From: Devosia chinhatensis
Lineage (GTDB): Bacteria > Pseudomonadota > Alphaproteobacteria > Rhizobiales > Devosiaceae
Reading direction: 5' to 3'
NCBI RefSeq assembly: GCF_000969445.1
Contig: NZ_JZEY01000054.1
Location: 930,001 to 994,000, forward strand
DNA length: 64,000 nt
The notes beneath the pieces are model-generated. The model searched no databases. It worked only from the letters and a program-made list of their open reading frames with translations, and was not told the origin of the DNA. A program made the position numbers and the translations under genes. Below are positions 1 to 64,000 of the stretch, one piece after another (position 1 is the first letter of the stretch; every line of letters starts with the position of its first letter).

Positions 1-389
1 AGGCGGTCGAGCAGGGGCTCCAGCGCCAGGATCTTGGCGGCCGCGTTGACCTGGCGGTCGATCTCTGGCTTGGCCACTTTGGCGAAGCGCAGCGCAAACC
101 CCATGTTTTCTCGCACAGTCATATGCGGGTAGAGGGCGTAGGTCTGGAAGACCATGGCGATACCCCGCCGGGACGGATCGACGTCGTTCATGCGCTGGCC
201 GCCGATCTCCAGATCCCCGGCGCTGATGGTTTCGAGCCCAGCGATCATGCGCAGCAAGGTTGACTTGCCGCAACCGGATGGACCCACGAAGACGACAAAC
301 TCTTTCTTGCCGACCTCGAGATCGACACCCTTTATGACCTCAAGCGAACCGAAGGACTTGCGGACACCCCTTAGTGTAACACTGCTCAT
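1..389 (-). CDS. Sugar ABC transporter ATP-binding protein (partial, MalK/UgpC type)
   Basis: This is the nucleotide-binding subunit of a CUT1 carbohydrate importer. It hydrolyses ATP at the inner face of the membrane to drive the two permeases encoded just upstream. The gene starts at ATG 389 and runs off the left edge, so only about 129 N-terminal residues are visible. They include the Walker A loop GPSGCGKST and the Q-loop region [12 protein letters not shown], both typical of the MalK/UgpC branch. The signature motif, Walker B and regulatory domain lie outside the window. It follows the second permease by 12 bp and is the last visible gene of the operon. The close relative at 51219-52304 has the same N-terminal layout. 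Confidence 0.93.
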
Positions 390-401
390 GGGTTATGAAC
401 C

Positions 402-1220
402 TTATTTGACCGCGCCCAGCATGCCTTCGACGAAGCGGCGCTGGAGCAGGAAGAAGATGATGAGGGTGGGTAGGGTGGCAAAGATGGACCCGACCATGAC
501 GACGGCGAAGTCTGGGCTGTAGCCTTGGCTGAGTGTCGCCACCACAAGGGGCAGGGTCTTCATCTCGTTGGTCTGCAGCACGATCAGCGGCCAGAGATAA
601 TTGTTCCAGTGCGTCATGAACACGATGATGGTCGCCGCTGCATAGGTCGAGCGCATGACCGGCATGTAGACGAACAGGAAGATCTGCCATTCCTTGAGCC
701 CGTCGATGCGGGCGGCATCGCGTAATTCGTGGGGGAAGGCCTTTGTGGCTTGGCGAAAGTAAAAGATGATGAAGATCGAAGCGACCGAAGGCAGGATGAT
801 CGCCTGATAGGAATTCATCATCTTGAGGTTGGCCATCAGGATGAAGAGCGGGATCATCAGTGCCGCAAACGGCACGGACAGCATCAGCAGCATTACGCCA
901 AACACTCGCTCGCGAGTGCGGGAGCGGAAGATTTCAAACCCGTAGCCTGCCAGCGACGAAACCAGCAATGTCAGGGCAGTACCCACCCCGGCAATGAAGA
1001 ACGAGTTGAACACGACGCGAGGCATGTCCGCGGAGGTGAAGAATACCTCGATGTTTCGCCAGAGCGCATCGCCGGGCGTGGACTTGCCGCGGATGAGATC
1101 GGCGTTGGTATTGGTGGCGCCAATGACCATCCAGAAGAACGGGAAGACCGATACGAATGCAGCGATGCTGAGCGCCAGGTAGGTGGCGCCCCGGCCAAAA
1201 AGGGAGAGGGGATTGCTCAT
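402..1220 (-). CDS. Carbohydrate ABC transporter permease (MalG type)
   Basis: A 272-residue inner-membrane permease of a CUT1 sugar importer. Several hydrophobic segments are visible, and the cytoplasmic EAA loop (ELRDAARIDGLKEW), which docks onto the ATPase, lies in the C-terminal half. The open frame extends further upstream, but ATG 1220 is chosen because it overlaps the stop of the preceding permease by 4 bp (ATGA), an arrangement typical of translational coupling, and gives a normal MalG-type length. The substrate cannot be read from the sequence. The neighbouring AraC regulator suggests inducible sugar uptake. Confidence 0.93.
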   Translation of the reverse strand: MSNPLSLFGRGATYLALSIAAFVSVFPFFWMVIGATNTNADLIRGKSTPGDALWRNIEVFFTSADMPRVVFNSFFIAGVGTALTLLVSSLAGYGFEIFRSRTRERVFGVMLLMLSVPFAALMIPLFILMANLKMMNSYQAIILPSVASIFIIFYFRQATKAFPHELRDAARIDGLKEWQIFLFVYMPVMRSTYAAATIIVFMTHWNNYLWPLIVLQTNEMKTLPLVVATLSQGYSPDFAVVMVGSIFATLPTLIIFFLLQRRFVEGMLGAVK

Positions 1221-2101
1221 GCCTTGCGATCCCTTGCGGCCAGGAATTGCAGAAAGCTCAGGATCGCGACAAGAATGACGATGACATAGGACACCGTGGC
1301 CGCATAACCGAAGCTGGGCATGAACTTGAAGCTGAGGTTGTAAATGTACATCGACAGCGTCAGCGTTGAATCCGAAGGGCCACCCATCGTCAGCAGATTT
1401 GGTTCGTCGAACAATTGCAGCGTGCCGATAGTCGAAATCACAGCCGTAAACAGGATCACCGGCTTGAGCATGGGCACGGTGAGGTACCAAAAGCGTGCCC
1501 AGGCGGGAACGCCATCGATCTTTGCGGCTTCATAGATCGAGCGATCAATGTTCTGCATCGCCGCCAGGTAAAAGATCATATTGTAGCCCGTCCACCGCCA
1601 GGTAATGGCGGAGATGATCACGACCTTCGCCCAGAATGGATCGGCCAGCCACGGAATAGGCGAAGCAATGATGTGCAGGCCCATCAGCATCTGGTTGATG
1701 ATGCCATCGGCGGCAAACATGGACTTGAAGGTCACTGAATAGGCGACCAGCGAGGTTACACAGGGCAGAAAGATCGCCGTGCGGAAAATGCCCCGTCCCC
1801 AGAGCTTGGGGTCGTTGAGAGCCGATGCGAACAGCAGCGCCAGCACGAGCATGATCGGGACCTGCACGGCCAGAAAGATGAGGGTGTTGGTCAGGGCCCG
1901 GATGAAAATAGGGTCCTGGGTAAGGCGGATGATATTGGTCAGCCCGCCAAAACTGAATTGCATCCCCCGGCCGACCTGGAAGCTCATCCAGAGCGACCAG
2001 ATGATCGGATAGATCATGAATATGCCGAGCAGTATCAACGCCGGTAAGACAAAAGCCCAGCCGTTGATGCGTTCGCTCCGCGCCAATTGCGATTGCGCCA
2101 C
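1217..2101 (-). CDS. Sugar ABC transporter permease (MalF/UgpA type)
   Basis: A 294-residue inner-membrane permease and partner of the permease at 402-1220. It starts at a GTG codon (2101). The N-terminus has a short cytoplasmic tail followed by a strong first membrane segment (about residues 15-38). The EAA loop (SIYEAAKIDGVPAWARF) is near the C-terminal third. Its stop overlaps the start of the next permease by 4 bp. The 132-bp gap between the binding-protein gene and this start holds a strong stem-loop (2201-2224), which probably lowers expression of the membrane subunits relative to the binding protein. Confidence 0.93.
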   Translation of the reverse strand: MAQSQLARSERINGWAFVLPALILLGIFMIYPIIWSLWMSFQVGRGMQFSFGGLTNIIRLTQDPIFIRALTNTLIFLAVQVPIMLVLALLFASALNDPKLWGRGIFRTAIFLPCVTSLVAYSVTFKSMFAADGIINQMLMGLHIIASPIPWLADPFWAKVVIISAITWRWTGYNMIFYLAAMQNIDRSIYEAAKIDGVPAWARFWYLTVPMLKPVILFTAVISTIGTLQLFDEPNLLTMGGPSDSTLTLSMYIYNLSFKFMPSFGYAATVSYVIVILVAILSFLQFLAARDRKA

Positions 2102-2200
2102 GCGATCCTCCCTCCCATGTTTCCTTGGCCCCGCCGCAACCGTGCTCCTTAGCCGCGATCACGATGACCCCCGCTCATCGGAGCGAGGGCCTCGGGGAGG

Positions 2201-2224
2201 CCGGTGGCGGCGAACCGCCACCGG
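2201..2224 (-). terminator. Stem-loop between binding-protein and permease genes
   Basis: A perfect 10-bp inverted repeat (CCGGTGGCGG / CCGCCACCGG) with a 4-base loop lies just downstream of the binding-protein stop codon at 2234 (minus strand). No clear U-tract follows, so it is more likely an mRNA-stabilising or partial read-through structure than a full terminator. The same position holds a hairpin after every other binding-protein gene in this window. Confidence 0.6.
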
Positions 2225-2233
2225 ATGCCGTTT

Positions 2234-3511
2234 TTACTGGGTTTGCTGGCGAACCTGAGCGTCGATCTGGGAGATAATCTCGTCGATATTGCCGCCGCCG
2301 GTTATTGCCGGAATCTGCGCCACGACAGCCGAGTCTGCCTCTTCAGTGAAGATGCCGTAATTGACCGGCGGAATGGCAGCGAGCCAGTTGGAGAAATTCT
2401 GCCAAACGGGCGCTCCGCCGAAGAAGTCGTCGGTGGCCTGATAAGCCTCGCCTTCGCGCGCGGCAAGCAGAGAGCCCAGAGCACCCTGGTTGACCAGGAT
2501 TTTCTGGTAGAAGTCTACGTCCTGCCCCCAGACCGTGGCCAGGAAGTCGATGGCCGTGTCCTTTTCAGGAGCAGAGGCGAGCACGTACCAGCTCGAACCG
2601 CCCAGGTTGGATGCATTGACCGAGGATTCGATATCGCCCAGGCGGGGGATTGGCGCCACGCCCCACATCCCGGATTGGTCCGGATTTGCCTTGATGGTTG
2701 CAGTCATCCAGACGCCGGTCGGCGTCGCCAGGGTGTCCCCGGATGTAAAGCTGCCGGTATATTCGGTCCAGCCTGCGACGGGCTTGGTGATCCCGGCGGT
2801 CAGCAGGCGCTGATAGGTTTCGAGCGTGCTTTTGAAGGCAGGGTTTTCGGCAATCGTCGGGTTGCCGCTTCCGTCGAAATACCAGGTGCCTGCCGACTGC
2901 ATCATGATGCGGAACAGGTCCGAGGCATTGGGATCGATCGGAAGCAGGATCTTGCCGGTCTTTTCCTTTACGGCCTGGCCGATTTCAATCAGCTGATCCC
3001 AGGTGATGTTCTCGAGGTCTGCGGCGGTGTAGCCTGCTTCCTCGAGCGCGTCGGAGCGATAGAACAGCCCGGTCACGCCGGAGTCGAACGGCATGGAATA
3101 GGTCTGGCCATCGACCGTCGACACTTCCACCTTGTAGGGTGCAAAAGCAGAATAGTCGATCTTGTCGGTCAGTGGCTCGAAGGCGCCGGGGAACGACAGG
3201 AGGTATTTCTGCGCGCGATAATCTTCGACCAGAACGATATCCGGGAGGCCATCGGTAGAGCCCGAGGCAAGCTGGGCCTGCAGCTTCTGCTCCATGGCTG
3301 CCTTGTCGAATACCTGGATGTCGATCGTGGCGTCGGGGTGTTCGGCCTGATAGCGCGAGAACGCTTCTTCCATTGTCGCCCCATTGAAATTGGGGTCCCA
3401 ACACCAGACCGTAAGCTGCTGGGCAGCTGCAGCCGAGACACTGAGCAAGCTGGCGCCAGTCATGACGATGGCAAAGGTGCGCGTCCACCGCGAAGTGATG
3501 CGGGTCATCAT
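2234..3511 (-). CDS. Extracellular sugar-binding protein of ABC transporter (family 1)
   Basis: A 425-residue periplasmic solute-binding protein that delivers a sugar to the permeases encoded downstream. The first ~30 residues form a Sec signal peptide (arginines, a hydrophobic core, then SAAAAQQ). The mature part begins with LTVWCWDPNFNG, the usual first strand of family-1 binding proteins. A GGAGG ribosome site lies 4 bases before ATG 3511; a second ATG follows directly. It is the first gene of the operon and is divergent from the AraC regulator at 3594 with an 82-bp shared control region. The substrate is unknown. Confidence 0.93.
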   Translation of the reverse strand: MMTRITSRWTRTFAIVMTGASLLSVSAAAAQQLTVWCWDPNFNGATMEEAFSRYQAEHPDATIDIQVFDKAAMEQKLQAQLASGSTDGLPDIVLVEDYRAQKYLLSFPGAFEPLTDKIDYSAFAPYKVEVSTVDGQTYSMPFDSGVTGLFYRSDALEEAGYTAADLENITWDQLIEIGQAVKEKTGKILLPIDPNASDLFRIMMQSAGTWYFDGSGNPTIAENPAFKSTLETYQRLLTAGITKPVAGWTEYTGSFTSGDTLATPTGVWMTATIKANPDQSGMWGVAPIPRLGDIESSVNASNLGGSSWYVLASAPEKDTAIDFLATVWGQDVDFYQKILVNQGALGSLLAAREGEAYQATDDFFGGAPVWQNFSNWLAAIPPVNYGIFTEEADSAVVAQIPAITGGGNIDEIISQIDAQVRQQTQ

Positions 3512-3541
3512 AGTTCCTCCCTTTTTGTTTGCTCTTCCTCT

Positions 3542-3582
3542 GAGCGATACCTAAGCTAATCGTCAGGTTGGTGCCGTCGCTC
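3542..3582. promoter_or_regulatory. Inverted repeat in divergent binding-protein/AraC control region
   Basis: The short intergenic region contains GAGCGA (3542-3547) and its complement TCGCTC (3577-3582) about 29 bp apart. It could be a site for the AraC-type regulator, since both genes diverge from here. The arms are only 6 bp, so chance is a real possibility. Confidence 0.25.
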
Positions 3583-3593
3583 TCATTGGGTAT

Positions 3594-4526
3594 GTGGATT
3601 TGGCGGAAAGTAAGATTAGTCGTACTTATTACGAGCCGCTTGCGGATGGCGTGGAGCGCCTGCCCACCGAATTGCAGCTCTTTCATGCCTCCCCCCTCGT
3701 CATGCGCGCCCCCCATTGGCACGCTCAGGTGGAAGTGAATTTCATCATCAAGGGCTGGGCCCACTACAAGATGAGCGGTCACGAGGCGACCTTTTCAGCC
3801 GGCCACCTTGCCCTGTTCTGGGGCGGCCAGCCGCATTGGCTCGACGATGCTTCAGAAGACTTGGTCTATGCAGGGGGGCACCTACCGCTGGTGCACTTTT
3901 TTCGCCTGCGCCTACCTGCCGACGTGCAGGCGCGGCTGATGCAGGGCGCAACACTGGTGACCCAGGCCACCGACGAGTCCGACCCGATCAGTTTCGCGCG
4001 CTGGAACCTCTATGCTCGGTCGGGTGATCCGATGAAGGCAAGCCTTGCGGTGGATGAGTTGCTCCTTCGTATCGAGCGCATCCGCTTCTCGCCTTATAGC
4101 TTGCTGCCCGACAGTAAGCCGGTGGCCGATGCCGGCGGGCTCGATCACCACGCTTCACCCATTGTGGTGCGCATCTGCGAATATATCGCCGACAATTTCC
4201 GGGAGGATATCGATTCAGTCGATATCGCGGTGGCCGCCGATATTCACCCAAAGTACGCCATGACCGTCTTCAAGAAATCGACCGGCATGACGCTCAATGA
4301 CTACATCAACCTCATGCGCCTGTCTTACGCCCAGGCCATGTTGATGCGTGAGGAGACTAGCGTTCTCACCATAGCGATGGAAAGCGGCTTTGGCTCGCTA
4401 AGTGCCTTCAACAAGTCATTCCGCAAGGTTGCGGGGATGTCCCCCAGCGATTTTCGGCGTGACGTCCGTTGCCGGCCGGCCGTGCAGCCCCAAACCGGAA
4501 CGGGCAGTGTTCCACCCGCCGGCTGA
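3594..4526 (+). CDS. AraC family transcriptional regulator
   Basis: A 310-residue sugar-responsive transcription factor. The N-terminal half is a cupin-like ligand-binding domain containing HWHAQVEVNFIIKG and AGHLALFWGGQPH. The C-terminal ~100 residues hold the two helix-turn-helix motifs of the AraC/XylS family, including GFGSLSAFNKSFRKVAGMSP. The start is GTG 3594; an overlapping ATG two bases upstream is out of frame. It is divergent from the ABC transporter operon at 1-3511 and most likely activates it when the transported sugar is present. The cupin-plus-AraC layout resembles MelR/RhaS-type activators, but the effector is not known. Confidence 0.92.
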   Translation: MDLAESKISRTYYEPLADGVERLPTELQLFHASPLVMRAPHWHAQVEVNFIIKGWAHYKMSGHEATFSAGHLALFWGGQPHWLDDASEDLVYAGGHLPLVHFFRLRLPADVQARLMQGATLVTQATDESDPISFARWNLYARSGDPMKASLAVDELLLRIERIRFSPYSLLPDSKPVADAGGLDHHASPIVVRICEYIADNFREDIDSVDIAVAADIHPKYAMTVFKKSTGMTLNDYINLMRLSYAQAMLMREETSVLTIAMESGFGSLSAFNKSFRKVAGMSPSDFRRDVRCRPAVQPQTGTGSVPPAG

Positions 4527-4548
4527 TTGGGCGAGGCGGTAACAAGCC

Positions 4549-4570
4549 GGCGCCCGTTGACACGGGCGCC
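4549..4570. terminator. Stem-loop terminator between convergent genes
   Basis: A perfect 9-bp stem (GGCGCCCGT / ACGGGCGCC) with a TGAC loop sits between the end of the AraC gene and the end of the small membrane-protein gene on the other strand. No strong U-tract is present on either side. Position and stability suggest a shared transcription end. Confidence 0.55.
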
Positions 4571-4580
4571 CGCAGGCGTG

Positions 4581-4706
4581 TCAGACGCGGCTCTGGCCGA
4601 GAAACACCATGGTCAGCAGCACAGCTGCACCCAGAACCCACAGGCTCGCAGCCAACAGGCTGAAAACGCCGATGAAATCGAGTTCCTTGTCATTTGCGTT
4701 GGCCAT
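4581..4706 (-). CDS. Small single-span membrane protein (41 aa)
   Basis: This short gene encodes 41 residues: a polar N-terminus (MANANDKELDFIG), one hydrophobic segment of about 22 residues (starting VFSLLAASLWVLG) and a short basic tail ending QSRV. A GGGAGA ribosome site lies 6 bases before ATG 4706, and a stem-loop follows the stop. The composition is that of a real transmembrane peptide and not of a random frame. No family was recognised and the function is unknown. It is probably its own transcription unit, since galU at 4813 is on the same strand but its stop is 107 bp away. Confidence 0.6.
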   Translation of the reverse strand: MANANDKELDFIGVFSLLAASLWVLGAAVLLTMVFLGQSRV

Positions 4707-4812
4707 CGTCGTCTCCCATTGCTGATGTCAATCAAGGCATCACCTAGCAGGCGATGGAGCGGGGTGCAATTTGCGTGAGGTGTAGGGCGACAATTTCCCT
4801 CAGCACTATGGA

Positions 4813-5703
4813 TTAGACCTGCTTGGGCGCTTCCAGGCCATGCTTGTTCAACTCCTGGAGGAAGCCGTCCCGAATGTCGTCGCGATCGAGGGCGTAAACG
4901 ACATTGGCTGTGAGAAAACCGATCTTGGAGCCGCAGTCGAAACTCTGACCGCGATATTTGACGCCTGTGAATCGCTGCTGCGTCATGAGCGTCTGCATGG
5001 CGTCGGTCAGCTGAATTTCGCCGCCTGCGCCGCGCGGCTGGTCGGCAAGTAGCGAAAAGATTTCAGGCTGCAGAATATAGCGTCCGGAAATGATGAGGTT
5101 GGACGGTGCTTCCTCGCGCTTGGGCTTTTCCACCATGCCGGTTAGGCTGAAGCCACTGTCGGGGCCGTCACCCCGTGCAACCACGCCATATGAGGAAACC
5201 TCTTTTTCGGGCACTTCCTCCACGGCGATGACATTGCCGGCGGTTTCCTCGTAAGCTTCCATCATCTGTTTGAGTACGCCCGGCTCGCCCTTGAACAGCA
5301 TGTCGGGCAGGAGCAGCGCGAACGGATTGTCTCCCACGATGTCTCGGGCGCACCATACCGCATGGCCGAGGCCCAAGGGTTCCTGCTGCCGAGTGAAGCT
5401 GGTACGTCCTGCCGAGGGAAGGTCGCGGCGCAATTCCTTGAGAGCTGCAGTCTTGCCGCGCTCTTCCAGAGTTGTTTCCAATTCGAACTGGCGGTCGAAG
5501 TGATCTTCGATGACGCCCTTGTTGCGGCCGGTGACGAAGACGAAATGCTCAATGCCGGCCTCGCGCGCCTCATCGACGGCATACTGGATCAGTGGCCGAT
5601 CCACCACTGTCAGCATTTCCTTGGGCATGGCCTTGGTGGCCGGCAGGAACCGGGTGCCAAGACCCGCAACAGGAAAAACGGCGGTGCGGACGCGTCTGGA
5701 CAT
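4813..5703 (-). CDS. galU: UTP--glucose-1-phosphate uridylyltransferase
   Basis: A 296-residue cytosolic nucleotidyltransferase that makes UDP-glucose from UTP and glucose-1-phosphate, the precursor for exopolysaccharide, LPS and UDP-glucuronate. The start of the fold carries the nucleotide-binding signature [36 protein letters not shown] and LPDMLF are also typical of GalU. The frame is open for another 18 codons upstream, but ATG 5703 ([14 protein letters not shown]) matches the usual family start. A UDP-glucuronate-epimerase-like gene that would use a product of this pathway lies at 29306-30325. Confidence 0.95.
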
Positions 5704-6050
5704 TCGTGCTCTCAATTGTTGGGCTGGGGAGGGCGGATCGGTCAGCGAAAACGGCAAAACCCTACAGCAGGTTTGCGGTCCATGAGACTTCGTATCCCGC
5801 AGGATACGCGCCTCAGCTTTGTTCTCCGGCGCTCGCGTTGAGCCACCGGGATGACAACGGTGCTCATCGTAAAGCCAGTTCCGGTGGTCACGCCGACTAC
5901 CGTTTATACATCAGGCTCGGGGCGCTGTCGCGCTATGCAGAAAAACCTCGTTTGCGTGGTTAATGGCTCCAGCGCAGAAGTGCCGAAACATGGTGAACCG
6001 TTCCTTAAGCACTGCCGGGTTAGGTGTGGTCACAGGAACGGAGCAGCGTG
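5704..6050. other. 347-bp intergenic region with a small hairpin
   Basis: This non-coding stretch separates the divergent galU and DUF2336 genes, so it should carry both promoters, but I cannot pick convincing -35/-10 boxes. A short perfect hairpin (7-bp arms CGTATCC / GGATACG, loop CGCA) sits at 5791-5808. Nothing else is recognisable. Confidence 0.4.
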
Positions 6051-7217
6051 ATGATCGGGTACCAGGCCTTTGCGGACCTCTCGCAGTCCAGCGACAGCAA
6101 TGAGCGTGGTCATGCCGCCCATCTGGCTGCCATCACCTATCTCGATCACCGCGGATCACTGGAGGAACACGCCGCCCTTTACGCCGGCCTGATCGGATTT
6201 CTTGACGATCCCTCGGTAAAGGTTCGGGCGGCTCTCGCTTATGGTTTGCTGCATTCTGCCGAAGCGCCGAGACCAATAATCCTGTCGCTGCTGCAGGACA
6301 GTCCGATCATTTCCCGGGCGGTCCTCCAATATTCTCCGCTTCTGGTTGATGCCGACCTGATGCCCATAGTTCGCAAGGGCGATATCGACGCGCTTCTGGC
6401 CATTGTCCAGCGGGCCAAGATCAGCACGCGTGTCGCCTCGGCCATTATCGGACGCAACGACGGCGATCTGACCTTGCGCGTGCTGAGCCGGCACGATGTG
6501 CCGCTCGGTCCGGAGTGTCTCACTCAGCTTGCAAGCGAAAAGGGTACGGATGCCAGCCTGCGGGGCGCTCTCCTGTCACGCCCAGACCTGCCAGCGCCAG
6601 CTCGTCTGATCTTGGTACGCAGCGCAGCCGCTAGTTTGCGCGAGTGCCGTATGGTCAAGGGCGCTGTGGCTCCCGAACGGCTTGAGCGCCTGCTACGCGA
6701 CGGCACCGACCAAGCCTTGTCCACCATCGGCGAAGCCGCCAGTAGCGACCGGGGCTTTGTTGAAACATTGGTGGATACCGATCAGCTCAACACACGACTT
6801 CTGTTGCATGCCATGGTCAGCGGGCATGTGATGTTCTTTTCAGCGTGTCTCGGCGCACTCGCAAGGGTCAGCAGCGACAAGGTGTTCTCCCTGCTCGAGA
6901 ACGGCAGCAAGGCCGCGCTAAATGCCTTGTTCATACGCTGCGGAATCGAACCCTCGATTGCCCGGCTCTTTGTGCGCATGGTTGTTCATGCTCGAACCGC
7001 AGACCTTTCCGATGACCTGGCGGCGCGGCATTACGTCGTGACAGCGCTCACCGAAGAATTACTGGCAGAGTTCGATGGCGCTATCCCCTCAGAACTCGAG
7101 GAAATCTTCGCCTATCTGAGCGAGCAGAATGTGGCTCTGGCTCGGCAGGCGGCAAGAGGCGTGATGCTGGCATTTGTCGAACGGCGAGACGCACGCCTGC
7201 ATTTGCCGGCAGCCTGA
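6051..7217 (+). CDS. DUF2336 domain-containing protein
   Basis: A 388-residue, largely helical cytosolic protein of the DUF2336 family, common in Hyphomicrobiales and of unknown biochemical role. The sequence looks like a HEAT-type repeat scaffold, with helical pairs such as PSVKVRAALAYGLLHS in the first third. There is no signal peptide or membrane segment. ATG 6051 is preferred over the ATG nine codons upstream because GGAG lies at a good distance before it. It stands alone, divergent from galU and convergent with nadK (10-bp gap). The family assignment is by pattern recognition and the function is not inferred. Confidence 0.8.
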   Translation: MIGYQAFADLSQSSDSNERGHAAHLAAITYLDHRGSLEEHAALYAGLIGFLDDPSVKVRAALAYGLLHSAEAPRPIILSLLQDSPIISRAVLQYSPLLVDADLMPIVRKGDIDALLAIVQRAKISTRVASAIIGRNDGDLTLRVLSRHDVPLGPECLTQLASEKGTDASLRGALLSRPDLPAPARLILVRSAAASLRECRMVKGAVAPERLERLLRDGTDQALSTIGEAASSDRGFVETLVDTDQLNTRLLLHAMVSGHVMFFSACLGALARVSSDKVFSLLENGSKAALNALFIRCGIEPSIARLFVRMVVHARTADLSDDLAARHYVVTALTEELLAEFDGAIPSELEEIFAYLSEQNVALARQAARGVMLAFVERRDARLHLPAA

Positions 7218-7227
7218 TCAGGTCCGA

Positions 7228-7995
7228 CTAGAAGCGGAATTGCTCGGTCAGCACACGCTCCTCAAGGCTCGTGCCCGGATCAAACATCAGGGTCACGCGG
7301 CGGCTGCGATCCTCGCGGACAGTAACTTCCTGCACGTTTTGAAACTCCACATTGTCCGCCACCGCGCTGACCGGCCGCTTTTCGGCTTCTCTGGTGATGA
7401 ACTTGACCACCGCCCGATTAGATAGGATCGCTCCGCGCCAACGGCGCGGCCTAAAGGGTGAAATTGGCGTCAGTGCGAGAAGCGGCGCTTCGATCGGCAG
7501 GATCGGGCCGTGTGCTGAAAGATTATACGCAGTGGACCCGGCTGGGGTGGAGAGCAGGGCGCCGTCGCAGATAAGCTCGTCCAGCCGAACTTCACCGTCC
7601 ACAAGGATTTGCAACTTCGCTGCCTGATAGGTGGATCGGAAAAGCGAAACTTCGTTGATGGCCAAGGCCGACTTGGTCTCGCCGGATGCTTCCACAACCG
7701 TCATCGCGAGCGGATAGATATGGGTGCGCTGCGCAGCTGCAAGGCGTTCGCCGAGGCTGTCCTCGCTGAATTCGTTCATCATGAAACCGACTGAGCCGAA
7801 ATTCATGCCGTAGGTCGGGATGTCGCTGCCCATAACCCGATGCAGGGTCTGCAACATGAGGCCATCGCCGCCTAACGCAACAACGATATCGGCTGCCTCG
7901 ATGGCGTAGTCGCCATAGCGGCCACGCAGGCGGGCGGCCGCTGCACTGGCGGCTGGCGTGTTGTTGGTGACAAAGCACATTTTCGGTTCTGCCAC
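7228..7995 (-). CDS. nadK: NAD kinase
   Basis: A 255-residue cytosolic kinase that phosphorylates NAD to NADP using ATP or polyphosphate. The diagnostic GGDG motif is present ([15 protein letters not shown]), as are the NE/D region (AINEVSLFR) and the glycine-rich [17 protein letters not shown] motif of the active site. The frame is open for 19 codons upstream. GTG 7995 (VAEPKM) or ATG 7980 fits the usual family start better, but ribosome-site support is weak at each, so the start is uncertain. The gene is convergent with the DUF2336 gene. Confidence 0.93.
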
Positions 7996-8073
7996 GGCGC
8001 CACCCCCATTATCGCTGCGCCTGACTATCACGCCCGTCTTGTGGCCGTCCATCTGCCGTATCCGGCTGCATGC

Positions 8074-8316
8074 TCACTTGTCGCGATTGTCTATCGACCG
8101 CCACGCGGCGGTAAAACGTTCGACATTCTCGCTATATGAGCGGACTGGTCGCACATAGCCGAATTGCTCGCCATCTTGCACGGCAGCATCTGCGTCCAGG
8201 AGACTGGACCGGGGCGCACGACGCTTCTTCACCACCCAGAAGCCGATAAAGAGCAATATCGCCGCAACAATTGCGGCGATAGAGATGTTCGTCCATGTCC
8301 AAAAATCGTTGCCCAT
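8074..8316 (-). CDS. Small membrane-anchored protein of unknown function
   Basis: An 80-residue protein with one N-terminal membrane segment (about residues 10-29, SIAAIVAAILLFIGFWVV), then a basic stop-transfer patch KKRRAPR and a polar C-terminal domain of ~50 residues expected in the cytosol. It lies 78 bp upstream of nadK on the same strand and could be co-transcribed with it. The ribosome site before ATG 8316 is weak. No family was recognised. The membrane segment followed by positive charges argues for a real gene. Confidence 0.6.
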   Translation of the reverse strand: MGNDFWTWTNISIAAIVAAILLFIGFWVVKKRRAPRSSLLDADAAVQDGEQFGYVRPVRSYSENVERFTAAWRSIDNRDK

Positions 8317-8429
8317 GAGCTACATGGGTACCGGAGCTCTTGAAAAGAGCAATATGCAATCATCGTTAGTCTTAATCGACGTCGTAAAGACGCAATTCTG
8401 CAGTTTGCTTCTTGAGGCCGGGACACGGC

Positions 8430-10550
8430 TCAAGCTGCAGCTCGGTAGTCAGCAAGATCGCAAAGTTTTCGCAACAATTGAAAATCTGTGGCGGTTACGC
8501 TGGGCTGGTCCCGCAGTCTACTTATGGCTCCGGCAAGACCGGCAAAGCCAACGGATGCCGCCGCTCCCTTTAGGGTGTGCAGAATATGACGAAGCTCCTC
8601 GTCGCGTCCGTCTCGGCCAGCGTCCTCTGCGGCATCGAGCATGCCTGGCAAATCGTGCAGGAATTGCGCGAGCAGATCGGCGAACACATCTGCTCCCAAC
8701 TCGCTCACCAGCATGTCCTGATAGGTTCGGTCGACAAGCTCATCATGACGTTCGGGTTCTGACCCTGGCTTAGCCAATTCCACATCCACCGTGATCAGGC
8801 TGGATGCTGCGAACGCGTTCGCTAGCTTTTCCCTGGTAAGAGGCTTAGCCAGGAAATCGTCCATTCCTGCCTCTAGGCAGGCTTGTCGATCAGTCTCAAA
8901 CGCATTGGCTGTCAATCCGATGATCCGGCCGGCGTACTGGTTCGCCCGTAAGCGACGCGTGGCTTCAAGCCCGTCCATGACGGGCATCTGCATATCCATG
9001 AGAATTAAGTCCGGAGAGCAGATGGCGACCTTTTCGAGAGCAATGAGACCGTTGCCGGCAAAATCGATGTCGAGACCGAATCTCCGGACGAGCCCTCCGG
9101 CGACCTGCTGATTGACGGCGTTGTCCTCCACAATGAGAATTCGGCCTGACAATTTTGGAGTGGTCGTACGACCAGCTGCCGGTTCAGTCTCCAAATCAAT
9201 CGGGACGATTGGGCCCGCAGGAATGTTGATCCAGAAGCGGCTGCCTTTGCCGGGGGTGCTTTCAACGCCGATTGTGCCGCCCATGGCTTCGATCAACCGC
9301 TTGCAGATCGCCAGGCCTAGCCCTGTACCGCCATGAATGCGTGTGTTGGAACTATCCACTTGGCTGAAGTCGCGGAACAGCAATTCCCTTGAACCGGCGC
9401 TGATGCCGATGCCGGTATCGACAACGTCGACAAAAAGCCTGTCACCGTTGATCTCGCCGTGAACGCGAACGCTGCCGGAAGATGTGAACTTGATCGCATT
9501 GCCGACAAGGTTGATCAGAACCTGACGTAGACGGCCGCTGTCGATGGTGACGTTCACCTCCGGTAGCGCAATGGACAGCTCGAGCCCTGTAAGCCGCGCC
9601 CTGGGTCCGAGTATCGCATCTAGAGCGATCTGCAGCTGCGGCAGGTCATAGGGCGCAAGGTCGATTGTCGCCGCTCCCGCTTCAAGTTTCGAATAGTCGA
9701 GGACGTCGGTGATGACATCGAGCAGCACATCGCCCGACCGCCGGATCGTGCCGAGGGCCTGGCGCTGCTCATCGGACAAGGGTGTGTCGCACAGGATTTC
9801 AGTCATGCCGATAATGCCATTGAGAGGCGTGCGGATTTCATGGCTCATCGTTGCCAGGAAGGCGGACTTGGCGTGATTGGCCGCTTCGGCCTTCTCGGCG
9901 ATGCGGGCATTGCGGTCGCTCATCGCCATCAATTCGCGGCCCGTGCGCGAGATATGGATGAGTTGAAGTGCCAAAAGCAGCACCATGGCAATGAGCACAC
10001 CTGCCAGTAGAAAAACCGCCAGGCCCAGATTGCTATAAGTCCGCTCCGCAGCAGCCCTTTCTTCTACCCGCAGCGCATTGAGGGCGGCATTGACCGCCAC
10101 TATAAGATCGCCAGTAGACACGCGAACATCGCGCGAGAGCACTGATACAGCCTCGGACCGGCCTTTTATGGCGATCTCCAACTGTTCCACCGCCTTGGCG
10201 ACCTTGCCGGCTTTAGAACCGACATCCGACGTGCCGAAGGTGATTGCGTAATGTCCGGATCCGATCAGCGCCACGCGGCTATACAGTAGGTCGAGGCGCA
10301 GTGCGATCTCGGCGTCATCGCCTGATTGTAGCGCCTCTACCAGCCGTGATGCCTCTCGGTCGGTTTGATAGGCCGCCCAGAGTGCATCCTCCCGGGCACT
10401 CTGGACGGCACTGGCCTGGCTTTCGCTCAAGGCGGCGAACATCGAGACAATCGTGACCACCAGCACGACGCCAACGACGCTTAGGGCAATGATCCCGAAG
10501 CCGACTCTTCGGGACACCTGTCGTCTCGCCTTGATGATTACGCCTGGCAT
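8430..10550 (-). CDS. Hybrid sensor histidine kinase with receiver and Hpt domains
   Basis: A 706-residue membrane sensor. Layout: TM1 (about 18-40), a helical periplasmic domain (41-173), TM2 (174-197), dimerisation/phosphoacceptor domain with H237 in [13 protein letters not shown]-binding domain (N-box [12 protein letters not shown]-boxes VDTGIGIS and GGTGLGL), receiver with phosphoacceptor D519 ([11 protein letters not shown]) and K569, and a C-terminal Hpt domain with H658 ([14 protein letters not shown]). It is therefore a full internal phosphorelay. It starts one base after the stop of the periplasmic molybdopterin-fold gene, two genes after the receiver/HD-GYP gene. The natural reading is that the exported protein feeds the sensor and the HD-GYP regulator is the output. 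Confidence 0.93.
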
Positions 10551-10551
10551 C

Positions 10552-11052
10552 TCACTCGACCGTAATCGACTTCACCTGCCATACAGAGCGCCCGAAATAG
10601 ACCTCGTTGTAGAGATCCGGGTTCGCGTCGAATGGGTAGATTACGAAGAGCGGCCCTTTTTCCCGCACCGACATGGTTTCACCATCCAGCCGAGAGGCAA
10701 GGATCACGTCGTTGTCTTTGAGATCATCCATAGGGATGACGGCCGAATAATCGTTCAAGGCAGTGACGGTCACCTGTTCGCCTTGTGCGCCAACTGCTTC
10801 AAGAATGGCGGAAAGGATGGGGCCGGAAAAGGTCCGCTCGCCATCGTACCACGGTGTTTTAGTCGTGGTTTCCCGGGAGGGCAGGGCGTCGAGCATAGCC
10901 ATGTCGAACTCGGCGGCGCCGTCGGCATTGCTCTGGGCGAGCGTCCCCATGACGGTGAGAACCACTGGCCCGGCGGGCTTGGCCATTTCCCCGGCCTGCA
11001 CGCTGCCCATAATGAGAACGGGCAAAGCAAGGGCTGCAATCATCCTGAACAT
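10552..11052 (-). CDS. Exported molybdopterin-binding-fold protein (likely sensor partner)
   Basis: A 166-residue exported protein with a Sec signal peptide ([21 protein letters not shown]). The mature part ([53 protein letters not shown]) resembles the oxidoreductase molybdopterin-binding fold, but at this size it lacks the rest of a catalytic subunit and I see no cysteine ligand in the mature part. A non-catalytic ligand-binding or sensory role is therefore inferred. ATG 11052 is chosen because AGAGGAG lies 9 bases before it. It sits between the HD-GYP regulator and the hybrid kinase in one operon. Confidence 0.75.
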
Positions 11053-11065
11053 TCTGGTTGCTCCT

Positions 11066-12109
11066 CTACGCGGCGACATGGACGCCGTTGTGATTGATGA
11101 TGGCTTGGACCCGAGGCCAGGCGCGATCGAATGCCGCTACGCAGGCTGGATCGAAGTGTGATCCCGAGCCGCGCAAGATTTCGTTGTGCGCATCTATGGG
11201 AGCCCAGGCATTTTTGTAGGGCCGCGCGGTGCACAGTGCGTCGAACACGTCTGCTATAGCAGTGATCCGGGCCGATAGCGGGATGTCAGCGCCCCGGAGG
11301 CCCCGCGGATAACCCGTGCCGTCCCAGCGCTCGTGGTGGCTACCTGCAATCTCGGCTGCGGTTTGAACCAGATCGATTGGGCTGCCGTCGAGGATGGCTT
11401 TGCCGATCGTCACATGGCTGCGCATGATCTGCAGCTCGTCGGGGTCGAGCTGCCCTGGCTTGTTGAGGATGGCGTCGGGGACGCCGATTTTGCCGACATC
11501 GTGAAGGGGGGCGGCCAGCCAGATATTTCGTATGTCCTTTGGCTCCAGTCCGATTTCCACTGCGATCAGGCGTGCAATTTCTGCCACTCGGCCAACGTGG
11601 TCGCCGGTCTCTCCGTCACGATACTCTATGGCCCGGGCCAGACGTCCGATCACCTCTTCTTCCCGGTCAAGCAAATACTGTGTCGCCGCCTGAACCTCGC
11701 GCTCCAGCCATTTGGCGCGGTCGGCAAGATCGTTCTGCGCGCGGCGCAGGGCGAGAAGGTTGCCCACGCGCGCCCGCAATTCTACCGGATTGACAGGCTT
11801 GGTCAGAAAGTCGGTCGCGCCGGCAGCAACAGCTTCCAGGCGCAAAGACTGATCGAGGTCGGCGGTGACCATGATGACCGGGATCGAGGCGGTGTCCGCA
11901 TTAGCCCGCAGCATTTGTGTGAAGGCCACACCGTTGATATCGGGCATCTGATAGTCCGCGACGACCAGATCCGCGCCGCTCGCTTTCAGCTCCCCAAGCG
12001 CCTCTCGTGGATTTACAAAGCCTTTGGCTTCGCAGCCGGGCAGAGCTGCAATCAAGCGCGTGAGTATCGCTAGGCTGGTTGAATTGTCTTCGACGATGAC
12101 AACGCGCAT
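11066..12109 (-). CDS. Response regulator with HD-GYP domain (c-di-GMP phosphodiesterase)
   Basis: A 347-residue RpfG-like protein. Residues 1-120 form a receiver with acidic pocket EDN, phosphoacceptor D52 (VVADYQMPDING) and lysine in FLTKPV. A coiled linker (~120-150) leads to an HD-GYP domain with HDVGKIGVP (H203/D204) and HHERWDGTGYP (258-268). These residues are those required for hydrolysis of cyclic di-GMP in the family, so an active enzyme is expected. It is the first gene of the operon with the molybdopterin-fold protein and the hybrid kinase, and is probably phosphorylated by that kinase through its Hpt domain. Confidence 0.93.
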   Translation of the reverse strand: MRVVIVEDNSTSLAILTRLIAALPGCEAKGFVNPREALGELKASGADLVVADYQMPDINGVAFTQMLRANADTASIPVIMVTADLDQSLRLEAVAAGATDFLTKPVNPVELRARVGNLLALRRAQNDLADRAKWLEREVQAATQYLLDREEEVIGRLARAIEYRDGETGDHVGRVAEIARLIAVEIGLEPKDIRNIWLAAPLHDVGKIGVPDAILNKPGQLDPDELQIMRSHVTIGKAILDGSPIDLVQTAAEIAGSHHERWDGTGYPRGLRGADIPLSARITAIADVFDALCTARPYKNAWAPIDAHNEILRGSGSHFDPACVAAFDRAWPRVQAIINHNGVHVAA

Positions 12110-12223
12110 GACAGGCTCCTGCCTGTTTTGTTCCGTGTTGGGATAAATAATCCACCGCGCAAAGTCTGGCGAGCTACGTCTGCAAGCTCCGTTAAGGCCG
12201 AGTTATCAGGGTAAGTTATGTTG

Positions 12224-13429
12224 CTAGAAATTGTGCATGACGTCATCGAGATCGCGTGAGAACAGCCGCCGATAGATGGGCTTGACGGCAGCGCCTTCTG
12301 CAGCGGCGCGAGCGCCCAATTTGCCTTGTACGATATCGGGATGGTCAAAAGTCAGCACGGGGAGCATTGCCAGTCTATCGCGCGTACGCTGGACGATGCG
12401 GGCGGTGATTTCGACCGGCATGGCACTGTCAATTATTGCCGTTGAGAGTTCGCACACGGCGCTGCTGTTGGCGATGACCTTTGCGAGAGCCTTGGCGCTC
12501 TGCTCGATCCAGTCTGACAAGACTGGCTCCAGCGTATCATAGCGCCATTTCATGGGATCGCCTGCCGGCAATCGCATTTCAGCGTCGCTCAGTCGATTTT
12601 CCAAGGCATAAAGGGAAGCGATGAGGTGGACGAACTGGTTTTGTCCATGCTCGTCCGTGACCAGCATGGAACCCAGATTGGCTGAATTGCCGGTAGGCCC
12701 CTGCCAAAGTCGTCCCTCTGCGACGAGGCCAGCTCCGACAAAAGTGCCGACAAACAGATAGGCCAGGTTCTGCGGTCGAGGCGAGGGGTATGCGATCAGC
12801 TCGCTCCAGCAGCCTGCGCTGCCATCGTTGAGCCTTTGCACCTCCAAGCCAGTCTCTTTCTCGATCGCGGCGGCGACATCGATCTCGCTCCAGCCGCGGG
12901 CAACGGCAAGATCGGCGCCCAGCAGGTCGACATTGCGGCCCATGCTCGATGGCATGGCCAGGCCGATTCCCACGATCCGCTCTTTCTCGTCGGGCGGGAC
13001 GATCTGGATCAAGAGCTTGATGAGTGACGAAACCTCGTCGAGAATTTCCTCAGCGATTGGAAAGGAATAGTCCCGGCGATGTTCACCTAATATGTCGCCG
13101 GTGAGGTTGCGCAATACCAGTGTGTAGTGGCGCCAACTGATTTCGCACCCGATGGCATAAGCGCCATTGGGGTTGAGCAGGATAGGTGTTGCGGGCTTGC
13201 CCCGCTGGCCACGCAGCACCTTGCCTTTGACGATAAGCTTGCTGGCTTCGAGGGCCGCGAGAATACGTGACACACTCTGGGGGCCGAGCCCGGTGATGCG
13301 CGCCAGCTGCGCGCCTGAGGCGCCAACATTCAGCGCCGCTGCCATGAGTACGGCGCGCGCATTGTTTTCTCGTAGTCCCTCGGACGCGAAACGCCTTGCC
13401 CCGGCAGCGAAAAAGTCGACGTCAGTCAT
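12224..13429 (-). CDS. ROK family transcriptional regulator lacking the zinc motif
   Basis: A 401-residue protein with an N-terminal winged helix-turn-helix (residues ~20-80; AQLARITGLGPQSVSRILAA) and a C-terminal ROK domain of the sugar-kinase/hsp70/actin fold (VGIGLAMPS, LFVGTFVGAGLV). The zinc cluster CxCGxxGCxE usual in ROK proteins, and present in the one at 19274-20512, is absent here, so ligand binding may be altered. Its ATG overlaps the stop of the upstream LuxR-type gene (ATGA at 13426-13429), implying coupled translation. The target genes are not evident from the neighbourhood. Confidence 0.88.
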   Translation of the reverse strand: MTDVDFFAAGARRFASEGLRENNARAVLMAAALNVGASGAQLARITGLGPQSVSRILAALEASKLIVKGKVLRGQRGKPATPILLNPNGAYAIGCEISWRHYTLVLRNLTGDILGEHRRDYSFPIAEEILDEVSSLIKLLIQIVPPDEKERIVGIGLAMPSSMGRNVDLLGADLAVARGWSEIDVAAAIEKETGLEVQRLNDGSAGCWSELIAYPSPRPQNLAYLFVGTFVGAGLVAEGRLWQGPTGNSANLGSMLVTDEHGQNQFVHLIASLYALENRLSDAEMRLPAGDPMKWRYDTLEPVLSDWIEQSAKALAKVIANSSAVCELSTAIIDSAMPVEITARIVQRTRDRLAMLPVLTFDHPDIVQGKLGARAAAEGAAVKPIYRRLFSRDLDDVMHNF

Positions 13430-14145
13430 GCGCGGCGCCAGGCGAGCACGGCCTGGGTCCGCGAGCAGACATCAAGCTTTCGCAGGATTTCACCCACGTG
13501 GTAGTCGCAGGCGCGCTTGCTGATGCCCATAATCGTGGCGATGTCGCCATTAGACTTTCCTCGTTCCATCCATTGCAGAATGGTCTGTTGCGTCTCGCTC
13601 AGGTCGTTGGTGCCTGGCGTTTTGCTGGCGCTGAAGCCGATCACCCGAAGCGATATTGCTGTGCCGATGAGCCGCTGTGCCGCCAACTGGCTCTCCTGCG
13701 GCACGGCGGTGCGCGAATAGGTAGCAAAGACTGCCAGGCCGTCGGTTCCAGAGATGACGGGTGTGTACGCGGCACCCACCGCGCCGAAGCTGGCAAGCGC
13801 TTTTGTCAGCAAGGGAAAGTTTGGATGGTTCTGAAACCTTTCCGATGGAAAAATCGTCCCCTCTTGGTGGCTCCGGATATGGGTCAGGACAGGATTGTTC
13901 GCATAAAGGCCATGCTGAACGAATGCCGAAAGCACCGCTGGGGGGATCGTGCCAAACAATGGCAGGAACGGCGTTCCGTCATCGACGGGCACCTCTGCTG
14001 CAAAGAGGTACATATCCATGCCGAGAGCGGTTGTTGCCCGCTCGACAGCCAGTTCCAGCGATAACTGATCCTGCGCCGCGTTTATGGCACCAAGCTGGGG
14101 CACAATGACCGAGAACTGTGAAGACAGCGTCATGGCATTGGACAT
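13426..14145 (-). CDS. LuxR family transcriptional regulator (solo, atypical ligand domain)
   Basis: A 239-residue regulator. The N-terminal ~170 residues look like an autoinducer-binding domain, including LYANNPVLTHIRS, but with N in place of the usual aspartate before the proline and without the conserved tryptophans of AHL receptors. The C-terminal 65 residues are a clear LuxR HTH (LSETQQTILQWMERGKSNGD, KLDVCSRTQAVLAW). No luxI synthase is seen in the window, so it is a solo regulator that may bind something other than an AHL. Starts at 14145 or 14133 are both possible. It is coupled by a 4-bp overlap to the ROK gene. Confidence 0.85.
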   Translation of the reverse strand: MSNAMTLSSQFSVIVPQLGAINAAQDQLSLELAVERATTALGMDMYLFAAEVPVDDGTPFLPLFGTIPPAVLSAFVQHGLYANNPVLTHIRSHQEGTIFPSERFQNHPNFPLLTKALASFGAVGAAYTPVISGTDGLAVFATYSRTAVPQESQLAAQRLIGTAISLRVIGFSASKTPGTNDLSETQQTILQWMERGKSNGDIATIMGISKRACDYHVGEILRKLDVCSRTQAVLAWRRA

Positions 14146-14367
14146 GCGAATCACCCGCGTAGCAGCCAAGCAATAGTCTGGCGCGCACAATATATACCAG
14201 CCTGGAATTTAACAACTGATTGACCGCGCAGGCGCAAGTAGCAGCGTTCCGCATCATTGTCAGGTCGTCCAGGGCAGGGTGCTTTCGCCTTACCCCCCGC
14301 AAGGCGTCGGCATTCTGCTCCTGGACTTTGACGTTAAATCAATGACCGTGTTCGTGCGGAGTGCCAG

Positions 14368-15966
14368 ATGGACACCAATTCCACCCAGACGATGTCGAGC
14401 CGGCTCGAATTCATCGGTCTTGACGAATCGCAGCGTTCTGCACTGGCCGGTGTGGAGGACATCATCGGCGCGCATTTGCCCGGTGCGCTCGGTGGGTTCT
14501 ACAAAAAGCTGGTTACCGTGCCCGTCCTTGCGAACTTCTTTTCGGGATCGGCGCAAATGGATCGCGCCCAGTCCAGCCAGGTCAACCACTGGAAAGCGAT
14601 CGCCACAGGCAAGTTCGACGAAAATTATGTGCAGTCGAGCCGCCGCATCGGCTTGCGCCATGCCCAGATCGGGCTCGAACCGCGCTGGTATATTGGCGGC
14701 TATGGCGTGATCGTCGAGGCGCTGATCAAGGGCGTGGTTGCAGACTATATGGCCCTGCATGCACCCAAGCCCAAGAAGGGCTTGTTCGGGGGCAAAACGC
14801 CCAAGCCGCATGCCGACGACACTATCGAGCACCTATCTGAAATCCTTTCGGCAATGATGAAGTCTGTTCTGGTGGACATCGACATGGCTGTCAGCGTGTA
14901 CTTCGAACAGACCCTTGCAGCGTCCCAGGCGCGCGACCGCGAAACGGCAGACAAGATCGCATGGGCCGCCGAACTGACAGGTTCGGTATTGCAGAGCCTC
15001 GCCAGTGGCGACCTGACCGAACAGATCGACGCCGAATTCGAAGGCGGCTTTGCCAAGATAAAGGATGACACAAACGCCCTTGTCGATCGCCTGCGCGACA
15101 TCATGCGTCAGCTGCGCGACACATCCGGGTTGTTGCGTACGGCAACAGGCGAAATCCTGGCCGGAGCGAACGATCTGTCCGACCGGACCACACGCCAGGC
15201 CGCCACGATCGAAGAAACCACGGCCAGCATGGAACGGCTGGCACGCATGGTGTCCGATAATGCTGCGCTGGCAGAACAAACATCGGGCAAGGCCAAAACC
15301 GCCGCCGCTACGGCCGAGGCGGGCGGCGAGGTCATGTCCCGCGTCACCGAAGCCATGGTGCGCATCACCTCTTCGTCCAACAAGATTTCCAACATCATCG
15401 GCATCATCGACGACATTGCCTTTCAGACCAACCTGCTGGCGTTGAACGCCTCGGTCGAGGCCGCCCGTGCTGGCGAGGCCGGGAAGGGCTTTGCCGTTGT
15501 CGCCATCGAAGTGCGGCGCCTGGCCCAGTCCGCTGCCACAGCCTCCGGTGAGGTCAAGGCGCTGGTTGAAACGAGCGTGTCGGAAGTGATGGCCGGGGAA
15601 TCACTGGTGAACAACGCCTCGGCAAAGCTGGCCGAATTGCTCAATGTGGTCCGCGAAAGCACCAACGCCATGTCGGCCATATCGATCGCCAGTCGCGACC
15701 AGGCCAACTCGATCCATGAGATTTCCGATGCTATGGTGCAGATGGACGAGATGACTCAGCACAACGCAGCGCTGGTGGAAGAGACCAATGCCGCCATCGA
15801 GCAGACAGAGGCTCAGGCCCGTCAACTTGATGAGATCGTCGATCAGTTCCGTCTCGAAGATGTGCCCGACCGCTCCGTGGTCAAGGCCCGGCCAAAAGCA
15901 GTCGCATCGTCTGCTGGTGCGCCCAAGCTGGCCAAGGTGGTTGGCGGTGACTGGAGCGAGTTCTGA
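14368..15966 (+). CDS. Globin-coupled methyl-accepting chemotaxis protein (aerotaxis transducer)
   Basis: A 532-residue soluble receptor of the HemAT type. Residues 1-195 form a sensor globin; H98 in [17 protein letters not shown] is the expected proximal haem ligand. A HAMP-like linker (~205-260) leads to the cytoplasmic signalling domain, whose hairpin tip contains [20 protein letters not shown]. There is no membrane segment, so it should sense oxygen (or another gas) in the cytosol and signal to CheA/CheW. The C-terminus ends DWSEF, resembling the NWETF-type pentapeptide that recruits CheR/CheB. No other che genes are nearby. The gene starts at ATG 14368. Confidence 0.93.
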
Positions 15967-15979
15967 GTGGATTGTGTTT

Positions 15980-15995
15980 GGCGGGTGCGCCCGCC
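15980..15995 (+). terminator. Short hairpin downstream of the chemoreceptor gene
   Basis: A perfect 6-bp stem (GGCGGG / CCCGCC) with a TGCG loop begins 14 bases after the chemoreceptor stop. It lacks a clear U-tract, so terminator function is tentative. Confidence 0.4.
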
Positions 15996-16091
15996 ATAGT
16001 CCTCAAGGCAAAATTGCATTCGCAACGACCAAACCTCAGAGAACCGGGCTTCACGTTTGGGCCTTGGATCAGTTTGGGCAATCGCGAGTTG

Positions 16092-16167
<76 letters not shown>

Positions 16168-16479
16168 ATTGGCTAGGCGTTTAGCACCGGTGGGAGCCGA
16201 GCGGCAACAGGGATTGCACGACGGACGCGCCTGAAGCGACAAAAAGCGTGGAAATTTTTATTCTGCCTGGATGCGTCCTCACGCACTGCCGATTGCCTGA
16301 TGGCGTCGGCTTTGGACCCCTTTCACAAGCACGGCGAGTTTGCCGCACAAATTTGCCCAATCGGTCTGTAACCCCAGCATTTCCAGCACTTTCCGGCTTG
16401 AAGGGCAGGGGGCGGCGGCTTTACTTAGGCCCTCATAAGGCCGGCGCGTTGGCACCGGCAGTGACGAGGCCTGATTGCC
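16168..16479. other. 312-bp intergenic region upstream of tRNA-Thr and cysD
   Basis: This stretch separates the minus-strand tRNA from the plus-strand cysD, so it should contain both promoters and any sulfur-responsive control of cysDN. I see an AT-rich patch around 16250-16262 but no recognisable riboswitch, no clear CysB-type site and no open reading frame with good support. Confidence 0.4.
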
Positions 16480-17388
16480 GTGACCCAGACCCGCCTGACC
16501 CATCTGCAGGCTCTTGAAGCCGAAAGCATCGATATCCTGCGCGAAGTGGCTGCCAGCTTTGAGCGGCCGGTGATGATGTATTCGATCGGCAAGGACTCCA
16601 GCGTTCTGCTGCATCTGGCGCGCAAGGCCTTTTATCCGAGCAAGATTCCCTTTCCGCTTCTGCATGTCGACACCACCTTCAAGTTCCGCGAGATGATCGC
16701 TTTTCGCGAACGGACTGCCGAGGAATATGGCTTCGACCTCATTCGCCACACCAATCAGGACGGCGTTCGGGACGGGATCAATCCATTTGATCACGGATCG
16801 TCCCGCTATACCGACATTATGAAGACCGCTGCCCTGCGCCAGGCGCTTACGGCAGGCCGATATGATGCGGCAATCGGTGGAGCGCGGCGGGATGAAGAGA
16901 AAAGCCGCGCCAAGGAGCGCGTTTTCTCCCATCGCAATGCCAGCCATGCATGGGACCCCAAGAACCAAAGACCCGAGCTTTGGCACACGTTCAATACGCG
17001 CCTGAACCCTGGCGAGAGCATGCGGGTGTTCCCGATCTCGAATTGGACCGAGCTCGACGTCTGGACCTACATCTATTCGGAAAACATCCCCATCGTGCCG
17101 CTTTATTTCGCCAAGCCACGGCCCGTCGTCGAGCGGTCTGGCACACTGATCATGGTCGATGACGAGCGTCTGCCGCTTCTGCCCGGCGAAACGCCGCGCG
17201 AGGAGATCGTACGGTTCCGCACCCTTGGGTGCTACCCGCTTACAGGCGCCATTCGCTCGACAGCGTCCGACCTGCCATCGATCATCATGGAAATGCAGGC
17301 CAGCCGGACGTCCGAACGCGAAGGGCGCCTGATCGACAGTGACTCCGTCGGGTCGATGGAGAAGAAGAAGCAGGAAGGGTATTTCTGA
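16480..17388 (+). CDS. cysD: Sulfate adenylyltransferase subunit 2
   Basis: A 302-residue cytosolic ATP-pyrophosphatase-fold enzyme. With CysN it makes adenosine 5'-phosphosulfate from ATP and sulfate. The PP-loop motif [13 protein letters not shown] lies near residue 35, with [10 protein letters not shown] and the family block [15 protein letters not shown] further on. The C-terminus ends in the usual KKKQEGYF. The start is GTG 16480, which gives the normal family length. The next gene, the cysN/cysC fusion, begins 2 bp after its stop, so both are in one operon. Confidence 0.96.
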
Positions 17389-17390
17389 GC

Positions 17391-19277
17391 ATGAGCGTCG
17401 CCATCGCCACCGCAAATACCGACCTCGATCTTTGGCTTGCCCAGCAGACGGAGAAATCGCTTCTGCGTTTTCTAACCTGCGGCTCGGTCGATGACGGCAA
17501 ATCAACCCTGATCGGCCGCCTACTATACGACAGCCAGCTTATTCTGGACGACCAATTGGCGAGCCTGAAGAAGGAAAGCCATAATCGCAGCGTCGGCGAC
17601 GAAGGCATCGATTTCTCCCTGTTGGTCGATGGTCTCGTTGCCGAGCGCGAGCAGGGCATCACTATCGATGTCGCCTATCGCTTCTTTTCGACCGACAAGC
17701 GCAAGTTCATCGTCGCCGATACCCCGGGTCATGAACAATATACCCGCAATATGGCGACCGGCGCATCCAACGCCGATCTGGCTCTGGTGCTGATTGATGC
17801 GCGCAAGGGCGTGCTGACCCAGACCCGACGTCATTCCTTCATTCTGTCTCTGATCGGGGTGAAGCATGTCGTGCTCGTCATCAACAAGATTGACCTCGTC
17901 GACTACGACAAGACGGTTTTCGATACGATCGTGGCAGAATATAGGGCCTTTGCCGAGCCTCTTGGCTTCAAGACCCTGGCCGCAATACCGGTGTCGGCCC
18001 TGCGCGGTGACAACATCCTTGCGCCCAGCGCGCGGACACCTTGGTATGATGGCGCGGCCCTCGTGCCATATCTCGAAACCATCGAGGTTGCCGAGGATCA
18101 CTCGGAGCGACAGTTCCGTTTTCCCGTGCAATGGGTCAATCGGCCCAATCTCGACTTCCGTGGCTTCTCGGGCACCATCGCATCCGGCGCGGTCAAAGTC
18201 GGTGACGACATCCTGATTGCCTCTTCACGCAAGCCTGCTGTGGTAAAACAGATCGTCACCATGGACGGCGATCTTCCAGGGGCCATTGCCGGACAAGCGG
18301 TGACATTGGTTCTCGACAGGGAAGTGGATATTTCACGGGGAGACTTGCTCTCCCATCCTGGCCAGACACCGGAGTTTTCCAACCAGTTCCAGGCGCGGCT
18401 AATCTGGATGAACGACGAACCGGCTTTCCCGGGCCGCTCCTACCTGCTCAAGATTGGCGCGCAATTGGTGCCGGCCACGATCACCGATCTCAAATATCGC
18501 ACCAATGTGAACACGCTCGAACAGAGCGCGGCGACAAAGATCGATCTCAACGAGGTCGCCACGGTTGCCCTGGCGACGGACAAGCCGATCGCCTTCGACC
18601 CCTACGCCGCCAATCCGTTGACGGGCGGCTTCATTATGATCGACCGTTTGACCAATGCGACATTGGCCGCCGGCACAATTGAATATGGTCTTCGCCGGGC
18701 GCAGAACCTGACCTATCAGAGCTTCGACGTGAACCGCGACGTGCGGGCTCGCCAGAAGGGGCAGACACCAGGCATCGTCTGGTTCACGGGGCTTTCCGGT
18801 TCGGGCAAGTCCTCCATCGCCAACCTTCTGGAAAAACGGCTTACGGCCGAAGGGCGCCACGCCTATATCCTTGATGGCGACAACGTTCGCCACGGGCTGA
18901 ACAAAGACCTCGGCTTTACCGAAGCAGCGCGCGTCGAGAACATTCGTCGCGTGGCGGAAGTGGCGCGGCTGATGGCTGATGCCGGTCTGATCGTGCTCGT
19001 GTCATTCATCTCCCCATTCGAAAAGGAACGCCGACTGGCCCGTGAGATTGCCGGGGATATCGACTTTACTGAAGTTTACGTCGATACGCCGCTTGCAGTG
19101 TGCGAAGCGCGTGATCCGAAGGGTCTCTATCGCAAGGCCAGGGCAGGAGAGATCAAGAATTTTACCGGCATCGATTCTCCCTTCGAGGTGCCGGGCAATC
19201 CAGAACTGGTTCTACATGGCGCCGACCGCGAGCCTGCCGAATTGGCCGATCAACTGCGCGACTGGCTAAAGCTCTAG
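17391..19277 (+). CDS. cysN: Bifunctional sulfate adenylyltransferase subunit 1 / adenylylsulfate kinase
   Basis: A 628-residue CysN-CysC fusion, also known as NodQ. Residues ~20-430 are the EF-Tu-like GTPase that stimulates CysD (P-loop GSVDDGKSTLIGRLL, switch/G3 DTPGHEQYTRNM, G4 NKID). Residues ~440-628 are the APS kinase that phosphorylates APS to PAPS (P-loop GLSGSGKSSIANLLE, ILDGDNVRHGLNKDLGF). The fusion channels activated sulfate toward PAPS, used for sulfonation and for PAPS-dependent reduction. No reductase or sulfotransferase gene is nearby. Its 3' end overlaps the convergent ROK gene by 4 bp. Confidence 0.96.
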   Translation: MSVAIATANTDLDLWLAQQTEKSLLRFLTCGSVDDGKSTLIGRLLYDSQLILDDQLASLKKESHNRSVGDEGIDFSLLVDGLVAEREQGITIDVAYRFFSTDKRKFIVADTPGHEQYTRNMATGASNADLALVLIDARKGVLTQTRRHSFILSLIGVKHVVLVINKIDLVDYDKTVFDTIVAEYRAFAEPLGFKTLAAIPVSALRGDNILAPSARTPWYDGAALVPYLETIEVAEDHSERQFRFPVQWVNRPNLDFRGFSGTIASGAVKVGDDILIASSRKPAVVKQIVTMDGDLPGAIAGQAVTLVLDREVDISRGDLLSHPGQTPEFSNQFQARLIWMNDEPAFPGRSYLLKIGAQLVPATITDLKYRTNVNTLEQSAATKIDLNEVATVALATDKPIAFDPYAANPLTGGFIMIDRLTNATLAAGTIEYGLRRAQNLTYQSFDVNRDVRARQKGQTPGIVWFTGLSGSGKSSIANLLEKRLTAEGRHAYILDGDNVRHGLNKDLGFTEAARVENIRRVAEVARLMADAGLIVLVSFISPFEKERRLAREIAGDIDFTEVYVDTPLAVCEARDPKGLYRKARAGEIKNFTGIDSPFEVPGNPELVLHGADREPAELADQLRDWLKL

Positions 19278-20512
19278 TTTGTCGCACGTTGCGCCGAGGC
19301 GAGCCCCGCAAAGGCGTTTTGGTCAATATCGTTGAGCGTCTTCATCATCAGGCCGCGGAAGATGGGCTCTTTCTCGTCGAGATGACCCATGATGCGGGGC
19401 ATGCCGTTGATCTTGCAAACCAGCGACGAGGTCAGCGCGCTTTCGATCTCCGGCAGCATCAGGGCAAGCGCGCGAGCGCCTGGGCCGACGATGAGGACAT
19501 GGCTGGGATCAAACATGGCCAGCATACGGGACAGGCCATAACCGATGGCTCGTCCCGCCAGGTTGAAACCATGCGTCACCGTCCGGTCACCGATTTCGGC
19601 GCGCTGGATCAGCGATTCATATTGCTGAGACGGCACAGCAGGGGCTGGGGCTGCCGTTTCCGGCACAGAGAAGGACGTTCGCAACACGCCATAATCGGCA
19701 GCATAGGCCTCGATGCAACCACGCATGCCGCAGCGGCAAAGCGCTCCGTTTGGAATGTGGTTCATGTGACCAAACTCCGTAGCGCCATCGTCCCCGCGCC
19801 CCATGATTTGGCCATGCAGGCTCAGGCCCATGGCCACGGTCGAGCCTACGAAGACGGTGGCGACACTGGCCTCAAGCAACGTCGGATCAAGCCATCGAGC
19901 GCCCTCGGCAAGGAGGCGGCCACGCTTGTATAGCGTGACGGGCAGCGCCCATTCTTCGGCCAGGCTATCAGCGAAGTTCTGGCCTGCCAGCGCTGCGATC
20001 GGCGACCACTTCAACCCACTACCGTCGCGGTCGAGAATGCCCTGCACCGAAATGGCGATGCGTCGCAAGACGCTTGTCGCTCCCGGGGTGCGGGAAAGCA
20101 GGAAGTGTAGCTTTTCGCCCAGCACGCTCTGCGCACTACGATCGCGGAAGGTATGAGGCGAAATTTCGCTTTCGACGCGATCAACCAAGACACCGGCATA
20201 ATCGACCAGTGACAGCCGCAGCTTGTTCACGTCCAGCTCGATCAGAACGACAAAGGCTGCGTTACGACGAAACCCCACCATCGTGGCCGGCCGACCGCGG
20301 CTCCGCAAGTCGTTGCGCTCGCTGCCGACAAGGTCTTCAACAAGGCCTTGGGCAATGAGGTCCTGCATGATCGCTGTCACGCTGGCGTGGCTGAGCCCTG
20401 TGTTGCTGGCCAGGGCCGTACGCGATTGCGGCCCCGAGGCGCGCAACGCGCTCAGCAGCAGGCCCCGGTTCTGGCGCCGGACGCTGTCACTATCGCCGAC
20501 CGAACGCGTCAA
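19274..20512 (-). CDS. ROK family transcriptional regulator (XylR-like)
   Basis: A 412-residue regulator with an N-terminal winged helix-turn-helix (~15-75, NTGLSHASVTAIMQDL) and a ROK sugar-binding domain carrying the complete zinc cluster CRCGMRGCIEAY. The best start is TTG 20512, preceded by GGAG; there is no upstream ATG in frame with better support. It is divergent from xylF-xylH-xylG across a 228-bp control region and is therefore probably their sugar-responsive regulator (XylR by context). It ends overlapping the convergent cysN/C gene by 4 bp. Confidence 0.9.
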   Translation of the reverse strand: MTRSVGDSDSVRRQNRGLLLSALRASGPQSRTALASNTGLSHASVTAIMQDLIAQGLVEDLVGSERNDLRSRGRPATMVGFRRNAAFVVLIELDVNKLRLSLVDYAGVLVDRVESEISPHTFRDRSAQSVLGEKLHFLLSRTPGATSVLRRIAISVQGILDRDGSGLKWSPIAALAGQNFADSLAEEWALPVTLYKRGRLLAEGARWLDPTLLEASVATVFVGSTVAMGLSLHGQIMGRGDDGATEFGHMNHIPNGALCRCGMRGCIEAYAADYGVLRTSFSVPETAAPAPAVPSQQYESLIQRAEIGDRTVTHGFNLAGRAIGYGLSRMLAMFDPSHVLIVGPGARALALMLPEIESALTSSLVCKINGMPRIMGHLDEKEPIFRGLMMKTLNDIDQNAFAGLASAQRATN

Positions 20513-20580
20513 GCTCTACTCCATCACCCTCGTGATTTACCTCAACATCGCTTCCAACCAAATCGCAACATCTGATTTAA

Positions 20581-20616
20581 TTCGGGCTCCGAAATTGATG
20601 TTGACACGTCATTCGG
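20581..20616. promoter_or_regulatory. Candidate regulator site and -35 box upstream of xylF
   Basis: TTCGG-GCT-CCGAA (20581-20593) is an inverted repeat. A second TTCGG half-site lies at 20612-20616, and a good -35 hexamer TTGACA sits between them at 20601-20606. The matching -10 is poor. Placement between the divergent ROK gene and xylF suggests a ROK operator overlapping the promoter, but the arms are only 5 bp. Confidence 0.3.
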
Positions 20617-20740
20617 GGGCGTGCGAGATCTTTTTTCGAGCAATAAAATAATGCTCAGGGCGCAAGTGGAGGGTGCCCTCCTGGAGGAATATCCGCCAGC
20701 TTGCAATTCGGGTGGCAATGCTGCCCACGGGAGGACAGAT

Positions 20741-21775
20741 ATGAATAAGTTTGCAGCGGTCCTGCTTGCCTCGACCGTGTTGTTCGGTTCGGCGATCGCT
20801 CAGGATCAGATCACTGTCGGCGTCAGCTGGAACAACTTTCAGGAAGAACGCTGGAAGACCGACGAAGGCGCCATCAAGGCAGCCCTAGAAGCTGCCGGCG
20901 CGCAATACATCTCTGCCGACGCTCAGTCGTCTGCGTCCAAGCAACTCACCGACATCGAAAGTCTGATCAGCCAGGGTGCCGACGCCATCATCGTCCTGGC
21001 GCAGGATAGCGACGCCATCGAGCCGGCTGTAGCTGCGGCCGTTGCCGAGGGTATTCCGGTGGTCGGCTATGACCGCCTGATCGAAAATCCGGACGCCTTC
21101 TACCTTACCTTCGACAACAAGGAGGTGGGGCGCATGCAGGCACGCGGCGTATTCGAAGTGCAGCCTGAGGGCAATTACGTCTTCATCAAAGGCAATTCGG
21201 CCGATCCCAATGCCGATTTCCTCTTCGAAGGCCAGATGGAAGTCCTGCAGGAGGCCATCGATTCCGGCGCTATTGTTAATGTCGGCGAAGCCTATACCGA
21301 CAACTGGAATCCCGAAGTTGCCCAAGGCAATATGGAACAATTCCTTACAGCCAACGACAACAATGTTGATGCCGTGGTGGCCTCGAACGACGGCACAGCA
21401 GGCGGCGCGATCGCTGCACTGACGGCCCAGGGCCTGGCTGGTTCTGTTCCCGTTTCGGGCCAGGATGGCGACCATGCCGCACTAAATCGCATTGCGCTTG
21501 GCACGCAGACTGTTTCGGTCTGGAAAGACGCTCGCGAGCTTGGCAAGAAGGCCGCTGAAATCGCCCTTGAACTCGCCGGCGGCACCGCGCTGGATGGCGT
21601 GACCGACGCCGTCAAGTTCTCCGATGGTCCCAACGGCGTGGAAATGAATGCCGTGCTGCTGCCGCCCGTGCCGATCACCCAGGACAATCTCAACGTCGTC
21701 ATCGATGCCGGCTGGGTGTCCAAGGATGTCGTCTGCCAAGGCGTGACCGCAGGCTCGGTCGCCGCCTGTAACTGA
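20741..21775 (+). CDS. xylF: D-xylose ABC transporter substrate-binding protein
   Basis: A 344-residue periplasmic sugar-binding protein of the ribose/xylose (CUT2) class. The signal peptide is [21 protein letters not shown]. Mature features match Xyl[49 protein letters not shown] and [16 protein letters not shown]. The frame is open 40 codons further upstream, but GGAGGA lies 6 bases before ATG 20741 and this start places the signal peptide first. It is the first gene of the xylF-xylH-xylG operon. The xylose assignment is by resemblance; no xylose isomerase or xylulokinase gene is in the window. Confidence 0.92.
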
Positions 21776-21802
21776 GGCTGAATCCAGATAGACTGAAGCA
21801 GG

Positions 21803-21829
21803 GTGCCGCGGCGTTTCGCGCTGCGGCAC
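21803..21829 (+). terminator. Stem-loop between xylF and xylH
   Basis: Seven-bp outer arms GTGCCGC / GCGGCAC, plus a short inner GCG-TTT-CGC pairing, form a hairpin 28 bases after the xylF stop. It has no U-tract and probably acts as an mRNA 3'-end stabiliser that raises xylF over the downstream membrane genes. Confidence 0.5.
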
Positions 21830-21887
21830 TTCTGTAATCGGCCAACGTTCCTCCATTGGCGGAGCGTCGTTTCCACGGGAGAATTTG

Positions 21888-23207
21888 ATGGCAGAGCAGC
21901 ACGCCATGACGACCCCAGCGCATCCCAGCAGCTTCGCGCAGGGTCCCCTGCAGCGTTTCCTCACCGCCACCGAAGTCGACACTCGCCTGCTCGGCATGAT
22001 CGGCGCCCTGGCCATCATCTGGGTTGGCTTCAATATCTTCTCCGGTGGCTTGTTTCTGACGCCGCGCAATCTGTGGAACCTGTCGGTCCAGACGGCGTCC
22101 GTCGCCGTTATGGTGACCGGCATGGTGCTCGTAATTGTCACGCGCAACATCGACCTCTCAGTCGGTTCAATCCTGGGCCTGGTGGGCATGGTGATGGGCG
22201 TCATGCAGACGCAGATCCTTCCGGTGCAGCTGGGTCTCGGTCTTGGCCATCCGCTGATCTGGGTGCTTTCGCTGGGCATAGGCATCGCTGTGGGTGTCGG
22301 CATCGGGGCCCTTCAGGGATCGATCATCGCCTACCTCAAGGTTCCGGCCTTCATCGTGACTCTCGGCGGGTATCTGGTCTGGCGCGGTGCCGCCTGGTGG
22401 GTCACTGCTGGTCGGACAGTTGCCCCGATGGACTCGACCTTTCAGCTCATGGGTGGTGGGCCGTTTGGCTCGATCGGCGCCCTCTGGAGCTGGGTCGTCG
22501 CCGTCATTGCCTGCGCCGCTATCGTCATCGGTCTTTATTTTGGCCGCCGCCAACGCCGCCGGTTCAATTTTCCGCAACGCCCCGTCTGGGCGGAGGTCGC
22601 GCTCGCAGTGATCGGTTGCGGCGCCACAGTCGGCGCAGTCGCTGTCGCCAATGCTTATCCTTGGCCAACCCGGATCGCGGAGAACTTCGCCAATGCCAAT
22701 GGCATGACGGTGCCCGAAAACGGGCTTTTTGTCTCCCACGGTATTGCCATTCCGGTTTTGATCGCGGTTGGCGTCGGCGTCGCAATGACCTTTCTCACCA
22801 CGCGCACCCGCTTCGGCCGCTATGTCTACGCCATGGGCGGCAATCCGGAAGCCGCCGAGCTGGCCGGCATCAACACGCGCTGGGTGACCGTCAAGATTTT
22901 CATGCTGATGGGTGGTCTCTGCGCCATCGCAGCGGCCATCTCCACAGCACGTCTCAATGCGGCAACCAACGCCTTGGGCACGCTGGACGAGCTGTATGTG
23001 ATTGCGGCAGCTGTGATCGGCGGCACTTCGCTGGCCGGCGGCGTCGGTACAGTGGCCGGCGCATTGCTGGGCGCTTTGGTGATGCAGTCGCTGCAATCGG
23101 GCATGGTGCTCATGGGTATAGACAGCCCTCTGCAATCGATCGTCGTCGGTATCGTTCTCGTCTTCGCGGTATGGCTCGACACGCTGTATCGCCGGAACAA
23201 GCATTAG
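21888..23207 (+). CDS. xylH: Xylose ABC transporter permease
   Basis: A 439-residue inner-membrane permease of the CUT2 (ribose/xylose) class with about ten or more hydrophobic segments. Family blocks are visible: [29 protein letters not shown], and [16 protein letters not shown] before the C-terminal helices. Its length exceeds the ~330 residues of RbsC-type permeases and matches XylH, which has an insert in the middle. ATG 21888 is preferred over the adjacent TTG 21885; a GGGAGA ribosome site precedes it. It lies between xylF and xylG. Confidence 0.92.
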
Positions 23208-23218
23208 GAGTTCCGATC

Positions 23219-24001
23219 ATGCTGGACACTACTACTCCACTGGTCGAGATGACCGATATCTCGATCTCCTTCGGAGGAATCCGGGCCGTCGATCACGCCT
23301 CGATCAGCCTGCATCGCGGCGAGGTCGTGGGGCTGCTCGGCCATAATGGGGCCGGCAAGTCGACGCTGATCAAGATTCTCTCTGGTGCATATCGACGGGA
23401 TACAGGCGACATTCGCATCAACGGCGAGGCGGCAACGATCAATAACCCGCGTGACGCCAAGGCCTACGGGATCGAAACGATCTACCAGCAGCTTGCTGTC
23501 GCCGATAATGTCGATGCCGCCGCCAACCTGTTTCTGGGCCGCGAAATGGTGACCGCGCTGGGCACACTCGACGATGCTGCGATGGAGTCTAAGGCGCGTG
23601 AAGTCATGGGAAGACTTAACCCGAACTTCCGCCGCTTCAAGGAACCGGTAAAGGCGCTGTCCGGGGGTCAGCGACAATCGGTGGCTATCGCGCGCGCCAT
23701 CCTGTTCAACGCCCGCATCCTGATCATGGACGAGCCAACCGCGGCGCTGGGTCCGCAGGAAACGGCCCAGGTTGGCGAGCTCATCAAGCAGCTTAAGGCC
23801 GACGGCATCGGCATCTTCCTGATCAGCCATGATATCCACGATGTCTTCGATCTTGCCGACCGCGTCGTTGTGATGAAAAACGGCCAGGTCGTCGGGCAGG
23901 CAAGGACCACCGATGTCACCAAGGATGAAGTACTTGGCATGATTATCATGGGTAAGGTGCCCCCCGGTGCCACGGCGGGGCCTGGAGCGATTTCGAGCTG
24001 A
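23219..24001 (+). CDS. xylG: Sugar ABC transporter ATP-binding protein (single-domain XylG type)
   Basis: A 260-residue ATPase with one complete nucleotide-binding domain: Walker [13 protein letters not shown], signature [14 protein letters not shown], Walker [12 protein letters not shown] and H-loop [12 protein letters not shown]2 ATPases in enteric bacteria carry two fused domains of ~500 residues. This one is half that size, so it presumably works as a homodimer. It starts 11 bp after xylH with GGAG in the gap. The preceding frame is open far upstream but overlaps xylH and is not the start. Confidence 0.92.
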
Positions 24002-24055
24002 TTGACGTTCTCATGCTGCGTTCAGCGATCGTCTGCTCGCAGGGAGGGAAACGAT

Positions 24056-24730
24056 ATGATGGGTGGGGTAGGCGCCAAGGCAATTGACCGGCTAATGCCC
24101 CGCCACGCCCCGGCCTACTTTGGCTTGGCCTTGGGCGTTGCCATCTTCCTGCTCTCGCTCTGGATCGTGCCGAAACATGCGATCGGCCTTGGCGCCAACA
24201 CACTCTTCATCACCTTCCTCGCGCTTACAGCAATAAAGCTGCCGCGCTTAAGCGCGCCCTATCTTAAGCAGCACGCACGCGAGGAAGATACGCCAGCACC
24301 GGGCATATTTCTCATCGTCCTGATCGTTGTGATTGCCTCCGTTATCTCACTGGCGCTTGCATTAGGCTCTGGAGACACTCCTGACGCAGTAGAGGTAACC
24401 CTTGGGGTCGCGTCGGTCTTGCTGGGCTGGTTCACGGTTCAGGCCCTCGGGGCGCTGCATTATGCCTATGAGTATTACCAAGTGTCCGACAAGGGCGAAG
24501 GCTCCGTCGAAGGCGGTTTGGACTTTCCAGGAGCTGAGGAACCGGATGGCGTCGCGTTCTTGTACTTTTCGTACACGATTGGCACGTCAGTGGCGACCTC
24601 CGATACCAAGATCACGTCAAATGACATGCGCCGCAGGGTAACGTTTCATCTGGTCTTTTCCCATCTATACAACACCATCATCCTGGCCGCCGCGGTCAAT
24701 GTCATGTTAAGCTTGGGAGGCGGCGGCTAG
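24056..24730 (+). CDS. DUF1345 family membrane protein
   Basis: A 224-residue integral membrane protein with about five hydrophobic segments. The block [20 protein letters not shown] near residue 165 and the terminal helix [15 protein letters not shown] are typical of the DUF1345 family, whose function is unknown. ATG 24056 has an AGGGAGGG ribosome site 6-8 bases upstream; a second ATG follows directly. It lies 54 bp after xylG on the same strand but looks functionally separate. Confidence 0.8.
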
Positions 24731-24789
24731 AGGTTGCGGGATTCGGGTGGTGCGTGGCATCTTGCTGAAAAATCAGAAGGATGCCCTCC

Positions 24790-25917
24790 ATGAAAACTCG
24801 CGCCGCTGTCGCTTTCGAAGCCGGCAAACCCTTGCAGGTCGTGGAGGTTGATCTCGAGGGCCCCAAGGCGGGTGAAGTTGTGATCGAGATCAAGGCCACG
24901 GGCATTTGCCACACCGACGATTTCACCTTGAGCGGCGCCGATCCTGAGGGGCTTTTTCCCTCCATTCTCGGTCATGAAGGCGCGGGCGTGGTCGTTGATG
25001 TTGGCCCAGGCGTCACCTCGCTCAAAAAAGGCGACCATGTAATTCCGCTCTACACGCCGGAGTGCCGCGAGTGCTATTCGTGCCGCTCGGGCAAGACAAA
25101 CCTCTGCACCGCCATTCGCGCCACCCAGGGCCAAGGGCTCATGCCGGATGGCACGACGCGCTTCTCCTTCGAAGGTAAGCCCATCTTTCACTATATGGGC
25201 TGTTCCACATTCGCCAATCACACGGTCATGCCCGAAATCGCTGTGGCCAAGATCGATCCCGCAGCAGCGTTCGACAAGGTCTGCTATGTCGGCTGTGGCG
25301 TCACCACGGGTATTGGCGCCGTGATCAATACCGCAAAGGCGGAGATTGGCTCGACGGCCGTTGTGTTCGGCCTTGGCGGCATTGGCCTCAACGTCATCCA
25401 GGGCCTCCGGCTGGCCGGTGCGGACATGATCGTCGGTGTGGATCTCAACAATGCCAAGAAGGAGTGGGGCGAGCGCTTCGGCATGACCCATTTCGTCAAT
25501 CCAACGGAGATCGAAGGCGATATAGTCCCTCACATCGTCAATATGACCAAGCGTAGGGGCGATCTGATCGGTGGCGCTGATTACACCTTTGACTGCACCG
25601 GTAACACCAAGGTTATGCGTCAAGCGCTCGAATGTGCCCACCGTGGCTGGGGCAAGTCGGTGGTGATCGGCGTAGCCGGGGCAGGGCAGGAAATCTCAAC
25701 CCGCCCGTTCCAGCTCGTCACTGGCCGCACCTGGATGGGTACGGCGTTTGGCGGTGCCAAGGGGCGCACCGATGTGCCCAAGATCGTCGACTGGTACCTC
25801 GATGGCAAGATCGAGATCGATCCGATGATCACGCACACACTGCGCCTGGAGGACATCAACAAGGGCTTTGACATGATGCATTCGGGCGAAAGCATTCGCT
25901 CGGTCGTCGTATACTAG
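24790..25917 (+). CDS. frmA: S-(hydroxymethyl)glutathione dehydrogenase / class III alcohol dehydrogenase
   Basis: A 375-residue zinc- and NAD-dependent enzyme that oxidises the glutathione adduct of formaldehyde to S-formylglutathione. Catalytic zinc ligands lie in ATGICHTDD and GHEGAG, and the structural zinc cluster is [15 protein letters not shown]. The nucleotide-binding block is [17 protein letters not shown] 24790 ([14 protein letters not shown]) is preferred over ATG 24781, because AGAAGG touches the earlier codon but is correctly spaced from the later one, and because the family start is MKTRAAV. No S-formylglutathione hydrolase gene follows; hemN is convergent downstream. Confidence 0.95.
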
Positions 25918-25936
25918 AAGCAATGTGGAACTGGCT

Positions 25937-25965
25937 CCGGCCCTCTCCAGTGAAGGAAGGGCCGG
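25937..25965 (+). terminator. Candidate terminator hairpin after frmA
   Basis: Eight-bp arms CCGGCCCT / AGGGCCGG with a 13-base loop, about 20 bases after the dehydrogenase stop and before the convergent hemN stop. The loop is large and no U-tract follows, so confidence is modest. Confidence 0.4.
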
Positions 25966-26007
25966 GGAGGTAGGTCTGGCATCAGTGTTTTCGGGGCTGG
26001 AATTGGC

Positions 26008-27363
26008 TTAGACCGCAAGTGAATGCCTTGTGGTACTAGACCCCAAATAAGTGTCGAACCGCGCCGCAATGGCGCGTACGAAGGGACGACCGCGTTCGGT
26101 GATAACGAAGCTGCCGTCTTGCATCGTCGTCACGCCATCTTGATCCGTCATGGCAATGGCTTCCGCTTCGCGCAGCAGAGCCCGGCCCGCAGCGCCGTAT
26201 CCCGCGACGTCTCTTGCCGTCAGTCGGAATGTGCACAACAGCGTCTCGATTGCATGGCGTCGGAGTTTATCGGAGGACGAAAGGGCGAACCCTTTTGCAA
26301 TGGCGACGCCTGACGCAAGAACGGCTTTGCTATAGTCTCCGCTTCCGGAGATGTTCTGAACATAGCCTTGGGGTAGGGAGCCGATCGAAGAGGCGCCCAG
26401 TCCAATCAGCGCGTCTGCGGCATCATCGGTATAGCCCTGAAAGTTGCGGCGCAGCCTGCCGTTGCGCGCTGCTTCGGCGAGGCTATCGGACGGCTTTGCA
26501 AAATGATCGAACCCTATGGGGGTGAGCCCACCTGCCTTCAATTGTTGGGCTGCCATCTGCGATTGCACCAGCCTTTCATGGCGATCGGGCAGCGCGCTGT
26601 CAGGAATCATCTTCTGGTGCGGCTTCATCCAGGGCACGTGGGCATAGCCGAACAGGGCTATCCGGTCCGGGTCCAGGCCCAGTCCGGCGTCTATGGTTCG
26701 GGCAAGTCTTGTCTCAGACTGGAAAGGCAGCCCATAGAGCAGGTCGAGATTGATCGAGCGCACCCCACGCCGTCGCATGGCCTCCACCACGGCGTAGGTC
26801 TGTTCCAAAGTCTGCTGGCGATTGATGGCGCGCTGCACTTGTGGGTCGAAATCCTGTACGCCCAGACTGGCTCGCGTCAGCCCAAATTGGGCCATGGCGT
26901 CGTAGCGCCCACCATCGAGATCGTTAGGGTCGATTTCGATGCTGATTTCCGCGTCCGTTGCGATCTTGAATGATGCGGTAAGCTTCGTCTTCAGCGCCAG
27001 GAGGTCGACCGGAGTCAGCAGCGTTGGCGATCCGCCGCCCAGATGGATAGCGGTGACCTGACCGCGACCGCCGAGCTGGCGCGAGACCCAGTCTATCTCG
27101 AGGTGAAGAGCTTTTAGATATTCCGCGACCGGCTCGTATCGCAGCGTATGTTTTGTGTTGCAGCCGCAGAACCAGCACAGCCGATCGCAATAGGGCACGT
27201 GCAGATAAAGTGAAATGCTGGCGTCAGCCGGCAGATGCGACAGCCAGCGCGCGTAGGTCTTGGCATTGATGCCTGCATGAAAATGCGGAGCAGTCGGGTA
27301 GCTGGTGTATCGCGGCACAGGATAAGAATAGCGCTCGATGAGGTCGTCAGTTGACTCGGTCAT
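26008..27363 (-). CDS. hemN: Oxygen-independent coproporphyrinogen III oxidase
   Basis: A 451-residue cytosolic radical-SAM enzyme that decarboxylates coproporphyrinogen III to protoporphyrinogen IX for haem synthesis without oxygen. The cluster-binding cysteines are C59, C63 and C66 in YCDRLCWFCGCN, with the SAM-site block HLGGGSPTLL and the N-terminal PRYTSYPTAPHF typical of true HemN rather than the shorter HemW. The start is ATG 27363. A partial FNR/FixK-type box at 27417-27430 lies about 54 bp upstream, in keeping with microaerobic induction. Confidence 0.95.
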   Translation of the reverse strand: MTESTDDLIERYSYPVPRYTSYPTAPHFHAGINAKTYARWLSHLPADASISLYLHVPYCDRLCWFCGCNTKHTLRYEPVAEYLKALHLEIDWVSRQLGGRGQVTAIHLGGGSPTLLTPVDLLALKTKLTASFKIATDAEISIEIDPNDLDGGRYDAMAQFGLTRASLGVQDFDPQVQRAINRQQTLEQTYAVVEAMRRRGVRSINLDLLYGLPFQSETRLARTIDAGLGLDPDRIALFGYAHVPWMKPHQKMIPDSALPDRHERLVQSQMAAQQLKAGGLTPIGFDHFAKPSDSLAEAARNGRLRRNFQGYTDDAADALIGLGASSIGSLPQGYVQNISGSGDYSKAVLASGVAIAKGFALSSSDKLRRHAIETLLCTFRLTARDVAGYGAAGRALLREAEAIAMTDQDGVTTMQDGSFVITERGRPFVRAIAARFDTYLGSSTTRHSLAV

Positions 27364-27416
27364 GGCCAGGCTCTGGAATAATTGTGGCCTTCATAGCAGC
27401 TTGCCGACCGGACGCT

Positions 27417-27430
27417 TTGGCATAGATCAA
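27417..27430 (-). promoter_or_regulatory. Candidate FNR/FixK-type box upstream of hemN
   Basis: Read toward hemN the site is TTGAT-CTAT-GCCAA, against the consensus TTGAT-N4-ATCAA. One half is perfect and the other matches three of five bases. It is centred about 60 bp upstream of the hemN start. hemN genes in alphaproteobacteria are commonly under FnrL/FixK control; the imperfect half keeps this tentative. Confidence 0.35.
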
Positions 27431-27588
27431 ACGGAAGGAGTGAGCCCACTTCGCGCATGCCTTTTGACCGGAAGCGACGCACGCCCTTCGGCCCCGCGCG
27501 TGACGCTTTTGCCAAAATGAGGTATCGGCACATCGCTGTCACTTTCCGCTTCTGTGCGCGAGGCGCTTGCGAGGGAATACAATTGTCC

Positions 27589-28059
27589 ATGCCTGAACCG
27601 CACATCTACGTCGACGCTGATGCCTGCCCCGTCAAGGACGAGGCATTGCGTGTCGCCGAGCGGCTGGGTCTGGTTATCACCTATGTCAGCAATGGCGGCA
27701 TAAGGCCGTCTCGCGACCCCATGGTGCGGGTCGTCGTTGTTCCCTCTGGTGCGGACGCGGCCGACAACTGGATCGTCGAACATGCCCAGGCAAACGACAT
27801 CGTCCTGACCGCAGATATTCCTTTGGCGAGCCGGGTTATCGACAAGGGATGCCATGTGCTTGGCTTTACCGGAAAGCCCTTTACTTCGGCGTCCATCGGC
27901 ATGGCGCTCGCCATGCGCAATCTTAAGCAGCATCTGCGGGAGACAGGGGAGATCAAGGGTTATAATCCGGGCTTTCGGCCTGCCGACCGATCCGCGTTTC
28001 TCGGTGCCCTCGACACACTGGGGCGTAAGGCTAAGATGTTGGCGGCAAGTCTTCGTTAA
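27589..28059 (+). CDS. UPF0178 (YaiI/YqxD) family protein
   Basis: A 156-residue cytosolic protein of the UPF0178 family, which has a PIN-like fold but no established role. Diagnostic blocks are IYVDADACPVKDEALRVAER at the N-terminus, DNWIVEHAQANDIVLTADIP in the middle and GFTGKPFTSASIG. ATG 27589 is taken as the start; a TTG two codons earlier and a longer open frame exist, and GAGGGA lies about 12 bases before the TTG. It is divergent from hemN. Confidence 0.88.
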   Translation: MPEPHIYVDADACPVKDEALRVAERLGLVITYVSNGGIRPSRDPMVRVVVVPSGADAADNWIVEHAQANDIVLTADIPLASRVIDKGCHVLGFTGKPFTSASIGMALAMRNLKQHLRETGEIKGYNPGFRPADRSAFLGALDTLGRKAKMLAASLR

Positions 28060-28132
28060 GCTTTCGCGAGTGGATTATTAACCATAATCGCAAATTGTTG
28101 GCACCACGTCAGTTAGTTTTCGTGGTGTCGCG

Positions 28133-29020
28133 GTGCGGTGGTTCTCTACTTTTGTTGCGTCAATCCTTGTTGCCGCAAGTCTGGCCGGTTGCGCCCGTCC
28201 CGTGAGTGAAACGCGGCCGACATTTACCGGTGCCTCATCGACATACGACGAAACCATTACCGGTAGCGTTCGCCAGGCAGCTTTGAGGATTTGGCCACAA
28301 AGCATGCCCGGTCGTATCGGCGGGCAAGCCAACCTCAGCGGACGAACGTTGGAAATTGCCTCCGCGGCCGATATCATGCTGCGACCGGGTGAGGTGATCC
28401 TCACATTCGATGACGGACCGCGTGAAGGAAAGACGTCCGCAATCCTGGACACCTTGGACAAACACGGCGTCAAGGCCACGTTCCTGATGCTGGGCTCGGC
28501 GGCAAAGGCAAATCCACAGCTCGCGCGTTCCGTAGCTGACCGCGGCCACACAATCGGCAGCCACACCTATAACCATGTCGATCTCACGACGCTGACACGG
28601 CAGCAGGCCATGGACGAGATCGTACGGGGCGAAATTGCGGTGTCCGATGCACTGGCGGGAGCAGGGCAGGGTCTGTCCCCCTTCTTCCGCTTTCCCTACC
28701 TTTCGCAGACCAGCTATCTGCGCACGTCGCTGTCGCAAAGCGACATGGTTGTTCTCGACGTCGATATCGACAGCAAGGATTACTACAAGGATCCTGCTTG
28801 GGTCGTAGCAGAGCGAACCCTTGCGCAGCTGGAGCAGCGCGGCAGCGGCATCATTCTCTTCCACGATATCCACCAACGCACCGTCGACCTCTTGCCTGCC
28901 TTCCTCGATGAGCTGGCAGCGGGGGGCTATAAGGTGGTGCGCCTTGTTCCAGGCAAAAGCGGCATATTCGGCCGCAGCATGATCACGGCGCAGGCGCCGT
29001 CTCCTGCTGCCGGGTTTTAG
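28133..29020 (+). CDS. Polysaccharide deacetylase family lipoprotein
   Basis: A 295-residue NodB-homology (CE4) enzyme predicted to remove acetyl groups from a polysaccharide such as peptidoglycan. The N-terminus is a lipoprotein signal (VAASLAGC, cysteine at residue 20), so it should be membrane-anchored in the periplasm. After an ~85-residue linker come the CE4 motifs: TFDDGP, metal-binding HTYNH, RFPY, DVDIDSKDYY and IILFHDIH. The start is GTG 28133. It overlaps the convergent small gene at 29017 by 4 bp. Confidence 0.92.
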   Translation: MRWFSTFVASILVAASLAGCARPVSETRPTFTGASSTYDETITGSVRQAALRIWPQSMPGRIGGQANLSGRTLEIASAADIMLRPGEVILTFDDGPREGKTSAILDTLDKHGVKATFLMLGSAAKANPQLARSVADRGHTIGSHTYNHVDLTTLTRQQAMDEIVRGEIAVSDALAGAGQGLSPFFRFPYLSQTSYLRTSLSQSDMVVLDVDIDSKDYYKDPAWVVAERTLAQLEQRGSGIILFHDIHQRTVDLLPAFLDELAAGGYKVVRLVPGKSGIFGRSMITAQAPSPAAGF

Positions 29021-29232
29021 CGAATCGAGCGGACTGCGCGCTGGAGAAGCTCGTTTACCCAGGATTGGGCATGCGCCATCGCAAATGCGTCGCCGTATTT
29101 TCCGTTCGAGCGACGGACAAAACGACCATTTGCCTTTACTTCATAGCCCTCAAGCATACGTTCGGCGAGACGCATGCCCTCACGCACGATCCGGCGTTCA
29201 TAAAGCGGTTGCCCTGTGTCTGGTACGCGCAT
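29017..29232 (-). CDS. Small basic hypothetical protein (71 aa)
   Basis: A 71-residue soluble, positively charged protein with no signal peptide or membrane segment; MRLAERMLEGYEVKANGRFV and AMAHAQSWVNELLQRA look helical. A GCGAGG ribosome-like site precedes ATG 29232. It is convergent with the deacetylase gene with overlapping stop codons. I do not recognise a family. The tidy fit between neighbouring genes supports it, but it remains a hypothetical protein. Confidence 0.5.
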   Translation of the reverse strand: MRVPDTGQPLYERRIVREGMRLAERMLEGYEVKANGRFVRRSNGKYGDAFAMAHAQSWVNELLQRAVRSIR

Positions 29233-29305
29233 GACGGCCTCGCAATGGTTAGCAAATTGCTAACGCATTGTGTCGCCGAGGTCCAAATGCGATTGCGATA
29301 ATGGT

Positions 29306-30325
29306 TTATTCGGACCGGGTCTGCGTCCACTCATCATGCCAATCGACAAAGCGACGAACGCCCTCTGCAACGGGCGTTCGCGGCAAAAATCCCGTCAGGG
29401 CTTCAAGCAGCCGCGCATCCGCAAACGTGTCCACCATTTCCCCAGGCTGGATGGGCAGCATGGTCTTGCGGGCGGTGAGGCCTGTGGCCGCCTCGATTGC
29501 TTCGATGAAGTCTAGCAGCCCCACCGACCCGCCTCCGGCAATGTTGACGACCCGCCAAGGGGCAACGGGCGACAAAGAATCAACGACTCCCGGCACCGCC
29601 ACGGGATGGCCGCGCTGAGGGACGGCCCCCATCAGGGCGACGATGCTTGTGACCAGATCGTCGATATAGGTGAAGTCGCGCTTCATCCTGCCTTCGCCGT
29701 ATACCTCTATGGCCTCGCCCCTGCGCATGGACGAGACGAATTTGAACAGAGCCATGTCTGGCCGGCCCCACGGGCCAAAGACCGTAAAGAACCGGAAATT
29801 GGTCGTGGGGATGTCGAAGAGGTGGGAGTAGGAATGGCTCAGCGCTTCGCCGGCCTTCTTGGTGGCGGCATAGATCGAGACCGGAAAATCGGTACGATCC
29901 GTTTCCGCAAAAGGCAGGCTTTCATTGGCCCCATAGACCGAGGACGTTGAAGCGAGCAGCACGTGGCTCGGCTTGAGGGCGCGACACACTTCAAGCAAAT
30001 TGAACGTGCCTACGACATTGGTACTGATATAGGAGGCCGGATTTTCGAGGCTGTACCTAACCCCTGCCTGCGCAGCAAGGTGAACGATGACGTCCGGCTC
30101 GAAGCCGAACACCACGCGTTCCAGAGCCGCCCTATCCTCCAGCATTGCCTCGACGAACGAAAAACGTGGTTCATCATGGAGCAGCGCGAGGCGCGCACGT
30201 TTCAACTTTACATCGTAGTAGGGGGTAACGCCATCATAGCCGAGAACCTCATGGCCCTCGGCTACCAACCGCCTGGAAAGGTGCGACCCGATAAAGCCCG
30301 CGGCGCCGGTGACAAAGACTTTCAT
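29306..30325 (-). CDS. NAD-dependent epimerase (UDP-glucuronate 4-epimerase-like)
   Basis: A 339-residue extended short-chain dehydrogenase. The Rossmann motif GAAGFIGSHLSRRL is at the N-terminus and the catalytic YxxxK is in SIYAATKKAGE. Blocks RYSLENPASYISTNVVGTFN and RFFTVFGPWGRPDMALFKF match bacterial UDP-glucuronate 4-epimerases, which make UDP-galacturonate for surface polysaccharides. It would act downstream of galU and a UDP-glucose dehydrogenase, which is not in this window. The exact substrate within the family cannot be fixed from sequence alone. Confidence 0.88.
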   Translation of the reverse strand: MKVFVTGAAGFIGSHLSRRLVAEGHEVLGYDGVTPYYDVKLKRARLALLHDEPRFSFVEAMLEDRAALERVVFGFEPDVIVHLAAQAGVRYSLENPASYISTNVVGTFNLLEVCRALKPSHVLLASTSSVYGANESLPFAETDRTDFPVSIYAATKKAGEALSHSYSHLFDIPTTNFRFFTVFGPWGRPDMALFKFVSSMRRGEAIEVYGEGRMKRDFTYIDDLVTSIVALMGAVPQRGHPVAVPGVVDSLSPVAPWRVVNIAGGGSVGLLDFIEAIEAATGLTARKTMLPIQPGEMVDTFADARLLEALTGFLPRTPVAEGVRRFVDWHDEWTQTRSE

Positions 30326-30352
30326 GCGGGCCCTTCTGCCTCATCGGCGCAT

Positions 30353-32128
30353 TTATTCGGTGGTCGCCTCGACATCGACCTTCCCGATAAGGCTAGCGGG
30401 GTCTTCCTCGGCCTGCATCAGGTCAAGCATGCTCAATCCCGGATCGTCCTTGGCAAGAATGCCAATCTGCAAGGATTTCGTCTTTCCGCTGACAAAGCTG
30501 TTCACCACTTCACCCAGCTGCGCAGCATTGGCGACACCAGCCATCATGGAAATGACCGTACCTTGAGCGATGCCGGCCATGATGGGGCGCATGGCTTCCG
30601 GATCTTGGCCGACCTCGCCGGAGGCGACGGTGAGGATAATGTCAGAAAGTCCGGCGTCATTGATATTGAGGTCGAGCGACTTAAGCGCCAGCCCCATGCC
30701 TGCCGCCAAGGCAAGGTTTGAGTTGAGCGAGAAGAGGTCCTCGCTGGCATTTGCAATCAGTCCGGAAATGGCGACGGTGCCCAGATCGACGCCGCTGATG
30801 GAGACTTCCTCGAAGTCGATGGTGTTGCTTGGCTCATCCCACGCCCCGGCTATGCGGAACGCCGCATCGATTTCGGTCAGGCCCATGGCGCGCAATTGAA
30901 CGATTGTTTCGTCTTCGCTGTCCTCTGGAAGCGTCGTCTTTATCCCTTCGGCCGACATATCCATTCGCGTGGGAATGCCGTTGACGTAATTGGCAAGCGT
31001 CAGATCGAAAGCCGCGATACTCGCGGCGATGCGCGCTGCGTCGTCTTCAGGATCCGGAATGTCCATCTCAAATCCGCTGAACGCGAAACCTTCCATGGCA
31101 GGGATCATCAGACGGCTATTTTCTTCCAACCACGCGTCATCGATGGCCTCGGGGGCGTTCTCGAGGAGCGAGATGACAGCCGACATATCCATTGGCTTGA
31201 ACGTTGCAGCGTCGAGCGACATCTCGCCGTCACCCTCCACCTGGATGTTCAGACCCCGCATTGTAACCGAGGGGTAGATACCCGGCGACATGCCGCCCAT
31301 CGTCATGCCGGCGATCTCGAACGTCATCGGTCGCCCATCCTCGTCACCCGTACAGGACAGTCCCTCGACCACGATGTCCGACGTTTCGAAAGCGGTCAGG
31401 AAATCGGCGTAGACCCGCATGAACTGACCAGTCAGATCAGCATCCGTCTCCCCTGGCTCATCTTCCAGAGCGCGGGCCATAGCTAGGAGATCCATTGGGG
31501 AGGTCATGAGCGGACGCGCTCTAAACTCGGCGCCACTGACCGCGCCTATCTCGCATGCGATGTCATCCGCTCGGATTGCCCCGCCTTCAAGAGACAGGTC
31601 GGTGTAGAGAGTCTGAAATTCGCTGCTGATCGTCGGGGTAAGCCCATAAAAGCCCAGCATAGCGGCAATGTTGAATTGAGAAGCCGACATAGCGCCAAAT
31701 TCGGAGCTGGCCTCATCGGTCGCAAGGCTGACGCCGCCCAAGCTGACCGACCCGGCAATTCCGGCCGTGACATCCTCCAGAACCAGATCGGAAAAAGTCA
31801 GCTCAGCAACATATTCTTCCTCACCGCGAACGGAGCGGATGCTCACGTGGATTTCTGGAACGAGAATGCTGTCCGCAGTCAGTGTTGCCAGCCCATCGGC
31901 ATGCTCGGTGATTTCGCCGCTCAGAATTTCAGTGAGAACGGCGTCGGAAAGGGAGGACTGTTCCGTTTCGATTGTGGGAATGGAGACGGTGTAGGAAATG
32001 TCCGCCGCAGCCGTTTCCGCTGGGCCGGCTTTGGTCTTGTCCTTGGCACTCACCTGCTGGGCGGGTAGTGCCACACTCACAAGGCAGACACAGGCAAAAA
32101 CCTGCAAACGATTTGGGGTCCGGATCAT
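30353..32128 (-). CDS. Large acidic exported protein of unknown function
   Basis: A 591-residue protein with a clear Sec signal peptide (hydrophobic core FACVCLVSVALPA, cleavage near QQVSA). The rest is acidic, rich in Ala, Gly, Ser and Thr, and built of short beta-like segments with recurring phrases (EEVSISGVDLGTVAISGL, LEDVTAGIAGSVSLGGVSLA), suggesting internal beta repeats rather than an enzyme. A GAGGAGG ribosome site sits before ATG 32128. The next gene upstream on the same strand (32217-33185) is also an exported protein. No family was recognised; a periplasmic or envelope location is inferred. Confidence 0.7.
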   Translation of the reverse strand: MIRTPNRLQVFACVCLVSVALPAQQVSAKDKTKAGPAETAAADISYTVSIPTIETEQSSLSDAVLTEILSGEITEHADGLATLTADSILVPEIHVSIRSVRGEEEYVAELTFSDLVLEDVTAGIAGSVSLGGVSLATDEASSEFGAMSASQFNIAAMLGFYGLTPTISSEFQTLYTDLSLEGGAIRADDIACEIGAVSGAEFRARPLMTSPMDLLAMARALEDEPGETDADLTGQFMRVYADFLTAFETSDIVVEGLSCTGDEDGRPMTFEIAGMTMGGMSPGIYPSVTMRGLNIQVEGDGEMSLDAATFKPMDMSAVISLLENAPEAIDDAWLEENSRLMIPAMEGFAFSGFEMDIPDPEDDAARIAASIAAFDLTLANYVNGIPTRMDMSAEGIKTTLPEDSEDETIVQLRAMGLTEIDAAFRIAGAWDEPSNTIDFEEVSISGVDLGTVAISGLIANASEDLFSLNSNLALAAGMGLALKSLDLNINDAGLSDIILTVASGEVGQDPEAMRPIMAGIAQGTVISMMAGVANAAQLGEVVNSFVSGKTKSLQIGILAKDDPGLSMLDLMQAEEDPASLIGKVDVEATTE

Positions 32129-32216
32129 GGGTGCCTCCTCTTAGGCCTTGGTCTGGAATTTCACGCAGATCTTTGAAGGTGGATTAGGGAAGGGGGCTGC
32201 CAGAATGCAGCGCGAT

Positions 32217-33185
32217 CTAGAAGGCTGCGGTCAGGACTTCGACCTGACGCAGGGGACCGGGCTTTACCTCGAGATCACGATTGTAGACCTGGTCACCCAT
32301 CTTAGCCAGGACAAGGTACTCGCCTTCCGCCAGAACAGTGGACGGGAAAGCACTGCGCTCTGTGAACACCGTCGTGCCATCGGCAGTCTTGATGGTCCAC
32401 TCCACGTCGGCGATGGCTTCGCCGCCCTCCTCGGACACGAGCTTCAGGGCGACTTCGCTGGCATGGTGGTAGAGTGTGGCGTCGGTTAGCTGGCCGGCTT
32501 CGACCCGCAGATCCGCGCGTACAACGGCGTTGATCGAGCCGAAATGCGATACGATGTGATACGTCCCCGCATTGAGCGTCACGATCTCATTCGCCGATAC
32601 ATTCTCGGCGATCAGCGACCGGTTGGCTTCGCTGCCCTCGGTGAAGATATCGAAGCTCAGCATGGCAGGCGAGATGGGGACTTCGCCGGTCACCTCCGAA
32701 TTAAGGCGCAACGCGCCGGCATCAAGGATGACATCCTTGCGGTTTTGCCCGGGTACCACCGATAGCGGCTCACTGAGCTGAGCGCGTCCGTAGGAGACAT
32801 GCAGCACATATTCACCTGGCCTCAACTCGATATTCGCCGGACCAGTCTCGGCCTTGGTGACGAGGGCCATTTCGCCCTCTGGAGTTGGTTCGCTTTCAAA
32901 CACCCGCCAGATCAGGCCATCCTGGATCGGCGCTCCGCCTTCTGTAATCACAGCGGAGAGCGTCACGGGCTGCGGAATATCAGCGAAAGCGGAGATGGCC
33001 TCGGTCGCAGCTGTCGAAGCGGCTGGCGTTCCTGCATCCTGCGGGGTAGCGCTGCGATCGGGACGCGGTCTCGGCAGGGGCGGAATGTCCGCTTCTTCCT
33101 GGGCATAGACAGCGTGGCTCGGGATTATCGAAGTAAAGCCGGCCGTGAAGGCAATGAGCAGGGCGAGAAGAAGGGCCGAACGCAT
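32217..33185 (-). CDS. Exported beta-sandwich-repeat protein of unknown function
   Basis: A 322-residue exported protein. The signal peptide is MRSALLLALLIAFTAGFTSI followed by a cleavage region near VYAQ, then a proline-rich stretch (IPPLPRPRPDR). The remainder seems to hold about three similar Ig/carboxypeptidase-regulatory-like units, with the phrases IELRPGEYVLHVSYG, VTLNAGTYHIVSHFG and TVLAEGEYLVLAKMG spaced about 90-100 residues apart. ATG 33185 has GGGAG about 6 bases before it and starts the signal peptide; an open frame of 16 more codons upstream is ignored. It sits 89 bp before the large exported protein gene. Confidence 0.7.
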   Translation of the reverse strand: MRSALLLALLIAFTAGFTSIIPSHAVYAQEEADIPPLPRPRPDRSATPQDAGTPAASTAATEAISAFADIPQPVTLSAVITEGGAPIQDGLIWRVFESEPTPEGEMALVTKAETGPANIELRPGEYVLHVSYGRAQLSEPLSVVPGQNRKDVILDAGALRLNSEVTGEVPISPAMLSFDIFTEGSEANRSLIAENVSANEIVTLNAGTYHIVSHFGSINAVVRADLRVEAGQLTDATLYHHASEVALKLVSEEGGEAIADVEWTIKTADGTTVFTERSAFPSTVLAEGEYLVLAKMGDQVYNRDLEVKPGPLRQVEVLTAAF

Positions 33186-33375
33186 AAGGTCTCCCAGGCG
33201 TGCATGGCGTTTGATGCGGCGCACTATGCGCATGCGATAATCCGCGATTGCGGAGAAGCTGTGTCACACTCGCGGCCCGATGAAAACCAGGCAAGACCCC
33301 TTCACGCCATTATTCCATTCGCCCTTGGTCCCGGCCGTGTCCGAAGGTATGTAGGCGCAGAGTTAGGAGTGACCA

Positions 33376-33951
33376 ATGCCCGCCAATGATGCCCTGCGCG
33401 ACCACCTGCTGACCCGCCGTTCGACCGGAATTGGATTTCTTCGAGATCCAGGACCATCTTCTCAGGAACTGGAAACGCTGCTCACAATAGCGACACGGGT
33501 TCCGGACCACGGCAAACTCGCGCCTTGGCGACTAATCATCTACGCAGGCGAGGCGCGGGCGCAGGCCGGGGAGAGGTTGGCGGACATCGTTGCACGGCGC
33601 AACCCAGCGGACGAGGCGAGCATTGAGATTGAGCGGCACCGGTTCTTGCCGGCGCCCTTGACGATCGGCGTCTTGTCCGTCCCGCAGGCCCACCCGAAGG
33701 TTCCTGAACTCGAACAGGTTCTCTCGGCTGGCAATGTGGCATTCAATCTCCTGCATGGGGCGGCAGCACTCGGGTTCGGCGCGTCTTGGGTCACGCGCTG
33801 GTATGCTTTCGACGAGGAAGCGGCCCGTGCTTTGGGCGCTCAGGATGGCGAGCGATTTGTCGGCTTTGTCCACATTGGGACGCCGACAGCGGCGATGGAA
33901 GACCGTCCGCGGCCGATCCTCGGCGACATCGTGCGATACTGGCAAGGATAG
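33376..33951 (+). CDS. Nitroreductase family protein
   Basis: A 191-residue FMN-dependent oxidoreductase of the small YdjA-like nitroreductase group. The N-terminal block HLLTRRSTGIGFLRD and RVPDHGKLAPWRLIIYAG hold the FMN-contacting residues, and GAAALGFGASWVTRW and VGFVHIGTP are typical of the C-terminal half. The substrate is unknown. The start is ATG 33376; the open gap before it separates it from the divergent exported-protein gene. Confidence 0.9.
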   Translation: MPANDALRDHLLTRRSTGIGFLRDPGPSSQELETLLTIATRVPDHGKLAPWRLIIYAGEARAQAGERLADIVARRNPADEASIEIERHRFLPAPLTIGVLSVPQAHPKVPELEQVLSAGNVAFNLLHGAAALGFGASWVTRWYAFDEEAARALGAQDGERFVGFVHIGTPTAAMEDRPRPILGDIVRYWQG

Positions 33952-34022
33952 CTTGTAGTTAATCAAGTGTTAACGGCCCGAGCTGATACAATGAGGCTTG
34001 TGATTCTCCGTGGAATGCCGCC

Positions 34023-34835
34023 ATGGGCGTACAGCCGGTTTCCATCCCCCAGCGACTTGCTCAGGCGCTGCAAAATGCCGGCAGCAAGAGTGGCGTGGAT
34101 TTCGGCTACCTGCTGCAAACCGCTCAGCGGGAAAGTGGGCTCAATCCGGCGGCACGCGCCTCCACATCCAGCGCAGTCGGGCTGTTCCAGTTTTTGGAGA
34201 GCACTTGGCTCCAAGTGATGAAGCAGCAGGGGCCGCGTCTCGGTTATCAGTCGTACGCCGACCAGATATCTGTCACCGCTTCGGGAGATTACGTTGTCTC
34301 GGATCCGTCTCGCCGTGCGGAGATCTTGAAGTTGCGAGAGGATCCGCAAGTCGCAGCCGACCTTGCGGCAGCATTTACGCGTTCGAACGGAGAATATCTC
34401 AAGTCAGCATTCGGACGCGTCCCCAGTCCCGGTGAATTGTACATCGCCCATTTTCTGGGTGCGCAGGGCGCCGAGAAAATGTTTACGGCGGGGCTGCAGA
34501 ATCCTGACCAGATCGCGGTCAATCTTTTCCCCCGGCCCGCCGCCGCAAATCGATCTATCTTCTACGACCAGAATGGGCAGCCTCGCACCATCCGGCAGGT
34601 CTATCAGGTGCTTGTGGCCAAGCATGAAGGGGCGACCCGCGCGAGCTTCACTACTCAGCAGATGAATGGCCAGGACGTGACACCGCCTGTGGCGCAGGCC
34701 GAACCGCCGCTACCGTCGCGATTTTCCCCTGCAAACATGTCATTCACTGGCCTTTTCAAGACAGTGCCTGAGGAAGATGCGGCAGAGAGCGCGGCGGAAA
34801 GCGCCGCGTTTTTCACCCAGTTATACAGCCAGTAG
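34023..34835 (+). CDS. Transglycosylase SLT domain protein without signal peptide
   Basis: A 270-residue protein with a lysozyme-like lytic transglycosylase domain in its first ~190 residues. The catalytic glutamate is in AQRESGLNP, and SSAVGLFQFLESTWL and IAHFLGAQGAEKMF are family blocks. The C-terminal ~80 residues are low-complexity and proline/alanine-rich. Unlike most peptidoglycan-cleaving enzymes it has no evident signal peptide (MGVQPVSIPQRLAQALQ), suggesting export by a dedicated route such as a flagellar system, or a cytosolic start that has been misjudged. The ribosome site before ATG 34023 is weak. Confidence 0.82.
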   Translation: MGVQPVSIPQRLAQALQNAGSKSGVDFGYLLQTAQRESGLNPAARASTSSAVGLFQFLESTWLQVMKQQGPRLGYQSYADQISVTASGDYVVSDPSRRAEILKLREDPQVAADLAAAFTRSNGEYLKSAFGRVPSPGELYIAHFLGAQGAEKMFTAGLQNPDQIAVNLFPRPAAANRSIFYDQNGQPRTIRQVYQVLVAKHEGATRASFTTQQMNGQDVTPPVAQAEPPLPSRFSPANMSFTGLFKTVPEEDAAESAAESAAFFTQLYSQ

Positions 34836-34926
34836 TCACGAGTGCGGGAATGCCCGAACCATCTGTAGTGATCCGGCGTTTCTGGACAAAAGCCCGAAAA
34901 ATAAGGGCGAAGAAGTGGAGGATCGA

Positions 34927-35067
34927 TTGAACTTCATTTTGCGCTTTCGAGAGCTCGAAGTACCGGCTGTTCCGCGCTCATGGATTGTCACCCTGCTTGC
35001 ATTGACGTGCTGGTTGCCGGTGCTCGCGATTCTGGGCTTTGCCAGCTTGGCAGGCGGAACGATCTGA
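34927..35067 (+). CDS. Candidate small membrane protein (46 aa)
   Basis: A short frame that would start at TTG 34927, five bases after a GGAGG site. It encodes a polar N-terminus (LNFILRFRELEVPAVPRSW) and a single hydrophobic segment (LLALTCWLPVLAILGFASLA). A GTG at 34915 is an alternative start. The good ribosome site plus a membrane segment make it credible, but the non-ATG start and lack of a known family keep confidence low. Confidence 0.4.
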   Translation: MNFILRFRELEVPAVPRSWIVTLLALTCWLPVLAILGFASLAGGTI

Positions 35068-35178
35068 GACGTCGTCGTCCACACCGATCTCACCGCTTGT
35101 TATTGGCTGCGAAGGCCCTAAAGTGATCTCTGCCGCTACTTGTGGCTGATATACGGCTTTTCGTTGAAAGGCGGAGCA

Positions 35179-35931
35179 GTGATAGCCGAACAAATCTTTG
35201 GGCTAGAAAAGCAGCTCGACCCTTTTTTTGCCAGGCTGCAATTGCGCGACACGCTCGGACTGGATGAGAAGCGCGCAATCATCCAGTCAGCTCGCGACCG
35301 CTTGCATTTTTCGTCCGGTGAAGATCTGGTCGTGGAGGGTGACCGGCCAATGCGGTGCGTTCTCGTCACGTCGGGATTTGCGTGTCGGTACCGACTCCTA
35401 CCGAGCGGAGAGCGCCAGATCATGGCAATTCATCTCCCTGGGGATTTTGTCGACCTTCACAGCTTCCTACTCAAGGAAATGGACCATTCGGTGGGCGCCC
35501 TCACCGAATGTACGGCGGTTGGTTTTCCCCATGAGAGCTTGCTCCAGGTGACAGAGCGTTTTCCGCATCTGACGCGCATGCTGTGGCTGATGACTTTGAT
35601 CGATGCCGCCGGTCACAGAGAATGGCTGATCGGGCTCGGCCTTTTGTCCGCGCCACAGCGAACGGCGCGTCTCTTCTGCGAAATCTACAAGCGGCTTGAA
35701 ATTGTCGGCCTTGCCCGAGATCACGAGTTTCGCTTTCCGGTTACCCAAGTGGCAATGGGCGATGCACTCGGAATTTCTGCTGTGCATGTCAACCGGGTGG
35801 TGCAGGAGTTGCGACAACAGGATCTCATCACCTGGGAGCGAGGTACAGTTAGGATTCTGGATTGGTCCCGGCTCGTTGCGACCGGCCAGTTCAGCGATCG
35901 CTATCTGCACCTTGTCCGAGAGCCCCGCTAG
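35179..35931 (+). CDS. Crp/Fnr family transcriptional regulator (first of three)
   Basis: A 250-residue regulator with an N-terminal cyclic-nucleotide-binding-like beta roll (LHFSSGEDLVVEGDRPMRC, LPSGERQIMAIHLPGDFVDL) and a C-terminal winged helix with MGDALGISAVHVNRVVQELR. It lacks the N-terminal cysteine set of FNR, so it is not an iron-sulfur oxygen sensor. GTG 35179 is chosen because GGCGGAG lies 3 bases or more upstream; an open frame extends 13 codons further. Two paralogues at 36419 and 38448 share the VHVNR recognition helix. The ligand is unknown. Confidence 0.9.
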   Translation: MIAEQIFGLEKQLDPFFARLQLRDTLGLDEKRAIIQSARDRLHFSSGEDLVVEGDRPMRCVLVTSGFACRYRLLPSGERQIMAIHLPGDFVDLHSFLLKEMDHSVGALTECTAVGFPHESLLQVTERFPHLTRMLWLMTLIDAAGHREWLIGLGLLSAPQRTARLFCEIYKRLEIVGLARDHEFRFPVTQVAMGDALGISAVHVNRVVQELRQQDLITWERGTVRILDWSRLVATGQFSDRYLHLVREPR

Positions 35932-36057
35932 GGCGCGCAGCCCTGCATTTCCGCTAAGGTTCGGGAAGATCAGCATAATATTCCGTAGAGCTTAACCTAT
36001 GTGAGTGGGGGCCGCGAAGCGTCGCTCTAGAGTGGAAGCGGGGGTACCTCGCTTCTT

Positions 36058-36444
36058 ATGTCTACAGCGTTTGCCGACTTGCGCCTCATTATCTGCGAAG
36101 ACGAATTCCTGCTTGCCGTTGAACTGGCGGAGCATCTGCTCGCCTTGGGGGCAACCGTTGTAGCAAGTGCTGCAAGCCTGAAAGAACTCGGCGAGGTTCT
36201 GGACCAGCACTCTGATGTGAATGCCGCCATTCTTGACGTCGTTCTCGCCGATGGCGAGATCTACGACGTGGTGCCCACCCTCGAACAAATGGGTTTGGCG
36301 CTCCTGTTCTACAGTGCCCATCAGCCGAGCGATTGTCCCGTCGAGTTCGCTCACATTCCTTGGCGAGACAAGCTCGATCCGCCACACAAGATCGCTACGA
36401 CCCTCCTTTCGGCGCTCGATGCGCGGAGGACTGACCATAATTAG
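36058..36444 (+). CDS. Single-domain response regulator (receiver only)
   Basis: A 128-residue stand-alone receiver. The acidic pocket is in IICEDEFLLAVELAEHL, the phosphoacceptor aspartate in AAILDVVLADGEIYD, the switch serine in LLFYSAH and a lysine in PWRDKLDPP; the proline that usually follows this lysine is replaced by leucine. There is no output domain. It overlaps the following Crp/Fnr gene by 26 bp, implying coupled translation, so the two products probably work in the same pathway. No histidine kinase is adjacent. Confidence 0.88.
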   Translation: MSTAFADLRLIICEDEFLLAVELAEHLLALGATVVASAASLKELGEVLDQHSDVNAAILDVVLADGEIYDVVPTLEQMGLALLFYSAHQPSDCPVEFAHIPWRDKLDPPHKIATTLLSALDARRTDHN

Positions 36445-37201
36445 TGAAAATACAACAAGCGGGCGCCGGACAGATCTGGTGGACCGCTTTATCCTTCGCA
36501 TGTCTGCTTATGAGGCACTTGATAGTGGCGCCCGCGACGCACTCTATCGTGCGGTCAAAACTCTTGCGCCCGTGCCCGCCTGCGAGATGCAGCGTGAACA
36601 TGGCGCAGAGCTGTGCATTTTGCTGACAGGATGGGTCTGTCACTTCAAACTTCTTGGAAATGGCAGAAGGCAAATTACGTCCGTGATCCTGCCGGGAGAC
36701 CTGGTCGATTTCAGTTTCCTCACCAGCCGGACATCCAATCTGCAGTTCCGAACCACAACCACGAGTCAATTTGGGCACATTGGTGCGGCTCAATTTGCTG
36801 CAGCTGCCGAAGAATTTCCCGCGCTCATGAAGTCTGCCTTACGTGCCCTCGCGATAGAGACGGCCATCCGAGAAGAGCGCGTAATGAGCTTGGGCGTCCG
36901 AACGGCGATGGAGCGGTTGTCTCATTTTCTATGCGAGATATGGCGCCGTCTCGATGTCGTGGGTCTGGTCAATGCGGACCACAGCTTCGAATTGCCGATG
37001 ACGCAATCGGACATAGGCGAGGCCCTTGGACTATCTACTGTGCATGTAAACCGTACCATCCAGGCCCTCAGACGGGATGGCGCAATTACCTTGCGCGGAG
37101 GCCGCGTCACCCTCCAGAACCCGGCGCGACTGATATCGCTTTCAGGCTTTGACCCAGCCTATCTTGGGATTGAAGCGGTAGGCCCGATCAACGCGCGTTA
37201 A
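36419..37201 (+). CDS. Crp/Fnr family transcriptional regulator (second of three)
   Basis: A Crp-type regulator of up to 260 residues: beta-roll sensor (EHGAELCILLTGWVCHFKLL, ITSVILPGDLVDF) and winged helix with IGEALGLSTVHVNRTIQALR. ATG 36419 lies within the end of the receiver gene and has a weak ribosome site. A GGAGG is present at about 36425, and a later start such as ATG 36500 (MSAYEALDSG) is also possible. It lacks FNR-type cysteines. Close in layout to the proteins at 35179 and 38448. Confidence 0.87.
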   Translation: MRGGLTIISENTTSGRRTDLVDRFILRMSAYEALDSGARDALYRAVKTLAPVPACEMQREHGAELCILLTGWVCHFKLLGNGRRQITSVILPGDLVDFSFLTSRTSNLQFRTTTTSQFGHIGAAQFAAAAEEFPALMKSALRALAIETAIREERVMSLGVRTAMERLSHFLCEIWRRLDVVGLVNADHSFELPMTQSDIGEALGLSTVHVNRTIQALRRDGAITLRGGRVTLQNPARLISLSGFDPAYLGIEAVGPINAR

Positions 37202-37247
37202 GCGACACTGCGTTGTCTAGACCCGCACGTGTCGCATCATTAGGTGC

Positions 37248-37272
37248 GGAACCGACGCCCGCACACTGCATT
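37248..37272 (+). promoter_or_regulatory. Candidate EcfG-type general stress promoter
   Basis: GGAAC at 37248-37252 is followed after 16 bases by CATT at 37269-37272. The alphaproteobacterial EcfG consensus is GGAAC-N16/17-CGTT, so one base of the -10 differs. It ends 25 bases before the SDR start codon, a suitable distance. SDRs of this type are known members of general stress regulons, which makes the match worth noting. Confidence 0.35.
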
Positions 37273-37297
37273 GGCCCTCTGAAACAAGGAGACTCCA

Positions 37298-38191
37298 ATG
37301 CCCGATCGGTTCACCATGCAGGATCCGCGCCACCAATATCCCGTCCCACCCTTTCCGAGGCAGGAACAGGAGCCGCCGGGCATCGCCGGCAAAATGAAGC
37401 CGACGCCAGATCATGGTGAGGAGAGCTATTCCGGCTATGGACGGCTTCTCGGCCGTAAGGCGCTGATAACGGGCGGCGATTCCGGTATCGGGCGTGCCGC
37501 TGCGATTGCTTTTGCGCGCGAAGGAGCGGACGTTGCCATAGGGTTTCTGCCCTCAGAACTCGACGATGCCAACGAGGTCGTCGGATATATCGAACGCGCC
37601 GGGACAAAGGCAGTCGCCTTACCTGGTGATGTCTCAGATGAGGAAACCTGTCAGCGCATGATCAAGGACGCCGTCGAACAGCTTGGTGGCCTCGACATTC
37701 TCGTCATCAATGCTGCCCGCCAGCAGGCGCGCAAGTCGGTCGACGATCTGAGCAGCGACGACTTCGACAAGACCATGAAGACCAATCTCTATGCCTTGCA
37801 TTGGCTGACGCGAGCGGCTGTGCAGCATCTGCCGCCGGGTGCCTCGATCATTACAACGGCATCAATTCAGGCCTATGAGCCTTCGTCCCACCTGCTTGAC
37901 TATGCCACAACCAAGGCTGGTATCGTCGCTTATACCAAGGCACTGGCCGAGCAACTGATCGAGAAGGGCATCCGCGTCAACGCCGTGGCCCCAGGGCCGT
38001 TCTGGACAGTGCTCCAACCCAGCGGCGGGCAGTTTCCGGAAAAGGTCGAGATATTCGGGCAGAATAGCGCCTTCGGTCGCCCTGGCCAGCCTGTCGAACT
38101 TGCTCCGATCTACGTGCTGCTCGCTTCTCAGGAAGGCAGCTACATAACCGGCGAAGTCTTTGGAGTGACAGGCGGCAAGGGCGTTGCCTGA
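37298..38191 (+). CDS. SDR family oxidoreductase (YghA/general stress protein 39 type)
   Basis: A 297-residue NAD(P)-dependent short-chain dehydrogenase with the ~45-residue proline-rich N-terminal extension (YPVPPFPRQEQEPPG) typical of the YghA/YdaD group. The cofactor motif is ITGGDSGIGRAAAIAFAREG, catalytic Ser is in IITTASIQAY and Tyr/Lys in LLDYATTKAGI. These proteins are usually linked to stress and stationary phase; the substrate is unknown. GGAG precedes ATG 37298, with a candidate EcfG promoter upstream. A small hydrophilic protein gene follows after 26 bp. Confidence 0.93.
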   Translation: MPDRFTMQDPRHQYPVPPFPRQEQEPPGIAGKMKPTPDHGEESYSGYGRLLGRKALITGGDSGIGRAAAIAFAREGADVAIGFLPSELDDANEVVGYIERAGTKAVALPGDVSDEETCQRMIKDAVEQLGGLDILVINAARQQARKSVDDLSSDDFDKTMKTNLYALHWLTRAAVQHLPPGASIITTASIQAYEPSSHLLDYATTKAGIVAYTKALAEQLIEKGIRVNAVAPGPFWTVLQPSGGQFPEKVEIFGQNSAFGRPGQPVELAPIYVLLASQEGSYITGEVFGVTGGKGVA

Positions 38192-38217
38192 AGTGCGACC
38201 GCGGGATGGAGTGAGCC

Positions 38218-38385
38218 ATGACCAGCAGACCTGAAGATCCGCACCCTGACAACGAAGAGCATTACCGGGACCATCGCCGTCCCGGTGGTGCCGTCTCAAA
38301 GAAGACCGTTGTCGTCAACGACTATGCTCATGACGGCAAGGCAAAGCCCAAGCCTCGCAATGTTGAGAGCGAGGGGAATAGCTGA
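38218..38385 (+). CDS. Small hydrophilic protein (55 aa), stress-associated by context
   Basis: A 55-residue, very polar protein with no hydrophobic segment. It begins MTSRPEDPHPDNEEHYRDHR and is rich in Asp, Glu, His, Arg, Lys and Pro, so is likely disordered. GGAG lies 7 bases before ATG 38218, and the gene follows the stress-type SDR at a 26-bp distance on the same strand. No family was recognised. The composition resembles small stress-induced hydrophilic proteins, but that is only an analogy. Confidence 0.55.
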   Translation: MTSRPEDPHPDNEEHYRDHRRPGGAVSKKTVVVNDYAHDGKAKPKPRNVESEGNS

Positions 38386-38447
38386 ACGACGTTGACGTCC
38401 CCTGTCGTGAGTATTGTCCGGTCTCCAGACGCGGAGAGGCCAACACG

Positions 38448-39197
38448 TTGATTGGAAAAATCATGCGCAGCGAACGAGCGCCCATCGGCGGCACGGACAA
38501 TGCGGGCCCAGCCATATTTGGCCGGATTTGGGATACCGGCGTGACGTCTCCTGAGGACATGGAGGTTTTTGCGCACTTGGCGTGGAAACGGGAGGCATAT
38601 TCCGTCGGCCAAGCCCTTAACGCTGATTTTGACATCTGTTTTCTGACTGGCGGCTTGTCATTCCGCCAGAGGTGCACGCCATCGGGCGGCCGCCAACTTT
38701 TGTCGATCTTGTTGCCCGGAGACATGTGCTCCCACGCATTTCTGACCGGACGCCGACCGCTCGCAAATGCCGTTGCGGCAACGTCCTGTACAGTCGTCCG
38801 CCTATCGATCGAGGATGTTCTCCCGGTCTGGGAACAGCATCCAAACCTTCTCGCCGCCCTTCTGTTGAACTTCGCAGTCGACTGCGAGGCGGCGGAGGAA
38901 CTGGTGGTGTCCATTGGTCGGCGAACGGCGCTTGAAAGAATGGCCTATTTTCTATGTGAGTTGGAATTTCGCTTCGATCGCATAGGCTTGAGCAGTAACT
39001 CGAGTTTTTCGCTGCCTCTCACTCAGGCCGACATGGGCGATTATCTTGCACTTTCCGCTGTTCACGTGAACCGAACGATGCAAACGCTTCGTCACAGCGG
39101 ATTGGTGGAAAACAAGGGTGCCAACTATTGTCTGCTTCAGCCTGACAAGCTCCGGAAATTGTCAGGATTTTCCTCTGCTTACTTAGCGCACCACTAG
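38448..39197 (+). CDS. Crp/Fnr family transcriptional regulator (third of three)
   Basis: A 249-residue Crp-type regulator: sensor beta roll (DFDICFLTGGLSFRQRC, SILLPGDMCSHAFL) and winged helix with MGDYLALSAVHVNRTMQTLR. The best start is TTG 38448, preceded by GGAGAGG at 8 bases; ATG 38463 is an alternative. No FNR-type cysteine cluster. Its 3' end overlaps the convergent receiver gene by 15 bp. Pairwise resemblance to the regulators at 35179 and 36419 points to local duplication. Confidence 0.88.
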   Translation: MIGKIMRSERAPIGGTDNAGPAIFGRIWDTGVTSPEDMEVFAHLAWKREAYSVGQALNADFDICFLTGGLSFRQRCTPSGGRQLLSILLPGDMCSHAFLTGRRPLANAVAATSCTVVRLSIEDVLPVWEQHPNLLAALLLNFAVDCEAAEELVVSIGRRTALERMAYFLCELEFRFDRIGLSSNSSFSLPLTQADMGDYLALSAVHVNRTMQTLRHSGLVENKGANYCLLQPDKLRKLSGFSSAYLAHH

Positions 39198-39683
39198 ACG
39201 GGTCGCCTCGGTGTTTGCACGCATCACATTACAAATGGTTTTCAGCATCCGCGCGTGCGGGTCGCTGGTGGCTTCCGTGGGCTGCCGATCGGCTTGTCTT
39301 TGCCGGGCATCTTCATTGACGGGTGACTCCCTAAAGAGTTGCTCCACATGCCTGAGGACGTTCGCTGGCTCGATGGGTTTGCAGAGATTTGGCTGCCTCT
39401 GAAAGCGTAGGGGCAACGCTGAGGCGCTAGAAGCGGATAGAAAGATAATTGGCGTCCGCTGCAGGGTAAGGTTATCCGCGAAGGAAAATACCGGAGCCCC
39501 ATAGAGTTCCGTGTCGAGCAGAGCGGCGTCAACATGGCGCCGGCCAATCAGTTGAGACGCATAAAATGCAGTTGGCGCAGGTCCGATGACCGCACAGCCT
39601 GCCGCCCTCAATGCATCGCACAAAGCATTGCCGAAGGTCATGTCGTCCTCGACCACAAGAATACGCCTGCCCAACAATGTCAT
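39183..39683 (-). CDS. Response regulator receiver protein with C-terminal tail
   Basis: A 166-residue protein: receiver domain (RILVVEDDMTFGNALCDALR, phosphoacceptor D in DAALLDTELYG, lysine in NLCKPIEPANVL) followed by a ~50-residue polar tail (RQRQADRQPTEATSDPHARM) with no recognised output domain. ATG 39683 has a GGGGGAACGA ribosome site; an open frame of 34 more codons upstream is ignored. It runs toward the third Crp/Fnr gene and overlaps its end. No kinase is nearby. Confidence 0.82.
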   Translation of the reverse strand: MTLLGRRILVVEDDMTFGNALCDALRAAGCAVIGPAPTAFYASQLIGRRHVDAALLDTELYGAPVFSFADNLTLQRTPIIFLSASSASALPLRFQRQPNLCKPIEPANVLRHVEQLFRESPVNEDARQRQADRQPTEATSDPHARMLKTICNVMRANTEATRLVVR

Positions 39684-39903
39684 TTTGGTCGTTCCCCCGT
39701 CATTCCCTTGAAAACTCTGCAGGCATGAAAGGGATGCATCATCACGCCAATGGAGGCGAAAGAGGCCCGAACCTTTATCACGCACTATTTTGGCAACGAG
39801 TTTGGGGAGCCGGCAATTATGGGCGGGCAGTCCATCCGCGACCTTGTAACTGGTGTGCCCTATGTCTTCAGAACCTCAGACATCCCTTCGACGCGAATAT
39901 CCT

Positions 39904-41679
39904 ATGAAATTCGGTACTCAGATAACGGGGCAGGGCGTTCGCTTCCGGCTCTGGGCCCCGGACCAGCAGCAGATCAGGGTGTACCTGCACGATCTCTCCG
40001 AGGCCTTTGAAATGGCTGCGCGGCCGAGAGGCTGGCACGAAGTTACCGTGCCGAATGCCAAACCCGGAATGCTCTACACTTTCGCGCTCCCGAATGGTCA
40101 ACACGTACCTGATCCGGCATCACGCTTTCTGCCGCAAGACGTTGAAGGGCCCAGCGAGATTATCGATCCTTTGGCCTTTGAGTGGAGTGATCGCGGCTGG
40201 GTGGGGCGCCCTTGGGAAGAGACAATCCTTTATGAATTGCACATCGGGACCTTCACTGAGGAAGGCACCTTTCGTGCGGCCATCGACAAGCTGGACCACC
40301 TCTGTGCGCTCGGGGTCAACACAATCGAGTTGATGCCAGTGGCGGACTTCAATGGCCGTTGGAATTGGGGCTATGATGGCGCCAGTCTCTTCGCTCCCGA
40401 CGCCACCTATGGTCGACCCGAAGATATGAAAGCCTTTGTGGACGCCGCTCACAGCAAGGGATTGAGCGTTGTCTTGGATGTTATCTACAACCACTTCGGT
40501 CCCAAGGGGAACCACCTGGGGACCTATGCGCCGTTGACCAACAGCGACGTGCCCACGCCTTGGGGAGAGGCCGTCAACTTCGACGGTGACGAAGCCGGGA
40601 TGATCCGGGACCTGATCATGGCCAATGCCCGCTATTGGCTGACGGAGTTTCATCTGGACGGCCTGCGGTTCGATGCGGTGCACGAAATTCATGACGACGG
40701 GCCAAGGCATATTCTGATGGAGCTCGCCGAACAGGCGCGCGCCGCCACCGATGGCCGTCATGTGCATTTGGTTCTGGAAAACTCGCTGAACCAGGTGAAC
40801 TGGCTCAAGCGCAGGGAAACCGGAGCGCCCTGGCTCTACGACGCGCAATGGAGCGACGACATTCACCACGCCATCCATGCCGTTCTGACCAATGATCCAG
40901 GCTCCTATTATGAGGACTTCATCGGTCGGATCGATCTGGTCGGACGGTCACTGGCGGAGGGCGTCGGTTGGCAAGGCGAATTCATGCAGCACCAAGGCCA
41001 CCACAAGGGTGAGCCCAGTGCATTTCTCCCGCCCACAGCTTTTGTCCATTTCATGCAGAATCACGACCAGGTCGGCAACAGGCCGTTCGGTCGCCGCGTC
41101 TCTCATCAGGTCTCGCGCGATGCGCTGCGCATGTGGAGCGCCATCGTGCTGCTGTCGCCGCAGATTCCCTTGCTGTTCATGGGCGAGGAATGGTCGGCAA
41201 GCACACCATTCCTGTTTTTCTCAGATGTCGGACAAGATCTTGCGGACGCGATCCGCACCAGCCGTCGAGAGGAACTGAAGAACTATCATGAAGCCGAGGA
41301 AGGTGAACTTCCCGACCCGATGAGCAAGGACAGCTTTTTGAGGTCCAAGCTGGATTGGAGCGAGACCGAACGAGGCGAGCATAGGGAAATGCTCGCACAT
41401 TACCGTGCGCTTATCTCATCGAGAACCAAGGCCATTGTGCCACGCCTGCATGGGATGCAGGGCTTTTCGGGACAGTACATGATCCTCGACAATCGCGGGA
41501 TTAAGGTGACGTGGCGTTTGGGAGACGGCTCCCGTTTGCAAATCCGCGCCAATCTCAGTGCTGAACTGCTTGCTTGTCCACCCAACGCGCTTGGGCAAAC
41601 TGTCTGGATAGAAGGTGAGGTTGCGGGTGACTCGCTCGGGCCTTGGGCGATGGACGCTCACATCATTCAAGCCGAATGA
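39904..41679 (+). CDS. treZ: Malto-oligosyltrehalose trehalohydrolase
   Basis: A 591-residue GH13 enzyme that releases trehalose from maltooligosyl-trehalose in the TreY-TreZ pathway, giving a stress protectant from glycogen. It has an N-terminal beta-sandwich (GVRFRLWAPDQQQIRVYLH), the barrel with YELHIGTFTEEGTF, LMPVADFNGRWNWGYDG and VLDVIYNHFGP, nucleophile D in GLRFDAVHEI, acid/base E in LVLENSLNQ and MQNHDQVGNR. ATG 39904 is chosen; ATG 39862 in the same frame is an alternative and the ribosome site is weak. TreY, which makes the substrate, is not in the window. Confidence 0.92.
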   Translation: MKFGTQITGQGVRFRLWAPDQQQIRVYLHDLSEAFEMAARPRGWHEVTVPNAKPGMLYTFALPNGQHVPDPASRFLPQDVEGPSEIIDPLAFEWSDRGWVGRPWEETILYELHIGTFTEEGTFRAAIDKLDHLCALGVNTIELMPVADFNGRWNWGYDGASLFAPDATYGRPEDMKAFVDAAHSKGLSVVLDVIYNHFGPKGNHLGTYAPLTNSDVPTPWGEAVNFDGDEAGMIRDLIMANARYWLTEFHLDGLRFDAVHEIHDDGPRHILMELAEQARAATDGRHVHLVLENSLNQVNWLKRRETGAPWLYDAQWSDDIHHAIHAVLTNDPGSYYEDFIGRIDLVGRSLAEGVGWQGEFMQHQGHHKGEPSAFLPPTAFVHFMQNHDQVGNRPFGRRVSHQVSRDALRMWSAIVLLSPQIPLLFMGEEWSASTPFLFFSDVGQDLADAIRTSRREELKNYHEAEEGELPDPMSKDSFLRSKLDWSETERGEHREMLAHYRALISSRTKAIVPRLHGMQGFSGQYMILDNRGIKVTWRLGDGSRLQIRANLSAELLACPPNALGQTVWIEGEVAGDSLGPWAMDAHIIQAE

Positions 41680-41702
41680 GGTAAAAATCAGCAGAAACCG
41701 CG

Positions 41703-42698
41703 TCAGCCGGCCCTCGGGCCGGTTGTGTTTCGAACCACGAGATTGGTGTTGAGGACATATCGGACATCCCGGATCGCATGATTTTCAAGGATGTCGATCA
41801 AGAGCGTCAACGCAGTTTTTCCGGCTTCGACCGAGCGATTGGAGACCGTGGTGAGCGATGGGTAAGTGGCGGCCCCTAAAACGTCATCGCACCCGACGAC
41901 CGAGAACTGACCTGGCACCGAAACCCCTTGATCGGCCAGTTCGGCAAGCATGCCCTGCGCTGTAAGATCGTCGAAGGCAATAGCAGCGCTTGCCCCGGTC
42001 GCCAGCACGCTGGCGGTAATTTTGCGACCGGACTCGAATGCTGCGAACTCGTTGGATATGACACTGACGTCAAGACCCAGGGCGCGAGCCGAACGCCGTA
42101 CGGCATTGCGACGCTGCTTGTTGGACCAGGAGCCATGCGGCCCGCCGACATAAACGAGCTTCTTGTGCCCCAATTCCGCGAGGTGCTCCACCGCTTCCGC
42201 GACCCCCGTAGCGCTGTCGATCAGAACTCTGGGTATGCCCTCCACATCCCGGTTCACCAGAACCACCGGCCGGCGGCTGGCATGTTCGACGATCTGCGCG
42301 TCGCTCATGCGCGACGATACCAGCACCAGGCCTTCGACCTGGCCACCGAAACGGCCGATAAGCTTGTCCTCTTGCTGCGGACTTTCATCGGAATTGCCCA
42401 GGAAAACGCAATAATCGGACCGATCCGCTTCCGCCTGCGCCGCGCGGATAAGAGGCGGGAAGAACGGGTTGGCAACGTCGGGTACGATGAGCGCGATATT
42501 GCCGTGCCGGCCGGTGCTGAGTGCGCGAGCCGTATGGTTGGGGACGTAACCAAGCTGCTCTGCGGCCGCAAAAATCTTGCGCACCGTTTCTTCGCTCAGC
42601 ATTTCCGGGCGTGTGAAGGCTCGAGACACACTGGACTTGGTAACGCCCGCAGCCTCGGCAACCTGGTTGATGGTGGGTCTGGCCCGTTTCGACGTCAT
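41703..42698 (-). CDS. LacI family transcriptional regulator of the amino-sugar operon
   Basis: A 331-residue repressor-type protein. Residues ~8-60 form the LacI helix-turn-helix and hinge helix (TINQVAEAAGVTKSSVSRAF, YVPNHTARALSTGRHGNIAL), and the rest is a periplasmic-binding-protein-like effector domain (IPRVLIDSATGVAEAVEHL, SVVGCDDVLGAATYPSLTTV). ATG 42698 starts directly before the HTH; 37 more open codons upstream overlap the operator. It is divergent from the nagB-like operon. Two identical palindromes (42767-42780 and around 46790-46803) are its likely operators. An internal hairpin (41707-41722) covers its last codons. Confidence 0.93.
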   Translation of the reverse strand: MTSKRARPTINQVAEAAGVTKSSVSRAFTRPEMLSEETVRKIFAAAEQLGYVPNHTARALSTGRHGNIALIVPDVANPFFPPLIRAAQAEADRSDYCVFLGNSDESPQQEDKLIGRFGGQVEGLVLVSSRMSDAQIVEHASRRPVVLVNRDVEGIPRVLIDSATGVAEAVEHLAELGHKKLVYVGGPHGSWSNKQRRNAVRRSARALGLDVSVISNEFAAFESGRKITASVLATGASAAIAFDDLTAQGMLAELADQGVSVPGQFSVVGCDDVLGAATYPSLTTVSNRSVEAGKTALTLLIDILENHAIRDVRYVLNTNLVVRNTTGPRAG

Positions 42699-42760
42699 TT
42701 CTATCCGTCTCTGGCTTCTCCCTTTTCTAATGCCACGACGCGCGAGCAAATCATAGCCGC

Positions 42761-42789
42761 TTGACGTGCAACCGGTTGCATCAGATACT
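42761..42789 (+). promoter_or_regulatory. Promoter with LacI-type operator upstream of the nagB-like operon
   Basis: TTGACG (42761-42766), 17-bp spacer, then GATACT (42784-42789) form a good sigma-70-like promoter. The spacer begins with TGCAACCGGTTGCA (42767-42780), a perfect 14-bp palindrome with the central CCGG and flanking TGCAA/TTGCA halves expected for LacI-family operators. Binding there would directly block RNA polymerase. The region lies between the divergent LacI gene and the operon. Confidence 0.75.
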
Positions 42790-42841
42790 TGCCACATTCG
42801 GGTTTGCACCCGGTGCCGACCCGAAAAACTGGAGGATATCC

Positions 42842-43624
42842 GTGTCGATTAAAGCTGCTTCGCCCGCACGTCCCGCTTTCGCCGCCGGGCAGATGGCCGT
42901 GCGCGTATTTCAGACCCGCGAGCAGATGGGGGCGGCGGCGGCCAACGACACTGCCGATGCCTTGCGAACGGCGCTGAGCTCGCAGGATCAAGTGCGTATG
43001 GTGTTCGCAGCCGCGCCCAGTCAGTCCGATGTTCTGGCGGCTCTATGCGTCGCGCCGGGCCTGGATTGGAGCCGTGTCGTCGCCTTCCATATGGATGAAT
43101 ATATTGGGCTCAATGCGAAGGCACCTGAACGCTTTGCCCACTGGCTGGATGAGCATCTCTTCCTGCGCTTGCCCTTTAAAGAGGTGCATCGAATCGTACC
43201 GGAGCCAGATGCAATAGCGGCGGCTTCGCGCTACGCAGCGCTTTTGTCGGAAGCACCCATTGATATCGTTTGCCTGGGTATCGGCGTAAATGGCCACATC
43301 GCATTTAATGACCCACCGGTCGCCGACTTTTCCGATCCGCTCGACGTGAAGGTGGTGACGCTGGACGATGCCTGTCGTCAGCAGCAGGTGGACGACGACT
43401 GCTTTGCCCGGTTCGAAGATGTGCCTGAACAGGCTATTACCTTGACCGTGCCTCGACTGTTGCGGGCAAATAAGCTCTTCTGCGTTGTGCCCGGTCGCCT
43501 CAAGCGCGACGCCGTGCGCGCTACGCTTCATGGGCCAATCAGCACCAGATGTCCGGCATCCATTTTGCGGGAACATGCGGACTGCACGCTTTATCTCGAC
43601 CAGGAGTCCAATCCAGATGCCTGA
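42842..43624 (+). CDS. nagB: Glucosamine-6-phosphate deaminase family protein (NagB-like)
   Basis: A 260-residue cytosolic enzyme of the NagB/6-phosphogluconolactonase fold, expected to convert glucosamine-6-phosphate (or a related amino-sugar phosphate) to fructose-6-phosphate and ammonia. Active-site blocks are FHMDEYIGLNAKAPERFA and LGIGVNGHIAFNDPP, where the DE and H residues are those of NagB. The start is GTG 42842, with GGAGG 6 bases before. It is the first gene of the nine-gene operon and overlaps the SIS gene by 8 bp. Its divergence from classical NagB leaves room for a different amino-sugar substrate. Confidence 0.88.
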   Translation: MSIKAASPARPAFAAGQMAVRVFQTREQMGAAAANDTADALRTALSSQDQVRMVFAAAPSQSDVLAALCVAPGLDWSRVVAFHMDEYIGLNAKAPERFAHWLDEHLFLRLPFKEVHRIVPEPDAIAAASRYAALLSEAPIDIVCLGIGVNGHIAFNDPPVADFSDPLDVKVVTLDDACRQQQVDDDCFARFEDVPEQAITLTVPRLLRANKLFCVVPGRLKRDAVRATLHGPISTRCPASILREHADCTLYLDQESNPDA

Positions 43625-44390
43625 GATCACTGATGCCGATGCGTTGTGCGCTGGCTACCTTTCCGACGTCACAGCACTGATGCAGTCCATTCTCGTCGAA
43701 GAGCGGGATGTGCTCGACCGTGCGGCTAGCCGCGTGGCCGATCAAGTTGCTGCCGATCGCCTCGTTCACGTCTATGGGCCTGGCGGTCATTCTAATCTTG
43801 CAGCGCAGGAAATCTTCTTCCGCGCTGGCGGTTTGATGCATGTCAGCGCCATTCTGGATGAAGGCACGCTTCTGTCCAACGGCGCTCTTCGCTCCATGGC
43901 TGTCGAGCGAACGCCTGGTTATGGCAAGATCGTCATCGACGACGAGCGGCTGGGCGAGGGCGACCTCCTGATCCTGACCAATGCCTATGGTATCAATGCA
44001 GCCCTGATCGACGCTGCACTCGCGGCACGTCAGCGGGGTGCATTCCTCATCGGGTTCAGCTCACATGGCCACGCAAACCAAAGTGCATCCAGCCATCCGG
44101 CGCGGCATCCGAGCAAGCAAAATCTGCACGATATCGTCGATATCGCCGTCGATACCAAGGTGCCGATTGGAGACGCGCTGGTCTCCGTGGAAGGTGTTGC
44201 CGAGAACATCGCTGCCGTGTCGACTTTTGCCAACGCCTTCGCGCTCAATTGCCTGGTGATCCGTACCGTGGCCAAGCTCGCTGAACGCGGTGTCGAGCCG
44301 CCGATCTGGCGCAGCGGCAACGCTCCGGGCGGCGATGAGGCCAACGGCAAGTTCCTTGCACGCTTCCGCGATCGCGTGCGCTGGCTATGA
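43617..44390 (+). CDS. SIS domain sugar isomerase-like protein (UPF0309 type)
   Basis: A 257-residue protein with a sugar-isomerase (SIS) phosphosugar-binding domain: VYGPGGHSNLAAQEIFFRAG early, ILTNAYGINAALIDAA in the middle. The C-terminal half has HPSKQNLHDIVDIAVDTKVP and VSVEG, as in the UPF0309 family. ATG 43617 is used because it overlaps the NagB-like stop by 8 bp. It could isomerise or bind the phosphorylated amino sugar handled by its neighbours. The next gene overlaps it by 4 bp. Confidence 0.85.
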   Translation: MPEITDADALCAGYLSDVTALMQSILVEERDVLDRAASRVADQVAADRLVHVYGPGGHSNLAAQEIFFRAGGLMHVSAILDEGTLLSNGALRSMAVERTPGYGKIVIDDERLGEGDLLILTNAYGINAALIDAALAARQRGAFLIGFSSHGHANQSASSHPARHPSKQNLHDIVDIAVDTKVPIGDALVSVEGVAENIAAVSTFANAFALNCLVIRTVAKLAERGVEPPIWRSGNAPGGDEANGKFLARFRDRVRWL

Positions 44391-45538
44391 CCCATTCGGG
44401 GCGGGTAATTGGCCGAGATCCAGCGAACGGCAAAGGGATCGCGGTCGAGTATCAGGATGGACATATCACTGCGGTTGAGCCGGTCAACGCGGGCCGGCAC
44501 GAACCCTTTCTGTCTGCGGGTTTCGTCGATCTGCAGGTCAACGGCTATGGCGGGCACGATCTGAATGCCGGCCCGCCCAGCCCGTCCACCCTGCAGCACC
44601 TGGCCCGTCTCCTCCTTGGTGCTGGCACAACAACCTTTGTGCCCACCTTGATTACGGCCAGCCGGGCGGATCTTTGCGGCGCCCTGCATGCCATAGCCAA
44701 AGCGCGGCAGGACAATTCTCGGCTCACAGCCATGATCCCGTTCATTCATGTGGAAGGGCCTTCCCTCGATCCTGCGGATGGGCCGAGGGGTGCGCATCCT
44801 CTGGAGTATGTCAGGCCGCCATCATTGGAAGAATTCGCAGCTTGGCAGGAGGCTGCGCAGGGCCTTGTGGGAATGGTGACACTCTCGCCGCACTACCCTG
44901 AGGCACCAGCCTACATTTCAGCGCTTGCGGCGCAAGGGATCCACGTTTCCATCGGCCATACCGGCGCCAGCCCGGAACAGATCTCCGCCGCCGTCGATGC
45001 CGGCGCCCGGCTCTCCACCCATCTCGGAAATGGCGCTGCCAGCACACTGCCACGTCACCCCAACTTCATGTGGTCGCAACTCGCCGACGACCGACTGACC
45101 GCCAGTTTCATTGCGGACGGACACCATCTGCCGCCAGCAGCGTTGAAGGCTATGTTGAGAGCCAAGACGCTCGAGCGCGCTATTTTAGTGTCGGACGCCG
45201 CTGCCTTGGGCGGACAAAGGCCCGGCATCTATCAAACTCCGATTGGTGGCGAGGTCGAGGTTTCGCCTGAAGGGCGGCTGAGCGTGGCCGGTACGCCCTA
45301 TCTGGCCGGAGCGGGCCATCTTCTCGATCGTAATGTTGCTCATGCTATCGAGGCCGGCGCGTTAACCCTTGCCGAGGCCCTCCGGCTGGCCACCCGAAAC
45401 CCCGGCATCTTTGCCGGAGATCGCGGCATCCTCGCGCCGGGTCGACGAGCAGACCTGGTGCGGTTCACTTGGAAATCGGGCGATTTTCGGTTGGCCATCG
45501 AAGATGTTTTCGTAGCCGGCGAAAGGGTCGCGCCATGA
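44387..45538 (+). CDS. nagA: N-acetylglucosamine-6-phosphate deacetylase (NagA-like)
   Basis: A 383-residue amidohydrolase-superfamily enzyme expected to deacetylate an N-acetylhexosamine-6-phosphate, giving the substrate of the NagB-like enzyme. Metal and active-site blocks are GFVDLQVNGYGG, HVEGPSLD (H121, E123), IGHTGAS (H191), THLGNGAA (H212; HLYNAM in classical NagA) and LVSDAAALGG (D270). The altered HLGN block hints at a variant substrate. ATG overlaps on both sides (ATGA at 44387 and 45535) place it firmly in the operon. It has no signal peptide and is therefore cytosolic. Confidence 0.9.
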   Translation: MTHSGRVIGRDPANGKGIAVEYQDGHITAVEPVNAGRHEPFLSAGFVDLQVNGYGGHDLNAGPPSPSTLQHLARLLLGAGTTTFVPTLITASRADLCGALHAIAKARQDNSRLTAMIPFIHVEGPSLDPADGPRGAHPLEYVRPPSLEEFAAWQEAAQGLVGMVTLSPHYPEAPAYISALAAQGIHVSIGHTGASPEQISAAVDAGARLSTHLGNGAASTLPRHPNFMWSQLADDRLTASFIADGHHLPPAALKAMLRAKTLERAILVSDAAALGGQRPGIYQTPIGGEVEVSPEGRLSVAGTPYLAGAGHLLDRNVAHAIEAGALTLAEALRLATRNPGIFAGDRGILAPGRRADLVRFTWKSGDFRLAIEDVFVAGERVAP

Positions 45539-46806
45539 TCATGGCCGGCGTCGCTTCCGTTGACATTACCCCGCCTGCCGGACTTTCCCTGGCCGGGTTC
45601 GCTGCCCGCACCCAGTCCGCGCAAGGTGTGCATGATGCGCTCACGGCCCGCGCAATCGTCGTCGAGGATACGGCGATCGTCGTGCTTGATGTCATTGGGT
45701 TGCACGAGGATATGGCGGCGCGCATTCGCAAACGCAGCGGCCTCGACGAAAACCGCATCATTGTCGCCGCTACCCATACGCATGGCGCACCTGTTTCCAT
45801 GCAGGGTCGGCTAGGTCGGGACGCTGATCCTGGCTTTCTTCAGCAGATGGAGGATGGTGCTGTGAAGGCGATCCGGCGTGCCTGGGAGGGGCGTCGGCCC
45901 GCCTCGCTTTCCGCCGGCATGGGCAGTGATCCCGGTGTGGCCTGGAACAGGCGCCACGCCGATGGACCACTTGACCATGCAGTGCCCGTCATTCGCATCC
46001 GCGACGCCGAAGGCTCCTGCTTTGCGGTCATGACATCCTATGCCTGCCACCCCGTCGTGCTAGCCGCCGACAATCTCCTGATGACTGCCGACTATCCGTA
46101 TTATGTCCGACGCTGTTTGGAAGAGGCTTATCCCGGTGCAGTCGCTTTGTTTCTGACCGGCTGCGCCGGCGATGCCAATACCGGCCACACGGCGCAGGCC
46201 TCCTGGACGCTGGCGGCCAATGCGCAGCGTACCTTTGCTACTGCGGAGCGCCTCGGCGTGCGGATTGCAGAGGCGGCGCTCGTTGCCCCCGAGGGCGACT
46301 TCGCTGGCCCCGTGGACGCAGGACATCGGGACCTTGATCTGGAAATGCTTCGCCTTGAGACGGAGTCGCTCAGCCAGCTCGCAGAACAATGGCGCCTGGA
46401 GGCGGCATCTGCCGAGCTGGTGCGCGCAACCTTGTTGGGTCACTGGATCGAATGGGCCGAGCGTTTCGAAGCCGTCGTGCCCGGCTCGTGGCGGGGCAGG
46501 GTAAGTCTTCTAGACTGGTGCGGTATTCCAATTGTCGCCATGCCAGGGGAAATCTTCAGCGAAACCGGGCTCTTTGTCAGGGCGTGCTGCAATGGCCTGC
46601 CGGCTTTTGTGCTTGCTTATGCAGAGGGCAATCCCGGCTACATTCCCCCGAGCAGCGAATATCAGTTTGGTGGCTACGAGGTCACCGAGGCGCATCGCTT
46701 TATCGGCATGCCCGGCGCCTTTGCGCCCGGTTCGGCAGAGGCTCTGGCCGAGGCTGCCTGTGGCCTGATCAAACAACGCCACTTGACAGCGCAACCGGTT
46801 GCATAA
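45535..46806 (+). CDS. Neutral/alkaline ceramidase-family amidase (cytosolic)
   Basis: A 423-residue protein with the N-terminal domain of neutral/alkaline non-lysosomal ceramidases, zinc enzymes that cleave an amide between a fatty acid and an amino alcohol. Visible blocks are AGVASVDITPPAGLSLAGF, AATHTHGAP (H81, H83), SYACHPVVL (H172), LTGCAGDANTG, MPGEIFSETG (E339) and GYIPPSSEY, all in family positions, so the zinc site appears intact. Unlike secreted ceramidases it lacks a signal peptide and the C-terminal domain. The operon context suggests it hydrolyses an N-acyl amino sugar or a related amide inside the cell. Its last five codons form part of an operator. Confidence 0.87.
   Translation: MIMAGVASVDITPPAGLSLAGFAARTQSAQGVHDALTARAIVVEDTAIVVLDVIGLHEDMAARIRKRSGLDENRIIVAATHTHGAPVSMQGRLGRDADPGFLQQMEDGAVKAIRRAWEGRRPASLSAGMGSDPGVAWNRRHADGPLDHAVPVIRIRDAEGSCFAVMTSYACHPVVLAADNLLMTADYPYYVRRCLEEAYPGAVALFLTGCAGDANTGHTAQASWTLAANAQRTFATAERLGVRIAEAALVAPEGDFAGPVDAGHRDLDLEMLRLETESLSQLAEQWRLEAASAELVRATLLGHWIEWAERFEAVVPGSWRGRVSLLDWCGIPIVAMPGEIFSETGLFVRACCNGLPAFVLAYAEGNPGYIPPSSEYQFGGYEVTEAHRFIGMPGAFAPGSAEALAEAACGLIKQRHLTAQPVA
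46783..46803 (+). promoter_or_regulatory. Second LacI-type operator with -35 box, inside the end of the ceramidase-like gene
   Basis: TTGACA (46783-46788) is followed two bases later by GCAACCGGTTGC (46791-46802), the same 12-bp palindrome as at 42768-42779 and at nearly the same spacing from a -35 box. The -10 region (around 46804-46811) is weak. The site overlaps the final codons of the preceding gene and lies 53 bp before the binding-protein start. It is most likely an internal, LacI-controlled promoter for the transport genes. Confidence 0.7.
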
Positions 46807-46855
46807 CAAACTTGCGCATCGCCTGTAGGGAACGAGCGAAACAAGGGGAATGAAC

Positions 46856-48160
46856 ATGAATAGCGTATTTGAGCCAAGTCGCGGCGCACGTCTGAAGACC
46901 CTCAGGGTAGCCCTTTTGGGTGGTGCTGCGCTCGCCATGGCGGGCGCAGCGTCTGCCCAGGAAATCCGAGTATGGAGCGGCTATCCGGAACTGGCCCCGT
47001 TCTACGAGCATGTCGCGGAAGGGATGAAGGCCGAGTATCCCGATCTCAGCGTGCGCGTCGAAGCGATCGCGCTGCGCGAGCACGAAAAGCGTCTGGCACT
47101 GGGCCTCACCTCCGGCGAAGCTGCCGAAGTGATCGAGCTCGGCACCTCGACCGCCACCCGCTACCTGGAGAACGAGCTGTTCAACGTCGCGCCCGATGAT
47201 GTGGCAGCGTTCGTGCAGGATCCGGCCAATTTCAACGACTTCTTCCGCGATTCTGCCAGTTACGAGGGAACGGTCTATGGCTTGCCGCTCTTCCGCGGAC
47301 AAAGCGCCCTCTATTACAACACGGAAATGTTCGAGGCCGCCGGGCTGACAGAGCCGCCTGCCGACATGGCCGACTATACCAGCTATGCCGAGCAATTGAC
47401 CCAGCGCGACGCCGCCGGTGCCCCGACGGTTTCCGGGTGGAGCCTGCGTCTGTCCGGTGGCGGCCAGGGTATTGCCGAAAAATTCTGGATCAACATGTTC
47501 CAGTACGGCGAAAATCTCGTCGAGCAGAATGAGGCGGGCCTCTGGAGAGCCGACTTCGCCAACGAGCAGGGCCGGGCAGCGCTCAAGCAATACCTTGAGA
47601 ACGTCCACACGCTCAAAACCGTGACGGTCGAAATGCCTGCCGACGCCGAGGCTTTCGAGCGCGAACAGACGGCCATGTTTATCCGTGAATCCTGGGTCAT
47701 TGGAGATATCGCCGCCAAGGCTCCGGACCTCTCCTACGCCACCGCAACTCTGCCGCGGGGCTCCATCGTGGCCCCTGTGTCGCTCTGGATCAGCGGCGAA
47801 GGCGAGAAGGCCGATGCGGCGTGGGCCTTTGCGCAGGCTGCCAATGATCCTGAAAACCTGCTCTGGCTCCTGGACAATGTGGGCTGGCTGCCGAACCGGT
47901 CCGGTCTCGACTACAGCGCCATCCTCGAAGCCAAGCCGGCATTGGCCGCCTTCGTCGATTATCCGGACACCTACGAGTTCTTCTCGTTGCCCAATATTGG
48001 CCCGGTCGAGGAAATCCTGACGCGCACGGCTGCACGTTTGACGGAAGCCTTTGCAAATCCCGCCCTTGCGGCCGACGACGCAGCCATCGATGCCGTTCTT
48101 GTCGGCATGCAGGACGAAATCAACGGCCTGCTGCAGCGTGAAGGTCTGCTGGCCGAATAA
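46856..48160 (+). CDS. Extracellular solute-binding protein of amino-sugar ABC transporter
   Basis: A 434-residue periplasmic binding protein of family 1. The signal peptide has a basic start (RGARLKTLRVALLGG) and ends near GAASAQ; the mature part begins EIRVWSGYPELAPFYEHVAE. ATG 46856 is preferred over ATG 46850, because GGGGA touches the first and is properly spaced from the second. It has its own candidate promoter/operator upstream and a strong hairpin after the stop. The context suggests an N-acylated amino sugar or a glycoside of one as the ligand. Confidence 0.92.
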   Translation: MNSVFEPSRGARLKTLRVALLGGAALAMAGAASAQEIRVWSGYPELAPFYEHVAEGMKAEYPDLSVRVEAIALREHEKRLALGLTSGEAAEVIELGTSTATRYLENELFNVAPDDVAAFVQDPANFNDFFRDSASYEGTVYGLPLFRGQSALYYNTEMFEAAGLTEPPADMADYTSYAEQLTQRDAAGAPTVSGWSLRLSGGGQGIAEKFWINMFQYGENLVEQNEAGLWRADFANEQGRAALKQYLENVHTLKTVTVEMPADAEAFEREQTAMFIRESWVIGDIAAKAPDLSYATATLPRGSIVAPVSLWISGEGEKADAAWAFAQAANDPENLLWLLDNVGWLPNRSGLDYSAILEAKPALAAFVDYPDTYEFFSLPNIGPVEEILTRTAARLTEAFANPALAADDAAIDAVLVGMQDEINGLLQREGLLAE

Positions 48161-48184
48161 GCTGGCATCAAGCCCGGGTACAAC

Positions 48185-48214
48185 GATCCGGGAAGGTTAT
48201 GATCTTCCCGGATC
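48185..48214 (+). terminator. Stem-loop between binding-protein and permease genes
   Basis: A perfect 11-bp inverted repeat (GATCCGGGAAG / CTTCCCGGATC) with an 8-base loop, 25 bases after the binding-protein stop and 19 before the permease start. There is no U-tract. Like the other hairpins after binding-protein genes here, it probably protects the upstream mRNA or lets only part of the transcripts through. Confidence 0.6.
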
Positions 48215-48232
48215 CCACTAGCGGAGAATACA

Positions 48233-49120
48233 ATGCTGCGGCGCAAGAGATGGCTCTTTGCCATGCTCGCCATCCTGCCCACGCTGGCGATCTTCGCCTG
48301 GCTGCGCATGTTTCCAATCGTCGAAACATTGCGTCTCAGCCTGCACAAATGGGACATACTTTCGAAGAACAAGCCCTTTATCGGCCTGGCTAATTTCCAG
48401 GAACTGATGGGTGATCGCCTGTTCCACGAGGCCCTGCTCAACACGACGATTATCGCGTTCGGCGTCCTCGCCATTACCATCCCGACGGCCATGGTTCTCG
48501 CCGCGCTCATTCACTACCGAACGCGCTCGCGGGCCTCGGGCTTTTACGAGACGGCGATCTTTTTGCCGCATGTGGTGTCGCTGGTGCCGGCCGCCATGGC
48601 GTGGAAGTGGATCTTCGATGCCCGGCTCGGGCCGCTCAACGCCCTTCTGAGCTTTTTCGGCATCCAACCTCAGGCCTGGCTCTTCGATCCCACCTTGTCG
48701 ATCATCAGCGTCATCGTGCTGTGTTCGTGGCAGGCACTTGGCTATGCCGTTCTTATTTATCTCGTCGGATTCAAAAGCCTGCCTGTTTCGCTCTATGAGG
48801 CTGCAAAACTGGATGGCGCATCGGGTACTCAATCGTTCTGGTTCCTGTCCATCCCGATGCTGAAGCCGATCACGCTCTACGTGTCGGTGGTCACGCTCGT
48901 GTCTGGCTTTAATGTCTACGCTCAAGCTTTTGTCCTGGCTTCCGATGCGCAGGGCGCGCCGGGCCGTCAGGTGCGGGTGCTTGTGCTCGACATGCTCGAA
49001 AACAGCTTCCGCAATTATCGGGTAGGCTATGCGGCCTCCGAAGCCGTGGTGCTGTTGCTGATCGTTCTTGTGCTGACACTCATCCAGTTCTCCCTGCTGC
49101 GCGAAAGGGGTCGGGCATGA
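48233..49120 (+). CDS. Sugar ABC transporter permease (MalF/UgpA type)
   Basis: A 295-residue inner-membrane permease with six or so hydrophobic segments. The EAA loop is SLYEAAKLDGASGTQSFWF. GCGGAG lies 7 bases before ATG 48233. It overlaps the next permease by 4 bp (ATGA). It forms the transport channel with the product of 49117-49980 and uses the ATPase encoded at 51219-52304. Confidence 0.93.
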   Translation: MLRRKRWLFAMLAILPTLAIFAWLRMFPIVETLRLSLHKWDILSKNKPFIGLANFQELMGDRLFHEALLNTTIIAFGVLAITIPTAMVLAALIHYRTRSRASGFYETAIFLPHVVSLVPAAMAWKWIFDARLGPLNALLSFFGIQPQAWLFDPTLSIISVIVLCSWQALGYAVLIYLVGFKSLPVSLYEAAKLDGASGTQSFWFLSIPMLKPITLYVSVVTLVSGFNVYAQAFVLASDAQGAPGRQVRVLVLDMLENSFRNYRVGYAASEAVVLLLIVLVLTLIQFSLLRERGRA

Positions 49121-49980
49121 CACGCAACGTTTCGCAAAGCGGCAAGAGCCGCAAGATGCGGCGCATGATCGTCGACCGCGGCATTGACGTGGTGCTGATG
49201 ACGTTCAGCCTCCTGATGCTGCTGCCTCTGGTCTTTCTCGTGTCCAACGGGTTTAAGACACCGCAGGAAATGCTGGCCTGGCCTCCCACGATCATTCCTG
49301 CAAATCCCACGGTCGACAATTTTGCGGCCGTTCTTCAGGACACCCCGCTCCTGCGCTGGATTCTCAACAGCATCCTGTTCGCGGTACTTTCAACGCTGGC
49401 CATCCTGGCGACGTCATCGATCGCCGGATATATCCTTGCCAAGTTCCGCTATCGCTCGCTGAACGTCGTGTTCGCCCTGATCCTTGCTACGGCCATCGTG
49501 CCGTTCGAGGTTTACATGATCCCCCTCTACTTTCAGGCGCAAAGCCTGGGTATCCTCAATAGCCTCTGGGGGCTATTGCTGGGCTATCTGGTCATGAGCT
49601 TCGGCATCTTCTTGATCCGGCAGAACGTCATTCATTCCATTCCCGATGAGCTGATCGAGGCGGCCCGCATCGATGGCGCGGGTGAGCTCTGGATTTTCTT
49701 CCGCATCGTCCTGCCGCTTCTTCGGGGCGCACTGGGTGCGCTGGGTGTTCTGGCATTCTTCCAGGCTTGGACGGCCTTTGCCTGGCCTATGATCGTCGCC
49801 ACGAACCGCGAAGCGTACACGATCGAAGTAGGCCTGGCGCTGTTCCAGACCGGCTTCACGGTCGATCTTGGAAGGCTCAGTGCGGCTTCAGCACTTGTGC
49901 TGATCCCCTCAATCACCCTTTTCGTCATCCTGCGGCGTAATTTCGTGCAGGGCGTCGCCAGCACAGGTCTCAAGGAATGA
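49117..49980 (+). CDS. Carbohydrate ABC transporter permease (MalG type)
   Basis: A 287-residue inner-membrane permease, the second half of the channel. After a short basic cytoplasmic start (SGKSRKMRRMIVDRG) come several hydrophobic segments, and the EAA loop is ELIEAARIDGAGELWIFFRI. Start and stop both overlap neighbours by 4 bp, so translation of permease, permease and AGE-family gene is coupled. Confidence 0.93.
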   Translation: MTRNVSQSGKSRKMRRMIVDRGIDVVLMTFSLLMLLPLVFLVSNGFKTPQEMLAWPPTIIPANPTVDNFAAVLQDTPLLRWILNSILFAVLSTLAILATSSIAGYILAKFRYRSLNVVFALILATAIVPFEVYMIPLYFQAQSLGILNSLWGLLLGYLVMSFGIFLIRQNVIHSIPDELIEAARIDGAGELWIFFRIVLPLLRGALGALGVLAFFQAWTAFAWPMIVATNREAYTIEVGLALFQTGFTVDLGRLSAASALVLIPSITLFVILRRNFVQGVASTGLKE

Positions 49981-51218
49981 GCGACAATTCCTTCATCGCC
50001 GATGCTGGCAAGCTGTACGGTCGGGCCAATGCTGCCAGTCTGCACTGGCTGCTGGACCGAGGCAGGCTGGGCGAAGGTTTCCTCAACAGCAAGCAGAACA
50101 GCATCACGCTCGCCGATTACACGCCAGCGGATGGCTTACGCGGACCCAACTACACCTATGGTTGGATACAGGGCAGAGGCCTTGAAGCCCTTGTGACCCA
50201 TGCCGCCTTCTTTGCCGATACCGATCCAGATCTGGCACGTCGCCTCGACGAAGCAGGTAGGGCGTTGTTCGGTGTGCTGCGCAGATTGTGGGCGCGAGAC
50301 GGGCACGGCTACTTCTGCTACGACGCAGATCTTCGGCCGGTGATTGCGTCGGGCGAAGGCGTTACCCTCCAAGCAGCTCCGGGTGACATTTACACCTATA
50401 GCGATATCTTCTTCCTCAAGGGACTGATCGCGGCGGCGGCGCGCTACGATGCCCAGCGCCTCCCGGCCTACCTCGCTCAGATCGAGCATCTGGTCGCTGC
50501 CATCGAGGGCAAGCGATTCCAGATGGATGAGCGGCGGCTGCTATCGGCCGATAGCGTGGCAGCCGAACCCGACGACATCGGGCCGCGCATGATCATGATC
50601 GGCGCCGCCGGCTTGTTGCACCGCATCGGCAAACCCGAGGCGGCGGGCTTTGCCGATCGACTTGTCTCGCATGTTCTCGACAGACATTTCGATCCCGCAT
50701 CCAGGCTTTTGCGCAACGTGCCCGGCGGGGATGAGTGCAATGTCGGGCACGGGATAGAGCTTGTCGGTTTCGCCTTCGATTATCTCCCGCCCGATGCGCC
50801 TGCAGCACTGGTCGAGCAATTACAGGCTGTTTTGATCGCCTCTTTCAATGCAGGGTTCACAGGTCCCGGCATCAGGCTGACTGTTTCGACGGCCACGCGC
50901 GAACCGTTGAGCCCCTATTGCCCCTGGTGGTCCTTGCCCGAGACCATCCGTGCGGCGGCGCTCTGCTACGAGCGCACGGGCGACGAGCGTGTGCTCGATG
51001 TGTGGCGCAAGGCGCATCAGGCTTTCTTCGGCACGTTCTGGCGCGACAAGCCGCCACTGGCCTACCAGACCATGACCGAGGACGGCCCCGTCGATTACGT
51101 CCCCGCAACGCCCGATCTCGATCCGGGCTATCACACCGGCCTCAGCCTGCTGGCGGCCATCAACGTGGCCCAGCGTCTCGACGCAGGCCGGTTTCTGCTT
51201 TCGAAAACAGGTGCTTGA
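49977..51218 (+). CDS. AGE-family (N-acylglucosamine 2-epimerase-like) protein
   Basis: A 413-residue cytosolic protein that looks like an (alpha/alpha)6-barrel of the N-acylglucosamine 2-epimerase/cellobiose epimerase family: GHGIELVGFAFDYLPP and PWWSLPETIRAAALCYERTG match the family's active-site helices, followed by DVWRKAHQAFFGTFW. It could epimerise or isomerise the imported sugar. A distant unsaturated-glycosidase relationship (same fold) cannot be excluded. It is inserted between the second permease (4-bp overlap) and the ATPase (adjoining codons), so it is coupled to the transporter. Confidence 0.75.
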   Translation: MSDNSFIADAGKLYGRANAASLHWLLDRGRLGEGFLNSKQNSITLADYTPADGLRGPNYTYGWIQGRGLEALVTHAAFFADTDPDLARRLDEAGRALFGVLRRLWARDGHGYFCYDADLRPVIASGEGVTLQAAPGDIYTYSDIFFLKGLIAAAARYDAQRLPAYLAQIEHLVAAIEGKRFQMDERRLLSADSVAAEPDDIGPRMIMIGAAGLLHRIGKPEAAGFADRLVSHVLDRHFDPASRLLRNVPGGDECNVGHGIELVGFAFDYLPPDAPAALVEQLQAVLIASFNAGFTGPGIRLTVSTATREPLSPYCPWWSLPETIRAAALCYERTGDERVLDVWRKAHQAFFGTFWRDKPPLAYQTMTEDGPVDYVPATPDLDPGYHTGLSLLAAINVAQRLDAGRFLLSKTGA

Positions 51219-52304
51219 ATGGCTGCTGTAGATATCCGCAATGTGGCCAAGTCCTTCGGGCCTACAGACATCATCCGCGACGTCAACATCGAGGTTCCCG
51301 ACGGCGCCTTCGTGGTGCTCGTGGGGCCTTCGGGATGCGGGAAGTCGACGCTGCTGCGCATGATCGCCGGGCTGGAAGACATTGATCGGGGCGAGATTTC
51401 CATCGGAGATCGGGTCATCAACGACGTGGAACCCAAGCACCGCGACATTGCCATGGTGTTCCAGAATTATGCGCTCTATCCGCATATGACCATCGCGGAG
51501 AACATGGGTTTTTCGCTGCGTCTGGCCCGCCAGCCCAAGGCGGAGATCGACCAGCGGGTTGCCGAAGCCGCTCGGATCCTGGGCCTCAGCGACTATCTGC
51601 ACCGCTTTCCCAAGCAGCTCTCGGGCGGCCAGCGGCAGCGCGTGGCCATGGGGCGCGCCATCGTTCGCCAGCCGCAGGTCTTTCTGTTCGACGAGCCTTT
51701 GTCCAACCTCGATGCCAAGCTGCGGGTGCAGATGCGGGCAGAGCTCAAGGACATGCATGCCCGGTTCAAGACGACGACCATCTATGTGACGCATGATCAG
51801 ATCGAGGCCATGACCATGGCGGATCTGATCGTGGTGATGCGCGGCGGGGTGGTGGAACAGATTGGAACACCGCTCGATCTCTATGATTTTCCTGCAAATA
51901 TGTTCGTCGGCAGCTTCATCGGTTCACCCGCCATGAACTTCCTCGAAGGCACGATCAGGGTGGCGGGGGACGCGGTGTTTCTCGAGACAGAGAGCGGCAC
52001 GAAGCTACCGGTCGGCCGGGGCAATGCCGTCTTCGATGGCCGCGCCGTAACGCTGGGAATTCGCCCGGAACATCTGACACTTGCAGCCGGAGAAGGCGGG
52101 CTCGAGGGCGTTATCGCCAGTATCGAGCCGACCGGATCGGAGACGTTCGTTGTGGTTCAGCTGGGGCAGGATCGGGTGTCGGTGCTGCTGCGCCAGAGGC
52201 TGATGGCGGGCCCAGGTGACGCCATCCGGCTGGCGGTCGAAGCCGGGTCGGCGCATCTCTTCGACACGGCGACGGGCGTGCGGCTGGACGCGGCCAAGGC
52301 GTGA
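51219..52304 (+). CDS. Sugar ABC transporter ATP-binding protein (UgpC/MalK type)
   Basis: A 361-residue ATPase: Walker [14 protein letters not shown]-loop [12 protein letters not shown], signature QLSGGQRQRVAMGRAI, Walker B VFLFDEPLSNLDAKLR, H-loop YVTHDQIEAMTM, then a C-terminal TOBE-type regulatory domain (VTLGIRPEHLTL). It begins immediately after the AGE-gene stop codon and closes the amino-sugar operon. MalK-type ATPases can serve more than one transporter, so it may also energise others. Confidence 0.95.
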   Translation: MAAVDIRNVAKSFGPTDIIRDVNIEVPDGAFVVLVGPSGCGKSTLLRMIAGLEDIDRGEISIGDRVINDVEPKHRDIAMVFQNYALYPHMTIAENMGFSLRLARQPKAEIDQRVAEAARILGLSDYLHRFPKQLSGGQRQRVAMGRAIVRQPQVFLFDEPLSNLDAKLRVQMRAELKDMHARFKTTTIYVTHDQIEAMTMADLIVVMRGGVVEQIGTPLDLYDFPANMFVGSFIGSPAMNFLEGTIRVAGDAVFLETESGTKLPVGRGNAVFDGRAVTLGIRPEHLTLAAGEGGLEGVIASIEPTGSETFVVVQLGQDRVSVLLRQRLMAGPGDAIRLAVEAGSAHLFDTATGVRLDAAKA

Positions 52305-52350
52305 CTTTCGGCTAGCATCTCGACCCCTGGCGCTAGCAGACTGTTAGCGT

Positions 52351-53076
52351 TCAGGGTGCGAAAGCCTTCATAAAGCGATCCCGCGAGCGTTCGATGTGAA
52401 TACGCATGGACTGGCGGGCCGCGTCGGCATCGCGCGCCTGCATCGCCGCGATGATCGCCCGATGTTCCGAGATGGCGTCGCTGGTGACCCGGGCGTGGTA
52501 GAACAGGCGGAAGAGATGCACATGGGTGTGCAGGCTCGCCAGTGTCTCCTGGATGAGTTCATTGCCGCCGGCATGGGCGATGAGATCGTGGAACTGCCCG
52601 TCAAGCTGCGCGAACCGGCCGTAAGCCTCTGCGACGGGTTCATCACCGCCAGCCTCCATTTCCGCGGCCAGTTTGGAGAGGGTGGCGCGCGCGTCATCCG
52701 TCATGGTGAGCGCGGCGCGGGCAGCGGCGTGCGGCTCGAGCAGCAGGCGCAGTTCGTAGAGCTGTTCAAGGCGGGAGCTGTCCATCTGGTTGGCGGCGCT
52801 GTAGCCAATGAGATGGGTCTTGACCACCAGCCCCTCCGCTTCCAGTCGCGACAGGGCTTCGCGGATCGGGGTCTGCGACACGCCGAGTTCGCGCACCAGC
52901 CGGTCAACCGAGATGCGGCCGCCAGGGGCGATTTCGCGCGACATCAGCTGGGCATAGATAGCGTTGTAGACTTCCTCGCCCAGGCGCGTCGGGCGCTTGA
53001 GGGGCAGTGAATGTCCGGGTCGCTTCTCGCCGAAGACCATCGGGTCCCAATCCATGTTGTCTATTGACGTGTCCAT
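52351..53076 (-). CDS. GntR family transcriptional regulator (FadR/FCD type)
   Basis: A 241-residue regulator: N-terminal winged helix (RISVDRLVRELGVSQTPIRE, SRLEAEGLVV) and an all-helical FCD effector domain with likely metal-binding histidines (QFHDLIAHAGG, SEHRAIIAAM). Starts at 53076, 53055 and 53040 are all possible; none has a strong ribosome site. It is divergent from the dehydrogenase cluster at 53132, and a 12-bp palindrome lies between the two genes. Proteins of this type usually repress sugar-acid or organic-acid catabolism. Confidence 0.9.
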   Translation of the reverse strand: MDTSIDNMDWDPMVFGEKRPGHSLPLKRPTRLGEEVYNAIYAQLMSREIAPGGRISVDRLVRELGVSQTPIREALSRLEAEGLVVKTHLIGYSAANQMDSSRLEQLYELRLLLEPHAAARAALTMTDDARATLSKLAAEMEAGGDEPVAEAYGRFAQLDGQFHDLIAHAGGNELIQETLASLHTHVHLFRLFYHARVTSDAISEHRAIIAAMQARDADAARQSMRIHIERSRDRFMKAFAP

Positions 53077-53111
53077 TCGATAGCACCATAGTCCGGCTCG
53101 TTCAATCATAT

Positions 53112-53123
53112 ATCCGATCGGAT
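53112..53123. promoter_or_regulatory. Candidate GntR operator
   Basis: ATCCGATCGGAT is a perfect 12-bp palindrome in the short gap between the GntR gene and the Ldh-type dehydrogenase, 8 bp before the latter's start codon. Flanking TATA-rich sequence (TCATATATCC, TTTTATATC) suggests promoter elements on both sides. FadR-type GntR sites are typically palindromes of this size. Confidence 0.55.
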
Positions 53124-53131
53124 TTTATATC

Positions 53132-54157
53132 GTGCCGATTGTTGCCGAAAGTGAAGCCCGCCAGACTGCCGAACGAGCGCTCGTTCGGGCGGGCGTGCCT
53201 GCGGAAAACGCAAGGCTACAAGTCGACCTCTGGCTGGACGCTGACCTGCGAGGCGTACCGTCCCATGGGCTGTTGCGGCTGGACCGGCTTGCCGAACGCC
53301 TGGCAGCGGGCCTCATAGATCCGAAGGCGACCGGCACACAGGAATGGCGCGGCAGCAGCTACCTCTTGGTCGATGGCGAAAACGGGCTGGGGCCGGTGGT
53401 CGCCAATGCGGCACTGGACGCGGTGACGGCGCGGGCACGCGAGACAGGCATTGCACTGGCAGCGATCAGAAATTCGCAGCATCTGGGGATGCTGGCCTGG
53501 TATACCGAGCGCATCGCTCGAGACGGGCAGGCGGCCATTGTGCTGTCCACCAGCGAGGCGCTGGTCCATCCCTGGGGCGGACGCCATGCCATGCTGGGCA
53601 CCAATCCCATTTCGATAGCAGTGCCGACCGGCGAGGCGGATCCCTTCGTCATGGATACCGCGACCAGCCGGGTGTCGATGGGCGAGATCCACGACTATGC
53701 CAATCGTGGCGAAGCCATCCCGCCCGATTGGGCGCTCGACGCCCGGGGCGATCCGACAACGGACCCGCAGGCCGCCAAGGCGGGCGCTATCGCCCCGTTC
53801 GGCGATGCCAAGGGCTATGCACTGGGACTGGCCTTCGAACTGCTCGTCAGCGCCTTGTCCGGCGCGGCACTGGGAACGGATGTGCATGGGACGCTGGACG
53901 CCGTCCATCCCTGCAACAAGGGCGATGTGTTCATTGTCATCGATGGTCCGAAGACCGCAGGCTTGTCGGCCTATCTGGAGCTGATCCGCGCAGCCGTGCC
54001 CGCATCGGGGTTCGATCGTGTGCTTGTGCCGGGCGAGCGCGGCAGGGCCAAGAGGGCCGAGCGCATGGCGAGCGGCGTCCCGATCGCCGACGCGGTCTGG
54101 CAGCGCATTCAGCACCTGGCGCAAGGCGCGCCGACTGCCGAACAGGTGACGTCATGA
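53132..54157 (+). CDS. Ldh family (malate/L-lactate dehydrogenase-type) oxidoreductase
   Basis: A 341-residue NAD(P)-dependent oxidoreductase of the MDH2/YlbC/DlgD family, whose members act on 2-oxo acids, ureidoglycolate or 2,3-diketogulonate. Blocks seen are DLRGVPSHGLLRLD, RNSQHLGMLAWYTERIA, MLGTNPISIAVPTG, VMDTATSRVSMGEI and GYALGLAFELLVSALSGA. The start is GTG 53132, directly after a palindrome and without a good ribosome site, so the site may double as control of translation or the transcript may be nearly leaderless. It overlaps the next gene by 4 bp. Confidence 0.9.
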   Translation: MPIVAESEARQTAERALVRAGVPAENARLQVDLWLDADLRGVPSHGLLRLDRLAERLAAGLIDPKATGTQEWRGSSYLLVDGENGLGPVVANAALDAVTARARETGIALAAIRNSQHLGMLAWYTERIARDGQAAIVLSTSEALVHPWGGRHAMLGTNPISIAVPTGEADPFVMDTATSRVSMGEIHDYANRGEAIPPDWALDARGDPTTDPQAAKAGAIAPFGDAKGYALGLAFELLVSALSGAALGTDVHGTLDAVHPCNKGDVFIVIDGPKTAGLSAYLELIRAAVPASGFDRVLVPGERGRAKRAERMASGVPIADAVWQRIQHLAQGAPTAEQVTS

Positions 54158-55386
54158 CCCCTATTTTTGCCGTGTCCCGATTGCCGAGAAACCTGGTGTT
54201 CGGCGCCGGTCAGCGCGCCGCGCTCCCCGGCTACGCTGCAGCATTGGGCCGCAAGGCCCTGATCGTGACCGATGAGCGGCTGGCCGCCGATGCGCAATTC
54301 CTCGACCTGATGCAAGCTCTCGAAGCGGCCCATGTCGACGTTGCGGTCTTTTCGGGCACGATTGCAGAACTGCCGGCCTCGTGCATCCTCGAAGGCCTGG
54401 AGGCGGGGAAGGCACTCGGCGCCGACCTCGTTATCGGCATCGGCGGCGGCAGCTGTCTCGACGCCGCCAAGATCATCGCACTGCTGCTCAGCCATGGTGG
54501 AACGCCATCGGACTATTACGGGGAATTCAAGGTCCCCGGGCCCATCCTGCCGCTGATCGCCATCCCCACGACGTCGGGCACCGGCTCTGAAGTCACGCCG
54601 GTAGCCGTCGTTTCCGATCCAGATCGCGCGGTGAAGGTCGGCATTGCTAGCCCGCATCTGATCCCGCATACCGCCATCTGCGACCCCGAACTAACCTACT
54701 CGTGCCCCAGTGGCCTCACGGCCTTCTCGGGCGCCGATGCGCTGACCCACGCCATCGAGGCGTTCACCAATCTGCGCCGGTCCGTGGACGCGAACACCGT
54801 CCATGAGCATGTTTTTGTAGGCAAGAATACCTTCTCCGACCAGCATGCGCTCGAGGCCATCCGTCTGGTTTCGGGCAGCCTTGAAACAGCCTGCCGGGAT
54901 GGCAGCGACGTGCTGGCGCGCAACAATCTGATGATGGGATCGACCCTGGCGGGCTTGGCCTTCGGCACGGCCGGCACGGCTGCCGCTCACGCCGTGCAAT
55001 ATCCTGTGGGGGCGCTCACTCACACCCCGCATGGCATGGGGGTGGCGGTCATGCTGCCCTTCGTGATGGCGTTCAACAAGTCGCATGCCGAGCCGCAAAT
55101 GGCCCAGATCGCCGACGCCATGGGCGTTGGCGGCGGACTGAGCCAAGCGGCCAGCGCGGACGCGGCTATCGACGCAGTGACCGATCTCTTCGCCGCCATC
55201 GGCATTCCCGGTTCGCTGCGTGACCTGGGCATCACCGAAAACCAGCTGGACTGGATCGCGCAAGCAGCCATGGGGGCGACGCGCCTCGTCAAGAACAATC
55301 CACGTCCCCTCGACCCGGCAAGCATGGCCATGCTCGTCAACGCCGCCTTTGTCGGCGATCGCACCGCGCTCGGGCGCTCTGCATAG
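54154..55386 (+). CDS. Iron-containing alcohol dehydrogenase
   Basis: A 410-residue group-III metal-dependent alcohol dehydrogenase. The nucleotide-binding motif GIGGGSCLDAAKIIA, the block IPTTSGTGSEVTPVAV and the metal-binding regions FSGADALTHAIEAF and THTPHGMGVAVMLP are present. It is expected to interconvert an alcohol (or hydroxy acid) and an aldehyde with NAD(H). ATG 54154 overlaps the preceding stop (ATGA), and the semialdehyde dehydrogenase gene follows 8 bp after, so a sequential alcohol-to-acid oxidation is plausible. The upstream open frame overlaps the Ldh gene and is not used. Confidence 0.92.
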   Translation: MTPIFAVSRLPRNLVFGAGQRAALPGYAAALGRKALIVTDERLAADAQFLDLMQALEAAHVDVAVFSGTIAELPASCILEGLEAGKALGADLVIGIGGGSCLDAAKIIALLLSHGGTPSDYYGEFKVPGPILPLIAIPTTSGTGSEVTPVAVVSDPDRAVKVGIASPHLIPHTAICDPELTYSCPSGLTAFSGADALTHAIEAFTNLRRSVDANTVHEHVFVGKNTFSDQHALEAIRLVSGSLETACRDGSDVLARNNLMMGSTLAGLAFGTAGTAAAHAVQYPVGALTHTPHGMGVAVMLPFVMAFNKSHAEPQMAQIADAMGVGGGLSQAASADAAIDAVTDLFAAIGIPGSLRDLGITENQLDWIAQAAMGATRLVKNNPRPLDPASMAMLVNAAFVGDRTALGRSA

Positions 55387-55394
55387 GATAGAAG

Positions 55395-56870
55395 ATGAAC
55401 AAGACAGCCCCTTTTGAAGGATTGAGTTTCGACCCGGCAGGGCTTCCCGCCGATCTCTGGATCGACGGCACCTGGCGGCCTGCCGATGGCGGCAAGCGGA
55501 TCGACGTGCTCGACCCCTCGACCGGCAAGGTCATTACCAGCGTGGCCGATGCAAGCATCGAGGACGCGATGCAGGCCGTGGCAGCCGCAGGGAAGGCCGC
55601 CGAGGGCTGGAAGATGACGGCACCGCGCCAGCGCGGAGAAATTCTCCGGCGCTGTTTCGAGCTGATGATCGAAAAGCGCGACATGCTGGCCGAGCTGATC
55701 AGCCTCGAAAACGGCAAGTCACTGACCGACGCCAAGGGCGAGGTCACCTATGCGGCCGAATTCTTCCGCTGGTTTTCCGAAGAAGCCGTTCGTCTCAATG
55801 GCGACATCTATACCGCGCCAAGCGGCGCCAACAAGATCGTCGTCGAGCACCAGCCCATCGGGATCGCGGTCCTGGTGACGCCGTGGAATTTCCCGGCTGC
55901 GATGGCGACCCGCAAGATTGCGCCGGCGCTGGCCGCGGGCTGTACCGTCATTCTCAAGCCGGCGACGGAAACGCCGCTGACCGCCTATGTACTGGCCGAC
56001 ATCTACCGTGAGGCCGGCGTGCCCGCAGGGGTGGTGAACGTGGTGACCACCTCGCGCGCCGGGGCGACCGTCAGCGCCATGCTGCACGACAGCCGTGTGC
56101 GCAAGCTCTCCTTCACCGGCTCGACCGAGGTGGGGCGCAAGCTGCTGCGCGAAGCCGCCGACACCGTGATCTCCAGTTCGATGGAACTGGGCGGCAATGC
56201 CCCTTTCATCGTTTTCGACGACGCCGATCTCGAGGCTGCCCTGGACGGCGCCATGGTCGCCAAGATGCGTAATGGCGGCGAGGCGTGTACCGCTGCCAAT
56301 CGGTTCTATGTCCAGAACGGCATCCGCGACGCCTTTGCCAAGGGTCTGACCGAACGCATGGCGGCTCTCAAGGTGGGTGCGGGCTACGATCCCAAGACCC
56401 AGTGCGGTCCGCTGATCAACCAGGATGCTGTGGAGCGCATCGGCGGTCTGGTCGAAGACGCGGTCTCGAACGGAGCAGAAGTGCTGGCCGGGGGCAAGGC
56501 CTCGGGCGGGGAGGGCTTCTATTTCCTGCCAACCGTTATGACGGGCGTGCCGGCTCATGCCAGGATCATGAACGAGGAAATCTTCGGCCCCGTTGCCGCC
56601 ATTACCGGCTTCGACACCGAGGACGAGGTCGTCGCAGCGGCCAACGACACCGAATATGGGCTGATCGCCTATGTGTTCACCCGCGATATCGGTCGCGGCA
56701 TGCGGGTTTCCGAGCGTCTCGAAAGCGGCATGGTCGGTCTCAACCGGGGGCTTGTGTCAGACCCCGCGGCGCCGTTCGGCGGCGTCAAGCAAAGTGGTCT
56801 CGGCCGGGAAGGCGCGCACCACGGCATCATGGAGTTCTGTGAAACCAAATATATCGCCGTGAGCTGGTGA
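55395..56870 (+). CDS. NAD(P)-dependent succinate-semialdehyde dehydrogenase-type aldehyde dehydrogenase
   Basis: A 491-residue aldehyde dehydrogenase. It has the cofactor region VLVTPWNFPAAMATRKIAPA, LSFTGSTEVGRKLL, general-base E in SSMELGGNAPFIVFDDADL and the nucleophilic cysteine in GGEACTAANRFYVQ, a pattern characteristic of GabD. It would oxidise the aldehyde made by the preceding dehydrogenase. In sugar-acid pathways such enzymes often act on 2-oxoglutarate semialdehyde rather than succinate semialdehyde, so the exact substrate is open. Confidence 0.92.
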   Translation: MNKTAPFEGLSFDPAGLPADLWIDGTWRPADGGKRIDVLDPSTGKVITSVADASIEDAMQAVAAAGKAAEGWKMTAPRQRGEILRRCFELMIEKRDMLAELISLENGKSLTDAKGEVTYAAEFFRWFSEEAVRLNGDIYTAPSGANKIVVEHQPIGIAVLVTPWNFPAAMATRKIAPALAAGCTVILKPATETPLTAYVLADIYREAGVPAGVVNVVTTSRAGATVSAMLHDSRVRKLSFTGSTEVGRKLLREAADTVISSSMELGGNAPFIVFDDADLEAALDGAMVAKMRNGGEACTAANRFYVQNGIRDAFAKGLTERMAALKVGAGYDPKTQCGPLINQDAVERIGGLVEDAVSNGAEVLAGGKASGGEGFYFLPTVMTGVPAHARIMNEEIFGPVAAITGFDTEDEVVAAANDTEYGLIAYVFTRDIGRGMRVSERLESGMVGLNRGLVSDPAAPFGGVKQSGLGREGAHHGIMEFCETKYIAVSW

Positions 56871-56904
56871 CCCCAGCTTTCACGGCACGAAGGAGGAGCG
56901 TGCA

Positions 56905-58017
56905 GTGAAGATTACCAAGGTCGAGACGTTTCAGGTGACGTTCGATGAAAGCAAGCCGAACAATCGGTCGGCTTTCGTCCGCATCGAAACCGAGGACGGA
57001 CAATTCGGGATGGGCGAGGCGTCGCCGATGCAGGGGGGCCTGGCCTCGCTGATCATCATCGCCCATGACATGGCGCCATTCCTGATCGGCAAGGATGCGC
57101 TCGATCATGCGGTGCTGCTCGACACGCTCTACCACAAATGCGTCAAGCTCGGCCCGGAGGGGGCAACGACCGCCGCGCTGGCCGCGCTCGACATTGCTCT
57201 GTGGGACCTCAAGGGCAAGCTGTTCGGCCAGCCGGTCCACAAGCTGCTGGGCGGGGCCTGGCGCGAGAGCCTGACCTGCTACGCCTCGGTGGGCGGCAAT
57301 GCCTGGCGCAGTGTCGACCAGGTGGTCGAGGTGGTCGAGCGCCGTGTGGCCAAGGAAAAGCCGGCGGCGGTCAAGATCCGCTGGGACGGCGACCGCACCA
57401 AGCTCGACGTCGATATTCCCGGCGATATTGCCAAGGCCAAGGCCGTGCGCAAGGCTTTGGGCGACGACTTCGTGCTCGGGTTCGACGCCAATAACGGCTA
57501 TTCGGTCGGCGGCGCCATCCGCGTCGGCCGGGCGCTCGAAGACCTCGGTTTCGCCTGGTTCGAGGAGCCGGTGCAGCATTATCATGTGTCGGCGATGGGC
57601 GAGGTGGCTCAGCGGCTCGACATCACGGTCTCGGCAGGCGAGCAGACCTATACGCTCCAGGGCCTCAAGGACCTGATCAATGCCGGCGTGCGCATGGTGC
57701 AGCCCGATATCGTCAAGATGGGCGGCATTACCGGCATCATGCAATGCGCGGCCATTGCCTATGCCCATGGTGTCGACCTCGTGCCTCACCAGACCCAGCC
57801 GTCGCTGGGGCACCTGGCCAATCTGCACGTCCTCTCCACCATCATGCACCTGAACAAGCCGGTAGAGCTTGCCGATGGCTGGGAGCGTGCGGGCTCCATC
57901 TTCACCAATCCGTCCGAACCCAGGGACGGCTTGTTCCACCTGCCCACCGGCCCCGGCCTGGGAGCGCAGTTCGACGCCGAACAATTGAAGCGGAGAAGCA
58001 TACCGATTTCCGCATGA
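56905..58017 (+). CDS. Mandelate racemase/muconate-lactonizing enzyme family protein
   Basis: A 370-residue enolase-superfamily enzyme with an N-terminal capping domain (VRIETEDGQFGMGEASPMQG) and a barrel with lysine in VKIRWDGD, metal ligands D (LGFDANNGY), E (FAWFEEPVQ) and E (SAGEQTYTL), and a catalytic histidine in LVPHQTQPSLG. Members dehydrate or racemise sugar acids. Start GTG 56905 with GGAGGAG upstream. Its place after the two dehydrogenases suggests a catabolic pathway for an acid sugar; the chemistry cannot be read further. Confidence 0.9.
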   Translation: MKITKVETFQVTFDESKPNNRSAFVRIETEDGQFGMGEASPMQGGLASLIIIAHDMAPFLIGKDALDHAVLLDTLYHKCVKLGPEGATTAALAALDIALWDLKGKLFGQPVHKLLGGAWRESLTCYASVGGNAWRSVDQVVEVVERRVAKEKPAAVKIRWDGDRTKLDVDIPGDIAKAKAVRKALGDDFVLGFDANNGYSVGGAIRVGRALEDLGFAWFEEPVQHYHVSAMGEVAQRLDITVSAGEQTYTLQGLKDLINAGVRMVQPDIVKMGGITGIMQCAAIAYAHGVDLVPHQTQPSLGHLANLHVLSTIMHLNKPVELADGWERAGSIFTNPSEPRDGLFHLPTGPGLGAQFDAEQLKRRSIPISA

Positions 58018-58041
58018 CGCCACACAAGGGAGGAGAACCTT

Positions 58042-59649
58042 ATGGCCCTGTCGAGACGACAATTCCTGATCAATGCCGGTGCCGCCAGCGCCGCCGCAGG
58101 CATTGGCCTGCACATACCCGCAGCCTTAGCGCAGGAGGACGTGCTGACCATCGCGCTGGCCGCCCGCGCCCCCACCGGGGTCAACCCCCAGCAGACCGGC
58201 CTCACCGGCGGTGACAATTGGGCGATCTACCAGGTGTTCAACACCCTGGCGCGCAATCCGGACGGCAAGTTCGCCACGCGCCCCGAGGAGTTCGAACCCA
58301 GCCTTGCCGAAAGCTGGGAAAGTTCGGAAGACGCCAAGACCTGGACCTATACGCTCCGCCAGGGCGTGCAATTCCACAAAGGCTATGGCGAGATGACGTC
58401 GGAAGACGTGCTGTTCACCTTCGGCCGGCATCTCGACCCCGAAATCGTCACCGGCGGCAAGGTCACCTTCAACAATATCGCCTCGGTCGAGGCGCCCGAC
58501 GCCTATACGGTGGTGTTCACGCTCAAGCGCCCCGATCCGCTGTTCAACGGCTCGGCCATTTCCACGCTGCCGGCCTCGATCCTGAGCAAGAAGGCCTTCG
58601 AGGAAAAGGGCGAGGACTTCAATCGCGATCCGATCGGCACTGGGTCCTACCAAGTCGAGAGCGTCAACGAGACGACGGGCATCACGCTCGTGGCCTTCCC
58701 CGAGCATTTCGGCGAGCAGCCGGCCACGCCCAAGCTCATCGTATCGTTCATCGCCGACACGACGGCCCGCACCCTGGCCTTTGCCTCGGGCCAGGTGGAC
58801 ATGATCGAGGGCGTGCGCTCGCCGGGCTGGATTCCGTCCATGCAGCAGCGTTCGGCCGATACGATCTTCGATGCGACGGTGCCGGGCAGCTTCAACATGC
58901 TGCATCTCAACCTGACGCGGGCGCCGCTCGACGATATCCGCGTGCGCCAGGCCATCCGCTATGCCATCGACAACGAGGCGCTGGCCTCCGCCTATGGGCC
59001 ATTGGCCAAGCCGATGGTGGGCATCATCGCGTCCGAGTTCCAGGGATCGGTGACCAAGGAAGAACTGCCGCCAGAACTGCAGTACAATTACGATCCGGAA
59101 AAGGCCAAGGCGCTGTTGGCCGAGGCGGGCTTCCCCAACGGCGTCGAAATCCCCTGCTATACCAGCCAGCGGGAAGACTATGCCGCGATCATGCTGATGA
59201 TCCAGGAACAGCTGCGCACGGCAGGGATCACGCTGGCGCTCGATATCATCGACCACACGGCCTTCCACGCCGAAAACCGCGTCGACAAGAACGGCATGCC
59301 GCTCAATTCCTCGAGCTATGGGCCCGTGCCGCTCAACGTGTTCCTGCAGCAGGTTTCGGCCGGCGCCGAGGTCAAGGCCGATGGAACGGGGCAGGGCAAT
59401 TTCAGCCATTACGGCGTGGCCATGCCCGGCATCGACGATCTGCTGAGCGAGGCGCAGGACGAACCCGATTTCGAAAAGCGCACGGCGCTGGTCAAGGAGA
59501 TCGAGAAGAAGCTCCTGACCGATCTGCCGATCATGGGGATCATCACGCTGAGCTATGTGATCGCCCGCAATCCGCGCGTCGATCTCGGCTTTCCCGTCGA
59601 GGGTGGCTATGCCTATTGGCCGCTCAACAAGGCCAGGCGCACGGCATGA
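58042..59649 (+). CDS. Tat-exported ABC transporter substrate-binding protein (family 5)
   Basis: A 535-residue dipeptide/oligopeptide-type (family 5) periplasmic binding protein. The N-terminus carries a twin-arginine signal (SRRQFLINAG, then a hydrophobic stretch to AALAQE). Family blocks are LAESWESSEDAKTWTYTLR, FHKGYGEMTSEDVLFTF and NYDPEKAKALLAEAGFPNG. No permease or ATPase gene follows; instead a hairpin and a convergent gene. It resembles the protein at 62160-63776 over its whole length, so the two are paralogues. Family-5 proteins also bind oligosaccharides, which fits the context better than peptides. Confidence 0.92.
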   Translation: MALSRRQFLINAGAASAAAGIGLHIPAALAQEDVLTIALAARAPTGVNPQQTGLTGGDNWAIYQVFNTLARNPDGKFATRPEEFEPSLAESWESSEDAKTWTYTLRQGVQFHKGYGEMTSEDVLFTFGRHLDPEIVTGGKVTFNNIASVEAPDAYTVVFTLKRPDPLFNGSAISTLPASILSKKAFEEKGEDFNRDPIGTGSYQVESVNETTGITLVAFPEHFGEQPATPKLIVSFIADTTARTLAFASGQVDMIEGVRSPGWIPSMQQRSADTIFDATVPGSFNMLHLNLTRAPLDDIRVRQAIRYAIDNEALASAYGPLAKPMVGIIASEFQGSVTKEELPPELQYNYDPEKAKALLAEAGFPNGVEIPCYTSQREDYAAIMLMIQEQLRTAGITLALDIIDHTAFHAENRVDKNGMPLNSSSYGPVPLNVFLQQVSAGAEVKADGTGQGNFSHYGVAMPGIDDLLSEAQDEPDFEKRTALVKEIEKKLLTDLPIMGIITLSYVIARNPRVDLGFPVEGGYAYWPLNKARRTA

Positions 59650-59653
59650 GAAA

Positions 59654-59681
59654 AGCCGGCGCACCCTCGGGTGCGCCGGCT
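59654..59681. terminator. Strong terminator hairpin between convergent genes
   Basis: A perfect 12-bp stem (AGCCGGCGCACC / GGTGCGCCGGCT) with loop CTCG starts 5 bases after the binding-protein stop. Read on the minus strand it is followed by a TTTT run, so it should terminate the convergent glycosidase-like gene and also mark the end of the plus-strand transcript. Confidence 0.8.
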
Positions 59682-59698
59682 CCTGCTTCCCATATCCA

Positions 59699-61885
59699 TT
59701 AGCTGACGACGACGACTTCGTGATCGAGGATGTCCTCGATGATGAAGACGAGATTGTCGCCCTCGCGGCTGGCGGCGACGCTCTTGCCGGCGACGCGCAG
59801 ATCGACCGACGAGCCCTTCGTGCGCAGGCGCACCGTGATGGGCCCGATCGGCACCAGGTCGTATTGGCGGCCCGGCACACGAGACAGAAGGAGGCGATTG
59901 TTGAGATGCAGCACCTGACGTTCGCCCTGTTCGTAGAGCTCGGCCGTGATGATGCCATGCGTGCCCTCGAGCGTGACCTTTGCCTTGTCATCGAGCGCCC
60001 AGCGCACCGCATTGGCCAGCAGCAGCGCATGCTCGAACTGCTCGTCGCGGGCAAAGCAGCGATCGAGGTCGGCCGCGAACCAGACGAGCTTGCCACCCTG
60101 AGCCGATATGCGTGCCGTGATGGCAGGGTGGTCCGAATAGGGCTCGCGCATCCACGAGGTTTCCGGCGGATAGATCGGAAAATCCGGAATGAAAGTGGCC
60201 AGCACCTCGGTGCCCGCGTCGGCCCGAACGAAGGGCAGGTAGCCGCCGAAGGGCAGGGTGTCGGTACCCTCGAGGCCTGCGAGAAGCGCATGGCGTTCGC
60301 CGCCCGCTTCCGGCGCGGTCTTGTCGGACGGCCCATAGACGCCGGCGCGGTTCTCAGGCGTGAGGCGCAGATAGCTGTGCCGGGCGTGGGTTTCGATATT
60401 GTGGTCCGGCGGGCCTTCGCCACCGGTATCGCCCTCCGCGCGATGGACGCCGAACAGGTCGGCCAGCGCGAAGTCGCCGCGCGGATCGCCATATTGGGTT
60501 GCGATCGAGGTCTCGCCCGTGGCGATCACCGAACCGCCTGCAGCCACGAAGCTTTCGATGCCCTTGACCTGCTCGTCGCTCAGCCCGCCGACATTGGGCA
60601 GGATGATGACCGAGAAACGGTCAATGGACTTGGCGATGTCGTCGGCATGCAGCGGCACATAGGGAATGCCGTGGCGATCCATGGCTTTGACCGCGCCGCG
60701 ATAGGGCGCCATGGTCTTGGTGCCGGCGGCGAACCGACCGAAATCGCGTCCGAAATAATCCTGGTTCTGCTGCGACCAGACAATGCCGACATCCGGCGTG
60801 AGGGTGCGGTTGACCAGAATGTCCTGATTGGCCTCGTGCCAGGTGAAGAGCGGCTCGGCGGTCTGATATTGGCGACGGTCTTCGTGCGACGAGCCGATAT
60901 GGTGCCACCAGGGCTGGATGCCCCCGGCAAAACCAGATGTCGCCCAGAGGCGTACTTCGGAGGCCGGCATGGAGGCCAGGCGGAATGCCGGCCCGCCAAG
61001 CTGGTATTGCGGCGTGGATTCGGGGATCAGCTTGTCCCATCCGGCCAGCTCGTGCAGGCGCTTGCCCGCCTCGGTATTCTGTTCAAACCCGTCATGCGGA
61101 TTGCGCCGCTGGTGGTCGAGCATGACGATGGCCGCTTCGGGCATGATCTGCTGCAGATCGATGAAGCGTGCCGAATTGTAGAGCGTCTCGCCGCCGATCA
61201 TGCCCGACCAGACGCAATCCTCGCCACCGGCCTTGCGGGTGACGCGATTGTTCAGCTTCCACAATTCGGTGCGGCGGGTGAAATTCCAGCGCACCCAGTC
61301 GCGGTAGTTTTCCTTGTCCCAGTCATGGGCCTCGGGCAGCGCCTTGCCGGCATAGTCCTGGAACTGGGTCTTGCAATTGTCGCAATAGCAGATGTGCGTG
61401 CGTGGCAGGCCGGCCCAGGAATTGTCCGAGAAACCATCGGGCTGGCTGCGTTCGATGATCTCCTCCATCACCGAGGGCAGGTATTCGCTGTAATAGGCCG
61501 AGCCTATGCAGGTGATGTATTTTTCGGCTTCCTTATGCGGGCTGCCATCGGCATTGCGGCAGATCCAGTCGGGATGCTCTTCGTAGAAATCCTGAGCCAC
61601 TCGATTGGAATCCATGCGGGCCACGACACGGATGCCATCTTCCCGCGCCAACTTGACGATGTCGCCATAAAGATCGCGGTCGCCCAGCTTTTCGGCGCGA
61701 TGGTGCAGCGGAAACTTGGACGGATAATAGGCGACGATGCCGCCAGCATTGACGATGATGCCCTGGACGCGCGTCCTGCGCCAATGCTCGCGCCAGAACT
61801 GGGCGTCATAGCGCTCGGGGTCGCATTCAACCAGATTGGTCTGCCCCCAGCGCAGTGTCGTTCTATACCACGGTTCGGCGCTCAT
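59699..61885 (-). CDS. Glycoside hydrolase-like protein with beta-galactosidase trimerisation-type domain
   Basis: A 728-residue cytosolic protein. The first ~390 residues look like a TIM-barrel glycosidase (GIIVNAGGIVAYYPSKFPLH, VVARMDSNRVAQDFYEEHPD, DGFSDNSWAGLPRTHICYCD). Then comes a flavodoxin-like domain similar to the trimerisation domain of GH42 beta-galactosidases (DVGIVWSQQNQDYFG, VIILPNVGGLSDEQVKGIES) and a C-terminal beta domain. GGAGG lies 6 bases before ATG 61885; 11 more open codons upstream are ignored. It lacks a signal peptide. It lies on the opposite strand between two paralogous binding-protein genes. The substrate and exact GH family are not determined. Confidence 0.78.
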   Translation of the reverse strand: MSAEPWYRTTLRWGQTNLVECDPERYDAQFWREHWRRTRVQGIIVNAGGIVAYYPSKFPLHHRAEKLGDRDLYGDIVKLAREDGIRVVARMDSNRVAQDFYEEHPDWICRNADGSPHKEAEKYITCIGSAYYSEYLPSVMEEIIERSQPDGFSDNSWAGLPRTHICYCDNCKTQFQDYAGKALPEAHDWDKENYRDWVRWNFTRRTELWKLNNRVTRKAGGEDCVWSGMIGGETLYNSARFIDLQQIMPEAAIVMLDHQRRNPHDGFEQNTEAGKRLHELAGWDKLIPESTPQYQLGGPAFRLASMPASEVRLWATSGFAGGIQPWWHHIGSSHEDRRQYQTAEPLFTWHEANQDILVNRTLTPDVGIVWSQQNQDYFGRDFGRFAAGTKTMAPYRGAVKAMDRHGIPYVPLHADDIAKSIDRFSVIILPNVGGLSDEQVKGIESFVAAGGSVIATGETSIATQYGDPRGDFALADLFGVHRAEGDTGGEGPPDHNIETHARHSYLRLTPENRAGVYGPSDKTAPEAGGERHALLAGLEGTDTLPFGGYLPFVRADAGTEVLATFIPDFPIYPPETSWMREPYSDHPAITARISAQGGKLVWFAADLDRCFARDEQFEHALLLANAVRWALDDKAKVTLEGTHGIITAELYEQGERQVLHLNNRLLLSRVPGRQYDLVPIGPITVRLRTKGSSVDLRVAGKSVAASREGDNLVFIIEDILDHEVVVVS

Positions 61886-62159
61886 CGATGTCCTCCACTT
61901 GATGCTGGCGTTCAGCACGGAGGCCTAGCGCAAACTTCTCCGCAGCCAATCCCCCAGCGCCGCTGCTTTCCGCGATGCGGAAGTTCGAGACGCCGTTTCG
62001 GGGGAGACTTCCACCATGCGGAAAACGCCAAGTGGCTTGCCTTGACCCATTTTTTTCACGGGCGCTACCGTCGCCGGATACGTGGCATCTGCATGTTCGA
62101 GCATCGCATCGCAAGGGTGAAGGACGGCAGGAGCAACGGCTCGCAACGGGAGGTTGAAC

Positions 62160-63776
62160 ATGCAGGTTTCTAGAAGACATTTCTTGGCTGGTGCTGCCGC
62201 GACCATGGCTGGTCTGAGCCTGACATCGGTCATGACGGGCAAGGCGTTCGCGCAGGGCAGCGACACTCTTCGTGTCGGCTTCGCGGCGCGCGGCCTGCGG
62301 ACCATCGATCCGCACCAGTCCATCCAGGGCGTCGACAATTGGGCGATCATCGCCCTCTACGACAAGCTGGTCGATCTGCCGCGCTGGCGCTTCCCCGACA
62401 CGCAGGACGATCTGGTGCCGCGCTTGGCCACCAGCTGGCAGGGTTCGGAAGATTCCAAGACCTGGACCATCCAGCTGCGGGAGGGCGTGCAGTTCCACAA
62501 GGGCTATGGGGAAATGACGTCCGAAGACGTCAAGTACACGTTCGACCGGGCGACCGACGCTCCACGGGTCGGCGGTGTCCGGGCCAAGTTCACCAATATC
62601 GCCAGCGTCGAAACGGACGGCCCTTACACGGTGATCTTCAATCTCGATCAGCCCGACCCGCTGTTCCTGCTCGGCGCGCTCAGCGACTATGACGCCGGCA
62701 TCATGAGCAAGAAGGCGATCGAGGAGAAAGGCGACGAGGCCATCGGCACCGATCCGATCGGTACGGGAGTCTATATGCTCGATTCGGTGGCAACGGACCC
62801 CTCGCAAGGTCTGATCCTGACGGCCAATCCCGATTACTGGGATACTCCGGCCGCCACGCCGCGACTGCAGCTGATGTATATTGCCGACACCACGGCGCGC
62901 ACGCTGGCCCTGCTTTCAGGCGACGTGCAGATCATCGAGGGCGTCCGGGCCCCCGGCTGGGCCGATTCCATGGCGCAGCGCGACCCCAACCTCATCTTCG
63001 ACGTCGTGAGCCCGGGCAGCTTCTTCACCATCCAGTTCAACCTGACCAAGCCGCCATTCGACGATATTCGCGTGCGCCAGGCCCTGTTCTACGGCATCGA
63101 CCGCGACGAGATCACCTCGGCCATCGCGCCGATCTCCAAGCGCACCTATGGGCTCAATCCGCCCTCGTTCCCGGGTGGCTTTACCGCCGAAACCATTCCG
63201 GCCGAAATCGCCTACAATTACGACCCCGAAAAAGCCAAGGCCCTGCTGGCGGAGGCTGGTTTCCCCAATGGCCTGAGCTTCACCAACGACACGTCCCAGC
63301 GCGAGGATTTCTCGGCCATCATGCTGATGATCCAGGACCAGTTGCGGCGCATCAACGTCAATATGGAACTCAACATCAAGGACCACACCGCCTTCCACGC
63401 CGACCAGAACGTGGGCACCAACATTCTCAGCCAGCAATCCTCGGCCATGCCTCCCGTACCGACCCAGGTCATCCTGACCTATCTGGCTGCCGAGGCAGAA
63501 GTGAAGGCCGATGGCAGCGGCGGCTCGAACATGAGCCATTATGGCGTGACCATTCCGGGCATCGACGACCTGCTGAACCAGGCCCTGGCCGAGCCGGACC
63601 TCGAGAAGCGCATCGCCATCGTTCAGGAGATCGAGGTCAAGGCGCTGACCGACGCGGTCATCCTGCCGGTCTCCAATAACGGCTTCATGATGGTGCGGTC
63701 CAACAAGGTCGATCTCGGGTTCGAGGTTGAATCCGGCTACGTGAACTGGCCGCTGTCGCAAGCCGCTTTCGTCTAG
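62160..63776 (+). CDS. Tat-exported ABC transporter substrate-binding protein (family 5), second copy
   Basis: A 538-residue family-5 periplasmic binding protein with a twin-arginine signal (SRRHFLAGAAATMAGLSL, to KAFAQG). Blocks FHKGYGEMTSEDVKYTFDRA, NIASVETDG and NYDPEKAKALLAEAGFPNG are shared nearly word for word with the protein at 58042-59649. GGGAGG lies 6 bases before ATG 62160; a TTG two codons earlier is overlapped by the ribosome site and is not used. A hairpin follows the stop. A weak promoter-like TTGACC (62042-62047) lies upstream. The next gene seems to be another glycosidase-type gene. Confidence 0.92.
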   Translation: MQVSRRHFLAGAAATMAGLSLTSVMTGKAFAQGSDTLRVGFAARGLRTIDPHQSIQGVDNWAIIALYDKLVDLPRWRFPDTQDDLVPRLATSWQGSEDSKTWTIQLREGVQFHKGYGEMTSEDVKYTFDRATDAPRVGGVRAKFTNIASVETDGPYTVIFNLDQPDPLFLLGALSDYDAGIMSKKAIEEKGDEAIGTDPIGTGVYMLDSVATDPSQGLILTANPDYWDTPAATPRLQLMYIADTTARTLALLSGDVQIIEGVRAPGWADSMAQRDPNLIFDVVSPGSFFTIQFNLTKPPFDDIRVRQALFYGIDRDEITSAIAPISKRTYGLNPPSFPGGFTAETIPAEIAYNYDPEKAKALLAEAGFPNGLSFTNDTSQREDFSAIMLMIQDQLRRINVNMELNIKDHTAFHADQNVGTNILSQQSSAMPPVPTQVILTYLAAEAEVKADGSGGSNMSHYGVTIPGIDDLLNQALAEPDLEKRIAIVQEIEVKALTDAVILPVSNNGFMMVRSNKVDLGFEVESGYVNWPLSQAAFV

Positions 63777-63792
63777 GCATTTCAAGGAGCCT

Positions 63793-63818
63793 GGTCCCGG
63801 GGGGCATGCCCCGGGACC
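63793..63818 (+). terminator. Stem-loop after the second family-5 binding-protein gene
   Basis: A perfect 10-bp stem (GGTCCCGGGG / CCCCGGGACC) with loop GGCATG begins 16 bases after the stop codon and ends 32 bases before the next start. There is no U-tract, so it is probably a stabilising or partial read-through structure. Confidence 0.6.
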
Positions 63819-63850
63819 TTCAGAATACAGGACCGGAAGGCACTTAGGAA

Positions 63851-64000
63851 ATGACTGCGCCGAAGCATGTTTCAATCGTAATCCCGCCCCAGCTGGGCGA
63901 TGTGGAGGGGTCCGTGGCCTGGGCCGCCCAGGAACTGGCGCAGGCCTTGCGGCAGCGCGACGTGACCGTCCAGATCGGTGCCGAGCCATTGGGCGGCATT
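63851..64000 (+). CDS. Start of an unidentified gene (partial, possible glycoside hydrolase N-terminus)
   Basis: An open frame beginning at ATG 63851 runs off the right edge; only 50 residues are visible. It starts MTAPKHVSIVIPPQ and contains SVAWAAQELAQALRQRDVTV, a beta-helix-beta pattern like the N-terminal domain found before GH20/GH67-type barrels (alpha-glucuronidase, hexosaminidase). That resemblance is weak and is offered as a possibility only. The frame is coding by composition and follows the binding-protein gene in the same direction. Confidence 0.5.
   Translation, partial: MTAPKHVSIVIPPQLGDVEGSVAWAAQELAQALRQRDVTVQIGAEPLGGI

Follow-up and report, generated by a model that had tools for sequence, protein, structure and literature searches.

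In the analysed window, a 64,000-nucleotide stretch of DNA from the soil bacterium Devosia chinhatensis, two copies of the 12-mer GCAACCGGTTGC lie in the -35/-10 spacers of two sigma-70-type promoters, and comparison of relatives makes it very probable that they are the operators of the LacI-family protein encoded beside them. The first promoter would drive the nagB-sis-nagA-ceramidase-like genes, and the second the genes of an ABC transporter (Table 1). A dimer of the adjacent LacI protein would sit on each site and, because the operator occupies the spacer, would exclude RNA polymerase; the repressor is probably released by an amino sugar or the phosphate of one. Originally the second promoter probably lay between genes; the ceramidase-like frame of one Devosia clade now crosses both its -35 and its operator, so that the operator would fix the codons and the protein tail would be a by-product.

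Table 1. Promoter elements, operators and genes of the cluster, in window coordinates.
Feature	Position	Strand	Remarks
LacI-family regulator, 331 aa	41703..42698	-	PF00356 and PF13377 above cut-off; divergent from catabolic genes; predicted binder of both operators
-35 TTGACG, catabolic promoter	42761..42766	+	Consensus scan; TTGAC kept in relatives
Operator 1, TGCAACCGGTTGCA	42767..42780	.	In promoter spacer; kept upstream of lacI/nagB in relatives
-10 GATACT, catabolic promoter, 17-nt spacer	42784..42789	+	Predicted start near 42796
NagB-like (glucosamine-6-phosphate deaminase family), GTG start	42842..43624	+	PF01182; below NCBIfam equivalog cut-off
SIS-domain sugar isomerase-like protein	43617..44390	+	NF002805 above cut-off, PF13580
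NagA-like (N-acetylglucosamine-6-phosphate deacetylase family)	44387..45538	+	PF01979; TIGR00221 173.5 bits, below its cut-off
Ceramidase-like protein	45535..46806	+	PF04734; last codons contain second promoter's -35 and operator
-35 TTGACA, transport promoter, inside coding frame	46783..46788	+	Invariant in 11 genomes
Operator 2, GCAACCGGTTGC	46791..46802	.	Also part of codons for AQPVA tail
-10 CAAACT, transport promoter, weak, 18-nt spacer	46807..46812	+	Predicted start near 46819
ABC transporter solute-binding protein (sbp)	46850..48160	+	PF13416, PF01547
Rest of transport unit: two ABC permeases, epimerase-like protein (49977-51218), UgpC/MalK-type ATPase	48233..52304	+	

The regulator is assigned to the LacI family by PF00356 (46.8 bits) and PF13377 (97 bits), whereas NagA and NagB are used here as family-level names, both proteins scoring below the NCBIfam equivalog cut-offs. 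Translation of sbp may well begin at the ATG at 46856, which fits an AAGGGGA ribosome site better than the ATG at 46850. Between 41000 and 53500, Rfam gives no match at gathering threshold.

Exact copies of the 12-mer are found at 42768-42779 and 46791-46802, the first being contained in a perfect 14-bp palindrome. This is as described in the original prediction, which also placed each copy one to two bases after a TTGAC(G/A) hexamer: the gaps measure 1 nt after TTGACG and 2 nt after TTGACA. The likeness is wider than the 12-mer, reaching 88% over 25 nt (42768-42792 against 46791-46815). In sequence, both sites are even palindromes with a central CG, close to a regulator gene and to likely targets. 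That the LacI family uses CG-centred palindromes, as had been claimed, agrees with a survey (PMC4052901) in which the even palindrome with a central CG is the norm (1173 of 1303 regulators).

The promoter elements around the 12-mer are conserved. Among the matches listed, TTGAC is found 1-2 nt ahead of the 12-mer in 75 of 79 site-1 and 80 of 81 site-2 copies; the -10 element has A at its second position in 69 of 79 site-1 copies and T at its sixth in 72 of 79, while at site 2 both are present in 81 of 81. The spacer filled by the operator measures 17 nt in the majority of copies; that of the window's second site is 18 nt long. A TTGAC -35 and an A2/T6 -10 element, 16-18 nt apart and conserved in relatives, mark these as sigma-70-type promoters overlapped by the operator. 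With 2 hits against a shuffle mean of 1.1, a consensus promoter scan of the window has a near-chance yield; it reports the first promoter and not the second. The strength of the second promoter is uncertain because of its 18-nt spacer and its weak -10 element, CAAACT, which agrees with TATAAT at 3 of 6 positions. A conserved lacI promoter, of the kind autoregulation would use, was sought in the site-1 profile, where no column from -40 to -9 passes the 0.6-bit cut.

For comparison across relatives, which are mostly Hyphomicrobiales and not independent samples, loci of the genus and the family were pooled with 80 named ones (the best 80 of 441 relatives), and removal of identical lacI DNA reduced 114 loci to 92. 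Two contigs that carry the second site without lacI (L053 and L054) are counted in the stop-position and promoter profiles, and L054 is also part of the 11-genome alignment discussed below. The exact 12-mer is present at most 300 nt upstream of lacI in 79 of the 92 loci, and a one-mismatch form in nine (L050, L095, L151, L158, L159, L161, L162, L163 and L165), among the matches listed. The upstream region is cut by a contig end in L091 and L101, and in L105 the 12-mer lies about 1.1 kb from lacI, beyond an insertion and directly before nagB; L174, the one remaining locus of the 92 among the matches listed, lacks the 12-mer. A site also precedes sbp in 79 of 82 loci (among the matches listed); upstream of sbp, none is seen in L051 and L153, and L174 has a one-mismatch form only. 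When the gene order differs, the site stays with sbp: this holds for L094, whose sbp genes are found at the opposite side of lacI, and for the tandem order, sbp after lacI, of L151 and 14 Bradyrhizobium-group loci (one titled Frankia sp.). The second site thus belongs to the transporter promoter. These comparative data support the original proposal that LacI-type operators would serve separate catabolic and transport promoters.

Several other readings of the two sites have to be weighed. The 12-mer could recur by chance, and inexact matches give this some room: with up to two mismatches the window holds 8 sites against a shuffle mean of 4.79, a number reached by 10 of 100 shuffles and thus no enrichment, and with up to one mismatch the whole genome has 7 sites against 12 for the reversed control, so that there is no wider excess. 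Exact copies tell otherwise, since the 3,497,719-base (~3.50-Mb) genome contains just two, both in this cluster, and none of the reversed control; the 12-mer is therefore not common genome-wide, and the original prediction stands on this point. In relatives, copies turn up again in these two promoters, and they go with the regulator. A LacI orthologue (at least 49% identity, the next best match being at most 37%) is encoded in 21 of 75 Devosia genomes, including that of D. chinhatensis itself, and in 33 of 136 genomes at the family level (E <=1e-80). Of the 21 Devosia genomes that have the orthologue, 20 carry at least two copies of the 12-mer; of the 54 that lack it, 1 does (Fisher p = 5e-16, a statistic that ignores kinship). 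The exception among the 21 is G061, a 62%-complete genome in which lacI begins right at the end of a contig. Tallied by hand, exact copies number 44 in the 21 genomes and 13 in the 54; the 13 are spread over 12 genomes, one of which has two, so the 12-mer does also arise by chance, at a rate much like that of the reversed control (16 in the 75 genomes together). Given the rarity of exact copies, their link with the orthologue and the conservation of the promoters, the chance reading is rejected, and its probability is close to nil. The same link bears on the idea that the operators are real and belong to a regulator other than the adjacent one. The genome does encode 19 other LacI-type matches, and the pairing of this LacI protein with its operator is a prediction from sequence. 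However, the copies track the orthologue, in L047-L050 they lie beside lacI although sbp and ceramidase-like genes were not found there, and a search for AACCGGTT within about 1.5 kb of nine loci of distant LacI relatives (at most 37% identity) found none. No variation occurs among 12 aligned orthologues at recognition-helix residues S22, V24, S25, R26, A27 and F28 or across the hinge A59-R64, in keeping with a fixed operator; from the LacI and PurR structures, we take these to be the residues that touch DNA, with the hinge leucine entering the central CG step. A different regulator is accordingly judged very unlikely. In the genus, the second copy stands before sbp in 15 of the 21 orthologue genomes and elsewhere in 5 (G012, G013, G058, G062 and G070), as judged with 20 inspected stretches (18 centred on copies of the 12-mer), the copy in G051 being left out.

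The second 12-mer might instead be kept for the C-terminal peptide LTAQPVA of the ceramidase-like protein rather than for DNA binding. The frame does end in TTG ACA GCG CAA CCG GTT GCA TAA (LTAQPVA*), just as it had been claimed that the second copy lies in the final codons and encodes AQPVA. In 66 loci the ceramidase-like gene and sbp form a co-linear pair, 65 with the site and L153 without. When frames were walked to their first stop, 10 of the 65, among the matches listed, crossed the operator and ended on the following TAA, with a nearly identical tail, LT[A/T/P]QPVA*. Against this, the stop lies at least 24 positions before the first base of the 12-mer in 51 of 65 loci (among the matches listed), where the same DNA is therefore outside the gene, and at site 1 this sequence is found where the cluster has no annotated gene. 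In L034 and L042, a one-base gap before the -35 makes the frame end earlier, so that the tail is absent, yet the operator DNA is unchanged. An alignment of the ceramidase-like gene from 11 genomes, D. chinhatensis among them, has its longest stretch without variation, 17 nt, at CGCAACCGGTTGCATAA; TTGACA, with 6 nt, comes second, and all others are of 5 nt or less. Third codon positions are invariant in 7 of 7 cases in the operator block against 23 of 415 elsewhere in the gene; of the 409 other windows of 7 codons, not one matches the block in this respect. Because the DNA is unchanged where L034 and L042 are frame-shifted, and because 17 nucleotides are invariant, selection acts on the promoter-operator DNA and not on the peptide, the tail following from the DNA. 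Peptide-level selection is rejected on the out-of-gene sites, the two frame-shifted loci and the fixed third positions, and we consider it extremely improbable. Looping with a fixed phase between the two sites is not supported either: their spacing in 62 loci (among the matches listed) ranges from 4020 to 4198 bp with no fixed value, and the adjacent protein, at 331 aa, is without the extra length of tetrameric LacI. In LacI (360 aa), this extra length is linked to tetramers.

Two operators of the adjacent LacI-family protein make for ordinary regulatory logic; the second site is a clean example of dual coding and not a new kind of system. Local sugar regulons of the LacI family resemble the present one in having a regulator with an HTH and a periplasmic-binding-like sensor, a divergent catabolic operon and an even CG-centred palindrome in the promoter. 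They differ in that operator 2 here overlaps coding sequence in one clade, and the survey puts fewer than 1% of LacI-family sites in coding regions (PMC4052901). The NagR regulon likewise combines a LacI-type regulator with nagA- and nagB-like genes. However, NagR is reported from gammaproteobacteria, where a PTS transporter belongs to the regulon core (PMC5343134), whereas an ABC transporter and an alphaproteobacterium are found here; the separation from NagR is drawn by reported taxon and transporter type. The NagQ regulon shares the nagA, nagB pathway core, but the same source assigns NagQ to the GntR family, with tandem-repeat binding sites, in alpha- and betaproteobacteria and some gammaproteobacteria (PMC5343134). 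No report of the present regulon surfaced in a literature search, RegPrecise being outside its scope; the sole literature text match to the 12-mer concerns a trypanosome protein, and nothing recognised as relevant came from a search on binding sites in coding sequence. What emerges is a well-conserved candidate regulon for the uptake and breakdown of amino sugars in Devosia and in relatives such as Rhizobium, Neorhizobium, Microvirga, Nitratireductor and Bradyrhizobium. It shows how selection on an operator would fix the codons of an upstream gene, and how natural differences in frame part DNA function from peptide function.

The positions of the ceramidase-like stop point to how the overlap arose. 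The stop is upstream in 51 of the 65 loci, on the TGA of the -35 TTGAC in 4 (L034, L042, L170 and L175, among the matches listed) and beyond the operator in 10, and because of this distribution the coding overlap is probably derived, the frame having lengthened into an older promoter in particular lineages; the upstream stop is so widely spread that it is the likely ancestral state. Overlaps at first seen in L125, L131, L132 and L155 were rejected, the alignments having run past a stop codon. In a quick LacI tree, 9 of the 10 overlaps fall in one Devosia clade (12 rows, SH-aLRT 100), of which L034 and L042 are members too, while the tenth, L149, pairs with the non-overlapping L086 (99), a placement that suggests a second origin. 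The three stop states require at least six changes on this tree, which gives no direction. On balance, we lean towards a broader reading: a regulon of an undescribed LacI-family amino-sugar type in several Hyphomicrobiales lineages, with a near-frozen 12-bp operator; a neighbouring gene that has grown into the promoter in probably two lineages, where the operator sets the C-terminus LT-x-QPVA*; and a -35 TTGAC that serves as stop codon in four sampled loci from three lineages of the LacI tree. If the gene has indeed grown into the promoter, these loci are a natural experiment on how regulatory DNA shapes protein ends. The stop states also differ in promoter geometry: the spacer is 18 nt long at all 10 overlapping sites, at 2 of the 4 whose -35 supplies the stop and at 3 of the 51 with an upstream stop (among the matches listed).

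The PF04734 ceramidase-like protein (window 45535-46806) is a regular component of the amino-sugar cluster, and a co-linear pair of its gene with sbp, the gene of the ABC transporter solute-binding protein, is present in 66 loci. Compared with the neutral ceramidases in the PDB, the protein displays weak similarity (31 bits), and therefore we guess that it may act on an N-acyl amino sugar. Further along the cluster, in the window as well as in many related loci, an epimerase-like gene is placed between the permease and ATPase genes.

Coordinates of the epimerase-like protein in the window
Feature	Position	Location	Remark
Epimerase-like protein	49977-51218	between permease and ATPase genes	scores under Pfam cut-off

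In the alignment of 11 genomes (own included), conservation is also high across the transporter gene leader (46826-46848, TAGGGAACGAGCGA..ACAAGGGG), and would seem to exceed what a ribosome site alone needs.

Three genus genomes (loci L047, L048, and L049) carry the cluster without the sbp and ceramidase-like genes. Here a second exact copy of the predicted operator 12-mer, AACCGGTT in the lacI-minus orientation, lies 6.7-9.4 kb away from the first (L047:11719, L048:15248, and L049:14915), and its neighbours may be further targets. Genome G054 has an extra 12-mer (L057:4255-4266) directly ahead of a stretch that matches a distant relative of nagB (38%); this is a possible further target, although no TTGAC adjoins the 12-mer.

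The entire cluster and both sites are present in L175, a locus titled uncultured Granulosicoccus, and horizontal transfer is possible. At this locus the TGA of TTGAC is the stop codon of the ceramidase-like gene. In four Nitratireductor loci (L124, L125, L126, and L129), a near-copy, GCAACCGGTTGA, sits 15 bp ahead of site 1, the predicted operator before the catabolic genes; overlapping tandem sites at ~13 bp are described in the LacI survey (PMC4052901).
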